DNA of 20,742 nucleotides from a virus. The DNA lies in IMG/VR virus record IMGVR_UViG_3300030107_002326, positions 802 through 21,543 of that record. One strand, 5' to 3'. Shown here piece after piece: positions 1-20,742 of the stretch. The translations under genes were made by a program, and so were the position numbers. The notes under the pieces are model-generated. The model was given only the letters and a program-made list of their open reading frames with translations. It searched no databases and had not been told where the DNA came from. Within the stretch, counting starts at the first letter, position 1. Each line of letters begins with the position of its first letter.

Positions 1-1269
1 ACATGTTTACGATTAGGTAGTAGGATTATAGGTAAATGTATGATGGGCTCGACTTCAAATGCGTTAGATAAAGGTGGAGAAAATTTTAAAAAATTATACA
101 ACTCGTCAGATGTCACTAAAAGAAATAGAAATGGTCAGACTAAGTCTGGTCTCTATTCTTTGTTTATCCCAATGGAATGGAACTACGAAGGATTTATTGA
201 TGAGTACGGAATTCCAGTATTTGATACACCTGACGTCGATGTGCTCGGCCCAGATGGCGAACTAATAGATATAGGTATAATTGAACATTGGCAGAATGAG
301 GCTGATGGTTTAAAAGGAGATCACGACGCGTTAAATGAGTTTTATAGACAATTTCCTAAAACTACTGAGCACGCGTTTAGAGATGAGGCAAAAGGAAGTA
401 TATTTAACTTAGTGAAAATATACGAGCAGATAGATTATAACGAAGAGATGACGAGAACTCTTGGTGTTACTACAGGTAATTTTCAGTGGGTCAATGGAGT
501 AAAAGACACACAAGTTATATTTTATCCAGATCCTAAAGGTAGATTTAATATCTCTTGGACACCGTCCCAACAATTACAAAATAGAGTGGTTCTTAAAAAT
601 GGTATAAAATATCCTGGTAATGAACACATGGGGGCGTTCGGTTGTGACTCTTATGATATATCAGGAACCGTAGATGGTCAAGGCTCCAAAGGGGCATTGC
701 ACGGATTGACTAGGTTTAGTATGGAAGATGCTCCAGCTAACAGTTTCTTTTTAGAGTACTTATCAAGACCACCTACGGCTGAAATATTCTTTGAAGACGT
801 TTTAATGGCATTAGTATTTTACGGAATGCCAATGTTAGCAGAGAATAACAAACCTAGATTACTTTACTATCTTCGACGTAGAGGTTATAGAGGGTTTAGT
901 ATGAATAGACCGGATAAAGTGTGGAATAAGTTATCTGTCGCAGAGAAAGAAGTTGGAGGAATTCCAAACTCTAGTGAAGATATAAAACAAGCACATGCCG
1001 CGGCAATTGAGATGTATATCCAAGATCACGTTGGTGCAAAAACTGATGGGTTTGGTGATATGTATTTTAACAGAACATTAAACGATTGGACTAGATTTGA
1101 TATAACAAAAAGAACAAAGTTTGATGCAACAATAAGTTCAGGTTTAGCTATCATGGCAAATAATAGACACTTGTATGCTCCAAATGCTAAAATAGAAAAA
1201 CCTAAAATAAATATAAATATAGCAAAATACTCTAATAAAGGTAATATGTCTAAAATAATTAAAAACTAA
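1..1269 (+). CDS. terL: Terminase large subunit, C-terminal part (5' end outside window)
   Basis: This is the motor and nuclease that cuts concatemeric phage DNA and drives it through the portal into the procapsid. The reading frame is open from base 1, so the Met codon at 40 is internal and the gene begins upstream; the Walker A and B part of the ATPase is therefore not visible. Visible parts are the end of the ATPase domain, with the MMGSTSN stretch (40-60) that fits the ATP-coupling motif, and a RuvC/RNase H-like nuclease domain. Probable metal-binding acids are the Asp of GCDSYD (codon 646), Glu/Asp in AEIFFEDV (781-798) and Asp in DGFGDMYF (1045-1059). The sequence resembles terminases of crAss-like and related marine phages. 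The portal gene follows after only two bases, which is the usual packaging pair. The assignment of individual catalytic residues is inference. Confidence 0.93.
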   Translation, partial: TCLRLGSRIIGKCMMGSTSNALDKGGENFKKLYNSSDVTKRNRNGQTKSGLYSLFIPMEWNYEGFIDEYGIPVFDTPDVDVLGPDGELIDIGIIEHWQNEADGLKGDHDALNEFYRQFPKTTEHAFRDEAKGSIFNLVKIYEQIDYNEEMTRTLGVTTGNFQWVNGVKDTQVIFYPDPKGRFNISWTPSQQLQNRVVLKNGIKYPGNEHMGAFGCDSYDISGTVDGQGSKGALHGLTRFSMEDAPANSFFLEYLSRPPTAEIFFEDVLMALVFYGMPMLAENNKPRLLYYLRRRGYRGFSMNRPDKVWNKLSVAEKEVGGIPNSSEDIKQAHAAAIEMYIQDHVGAKTDGFGDMYFNRTLNDWTRFDITKRTKFDATISSGLAIMANNRHLYAPNAKIEKPKININIAKYSNKGNMSKIIKN

Positions 1270-1271
1270 AA

Positions 1272-3689
1272 ATGGCTCATCAAAACGTAAAAAATTACTT
1301 TCCTAGCCAAACCGTTAGTGACATAGAGAAAATAAGTTACGATTATGGTTTGAAAATAGCTAAAGCGATTGAGCAGGAGTGGTTCAACGAGGATAGACAC
1401 GAAAATAGATACGCAACTAATAAAAATAATTTTCATAATTTAAGATTGTATGCTAGAGGCGAACAGTCTATTCAAAAATATAAGGATGAGTTATCAATTA
1501 ATGGTGATTTGTCCTATCTTAATTTAGATTGGAAACCAGTTCCAATTATCCCCAAATTTGTAGATATTGTAGTTAACGGTATAGCTGATAGAGCTTTTGA
1601 CATAAAAGCGTTTTCTCAAGATTCTTTCGGTGTTAGTAAACGTACGGCGTATATGGAGTCTTTACTTAACGACATGCGTAATAAAGAGTGGAATACTTTT
1701 ATAGGTCAAACATTTGGTATTGAGATGCAGCAAAACCCATCAGAGGTAATACCTAGTACGGAGGAAGAACTAGAATTACACATGCAACTTAGTTACAAAC
1801 AAGAAGTTGAGATAGCGGAAGAGCAAGCAATAAATACATTGTTAGAAGGTAGTAATTATGATTTAATAAAAAAGAGATTTTATTACGATTTAACAACTAT
1901 TGGTATTGGTGCTGTCAAAACAGGCTTTAATACATCTGAAGGTGTTGTAGTAGATTACGTCGATCCTGCAAATTTAGTATACTCTTACACAGATTCCCCT
2001 TATTTTGATGATATATATTACGTAGGTGAAGTTAAATCTATTCCAGTTAATGAATTAGCGAAACAATTTCCTCATTTAACTGAATCTGATTTACAAGATA
2101 TAATGCATAATAAATCTCATAGAAAAAATAGTAATCAAAGTAGGTATTCTACAGAGAAAGATGATAACAACAAAGTACAAGTATTGTATTTTAACTACAA
2201 AACCTATATGAATGAGGTTTATAAAGTTAAAGAGATGGCTACTGGTTATGATAAATTAATACCTAAAGATGATTCTTTTAATCCACCAGAAGGTAAAGAG
2301 GGTAATTACACTAAACTACTTAGGTCTATAGAGTGTTTATATGAAGGTGCTTTAATACTAGGTACAGATAAGTTACTTAAGTGGGAAATGTCTAAAAACA
2401 TGATGCGTCCTAAAAGTGACTTTACAAAAGTAAAAATGAATTATGCTATCGTTGCGCCCAGAATCTATAACGGTAAAATAGAATCTTTGGTTAGTAGAAT
2501 AACAGGATTTGCTGATATGATTCAATTAACTCATTTAAAGTTACAACAAGTATTATCTAAAATGGTTCCTGATGGAATATATTTAGATGTAGATGGTTTA
2601 GCGGAGGTTGATCTTGGTAATGGTACTAATTATAATCCACAAGAAGCTTTAAATATGTTCTTCCAAACTGGTAGTGTTATTGGGAGATCGTTTACACAAG
2701 ATGGTGATGGAAATCCAGGAAAAATACCTATACAAGAAATACAAAGTGGGGCGGGTAGTAATAAAATACAAACATTAATAGCGAACTACAATTATTACTT
2801 ACAAATGATCCGAGATGTAACCGGGTTAAATGAAGCTAGAGACGCTAGTACTCCAGATGAAAAAGCTTTAGTGGGTATACAAAAAATGGCAGCTGCAAAC
2901 TCTAATACAGCTACTAGACATATTTTACATTCTGGTTTGTATTTGACAGCGGAAATAGCAGAATGTTTATCACTTAGAATATCTGATATTATAGAGTACT
3001 CACCAACAAGAGACGCTTTTATTCAAGCTATAGGTGTGCATAATGTTGCTGTCTTAGAAGAAATGGGGGATTTACATTTATATGATTTTGGAATATTTAT
3101 AGATCTTCAACCCGATGACGAAGAAAAAGCATTATTAGAAAATAATATACAAGGGGCATTAGCGCAACAGAGTATAGATTTAGAAGATGCAATAGACCTT
3201 AGAGAAATTAAAAATATAAAGTTAGCTAATCAATTGCTGAAAATACGTAGAAAAAAGAAAATGGAGAAAGATCAGCAAATGGCGCAAGAAAATATGCAAG
3301 CACAAGCTGAGGCAAATGCTAGACAACAGCAAGCAGCGGCGCAAATGGAGATTGAAAAAGCTAGCGCTGTTACGCAAAACACCTTGCAATTAGAGGTTGC
3401 TAAAACACAGAATGAAATGGCGCTTTTAAAATATGAATCTCAAATAAAGAAAGATTTAATGGATCATGAGTTTAGAATAAATATGTCATTAGAACAAATG
3501 AAAACTAGCGATATTGATAAAGAAAAATACAAAGAAGATCGTAAAGATCATAGAACAAAAATTCAAGCAACTCAACAAAGTGAGTTGATTGACCAAAGAA
3601 ATACGGGTAAAGCGCCTAAAAACTTTGAGTCTGCGGGTAATGATATACTTAGCGGCGGATTTGATTTGGGTTCATTTGATCCTAGGTAA
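1272..3689 (+). CDS. Portal protein
   Basis: This 805-residue protein is the probable portal, the ring at one capsid vertex through which DNA is packaged and ejected and onto which the tail is built. Support comes from its place directly after the terminase, its size (crAss-like portals are about 800 residues), and a mixed alpha/beta body of about 640 residues. A long, charged, Gln/Ala-rich helical C-terminal segment follows (about residues 655-765), as expected for a barrel or coiled-coil extension facing the capsid interior. A Thr-Gly-Leu-Asn-Glu-Ala-Arg segment near residue 518 lies in the region that resembles other podovirus portals. The C-terminus is short and Gly/Asp/Phe-rich. The start is chosen because it is the first ATG after the terminase stop; only an A-rich stretch precedes it. 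The family call rests on sequence memory and context, not a search. Confidence 0.88.
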   Translation: MAHQNVKNYFPSQTVSDIEKISYDYGLKIAKAIEQEWFNEDRHENRYATNKNNFHNLRLYARGEQSIQKYKDELSINGDLSYLNLDWKPVPIIPKFVDIVVNGIADRAFDIKAFSQDSFGVSKRTAYMESLLNDMRNKEWNTFIGQTFGIEMQQNPSEVIPSTEEELELHMQLSYKQEVEIAEEQAINTLLEGSNYDLIKKRFYYDLTTIGIGAVKTGFNTSEGVVVDYVDPANLVYSYTDSPYFDDIYYVGEVKSIPVNELAKQFPHLTESDLQDIMHNKSHRKNSNQSRYSTEKDDNNKVQVLYFNYKTYMNEVYKVKEMATGYDKLIPKDDSFNPPEGKEGNYTKLLRSIECLYEGALILGTDKLLKWEMSKNMMRPKSDFTKVKMNYAIVAPRIYNGKIESLVSRITGFADMIQLTHLKLQQVLSKMVPDGIYLDVDGLAEVDLGNGTNYNPQEALNMFFQTGSVIGRSFTQDGDGNPGKIPIQEIQSGAGSNKIQTLIANYNYYLQMIRDVTGLNEARDASTPDEKALVGIQKMAAANSNTATRHILHSGLYLTAEIAECLSLRISDIIEYSPTRDAFIQAIGVHNVAVLEEMGDLHLYDFGIFIDLQPDDEEKALLENNIQGALAQQSIDLEDAIDLREIKNIKLANQLLKIRRKKKMEKDQQMAQENMQAQAEANARQQQAAAQMEIEKASAVTQNTLQLEVAKTQNEMALLKYESQIKKDLMDHEFRINMSLEQMKTSDIDKEKYKEDRKDHRTKIQATQQSELIDQRNTGKAPKNFESAGNDILSGGFDLGSFDPR

Positions 3690-3716
3690 AATTATTAATT
3701 ATTATTATATTATATT
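3690..3716 (+). promoter_or_regulatory. A/T-only leader before the scaffold gene
   Basis: This 27-base gap is made only of A and T and ends in TATTATATT directly before an ATGG start. Nearly the same ending precedes the gene at 6552. There is no Shine-Dalgarno sequence. It is probably an unstructured translation-initiation region of the Bacteroidota type. A promoter is possible but I see no convincing -33/-7 pair. Confidence 0.35.
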
Positions 3717-4949
3717 ATGGAAGAAAACAAAGAAAACGTGGTTGAAGAAATCACACAGCAGGAAACCCCTGTGAAAGAAGAACCAGTATTAACTACAAAA
3801 GAAGAACCAGTAGCCGATAACACTGTTGAAAAATTGAAGGTTAAAGAAAAGCCTTCAATGAAAAAGTTTAGTAACGACCCGGATAGCGTAGTAAAAGTGG
3901 ATTTAAACAATCCACCTAAAGCAGAAGTAGAAGAAACTCAAGATATTGCACCGGCTCAAGAAGACGAAAAGAAAGTTGAAACAGATGGAGTTGAGGATAC
4001 GCCAGAAGAAACAACTGATCAACCCGCTTTAGAAGAGATAACAGATAAAGAAACAGAAGATAAAGTTGAAGAACTTCAAGAGCAAGTTGAAGAAGCTATA
4101 GTAGAAGCTGAAGCTACGGGCAAAGAATTACCAGAGAATATTCAAAAGTTAATAAACTTCATGGAAGAAACTGGTGGTGATTTAGAAGATTACGTTGCGT
4201 TAAAACGCGACTACGATAAATACGATGATGCTTCAGTGTTAATGGAGTATTACATGCATACAAAACCTCATTTAACTGAAGAAGAAGTGAGGTTTACATT
4301 AGAAGATCAATTTTCATGGGACGAAGATGTAGATGATGAGATAGAAGTGAAAAGAAAAAAATTAGCGTTAAAAGAGCAAGTTGCCACCGCTAGAGCCGGT
4401 TTGGACAGGCTAAAGTCCGAGTACTATGAAGAAATTAAAGCTGGAAGTAAGTTAACAGAAGAACAACAGAAAGCAGTTGATTTTTTCAATAGATACAACA
4501 AAGAGTCGAAAGAGAACAGTGAAGTAATGCAAGAGAATCAAAAAATTTTTATAGATAAAACTAATAATGTTTTCAACGACAAGTTCAAAGGTTTTGAATA
4601 TAACGTCGGAGATAAAAAATTTAGATTCAACGTTAAGGATGTTGATAGTATAAAAAAGAATCAAAGTGATTTAAGTAACTTCGTTGAAAAGTTTCTTAGT
4701 AAGAAAAATCAATTAGAAGACGCGGTTGGTTATCATAAATCTTTATTTACAGCTATGAACCCTGATACTATCGCTAATCATTTTTACGAGCAAGGTAAAG
4801 CTGACGCTTTAAAAGAAAGCGTAAGTAAAGCCAAAAACGTAGATATGACTCCTAGACAATCTCACGGTGAAATTGAAGCCGGTGGGATAAAAGTTAAAGT
4901 TTTAGGCGATACCGCTGATGACTTTAAATTTAAAATTAAACGAAAATAA
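3717..4949 (+). CDS. Probable head scaffold / capsid assembly protein
   Basis: This 410-residue protein lies directly before the major capsid gene, the usual place for a scaffold. Its first 130 residues are very rich in Glu, Lys, Thr and Val and look disordered. The middle (about residues 130-270) is acidic and helical, with coiled-coil-like stretches. The C-terminus (about residues 345-410) is more conserved-looking, passing from HFYEQGKADALKESV to the basic ending DDFKFKIKRK. An acidic helical body with a basic C-terminal tail that binds capsid subunits is typical of phage scaffolds. I see no protease motif in it, and no separate protease gene sits between portal and capsid. The role is inferred from position and composition. 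It could instead be a minor head protein. Confidence 0.6.
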   Translation: MEENKENVVEEITQQETPVKEEPVLTTKEEPVADNTVEKLKVKEKPSMKKFSNDPDSVVKVDLNNPPKAEVEETQDIAPAQEDEKKVETDGVEDTPEETTDQPALEEITDKETEDKVEELQEQVEEAIVEAEATGKELPENIQKLINFMEETGGDLEDYVALKRDYDKYDDASVLMEYYMHTKPHLTEEEVRFTLEDQFSWDEDVDDEIEVKRKKLALKEQVATARAGLDRLKSEYYEEIKAGSKLTEEQQKAVDFFNRYNKESKENSEVMQENQKIFIDKTNNVFNDKFKGFEYNVGDKKFRFNVKDVDSIKKNQSDLSNFVEKFLSKKNQLEDAVGYHKSLFTAMNPDTIANHFYEQGKADALKESVSKAKNVDMTPRQSHGEIEAGGIKVKVLGDTADDFKFKIKRK

Positions 4950-4969
4950 CAATTTAAAATTACAAAATT

Positions 4970-6484
4970 ATGGCAATTACACCAGGAGGTAGTTTGAATA
5001 GTGTTCCTTCTCCTTATCAGAACACACTATCTACAAACTACATCGATTTTAGAGCTAACGGCACAGCTGGATGGGCTCAACAATACCTGCCTGATTTGAT
5101 GGAAAAAGAAGCTGAAGTTTTTGGAAACAGAACAGTTGGTGGATTTTTACAACAAGTTGGAGCAGAAGAACCAATGACCTCTGATCAGGTTGTTTGGTCT
5201 GAACAAGGTAGATTACATCTATCATATATAGCAACTATGTCTAACGTTAGTACAAAAGCTGATGGTACTGCCGGTGGTCAGATTACTATTGTATCTGATA
5301 TTGATGGTAACACGTCAACAGACAATTTCTCAACAAATGACCACGGTATTAGAGTTAACGATATGCTTTTAATGGCTGACGCTAATACTACAGTACAAGG
5401 TGTTTGTACAGCGGTAAACCAAACAAGTGGTCTTATTTCAGTTGGTTTTTACGGCGCTAACACAGCAACAGCTGCTGGTATTACAGCAACTACGGGTTCT
5501 GCTCTTAGAGTATTAGTTTATGGTTCTGAATATGCAAAAGGCGTAGCGTATAACACTGCGGCTGGTACAGCATCTGATTCACACACGGCTAATGAGCCAC
5601 AATTCACATCTTTTAGTAACAAACCAATTATAATGAAAGACTTTTATCATGTCTCTGGATCTGATACTGCTCAAATTGGTTGGGTTGAAGTTACTGGAGA
5701 AGATGGTGCAGGTGGTTATCTTTGGTATTTAAAAGCTGAAGGTGAAACTAGAATGAGATTTACTGATTACATGGAAATGGCGATGATTGAATCTATTTCT
5801 GGTACAGCTGGTTCTACATTACTTGATAGCGAATTATTTGGTGCGGCTGGAAATACTTTCGGTACTGAAGGTTTATTCGAAGCTATTGAAACTAGAGGTA
5901 ACTCATCTTCTGGTATCACTGGTATTAGCTGCGCTACTGATTTAGCTGAGTTTGATGCTATTTTAGCTGAGTTTGATAATCAAGGTGCTATTGAAGAAAA
6001 CATGATGTTTGTTAATAGAGCTACAGCTCTTGCAATTGATGACATGTTAGCTTGTATGAATTCTTATGGAGCTGGCGGTACTTCTTATGGAGTATTTAGC
6101 AACTCTGAAGATATGGCGCTTAATTTAGGTTTCTCTGGGTTTAGAAGAGGTTCTTATGACTTCTACAAAACTGATTGGAAATATCTAAATGATAAAGCTA
6201 CTAGAGGTGGCATTAATGCTATGGACACAGTTAATGCTGTTCGTGGTATTATGGTTCCAGCTGGAGTTTCTTCAGTTTACGATCAATTGTTAGGAAAGAA
6301 TCTTAAACGTCCTTTCTTACATGTTCGTTATAGAGCTTCTCAAACAGATGACAGATACTTCAAGACTTGGGTTACTGGATCTGTAGGTGCGGTTACATCA
6401 TCTTTAGATGCGATGGAGATACATTATCTATCTGAAAGATGTTTAATCACACAAGGTGCTAACAACTTTATGATGTTAAACTAA
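4970..6484 (+). CDS. Major capsid protein (HK97-type fold expected)
   Basis: This 504-residue protein is the probable main shell subunit. It starts MAITPGGSLN and soon has the segment FGNRTVGGFLQQVGAEEPM, followed by TSDQVVWSEQGRLHLSY, which I recognise from capsid proteins of crAss-like and related marine phages. Residues about 90-190 are Gly/Thr/Ala-rich and beta-like, perhaps an inserted domain. The C-terminal half contains NSEDMALNLGFSGFRRGSYD and LKRPFLHVRYRASQTDDRYF, again typical of this group. Codon use is cleaner and G/C slightly higher than in neighbours, as expected for the most highly expressed virion gene. It is followed within 10 bases by a strong intrinsic terminator. The start is preceded by AAATTACAAAATT and no Shine-Dalgarno sequence. 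The HK97 fold is family knowledge, not visible directly. Confidence 0.9.
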   Translation: MAITPGGSLNSVPSPYQNTLSTNYIDFRANGTAGWAQQYLPDLMEKEAEVFGNRTVGGFLQQVGAEEPMTSDQVVWSEQGRLHLSYIATMSNVSTKADGTAGGQITIVSDIDGNTSTDNFSTNDHGIRVNDMLLMADANTTVQGVCTAVNQTSGLISVGFYGANTATAAGITATTGSALRVLVYGSEYAKGVAYNTAAGTASDSHTANEPQFTSFSNKPIIMKDFYHVSGSDTAQIGWVEVTGEDGAGGYLWYLKAEGETRMRFTDYMEMAMIESISGTAGSTLLDSELFGAAGNTFGTEGLFEAIETRGNSSSGITGISCATDLAEFDAILAEFDNQGAIEENMMFVNRATALAIDDMLACMNSYGAGGTSYGVFSNSEDMALNLGFSGFRRGSYDFYKTDWKYLNDKATRGGINAMDTVNAVRGIMVPAGVSSVYDQLLGKNLKRPFLHVRYRASQTDDRYFKTWVTGSVGAVTSSLDAMEIHYLSERCLITQGANNFMMLN

Positions 6485-6492
6485 TCATTTTT

Positions 6493-6530
6493 AAAAGACC
6501 GGGGCTTCGGCCTCGGCCTTTTATTTTATT
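6493..6530 (+). terminator. Intrinsic terminator behind the major capsid gene
   Basis: The hairpin pairs 6493-6497 (AAAAG) with 6518-6522 (CTTTT), 6499-6501 (CCG) with 6514-6516 (CGG) and 6503-6505 (GGC) with 6510-6512 (GCC), with one G-T pair (6502/6513) and one A/C mismatch (6498/6517). The loop is TTCG closed by C and G, the very stable UNCG tetraloop. A T-rich run (6519-6530) follows. It is placed to limit read-through from the capsid gene into the tail genes. Confidence 0.87.
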
Positions 6531-6551
6531 AATTTTATTATATATTATATT
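6523..6551 (+). promoter_or_regulatory. A/T-only leader before the 280-residue protein gene
   Basis: This stretch after the terminator stem contains only A and T and ends TATTATATT directly before ATGG, like the leader at 3690-3716. It has no Shine-Dalgarno sequence. Because it follows a terminator it is a reasonable place for a new promoter, but no clear promoter boxes can be seen. Confidence 0.3.
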
Positions 6552-7394
6552 ATGGCAAAGAAAACAAAAAAAGTTGAGGTGGAAGAACCTCAAGTTCAAG
6601 AAGAAGTGGTAGTTAAAACTGCCCCGGTTGTAGAACAACCAGAAATAATCGAAAGATTAAAACCAAAGAAGGAATGGGAGATAAAAGACAGAGTTTATTA
6701 TTTAACAAGAAATAGAAAACCTTTATCTAAAATTATAAAAACAGCAGGTATTTATTATTTTGACGAAGAGCAAGGTTTCGAAAGAGAATTGAAATATTGC
6801 GAGAACCAAAGATCGTGTTTTGTAGATGAAATGCAGGGAGACCAAAGATTGTCTCATGTAATTTTTAGAAATGGCGCTCTTCACGTTCCAAGAGAAAAGC
6901 AAACTCTTCAAAAATTAATGTCTTTGTATCACCCACATAAAGATAAACTTTATTACGAGTGGAAACCTGAAGCTGTAGCAGAGAAAGAGATAGATGTATT
7001 AGAAATAGAAACAGACGCGTTATTAGCCGCTAGAAACATGGATATTGGAATGGCAGAGGCCATCATGCGTGTAGAGAGCGGTTCTAAGGTATCAGAGATG
7101 AGTTCTAAGGAGCTTAAGCGTGATTTGCTTATATTTGCTAAGAAAAATCCTAAACTTTTCTTAGATTTAGCAAACGATGAAAATGTTATGCTTAGAAATT
7201 TTGGGATTAAAGCAACTGAACTAGGTATATTGAATTTATCACCTGATCAAAGATATTTCTCATGGGCATCTAACAGTAGAAAGTTGATGACAATACCTTT
7301 TGATGAGCATCCATACTCGGCTTTAGCCGCTTGGTTTAAAACTGACGAAGGAATGGAGATTTACTCCAATATAGAAAAACGATTAAATTCGTAA
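6552..7394 (+). CDS. Conserved-looking virion-module protein of unknown function
   Basis: This 280-residue protein is not assignable to a named function. The first 45 residues are Lys/Glu/Val/Gln-rich and probably disordered. A compact region follows (about 45-145) with aromatic residues and two Cys, in YCENQRSCFVDEMQGD. It reads like the equivalent protein that sits behind the capsid gene in related uncultured marine phages, including HVIFRNGALHVPREK. The second half (about 145-280) is helical, with an ISW-like ending around SPDQRYFSWASNSRKLMT. The gene lies between two hairpins, the capsid terminator and the hairpin at 7401-7440, so it may be its own expression unit. Possible roles are head completion, capsid decoration or a connector accessory. 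These are guesses from position. No catalytic motif is visible. Confidence 0.75.
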   Translation: MAKKTKKVEVEEPQVQEEVVVKTAPVVEQPEIIERLKPKKEWEIKDRVYYLTRNRKPLSKIIKTAGIYYFDEEQGFERELKYCENQRSCFVDEMQGDQRLSHVIFRNGALHVPREKQTLQKLMSLYHPHKDKLYYEWKPEAVAEKEIDVLEIETDALLAARNMDIGMAEAIMRVESGSKVSEMSSKELKRDLLIFAKKNPKLFLDLANDENVMLRNFGIKATELGILNLSPDQRYFSWASNSRKLMTIPFDEHPYSALAAWFKTDEGMEIYSNIEKRLNS

Positions 7395-7400
7395 TCAATC

Positions 7401-7440
7401 TGTAGTAGCGATCGCCCTACGGGGCGATTGTTATACTACA
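7401..7440 (+). other. Long RNA hairpin with UNCG-type loop between genes
   Basis: The inner stem pairs 7411-7417 with 7422-7428 (seven perfect pairs) around a TACG loop closed by C and G. It continues through 7408-7410 with 7429-7431 (two G-T pairs and one C-G). After a two-base bulge (7432-7433), 7401-7407 pairs perfectly with 7434-7440. No T-run follows: the next bases are TAAAAAAAG, so it is not a classic terminator on the + strand, and the upstream bases do not make one on the - strand. It may protect a processed mRNA end, attenuate transcription, or set translation of the small gene 14 bases further on. Confidence 0.75.
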
Positions 7441-7453
7441 TAAAAAAAGTTAT

Positions 7454-7612
7454 ATGAAATCTAAAGGATTAGGCGATACAATAGAAAAAATTACAAAAGC
7501 AACTGGAATAAAGAAAGTGGTTGATACGGTTAGTAAAGCCACTGGAAAGGATTGCGGTTGTAAAAAAAGAAAGGAAAAATTAAATAAAATATTTCCTTAT
7601 CATTATAAATAA
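7454..7612 (+). CDS. 52-residue Cys-Gly-Cys basic protein
   Basis: This short gene begins MKSKGLGDTIEKITKATG and ends KIFPYHYK. It is very basic (many Lys and an Arg) and carries a CGC pair at residues 34-36 followed by KKRKEKLN. The segment KITKATG is echoed by TVSKATG about 13 residues later, suggesting two similar short helices. I recall similar small proteins in the same place in related uncultured marine phages, which supports it as a real gene. So do its clean start, five bases before the next gene, and full use of the gap. The Cys pair could bind a metal or form a disulphide. With only two Cys it would need other ligands (His50 is near) or dimerisation to bind zinc. Function is unknown. 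It is shorter than many ORF-length cut-offs. Confidence 0.8.
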   Translation: MKSKGLGDTIEKITKATGIKKVVDTVSKATGKDCGCKKRKEKLNKIFPYHYK

Positions 7613-7617
7613 AAAAT

Positions 7618-8310
7618 ATGCCAGTAAGTATAGACACAGTATATCAAAGAGTTTTAGCTTTAACGAATAAAGAGCAAAGAGGATATATTACTCCTTTAGA
7701 ATTTAATCTTTTAGCTAATCAAGCTCAATCAGAAATATTTGAACAGTATTTTTATGACTTGAACCAATTTAAAAGACAACCTGGTGATAAGTCTTCATCT
7801 TCTGATATGGAAGAGTTGATAGAAAACAAGTTAACACCGTTTATCACTATATTACCTGTAACTAATGGTAATACATTTCCTTTGAATTATAGGATAGGTA
7901 AGGTTTTTTTAGATGGTGAAGTAGAAATCAGAAAAGTTAAAATCAATGAAGCTCAAAATTTATTAAGATCTAGATGGCACGCTAAGGGTTCAAGGTTTAG
8001 CCCTGTTTATAGTGATAGCGCGATTAGTGGTCAAGATATTACGGTTGTTGGTCCAACAGGTGTTACTAGTGCTGGTGTCACTTGTGAAGTTATATCTGAA
8101 CCTAATAGAGTAGAATGGGCTTATAATGTTATTGGTGAAAAAGCATTATATAACGCGACAGTATCTGTTGATTTTCAATTACACGATTCAGAAGAGACTA
8201 ATTTAGTATTAAAAATATTAGAACTAGCGGGTGTAATAATAAAACAACAAGATGTTGTTGGTATAGCTGGTAAAGAAGATATAGAAAAAATACAAAAGCA
8301 AAAAGCTTAA
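7618..8310 (+). CDS. Probable head-tail connector / neck protein
   Basis: This 230-residue protein opens with DTVYQRVLALTNKEQRGYIT and continues PLEFNLLANQAQSEIFEQYF, a helical N-terminal domain (about residues 1-60) that I recognise from structural modules of crAss-like and related marine phages. The rest is beta-rich, with Gly/Val/Thr strands (about residues 75-195) and a helical end. In such phages the protein sits between capsid and tail tube genes, consistent with an adaptor or ring protein below the portal. It is five bases behind the small Cys protein and 16 bases ahead of the next connector gene, so they are probably translated from one message. The exact ring position is inference. 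It has no enzyme motif. Confidence 0.65.
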   Translation: MPVSIDTVYQRVLALTNKEQRGYITPLEFNLLANQAQSEIFEQYFYDLNQFKRQPGDKSSSSDMEELIENKLTPFITILPVTNGNTFPLNYRIGKVFLDGEVEIRKVKINEAQNLLRSRWHAKGSRFSPVYSDSAISGQDITVVGPTGVTSAGVTCEVISEPNRVEWAYNVIGEKALYNATVSVDFQLHDSEETNLVLKILELAGVIIKQQDVVGIAGKEDIEKIQKQKA

Positions 8311-8326
8311 ATAAAAATAAAAAAAT

Positions 8327-9622
8327 ATGGCTGGATACCTAAACACGACTCAACAAAATTACTACTCTGGTAGTTCTTATGGTGACTATCAACATTTGAC
8401 CCTTGATGAAATAATTGATAATTTTTTAGCCACATACGTTGGTGAGGGTAAAATTTTACAGGGTACATTAGCTTCAGATGTAAGTTTTCATGCTCATAGA
8501 GCTTTGGCGGAACTACATTACGATACATTAAAGTCATGTAAATCTCAAGAAATAGAGGTTTGTCCGAATTTAAAAATGCCATTACCACAAGATTACGTTA
8601 ACTACGTTAAATTAACTAGTGTAGATGATAACGGTATGGAGCGCACATTATATCCAAATGCTAAAACTAGTAATCCTTTTGCTATAGAACAAACAGAAGG
8701 TAACTGTGAAGATTGTGGAGACTCGTCAAGCTCGTACAATTACAAACAAACAAAATTAAAAAGACAAGAAATAGAGTGCGCCACAGCTGACGTGACATGC
8801 TCTTTTTCTACAACTGGTTTAGATGATGCCTCTCACACTGGCGCTAATCAAATATATCAACATATCCAAGCAAATCCTGGTTGGAGTGATACTAAAAAGT
8901 TTGATTATTGGGATATTTGGTTTGGTTTAGTAGATGAATACTGTAATTGTTTAGCTGATAGTGTAGCAGAAGAAAATTGTGGAGACTATGTTGGTTGGAG
9001 TAATTTTAATTTAGTAAATAGTGGTAGAACAAATCCATCTGTAGAAATGAATGGAAAAGCTGGTTGGACAGGTCTTCAAGCTCTCCAAATACACCCTAAT
9101 GTTTCTAAAGCTCAAGCGGTTAATGGTACTTGGAATAGTTTTACTACAGCTGTAACATTAACAGCTGATTCATCTAACACTTGGGATAGATACAAAAACT
9201 CTGGAAATACTATTGTTGACACGGACCAAAAAGATATCATACTAGATTATCACATGGGACAAAGATACGGACTAGATCCGCAGCACACAAACTCTAATGG
9301 AACTTATTTTATAGATTGTCTTAGAGGTATGATACACTTTAGTTCTGACTTATCTGGAAAAACAATTATATTAAAATATATAAGTGACGGTTTGGGTACT
9401 GATAACGAGATGATAGTACCTAAATTAGCAGAGGAAGCTATATATAAATGGATTCTTTACGGTTGCTTGTCAGCTAAAATGGGCGTGCCAGCGGGTTTGT
9501 TACAATTAGCTAAAAGAGAGAAGTTTGCTGAAACTAGAAAAGCCAAAATAAGATTATCTAATATTAAGATAGAAGAGATAACGCAAGTATTAAGAGGTAA
9601 ATCTAAACATATAAAACATTAA
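8327..9622 (+). CDS. Probable tail adaptor protein (P22 gp4 / T7 gp11-like role) with a cysteine-bearing insert
   Basis: This 431-residue protein has two recognisable ends. The N-terminal domain (about residues 10-118) is helical, with LDEIIDNFLATYVGEGKIL and RALAELHYDTLKSC. The C-terminal domain (about 307-431) contains YGLDPQHTNSNGTYFIDC and LKYISDGLGTDNEMIVPKLA, and ends RGKSKHIKH. Both resemble a conserved tail/connector protein next to the giant tail gene in related marine phages. By analogy with podoviruses it would be the adaptor between portal and tail nozzle. The middle (about 119-305) is variable-looking, Asn/Ser/Trp-rich, and holds Cys clusters at NCEDCGD (126-132), YCNC (205-208) and NCGDY (217-221). 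It is four bases ahead of the giant gene. The adaptor role is inference from order. Confidence 0.62.
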   Translation: MAGYLNTTQQNYYSGSSYGDYQHLTLDEIIDNFLATYVGEGKILQGTLASDVSFHAHRALAELHYDTLKSCKSQEIEVCPNLKMPLPQDYVNYVKLTSVDDNGMERTLYPNAKTSNPFAIEQTEGNCEDCGDSSSSYNYKQTKLKRQEIECATADVTCSFSTTGLDDASHTGANQIYQHIQANPGWSDTKKFDYWDIWFGLVDEYCNCLADSVAEENCGDYVGWSNFNLVNSGRTNPSVEMNGKAGWTGLQALQIHPNVSKAQAVNGTWNSFTTAVTLTADSSNTWDRYKNSGNTIVDTDQKDIILDYHMGQRYGLDPQHTNSNGTYFIDCLRGMIHFSSDLSGKTIILKYISDGLGTDNEMIVPKLAEEAIYKWILYGCLSAKMGVPAGLLQLAKREKFAETRKAKIRLSNIKIEEITQVLRGKSKHIKH

Positions 9623-9626
9623 TTAA

Positions 9627-12600
9627 ATGCCAGAACTTAAACGTAGCTTTCAGTCTGGGAAAATGAATAAAGACCTAGACGAAAGATTAGTCCCGAACGG
9701 TGAGTATAGGGACGCGCTAAATATAGAGATATCTACATCTGAAGAAGATGACATGGGTTCTGCTCAAACTGTTAAGGGTAATATACAATTACACAATAAA
9801 GCAAATCCAGTTCCAATGCCTGATCGTACTAAGGCGCCTACAAATAATAATTGGTCTAATACTTATAGAAATAAAACCGTAGGTAGTGTTGTTGATGATA
9901 AAACTAATTGGGGATATCGCTTGGTATCAGGTCCGTCCCCAGAAGAACACGCGGATGACAAAGAAACGACGTATATTTGGAGACCATATAATGATCAAGT
10001 AAATTATATATCAGCAGATTATATAGTTAGAAACAATGATCAAGAAGAAGAACCGGTATTAATAGATATATATTCTGTTGGTGTCGGTACATTGCAAGGT
10101 TGGACTATACCAACTACCGGAACAAGCACTATAACAGTGCCAGATGCTAGTGGGTTAAGGTTGGGTATGGAATTAGAGGTATTTGTTAACACTCCAACAG
10201 GTGTATCTAATGCTTGGATACCAGGTATATATTTACACCAAGATAAACTACCTAAGATAACTGAAATAATAGATCTAGGTGGAAGTTGGGAGATAAATTT
10301 AAATGGTGAGGTTGCACTACACAACATTTTTGTTAACCACTTAGTGTTCACCGCACCAAGAGTACTTAATTTTGAACATGATAATTTAATAACTGGTTTA
10401 AATATTATAGATGATTTTCTTTTATGGACAGATAATCATAGTGAACCTAAAAAAATACATATAGAAAAATCCGTATTAGGTTCTAGACACCCATTTACAC
10501 ACGATGGTGTTAATCCATTAGATTGGAATAAACATACTAATTTCGTTACAATGCGACCGGTAGATAGGACTCCGGCTAACACTGCTCCTAAATTTTGGCT
10601 AGGAGAAGAAGATGAGAATTTAACAATTCCGCCAGCGACTCAATCTACTGGTGGTAGGCCTATAAAAGAAAAACATATAACCGTTATAAAAGAAGCGCCT
10701 CTATTAACTCCGGTATTAGAAATGATTAAAGCTGAAGGTGATGTGAATACCGACGGTAGACTACTTAATAACGATGATAACGGTACACCATTTAATCCAT
10801 TCATGGATAGTATTACTCAAACTAGTATAAACGATGAGATTTGGATTGGTTATGGTGGACCTTCATCAGCGGGTTATTTTAACGCAAATGGTACCTTTAT
10901 AGCTGGTGGGTTACCATGTGTTGGTTGTGCTACTTGTCCACCTCCTTGGACATCATCGTGTACTATAAACTTTAGTATCGTTCCTTTTTATGAAGCTGGT
11001 GATATTGTTATATTCACAGTACCAGGTTCTTCCCCATTAAAACAAATTAGAGCTGAGGTTTTGCTAGGTCCAGATTGGAATTATGGATCTTACAAAATAA
11101 AAATATTGTCTAAATCGGGTGATATAGATAACACTGATATTAATTGGGTAAGTGAAATAGAGTTAATTGATGGCAACATGTTTGAATTTAAATTTCCTAG
11201 GTTTGCCACGAGATATAAATACGAGGATGGTGAATATTCAACTTACTCTCCCTGGACGCAAGTAGCTTTTTTACCTGAGAGAGTGCCAATGGATTATTTA
11301 ACCAAGAAAGGTTATAATCTTAATATGACTAATAATTTAAAAAAGTTAGCTATAAAAGACTTTGTCCCTCATAAAGAATTATTACCTGATGATGTAGAAG
11401 AAATAGAAATTGTTTATAAAGAATCAGATAGTTCCAACGTATATTCTGTTGTTAGAGTACCAAGAAATAGCAAGCAATGGGAGAGTTTGGATAGTAGTGG
11501 TAACACATTATCATCACAAGCGTGGCATGAAACTAGAGGATACGTAAGAATATCGTCAGAAATGATTCAAGGCACTATAGCGCCTAATCAGTTATTAAGA
11601 CATTATGACGCTGTGCCTAGAAAAGCAAAAGCCCAAGAAATAACAGGTAATAGATTGTTATATGGTAATTATTTACAAAACTATGACTTATCTAATTTAA
11701 ATAAAGTTAATTGCGGAAAAGGTAGTAATGTACCGTGCGAAGGAACGTCAAATGTAAAAACAGATATATTCTTTAGTATAACTAGTAAGTTTGTTGGAGG
11801 GTTACAACCTGAGCAAGAGAAAGTTGAAAACGCTGGTTCTTATGGTCCTGCTAAATCTATAAAATCATTAAGAACATATCAGCTTGGAGTTGTTTACCGA
11901 GATGAATATGGTAGAGAAACACCAGTTTTTTCTAATATAAAAATGTCTAAATATTTAGAAAAGAATGCCGCAGACAACGCTAATCATCTAGCCGCGGCTG
12001 TAAAAAATATTTTACCTGATTTCGTAGATTCGTTTAGATTTTTTGTAAAAGAAACTTCAAATGAATACTATAACTTACCAATGGATAGATGGTATGATGC
12101 TGAAGATGGTAATGTTTGGTTATCCTTTCCTTCTTCTGAAAGATCTAAAATATCCATAAATACCGATGAAGAGAGATTTGAAGACACTTTCATAATATTA
12201 AAGAAAGAACATGATAGTAATAATCATGTTAGTAATCGTGATGCTAGATATAAGGTTTTAGCTATAGAGAATGATGCTCCAAATTTCATTAAAACTACTA
12301 AAGATTCTTTAGGTATATTAGAAGACCAGGGAGCTGGTATATTTGAATCATCGAACAATGGTGTCGCTATTGATGGTTTTCCTACAGTAGGTAATAATTT
12401 TGTTAGAATAAAACAAGCTGATTTCGAAACCATGGGTTGGCAAAATACCTTGGTACAAACCGTTGGTCAAGGTGATATGAAATTAAGAATAGGTACTGAT
12501 GTTATAAAAAGTAGTTGGTACAAAATTATTTCAGCAAATTTTATAACCGGTTCAAACCCGTCTCAATACGAAATAAGAGTTGCAGATGACTTTGGTTCAG

Positions 12601-15600
12601 ACATGATGTTCTCAGCAAGTACTAATTTACAAGTTGATATTGTAGAAGAAAAAATAAAATATTTACCAGAGTTTGATGGTAGATTTTTTGTTAAAATATA
12701 TAGAGACCCAACATTAGAAGATATACTATTAACAACTGGCGTTCCTTCAGTAACACAATATCAAGTAACTACTGCGATGTTATGTCAAGTAATAGATCCA
12801 AATTCTGCTTGGTCTACTTATGATGGTGGTGCTTACACACCAGATGGGTGGTTTGGTTGGGGTACGGATAATATAACCTCTGTAAGTAGCACTTGGGCAC
12901 CAACAATGAATTATCAAGACGCAAATAGAACTGCGTTTACCGCTCCTCAGCCCGGTCCATACGATTGGACTATTTTGCAGGGAGGATTTACTCCCACCCC
13001 AATAATTGGACCAGATTGGGCTATATCTAATAATCAAGGTGGACAAGGAGAACAATTTTGGCAAGGTTTTGAGGGTCAAGATGCTACTTTTGGTAATCCT
13101 GGTGCGTTAGCATCAAGATGGTTTATAGATGCTAGATCAGGTCAACATCAAATGTTCCAGCCCGCTGGAGGTGGAACGGTAACTAATATGACAGGGTTCG
13201 GAGATTGGGCACCTGTAGCTGGATGGGAAATAGATAATAATGGAGATATTATAGGTACACCTATTAGTCAATCTGTAGCAAAACAAAGAGATTTTAACGC
13301 AGCGGTACCAAGCATGCCAAATAATCCAATTGTGTCTCAAGGGAATAGGACGGATATGATATCCACAACAATATTCAACATGCCATGGGTTTTTCCTTTT
13401 TCCCCTACAGAACCTGGAGAAGTTTTTAATCCAGATGCTCGTTTTAAATCGCCAAGCCAAGGTATATACACTGATCCTGTTACAAACGATCGTACTATAA
13501 TAGATATATCATGTATGGGTTTTGGTGGTCCTGAAGCAAATAGTTTGTCCTTTAGCACACAGTGGAATCAAGGAACGTGGTTACCATACGACAATGTTAA
13601 CGCACCATTTGCGTCTGCTGCGGGTTTATGGAATGTTAATGTAAATTCACCTTGGCTTGTGGATAACGCTATTCTTTACGGTAATGATATTGCTTTTATA
13701 TCAAGACTAACAACTCCCGGAACGCTGTGGAGATGGGGAGAAGATCCAGATGGTATTATATACGAAACACAAAATTCAAACACTCAAATTTCAGATTGGA
13801 TTAATTCAGGCGGTACATTAGGAGGTTGGAAAAGAGTTGGGGAAAGTAGCGTACATTTTAACACACAAACTATAGCATTATCTAATTATTCTTTTTCCGC
13901 AAACAACACGGCACAAACTGCTCTTAACACCAATAATACTTACGCGTGGACTCTTACTAGTGGAACGATAGTGCAAGTTCCAAATGATCAAAATGGAACT
14001 GGAATTTTTGATGTTCATAGTGAGTCCGCGTCAAATACAGCAAATTGGAATAGAAGTCAAAGATGGACTATTGAAGCGAGAACACAGTCAGGTGATGAAT
14101 TAGGTTCTGGTCCAGTTGGATATTTACCAACTAATGATCCTAGGTGGAGCACGTCTAATCAAAATTTTTCAAATCCAAATCAATTTGCGCCAGGTGTAAG
14201 ACATGACGGAATGGGTTGGGGACAACAAGCCGCTAACGCTCAACAAACATCGACTAATGCGACTGGTGTTGTAAATTCACCAGCAGATTATAATGCGAGT
14301 ACTGGAGTGACAAGTGGATCGTTCACATGGCAAATACTTACACCGGTAAACAATGCAAGCGCTTTTAATAGCACTGGTTCTTTCAGTAGTGGAAACCCCG
14401 CTATATGGGAAACAGAACCTAGAAATAATATTGATTTAGATATTTATTACGAAATAGGACAATCTTACGCATCAATGCTAAACGATAGAACAAATAGGTT
14501 ACATATACCTGTCGGTTCTGAGGTTAGAATATATAGACCGCCAGACTCTACCTATGTATTAAGCAATCCAGGTACACCAACAGGTTGGATAGACTGGCCT
14601 AATAATAACACAGCCTTTGTAGAAAGCTGGAACGCCTTTATACCAGGGGTAGATCCAATAGATCCAACATTTCCTAATGAAATTAGAATAACTGATAAAA
14701 ATGGTAACGTTATGGGTGGAGTGACGCCATTTGAATCTCCATTTCCTGGTGATATATTAGTATTTTATAGAGCTGATGGTAGCACAACAGAAGCGATGGT
14801 ATACGAGCATGTTATACCGGATCAATCTCCACAATTTATTACAAATAAGTTAAGTGGATTTTTCAAGTTAGATGAATCAATAGCTAATAGATATATAAGA
14901 TTGCCTTGGTTTAACTGTTATTCTTTTGGTAATGGTGTAGAATCTAATCGTATAAGAGACGACTTCAATGAAGTTATTATAGACAAAGGTCCTAAAGCGT
15001 CTACAACAATATCAAAAACATATAAAGAAGAACGAAAATCTAATAGTTTAATATTTTCTGGTATATACAACTCAAAAACAGGTATAAATAATTTAAATCA
15101 ATTTATAGAATCTGAGGGTATAACTAAAGATTTAAATCCTACTTATGGTAGTATTCAAAAGTTATATTCAAGAGATACTGATATTATAGCGTTATGTGAA
15201 GAGAAATGCTTAAGAATACTAGCTAATAAAGATGCTTTGTTTAATGCTGATGGTAACATTAATATGATAGCTACTCCTAATGTGTTAGGACAAGCGGTGG
15301 CTTACGCTGGTGATTACGGGATATCTAAAAATCCAGAATCATTTGCAGCGGCATCATTCAGAATGTATTTTACAGATAAAAGTAAAGGTACTGTATTAAG
15401 ATTATCACAAGATGGCTTAACCCCGATATCTAATGTTGGTATGAGCGACTGGTTTACTGATAATTTAAAAAACGCCTATGAAATAATAGGTAGTTTCGAC
15501 GAAAGAAAAGGTAATTACAATTTAACAGTATATGATCATAATTTAGATACCACTGCTAATGGAACTATACTTAAACTAGGTTCAAATACGGTAAGTTACA

Positions 15601-17969
15601 ACGAGAGAGTTAAGGGTTGGAGCAGTTTTAAATCCTTTGCGCAAGAACAAGGTTACAGTCTAAACAACGATTATTTTACAGCAAAACATGGTAATATTTG
15701 GAAACATCATGAAGACAGTGTATTTAGGAATAATTTTTACACTGAACAATTTGATTCATCTATAACATTGTTATTTAATGAATCACCAGGTTCTGTTAAA
15801 AGTTTTAACACTTTAAATTACGAGGGTAGTCAAGCAAGAATAACAAGAGATATAACTAGTAATCCTGATTCTATATATGTACCTGATTATTACGATAATT
15901 TTGCGTATGACGGTTGGTATGTTAGCGAAATAACAACTAATCTACAAGAAACTGATTATTTAGAGTTTAAATCTAAAGAAGATAAATGGTTTAGTCAAAT
16001 CAAAGGTGTAAGTACAGATATAAGTAATATAGATCCTAGAGAGTTTTCTTATCAAGGTATAGATGAGGCTATGGTAGATCCTTCTATACAACCTTGTATA
16101 TGGGGTTGTACTGATCCTTTAGCTGTTATCAATTATAATCCAAGCGCTACTTGTGATGATGGAAGCTGTATCTATTGTGTATACGGTTGCACTGATTCTG
16201 ACGCTTGTAACTATGATCCAAATGCTACATGTGATGATGGTAGTTGTTTACTTAATTTTGGTTGTACTGATCCAATGGCATCTAATTATGATCCAAATGC
16301 TAATTGTGATGATGGTAGTTGTATATATCCTACTCCGTGCACGGCTCCAGTGCCAGGATTTATATCGGGTAGTGGCAAAGTGGAAATGAGTTGTGGTAAG
16401 TTTATGCAAGCAGGGTTAATGTTTCATGTTGATACTTTTGCACTAGCTCCATCAACAACAAATCCAAATTACAACTACAAAATTACAGATAGCTTTGGCA
16501 ACGTTATAAGTACTGGTTCCAATATGACATCTGGGAATACTATTGTGGTACAACCCATAGTGCCTATACCTGCTAATCTACCTAATTCAACTGATTATTA
16601 TATAGAAGTTACAGATGATAATGGTTGCACATCTACAAACTTATTAACTGCTCTATCAAGTCAATTACAAGTTTACGGCTGTACAGATTCTATAGCGATA
16701 AATTATAACGCTAATGCTACGTGTGATGATGGTTCGTGTATAGTTCCAGGGAACCCTGAAATTCCTGGTTGTATGGATTCAACTGCTATTAATTATGATT
16801 GTGCAACTTCAATAAACCCCAATTCTACAACATCATGTAATGATGGTGTAACTCTTGACGACGGGACTTGTGTATATAAACAGGCACCAAAAAGTTATGG
16901 CTGTCTGGATGCTGGTGCAGCCAACTACAACGCTCAGGCAACAGCCCCTTGTGACGCTAATAATATAGGTTGTGATAACGGTGGTAATGGCACGTGTACT
17001 GGTCCAGGTATATCGGGTACGAGCGGTCAATGCTGCGCATATCCAGGTTGCACAGACCCCGTAGCAGGAAACTATGATTCAAATGCCAATGTTAATGATG
17101 GGAGTTGTATATATCCTGGTTGTACTTATGGTGGCACGTCTCTACCAACATGGACTAATATTATTGGAGATGGAGGATCTAACTCAGCTTCTACTTGGGC
17201 AAGTTTATATGGGTCAACAGATCCAGGCGCTGCTGCCTCTAACTATGATGCGTCAGCAACTGTTGACGACGGTTCTTGCGTTTGGACAACTGCTACTACT
17301 GGGTGTATGGATAATGGTAATAAATCCCAAACCTGGTTCAATAATAATCAGTATACCGGAAATTCAGGAGGCACTTATCCAAATCCTTGGGTAAGTGGAC
17401 CCCATCCAGCAAATCCAACTATAAAAGGTCCTTTGTATCCAGGTGACTACGGACATGGACAAGCAACTAACTACGATCCAAATGCTACTACAATGACAGC
17501 AGGTAGCTGTACATATAATTGTATGTGGCATATATATGAACACTGTGAAACTGGAAAAGAAATTGTTTTCAACACCTTTACTGGTGGGGGCTCAAATATT
17601 AACAAAGGGTTTAGTTGTAGTAATAATCAAAGCACCCAGAATTGGATGAATAAATCAAATGCAAATATTAGCGCAGGTATTTATCCAAATATGATCACCC
17701 CAGGAAAAGTAATTACACTAAAATTAAATAGTAATTGTGTTGACAACTCAGCACTCACATGGGCTTCTAATGCTTCAAATCCATGTTTCAAATATGTGGG
17801 ACTTCGATCTAACAAACAAGGTACTGAGGTTATACACATTAAAGGTCATCCTTGGGTGCCCTCAACAAATAGTTGTGCAGATGGAGGAGGACATTTCTCT
17901 ATAGCGGCAGGATCAAGCGCTGGATGTAGCGGATGTACTTGTGCTAACACTAACGGTCCTTGTACTTAA
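9627..17969 (+). CDS. Giant tail protein: nozzle-like body with C-terminal GCTDP repeat array
   Basis: This 2,780-residue protein is the largest in the window. It opens RSFQSGKMNKDLDERLVPNG and continues EYRDALNIEIS, the start seen in tail proteins of related marine phages and reminiscent of podovirus nozzle proteins. Residues about 1050-1690 are Trp/Asn/Gly/Pro-rich and beta-like. Residues about 1760-2150 look like propeller strands, including NCYSFGNGVESNRIRDDFN, GIYNSKTGINNLNQF and GISKNPESFAAASFRMYFTD (from residue 1898). From residue 2160 to about 2631 there are nine GCxD...NYD...DDGSC-type units, broken once by an Ig/SprB-like segment (about 2240-2345). The last 150 residues are Cys-rich and unassigned. 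The body probably forms the tail nozzle and the repeats project outward, perhaps to contact the host. Nozzle assignment is inference; the repeats are plain in the sequence. No frameshift is seen across 8.3 kb. Confidence 0.8.
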   Translation: MPELKRSFQSGKMNKDLDERLVPNGEYRDALNIEISTSEEDDMGSAQTVKGNIQLHNKANPVPMPDRTKAPTNNNWSNTYRNKTVGSVVDDKTNWGYRLVSGPSPEEHADDKETTYIWRPYNDQVNYISADYIVRNNDQEEEPVLIDIYSVGVGTLQGWTIPTTGTSTITVPDASGLRLGMELEVFVNTPTGVSNAWIPGIYLHQDKLPKITEIIDLGGSWEINLNGEVALHNIFVNHLVFTAPRVLNFEHDNLITGLNIIDDFLLWTDNHSEPKKIHIEKSVLGSRHPFTHDGVNPLDWNKHTNFVTMRPVDRTPANTAPKFWLGEEDENLTIPPATQSTGGRPIKEKHITVIKEAPLLTPVLEMIKAEGDVNTDGRLLNNDDNGTPFNPFMDSITQTSINDEIWIGYGGPSSAGYFNANGTFIAGGLPCVGCATCPPPWTSSCTINFSIVPFYEAGDIVIFTVPGSSPLKQIRAEVLLGPDWNYGSYKIKILSKSGDIDNTDINWVSEIELIDGNMFEFKFPRFATRYKYEDGEYSTYSPWTQVAFLPERVPMDYLTKKGYNLNMTNNLKKLAIKDFVPHKELLPDDVEEIEIVYKESDSSNVYSVVRVPRNSKQWESLDSSGNTLSSQAWHETRGYVRISSEMIQGTIAPNQLLRHYDAVPRKAKAQEITGNRLLYGNYLQNYDLSNLNKVNCGKGSNVPCEGTSNVKTDIFFSITSKFVGGLQPEQEKVENAGSYGPAKSIKSLRTYQLGVVYRDEYGRETPVFSNIKMSKYLEKNAADNANHLAAAVKNILPDFVDSFRFFVKETSNEYYNLPMDRWYDAEDGNVWLSFPSSERSKISINTDEERFEDTFIILKKEHDSNNHVSNRDARYKVLAIENDAPNFIKTTKDSLGILEDQGAGIFESSNNGVAIDGFPTVGNNFVRIKQADFETMGWQNTLVQTVGQGDMKLRIGTDVIKSSWYKIISANFITGSNPSQYEIRVADDFGSDMMFSASTNLQVDIVEEKIKYLPEFDGRFFVKIYRDPTLEDILLTTGVPSVTQYQVTTAMLCQVIDPNSAWSTYDGGAYTPDGWFGWGTDNITSVSSTWAPTMNYQDANRTAFTAPQPGPYDWTILQGGFTPTPIIGPDWAISNNQGGQGEQFWQGFEGQDATFGNPGALASRWFIDARSGQHQMFQPAGGGTVTNMTGFGDWAPVAGWEIDNNGDIIGTPISQSVAKQRDFNAAVPSMPNNPIVSQGNRTDMISTTIFNMPWVFPFSPTEPGEVFNPDARFKSPSQGIYTDPVTNDRTIIDISCMGFGGPEANSLSFSTQWNQGTWLPYDNVNAPFASAAGLWNVNVNSPWLVDNAILYGNDIAFISRLTTPGTLWRWGEDPDGIIYETQNSNTQISDWINSGGTLGGWKRVGESSVHFNTQTIALSNYSFSANNTAQTALNTNNTYAWTLTSGTIVQVPNDQNGTGIFDVHSESASNTANWNRSQRWTIEARTQSGDELGSGPVGYLPTNDPRWSTSNQNFSNPNQFAPGVRHDGMGWGQQAANAQQTSTNATGVVNSPADYNASTGVTSGSFTWQILTPVNNASAFNSTGSFSSGNPAIWETEPRNNIDLDIYYEIGQSYASMLNDRTNRLHIPVGSEVRIYRPPDSTYVLSNPGTPTGWIDWPNNNTAFVESWNAFIPGVDPIDPTFPNEIRITDKNGNVMGGVTPFESPFPGDILVFYRADGSTTEAMVYEHVIPDQSPQFITNKLSGFFKLDESIANRYIRLPWFNCYSFGNGVESNRIRDDFNEVIIDKGPKASTTISKTYKEERKSNSLIFSGIYNSKTGINNLNQFIESEGITKDLNPTYGSIQKLYSRDTDIIALCEEKCLRILANKDALFNADGNINMIATPNVLGQAVAYAGDYGISKNPESFAAASFRMYFTDKSKGTVLRLSQDGLTPISNVGMSDWFTDNLKNAYEIIGSFDERKGNYNLTVYDHNLDTTANGTILKLGSNTVSYNERVKGWSSFKSFAQEQGYSLNNDYFTAKHGNIWKHHEDSVFRNNFYTEQFDSSITLLFNESPGSVKSFNTLNYEGSQARITRDITSNPDSIYVPDYYDNFAYDGWYVSEITTNLQETDYLEFKSKEDKWFSQIKGVSTDISNIDPREFSYQGIDEAMVDPSIQPCIWGCTDPLAVINYNPSATCDDGSCIYCVYGCTDSDACNYDPNATCDDGSCLLNFGCTDPMASNYDPNANCDDGSCIYPTPCTAPVPGFISGSGKVEMSCGKFMQAGLMFHVDTFALAPSTTNPNYNYKITDSFGNVISTGSNMTSGNTIVVQPIVPIPANLPNSTDYYIEVTDDNGCTSTNLLTALSSQLQVYGCTDSIAINYNANATCDDGSCIVPGNPEIPGCMDSTAINYDCATSINPNSTTSCNDGVTLDDGTCVYKQAPKSYGCLDAGAANYNAQATAPCDANNIGCDNGGNGTCTGPGISGTSGQCCAYPGCTDPVAGNYDSNANVNDGSCIYPGCTYGGTSLPTWTNIIGDGGSNSASTWASLYGSTDPGAAASNYDASATVDDGSCVWTTATTGCMDNGNKSQTWFNNNQYTGNSGGTYPNPWVSGPHPANPTIKGPLYPGDYGHGQATNYDPNATTMTAGSCTYNCMWHIYEHCETGKEIVFNTFTGGGSNINKGFSCSNNQSTQNWMNKSNANISAGIYPNMITPGKVITLKLNSNCVDNSALTWASNASNPCFKYVGLRSNKQGTEVIHIKGHPWVPSTNSCADGGGHFSIAAGSSAGCSGCTCANTNGPCT
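16104..17519 (+). repeat. Nine-unit cysteine-rich GCTDP/DDGSC repeat array inside the giant tail gene
   Basis: Units begin at bases 16104, 16185, 16260, 16677, 16767, 16899, 17046, 17118 and 17301. The core unit is about 25 residues: GCTDP-x-A-x-NYDPNAT-x-DDGSC. Units 1-3 are tandem; units 2 and 3 share a 33-base stretch (16215-16247 and 16290-16322) with two mismatches, exactly 75 bases apart. Units 5, 6, 8 and 9 are stretched by inserts of differing length, and the last has lost the DDGSC form. Such repeats are common in secreted proteins of marine Bacteroidota. The acidic loops might bind calcium and the paired Cys probably form disulphides; both are inference. Confidence 0.9.
16343..16670 (+). 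other. Ig/SprB-like domain inside the repeat array (part of the giant tail protein)
   Basis: Between repeat units 3 and 4 lie about 110 residues without the repeat pattern. They end with a segment YYIEVTDDNGCTST (the Asn-Gly-Cys at residues 2332-2334), preceded by NYKITDSFGNVISTGSN. This strand pattern is like the SprB/PKD-type repeats of flavobacterial adhesins, in which the end reads as a 'Y-x-V-x-V-T-D-x-N-G-C' motif. It is a domain within the coding region, not a separate gene. The family call is by motif only. Confidence 0.55.
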
Positions 17970-17985
17970 TAATAAATAACGAACT

Positions 17986-19716
17986 ATGATAGAACAATTT
18001 TACCCTTGGTATTGGAAACGTTATGATATGGCCACTGATGATAGTGATGCCGGTGATTATACTGAAGATCAATACAATGAAGCAGCTGATGCAGGTTTTA
18101 GTAGTGTAGAAGAATATATTGCGTATTTAGCAGATCTTGATACGCTTACAGAAGGCCAAGTAGATTCTACACCACCTCCACCACCTCCACCTCCCCCACC
18201 TCCACCTCCACCAGTTGTTGATGAATTGTCCGCAGATGAACCTGGTATTATACTGGATAAATTCGCAACAAAAGATATTAGTATTAGAGTTATAAGAAGT
18301 TTAGAAATATCGAATTCAAAACCCATTAACGCTGAGGGTGGTACTCGTACTATAACTATAAAAGGAGATCATAACGCGAATTTTAGTTTAACTATATTAG
18401 ATAGTTCTGGGAGAAATATATTAGATACTTATTTAACTAGTATAATTATACCTAAATCTGGAACGTATGTTTTAAAGCATAATTTTCCTAAATATGAATC
18501 TAATGATTTTACAAGAGTAGATAATACCGAAACTTACGAGATAAAAATTACACCAAGATCTTTTACTAGGTTTGATAAAGATTTAGTATCTTCTATTGAG
18601 ATAAACCAATATCCAAATCCAACGGTTAATATAACAGCAACATCATCACACACTATAAGTGGTAGCGATGGTAGTTTATTAGGTAAAGCAATGAGGATAG
18701 CGAATACAATACCAAAAAGTTTTTCAACAACATCATCATCTACTAATATCAAAAAGTTTGGAGAAATAACACTTCAAAAAACAATTGCACCAAGTTCTGG
18801 TGTATTATACATATCTAGAAGACCTATATTTTCAGACATAATTAAAAGTACTGATATAAAAAGAAGAGTGTTAGTTAAAAAACGCGCTAGTGAAAAAGAG
18901 TTAAAGCTATCCATGCCTTCTAGTGATGTGGCATCTCAATTTTCAAAAGTTGTCAAAAAGGGTATGTCATTTAAAGGTTCGTATTCAGTTACTAAAATGT
19001 TTAAACGAAATATAATTGAAAAGGATGGTTGGAGTAATAAAATAAGGATAGATGATATATTAGAATTACTACCAGGTATGATTATAACAGGAGATAATAT
19101 AAAAGGTCATGTGAGTATTAGATCTATTGACAACGATACTGATATAACTATATCATCAAATCAAAAAATAACTAAGTTTGATTCATTAGTTTTTACACAA
19201 AATATAACTAATGTTGTAGATACTGTTATTAATGACAACACAATAACAGTAGACTATATAAATGCCATACCTCGAAACATGGAATTAACATTCTCAAATG
19301 ACTCTACTTCTGTTCGGGGTGTAACAACTATGAAAGGTAGCGGTAGTAGTTTGTTAACTTTAGATTATACTTATAATGTTATAAACTTTGGAAGACAAGA
19401 TGTTACTTTTACAATGGAAACAGATAATTTTGTAACCACTACACCTAACGCATACGCACAAGATGTTGTAACTACTAAAAATACAGCTGTTACAATAGAT
19501 ACTGGGGTGCATGATAAAGATGTTAACGCTGACACTAAAACGTTAACTATAGTTTCTGGGCCATATCATGGTAAACTAACAGCTGTTGGTGGAGCGGCAC
19601 AATCAAAAATATATACACCAAACACGGGTTTTACAGGTGAAGATAAATTTACTTTCAAAATGAATGATGGTACTACAGATAGCGAGATAAAAACAATTAC
19701 AATAAAGACAACATAA
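17986..19716 (+). CDS. Probable virion fibre or decoration protein with polyproline hinge and Ig/cadherin-like end
   Basis: This 576-residue protein has three parts. Residues 1-61 are acidic, with a helical piece YNEAADAGFSSVEEYIAYL. Residues 63-76 are 14 consecutive prolines, a stiff linker. Residues about 80-576 are mostly beta strands. Residues 95-195 are Ig-like, and the last 90 residues (about 487-575, including YTPNTGFTGEDKFTFKMNDG) match the pattern of bacterial cadherin-like/Ig domains of large surface proteins. This suggests a rod that projects from the virion, attached by its N-terminus. A second in-frame ATG at 18028 (MATDDSDAG) could be the true start. I kept the first because it lies 16 bases after the previous stop. 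It sits behind the giant tail gene and one base ahead of the next gene. No enzyme motif is seen, and the fibre role is inference. Confidence 0.6.
   Translation: MIEQFYPWYWKRYDMATDDSDAGDYTEDQYNEAADAGFSSVEEYIAYLADLDTLTEGQVDSTPPPPPPPPPPPPPPVVDELSADEPGIILDKFATKDISIRVIRSLEISNSKPINAEGGTRTITIKGDHNANFSLTILDSSGRNILDTYLTSIIIPKSGTYVLKHNFPKYESNDFTRVDNTETYEIKITPRSFTRFDKDLVSSIEINQYPNPTVNITATSSHTISGSDGSLLGKAMRIANTIPKSFSTTSSSTNIKKFGEITLQKTIAPSSGVLYISRRPIFSDIIKSTDIKRRVLVKKRASEKELKLSMPSSDVASQFSKVVKKGMSFKGSYSVTKMFKRNIIEKDGWSNKIRIDDILELLPGMIITGDNIKGHVSIRSIDNDTDITISSNQKITKFDSLVFTQNITNVVDTVINDNTITVDYINAIPRNMELTFSNDSTSVRGVTTMKGSGSSLLTLDYTYNVINFGRQDVTFTMETDNFVTTTPNAYAQDVVTTKNTAVTIDTGVHDKDVNADTKTLTIVSGPYHGKLTAVGGAAQSKIYTPNTGFTGEDKFTFKMNDGTTDSEIKTITIKTT
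18172..18213 (+). repeat. Run of 14 proline codons (polyproline tract)
   Basis: Fourteen proline codons in a row, a mixture of CCA and CCT with one CCC, sit in the fibre gene (residues 63-76). The codons are mixed rather than one repeated triplet, but the DNA is still a C-rich, nearly pyrimidine/CCA pattern that could change length by slippage. Ribosomes stall on such runs unless elongation factor P acts. Confidence 0.97.
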
Positions 19717-19717
19717 T

Positions 19718-20089
19718 ATGCCGGCAATAACAATATCATTTTCTAATCAGCTAAATACATCGGTACAAGTGGGTGACGATGCTTATTATGCTAACACTAA
19801 CGCTGTTGGTGTTCATCAGCAACAAGATTTATCTAATGTTATTTATTTAGGACCGATAACAAGTATAATACAAGGAAACCCACCAGCTACACCAGCACAG
19901 ATAACTTGTAATATGCCCATCGGTACAGTTCCACCTATTGCGGGTTCTTTTATTATGTTCAGCAAGGATAACAAAGCTAATATGAGTAGTATACTAGGTT
20001 ATTATGCAGAAGTTACATTTAGAAATAATTCTAAAACAGAGGCTGAATTATTTAGTGTAGGGACTGAGGTTTTTGAAAGTAGTAAATAA
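19718..20089 (+). CDS. Small conserved-looking virion-module protein of unknown function
   Basis: This 123-residue protein starts one base after the stop of the fibre-like gene, so the pair is probably translated together. It is beta-rich, with an opening ITISFSNQLNTSVQVGDDAY. The C-terminal half contains GSFIMFSKDNKANMSSILGY and TFRNNSKTEAELFSVGTEVF, ending ESSK. I recall this ending from the same place in related uncultured marine phages. There is one Cys, and no signal peptide or membrane segment. It may be a fibre partner, cap or tail-attachment protein. The function is not known, and the call as a real gene is firm. Confidence 0.75.
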   Translation: MPAITISFSNQLNTSVQVGDDAYYANTNAVGVHQQQDLSNVIYLGPITSIIQGNPPATPAQITCNMPIGTVPPIAGSFIMFSKDNKANMSSILGYYAEVTFRNNSKTEAELFSVGTEVFESSK

Positions 20090-20139
20090 TTAACAAATAA
20101 TGTAATTATAGAATATACAATATATTAAAAATAGAAATT

Positions 20140-20742
20140 ATGCCAATAGGATTAAAAAAAGCAACACCATTAAGATCAGGGACAAAGAGTTCTCCAATGA
20201 AGTGGGGTAGACAAAAAAAGGCTAGAGAAAATGTAGAAGATATGAGAGGGGATTTGCAACGCTCTATCAGTGACTTTAGAAACATGTCATTAGAAAATCC
20301 CTATGCAGACACACAAAATGCTTTCGCAGGATTTGGCGCTGGTAATAGAATTCTTGGTATTCAGAATCCATTTGAAGGCATGGCAACACCTCAATTCCAA
20401 ACTGAATTCGAAAACAAAATGGAGGATATAGGTGTTAATACCAAAGCAGCTGAATTAGCACAAAAACAATTTCAACAAAATCAAGCGGCACAATTAGACG
20501 CCATGAAGCAAATGGGGATGTCTGGCGCTAGTGTTCAACAAATGGCTAACGCCTCGCTTCAACAGGCCGCCACAACAAGAGCTGATATAGGTGGTCAAGA
20601 AAGAGAAGGTAAAATGATGGCCGCTAAAGGTGCTAGTGAAGTACAAAGAATGGAAGCGCAAGCAAAGAAAGATCAAGCAATGGCAGCTTTTGAAACTGAA
20701 AGATTTGTAACTTCTAGAGTAGAAAAGGCTCTTGATAATTAT
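20140..20742 (+). CDS. Probable internal virion / ejection protein, N-terminal part (3' end outside window)
   Basis: The frame runs open from the ATG at 20140 to the last base, giving the first 201 residues of a longer protein. After a basic start (MPIGLKKATPLRSGTKSS) it becomes helical and rich in Gln, Ala, Met and Glu. It includes QNPFEGMATPQFQTEFEN, KQFQQNQAAQLDAMKQMGMS and TTRADIGGQEREGKMMAAKG. This pattern, with low hydrophobicity and long helices, is like the internal proteins that related podoviruses eject with their DNA. I recall similar Gln/Ala-rich proteins at the end of this module in marine phages. The alternative is a tail-associated coiled-coil protein. The start has an A-rich upstream (ATTAAAAATAGAAATT) and no Shine-Dalgarno sequence. 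The 50-base gap before it holds only A/T-rich sequence. Confidence 0.6.
   Translation, partial: MPIGLKKATPLRSGTKSSPMKWGRQKKARENVEDMRGDLQRSISDFRNMSLENPYADTQNAFAGFGAGNRILGIQNPFEGMATPQFQTEFENKMEDIGVNTKAAELAQKQFQQNQAAQLDAMKQMGMSGASVQQMANASLQQAATTRADIGGQEREGKMMAAKGASEVQRMEAQAKKDQAMAAFETERFVTSRVEKALDNY

Follow-up and report, generated by a model that had tools for sequence, protein, structure and literature searches.

A tandem array of host-type extracellular units in a split crassvirus-type muzzle, probably part of an exchangeable arm

Background

The muzzle is thought to trigger ejection in crassviruses. Its terminal domain usually lies on the same chain as the rest of the protein in cultured relatives, although this is not family-defining in Pfam. 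The closest described muzzle is gp44 of crAss001 (PDB 7QOK/7QOL). Two further systems are relevant to the small repeated unit discussed below: the BACON domain, which in cellular proteins serves as a linker joining anchor and binding domains (PMC6949934), and animal perforin-2, where the region that the unit matches lies at the MACPF/P2 hinge and is described as a truncated EGF-like domain (PMC6989145).

Results

The window (the whole stretch of DNA analysed, 20,742 nucleotides of the viral record IMGVR_UViG_3300030107_002326) contains a reading frame, 9627-17969 on the plus strand, that encodes 2780 aa without interruption. An earlier note made from the sequence had called the product a giant phage tail protein. 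The tail assignment stands and can be made more exact: judged by sequence and profile comparison, the product is a muzzle of the crassvirus type, a tail-tip gatekeeper (PF25729, phrog_14478). It matches phrog_14478 with E 3.4e-119, and tblastn of the muzzle finds Cellulophaga phi38:1, Flavobacterium elemo phages and others at about 33%. A profile of the C-terminal half (A5, which includes the present protein) matches crAss001 gp44 (7qok_A, 1124-1291) with E 6e-9. The best fold matches of a model of one relative (L290) are 7qol/7qok (7qol_P: E 5e-6, VIA Z 8.3); the mean pLDDT of the muzzle half-model is a weak 51.6. The gene follows those of the portal, major capsid and connector, in the same order as in phi38:1 and the elemo phages. 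The placing of the repeats downstream of a propeller in a phage tail protein is likewise supported.

9627..16016, plus strand: muzzle core, aa 1-2130 (N-terminal segment, propeller blades, variable central crass-domain-like region, propeller, MUZ_C; PHROG, tblastn, alignment and profile evidence)
15726..16004, plus strand: crAss_MUZ_C domain (PF25729), aa 2034-2126 (E 1.9e-7, 31.9 bits against a cut-off of 27)

The repeats announced at 16104-17519 were recovered there (aa 2160-2631). The array itself occupies aa 2160-2628 and comprises five canonical and four loop-expanded units. Eight were returned by a motif scan of aa 2141-2660, namely five canonical units of 21-22 aa and three with inserted loops (33-54 aa); the degenerate ninth (70 aa), with a GCMD start and an ATNYDPNAT...GSC end, is absent from the scan output and was spotted by eye.

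16104..16169, plus strand: unit 1, aa 2160-2181, GCTDPLAVINYNPSATCDDGSC (motif scan; predicted fold, block-mean pLDDT 90-95)
16185..16247, plus strand: unit 2, aa 2187-2207, GCTDSDACNYDPNATCDDGSC (motif scan; predicted fold, block-mean pLDDT 85-95)
16260..16322, plus strand: unit 3, aa 2212-2232, GCTDPMASNYDPNANCDDGSC (motif scan; predicted fold, block-mean pLDDT about 85-91)
16335..16661, plus strand: beta-sandwich or Ig-like domain between units 3 and 4, aa ~2237-2345 (sub-threshold Ig_7 match and model)
16677..16739, plus strand: unit 4, aa 2351-2371, GCTDSIAINYNANATCDDGSC (motif scan)
16767..16871, plus strand: unit 5, aa 2381-2415, loop 2 expanded, 35 aa (motif scan)
16899..16997, plus strand: unit 6, aa 2425-2457, loop 2 expanded, 33 aa (motif scan)
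17046..17108, plus strand: unit 7, aa 2474-2494, GCTDPVAGNYDSNANVNDGSC (motif scan)
17118..17279, plus strand: unit 8, aa 2498-2551, loop 1 expanded, 54 aa (motif scan)
17301..17510, plus strand: unit 9, aa 2559-2628, degenerate, loop 1 expanded, 70 aa (by eye)
17520..17966, plus strand: C-terminal ~149 aa past the array, cysteine-containing (without Pfam match)

Five units fit the motif GC-x-D-x2-A-x-N-Y/F-x3-A-x2-D-D-G-S/T-C, with its two fixed cysteines, either exactly or apart from a single inserted or D/N-changed residue; the other three units of the scan carry expansions, and the ninth is degenerate. GCxD..A.NY and DDGS/TC each have six matches (against at most one each in 5000 shuffles of the sequence). 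A degenerate 63-nt pattern has four exact matches in the 35,038-bp record, all inside the array, and its reversed control has none in that record. The repeats are genuine, chance being excluded by the shuffles and the control pattern. The count of nine stands, but not as one unbroken run: a beta domain of about 110 aa separates unit 3 from unit 4, and expansions enlarge four of the nine. Nor does the array quite end the protein, since some 150 aa (17520-17966) come after it and, functionally, the muzzle resumes in a further gene (19718-20089).

The interposed domain (aa ~2237-2345) is predicted, with low confidence, to be a beta-sandwich: it has an Ig_7 (CHU_C-associated) match below threshold (E 0.002), and the best VIA-align hits of its low-confidence model, at Z of about 5, are to beta-sandwiches. 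The VIA rows for the array model cover only residues 91-205, i.e., this domain, and neither Foldseek nor VIA-align of that model gave a match to the units themselves. No family was found for the C-terminal ~149 aa in a Pfam scan of aa 2131-2780. A Pfam scan allowing E values up to 1 gave no BACON domain (PF13004) in the 2780-aa protein. The protein also lacks any match to Por_Secre_tail or CHU_C, which would indicate a C-terminal T9SS sorting domain, and has none to EGF in Pfam; the units have two fixed cysteines, not the six-cysteine pattern. We presume that disulfides pair within the units. Cysteines C8 and C16 are found together more often than chance predicts (odds ratio 4.1, p 9e-8, in units that are not independent of ancestry), which is only suggestive of a second pair.

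By profile comparison, the muzzle gene is split in this phage, which we report as new. The conserved C-terminal muzzle domain is a gene of its own, and the array and another gene separate it from the muzzle core.

17986..19716, plus strand: intervening gene, 576 aa, with a proline tract and a C-terminal Big_9 or cadherin-like domain (Big_9 E 3.5e-10)
19718..20089, plus strand: detached muzzle terminal domain, 123 aa (profile match, 43 bits, E 1.9e-15)

The profile was built from the last 115 aa of intact muzzles of cultured phages. The product of the detached gene shares 42% identity with its counterpart in the relative L283, and phrog_18548 has matches in both this gene and the 2780-aa protein, to different parts of its model. 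Since 58 relatives share the split, we regard the separate terminal domain as variation within the family.

These relatives come from an alignment-based search of viral (metagenomic) contigs, from which 80 were kept; the 2780-aa protein used alone as the query returned nothing from viral contigs. The muzzle is split in 58/80 and intact (fused) in 5/80, and the units are present in 12/58 split and 0/5 intact loci. The split site is hypervariable, and its add-ons differ among related phages. Inserted tails range from 2 to 1476 aa and gaps from 2 to 3283 nt. Other modules found there are Big_9 (11/44 intervening genes scanned, including 17986-19716), cadherin-like and fn3 domains. At 40-50% core identity the tails are unrelated in 215/249 pairs; exchange is not fast, because beyond ~55% core identity the tail is mostly retained. 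On the core tree the presence of units changes at least 14 times, at least six changes being forced by supported branches; no high-identity recombination breakpoint was seen. L283 had been considered a 93%-identical muzzle without the array and is not used as such, as that value came from a short local alignment (53% over 340 aa). None of the 88 cultured-phage records matching the muzzle is among the records matching the array.

The unit has no Pfam or NCBIfam model, and its motif strings gave nothing relevant in the open-access full-text literature searched. The earlier note had placed it mainly in surface or secreted proteins of marine Bacteroidota. It is indeed common in Bacteroidota, in secreted and anchored proteins, one genome holding as many as 237 exact copies, but the genome scan also gave Marinimicrobia, some archaea and one Vogelbacteria; a 21-residue segment of perforin-2 (MPEG1) matches it (hmmsearch E 0.0037), and at least 120 viral-contig stretches contain it. 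Unit-bearing phage structural proteins are not unique to this phage, since annotated virion structural proteins of the cyanophages S-CAM3, S-RIM44 and S-CAM4 carry the unit.

The same note had proposed that the phage took up, or shares, a host module, and that a deep clade of phage units apart from bacterial ones would argue against uptake. The tree of units was built on 21 columns, and the phage units do not form such a clade: phage and cellular units are intermixed, few branches being resolved. The labels change 158 times, against 234 +/- 9 under by-locus shuffling, and at least seven changes are forced by supported branches. With labels clustered yet intermixed, the tree was dropped as proof of host uptake, although it permits repeated exchange. 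A shared surface module is the best reading; uptake from hosts is plausible but not proven by a tree that resolves so little. Composition gives no sign of recent uptake, as the codon usage of the array is like that of the muzzle core (r 0.963). The GC content of the array (0.41 against 0.35) follows its amino-acid content, because GC3 and codon usage match the phage; recent transfer was rejected on the same ground.

Discussion

We believe, with a probability of roughly 0.6, that the array belongs to an arm of the muzzle that faces outward and can be exchanged, with the canonical units as a stalk and the loops and beta domains as candidate binders. The muzzle reading frame is interrupted between MUZ_C and the terminal domain, the latter being a separate downstream gene, and the gap has been filled with the C-terminal extension (nine units, the beta-sandwich domain and the cysteine-containing end) and the gene with the Big_9 domain. 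Homology to crAss001 (PMC10172136) and T7 (PMC6702177) would give the arm six copies, which leave the muzzle on the upper, outer side where it joins the rings, approximately where the T7 nozzle has its fibre dock; the exit point rests on homology because the muzzle half-model is weak. Canonical units would act as short disulfide-pinned spacers, as cells use them beside lipid anchors and between domains, while glycans or proteins of the host surface would likely be contacted through the loop-expanded units and beta domains. The add-on is thus probably a swappable part for contact with host cells, to which it would adhere.

That the units themselves bind a receptor or glycan, with avidity through repetition, we consider unlikely. 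Tandem copies in a hexameric tip protein could give high avidity, and enhanced surface binding has been suggested for the BACON arrays of crAssphage (PMC6949934). Units of at least 27 aa are also enriched in muzzle arrays (they make up 16% among motif-found muzzle carriers, compared with 5% for other viral carriers and 2.5% for cellular ones; permutation p 0.005), a result that equally supports recognition by the loops in our preferred reading. However, canonical units are near-invariant at the motif positions in phages and cells alike, and no carbohydrate-binding family matched the units in domain scans of the protein. Moreover, in 15/105 N-complete cellular carriers a unit begins 4-13 aa past the lipobox cysteine, which suggests a spacer next to the lipoprotein anchor, and the perforin-2 match lies in a linker; judged by sequence, the cellular contexts speak for a spacer role of canonical units no less than for binding.

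A purely structural role, in which the extension acts as a brace between the muzzle and either the tail rings or the detached terminal domain, or shields the tip, with no host contact, seems improbable. The site adjoins the ring-joining region by homology, and the crAss001 tail is stabilised by disulfides (PMC10172136); yet a brace should be conserved, whereas most relatives keep the terminal domain while their tails are absent, short or unrelated. It is very improbable that a permissive C-terminal site merely gathers host secreted-protein modules that are expressed without benefit: its content is highly varied and includes one tail with a Hint domain, but the frame stays open across 650 aa, and a short tail and a short gap occur together in 0/58 split loci. 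Assembly of a bacterial secreted-protein gene onto a phage gene can practically be dismissed even for a metagenomic contig without a close cultured relative, given many independent contigs with unit-bearing muzzles from two different searches, a terminal-domain gene next in most of those reaching far enough, and uniform codon usage across array and core.

A wider proposal is possible, and we advance it tentatively: the muzzle of this clade would be a swap site, its conserved ring-joining end cut off as a gene of its own, so that host anchor-spacer and adhesin arms are exchanged without breaking the tail and the gatekeeper itself becomes a determinant of host range. A muzzle that is split, hypervariable and equipped with surface modules of host type is a concrete candidate contact point, and suggests that host recognition might be a function of the gatekeeper too, and not of tail fibres alone. 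The observation also draws attention to a small extracellular unit common to Bacteroidota, Marinimicrobia, phages and animal perforin-2.

Comparison with known systems

The propeller and MUZ_C region of crAss001 gp44 (PF25729, PF25731) is homologous to that of the present muzzle; gp44, however, is a single 1371-aa chain that lacks the array, whereas here the terminal domain is separate, with an extension of ~650 aa and an extra gene between. The BACON arrays of crAss-like tail-associated proteins (PMC6949934) are likewise tandem host extracellular modules, but they consist of a BACON domain and not of a 21-26 aa unit, and in our case the repeat lies inside the muzzle itself, at the split site. 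The truncated EGF-like linker of perforin-2 (MPEG1; PDB 6U2J, 6SB3) contains one unit by sequence, though as a single copy at the hinge of an animal immune protein and not as an array. The fibre dock of the T7 nozzle gp12 (PMC6702177), like the proposed arm, is an extra outer domain between the propeller end and the platform joined to the adaptor ring; it differs in being an unrelated sequence, a jelly-roll that holds the tail fibre.

Results

The muzzle and its split gene

The source record is an IMG/VR virus of 35,038 bp, of which the window covers positions 802-21543. The genes of the window follow the order terminase, portal, an ORF, the major structural protein, an ORF, two more structural proteins, the 2780-aa protein (9627-17969, + strand), the 576-aa and 123-aa proteins, and onward; the order is the same in Cellulophaga phage phi38:1 and the Flavobacterium elemo phages. 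Sequence matches identify the 2780-aa protein as a muzzle of the crassvirus type. Its residues 2034-2126 match Pfam crAss_MUZ_C (hereafter MUZ_C) with 31.9 bits, above the cut-off of 27; the protein also matches phrog_14478 (E 3.4e-119) and shares about 33% identity with the muzzles of cultured marine phages. A profile of its C-terminal half and relatives finds the crAss001 muzzle gp44 in PDB (E 6.4e-9), which is also the best Foldseek match of the predicted model, weak overall, for the C-terminal half of the related muzzle at locus L290. Downstream, at contig positions 23637-33632 (6637-16632 of locus L003), lies a 3331-aa ORF, where relatives place the giant last structural gene.

In phi38:1 and other cultured relatives, about 110 aa of the same chain follow MUZ_C. 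The 2780-aa protein lacks this terminal domain on its chain, and the domain is encoded by a separate gene (19718-20089), recognized with 43 bits (E 1.9e-15) by a profile built solely from intact cultured-phage muzzles; phrog_18548 matches both products at complementary model positions. Among the 80 muzzle relatives retained from IMG/VR, the cultured-muzzle terminal profile finds the domain as its own gene in 58 loci and fused in 5. Two related loci, L269 (3459-10272) and L294 (3294-12493), carry an extra muzzle split ahead of MUZ_C (model about 1103-1107); one muzzle would there consist of three genes.

The repeat array

The motif scan detects eight cysteine-pinned GCTD/DDGSC units in aa 2141-2660, five canonical ones of 21-22 residues and three expanded by loop insertions to 33-54; a ninth, degenerate unit of 70 residues (aa 2559-2628) was identified by eye. 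A domain of about 110 aa with a sub-threshold Ig_7 match separates units 3 and 4. The units have no match in Pfam or NCBIfam. In 5000 shuffles of the protein at most one motif match arises, against six observed; searched for as a DNA pattern, the canonical unit has four matches in the 35,038-bp record, every one inside the array, and the reversed control pattern has none there. AlphaFold2 predicts units 1-3 with block-mean pLDDT of 85-95.

The variable tail

Across the 58 split loci, each with both ends present, the tail past MUZ_C measures 2-1476 aa and the gap up to the terminal-domain gene 2-3283 nt; a short tail together with a short gap occurs in none of them. Tails are unrelated in 215 of 249 muzzle pairs with core identity of 40-50%; above about 55% there are few pairs, and the tail is mostly common to both. 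Muzzle tails or intervening genes contain Big_9, cadherin-like and fn3 domains and, once, Hint. This Hint / PT-HINT / intein-splicing-type domain (1 of the 39 tails of alignment A3) could be an intein or self-processing module. In the central part of the muzzle, aa ~1075-1585 (window 12849-14381) have no blastp match in the relative at locus L283, where the flanks do match; this is a second variable muzzle region, probably the crass domain.

Units on other muzzles

The motif-only scan yields at least 120 unit-bearing stretches of viral contigs; among the carriers listed, 16 are strong muzzle homologues (E < 1e-50) and two are weaker, with nearly all their units C-terminal to MUZ_C. Expanded units make up 16% in these muzzle carriers versus 5% in other viral and 2.5% in cellular carriers (p 0.005). 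Among the remaining viral carriers are members of virion structural, tail-fibre and baseplate-wedge families.

Of the 80 relatives found by muzzle homology, 15 bear units: 12 of the 58 split loci, none of the 5 fused, the remaining carriers being on cut contigs. In two of the 15 (L327, L329) the unit sits within the muzzle itself, at aa 1432 ahead of the propeller end, not in the tail. On the muzzle-core tree the unit label changes at least 14 times, at least 6 of these changes being forced by supported branches.

Units in cells and in perforin-2

Most unit carriers in the genome scan are Flavobacteriales and other Bacteroidota; Marinimicrobia come next, along with a few archaea and a single Vogelbacteria. 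The unit-bearing records at loci L163, L169, L179, L186 and L192 have Euryarchaeota, Nanoarchaeota or Vogelbacteria in their titles and could reflect binning errors. The unit is present in 14 of 60 genomes sampled from the class of Brumimicrobium, and one Flavobacteriales genome (G003, locus L212) has 237 exact canonical copies in several clusters. Many cellular carriers start with a signal-like segment, and of the 105 whose N-terminus is complete, 15 have a unit 4-13 aa past a lipobox cysteine.

Unit proteins of several IMG/VR viral contigs (L005 and others, alignment A7) carry T9SS sorting domains, CHU_C or Por_Secre_tail. Such contigs either encode exported phage proteins or are bacterial and misfiled as viral; the matches to sorting domains suggest that some are bacterial.

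A profile of three-unit stretches has a 21-residue match to perforin-2 in PDB (E 0.0037). By sequence, residues 332-353 of 6U2J hold one unit, situated in the linker between the MACPF and P2 domains; the perforin-2 structure papers term this segment a truncated or postulated EGF-like linker.

Discussion

Units paired at random are identical at 13.8 of 21 positions on average within muzzles, versus 13.3 between muzzles and cells. Phage and cell labels on the unit tree are more clustered than chance, yet intermixed, and the four ungapped canonical units of the 2780-aa protein have differing nearest neighbours, cellular and viral. Since 21 columns cannot resolve unit donors, we consider repeated exchange of units likely but unproven.

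The muzzle of crAss001 sits at the tail end as a hexamer, with a ring-joining domain and propeller resembling their T7 nozzle counterparts (PMC10172136). If this arrangement carries over, six copies of the repeat-bearing arm would emerge sideways from the muzzle, close to the rings. The settings in which canonical units occur, both in cells and in perforin-2, suggest that they serve as spacers; host contact would fall most plausibly to the expanded units and beta domains. The closest precedent for such unit arrays is the BACON arrays of crAssphage (PMC6949934).
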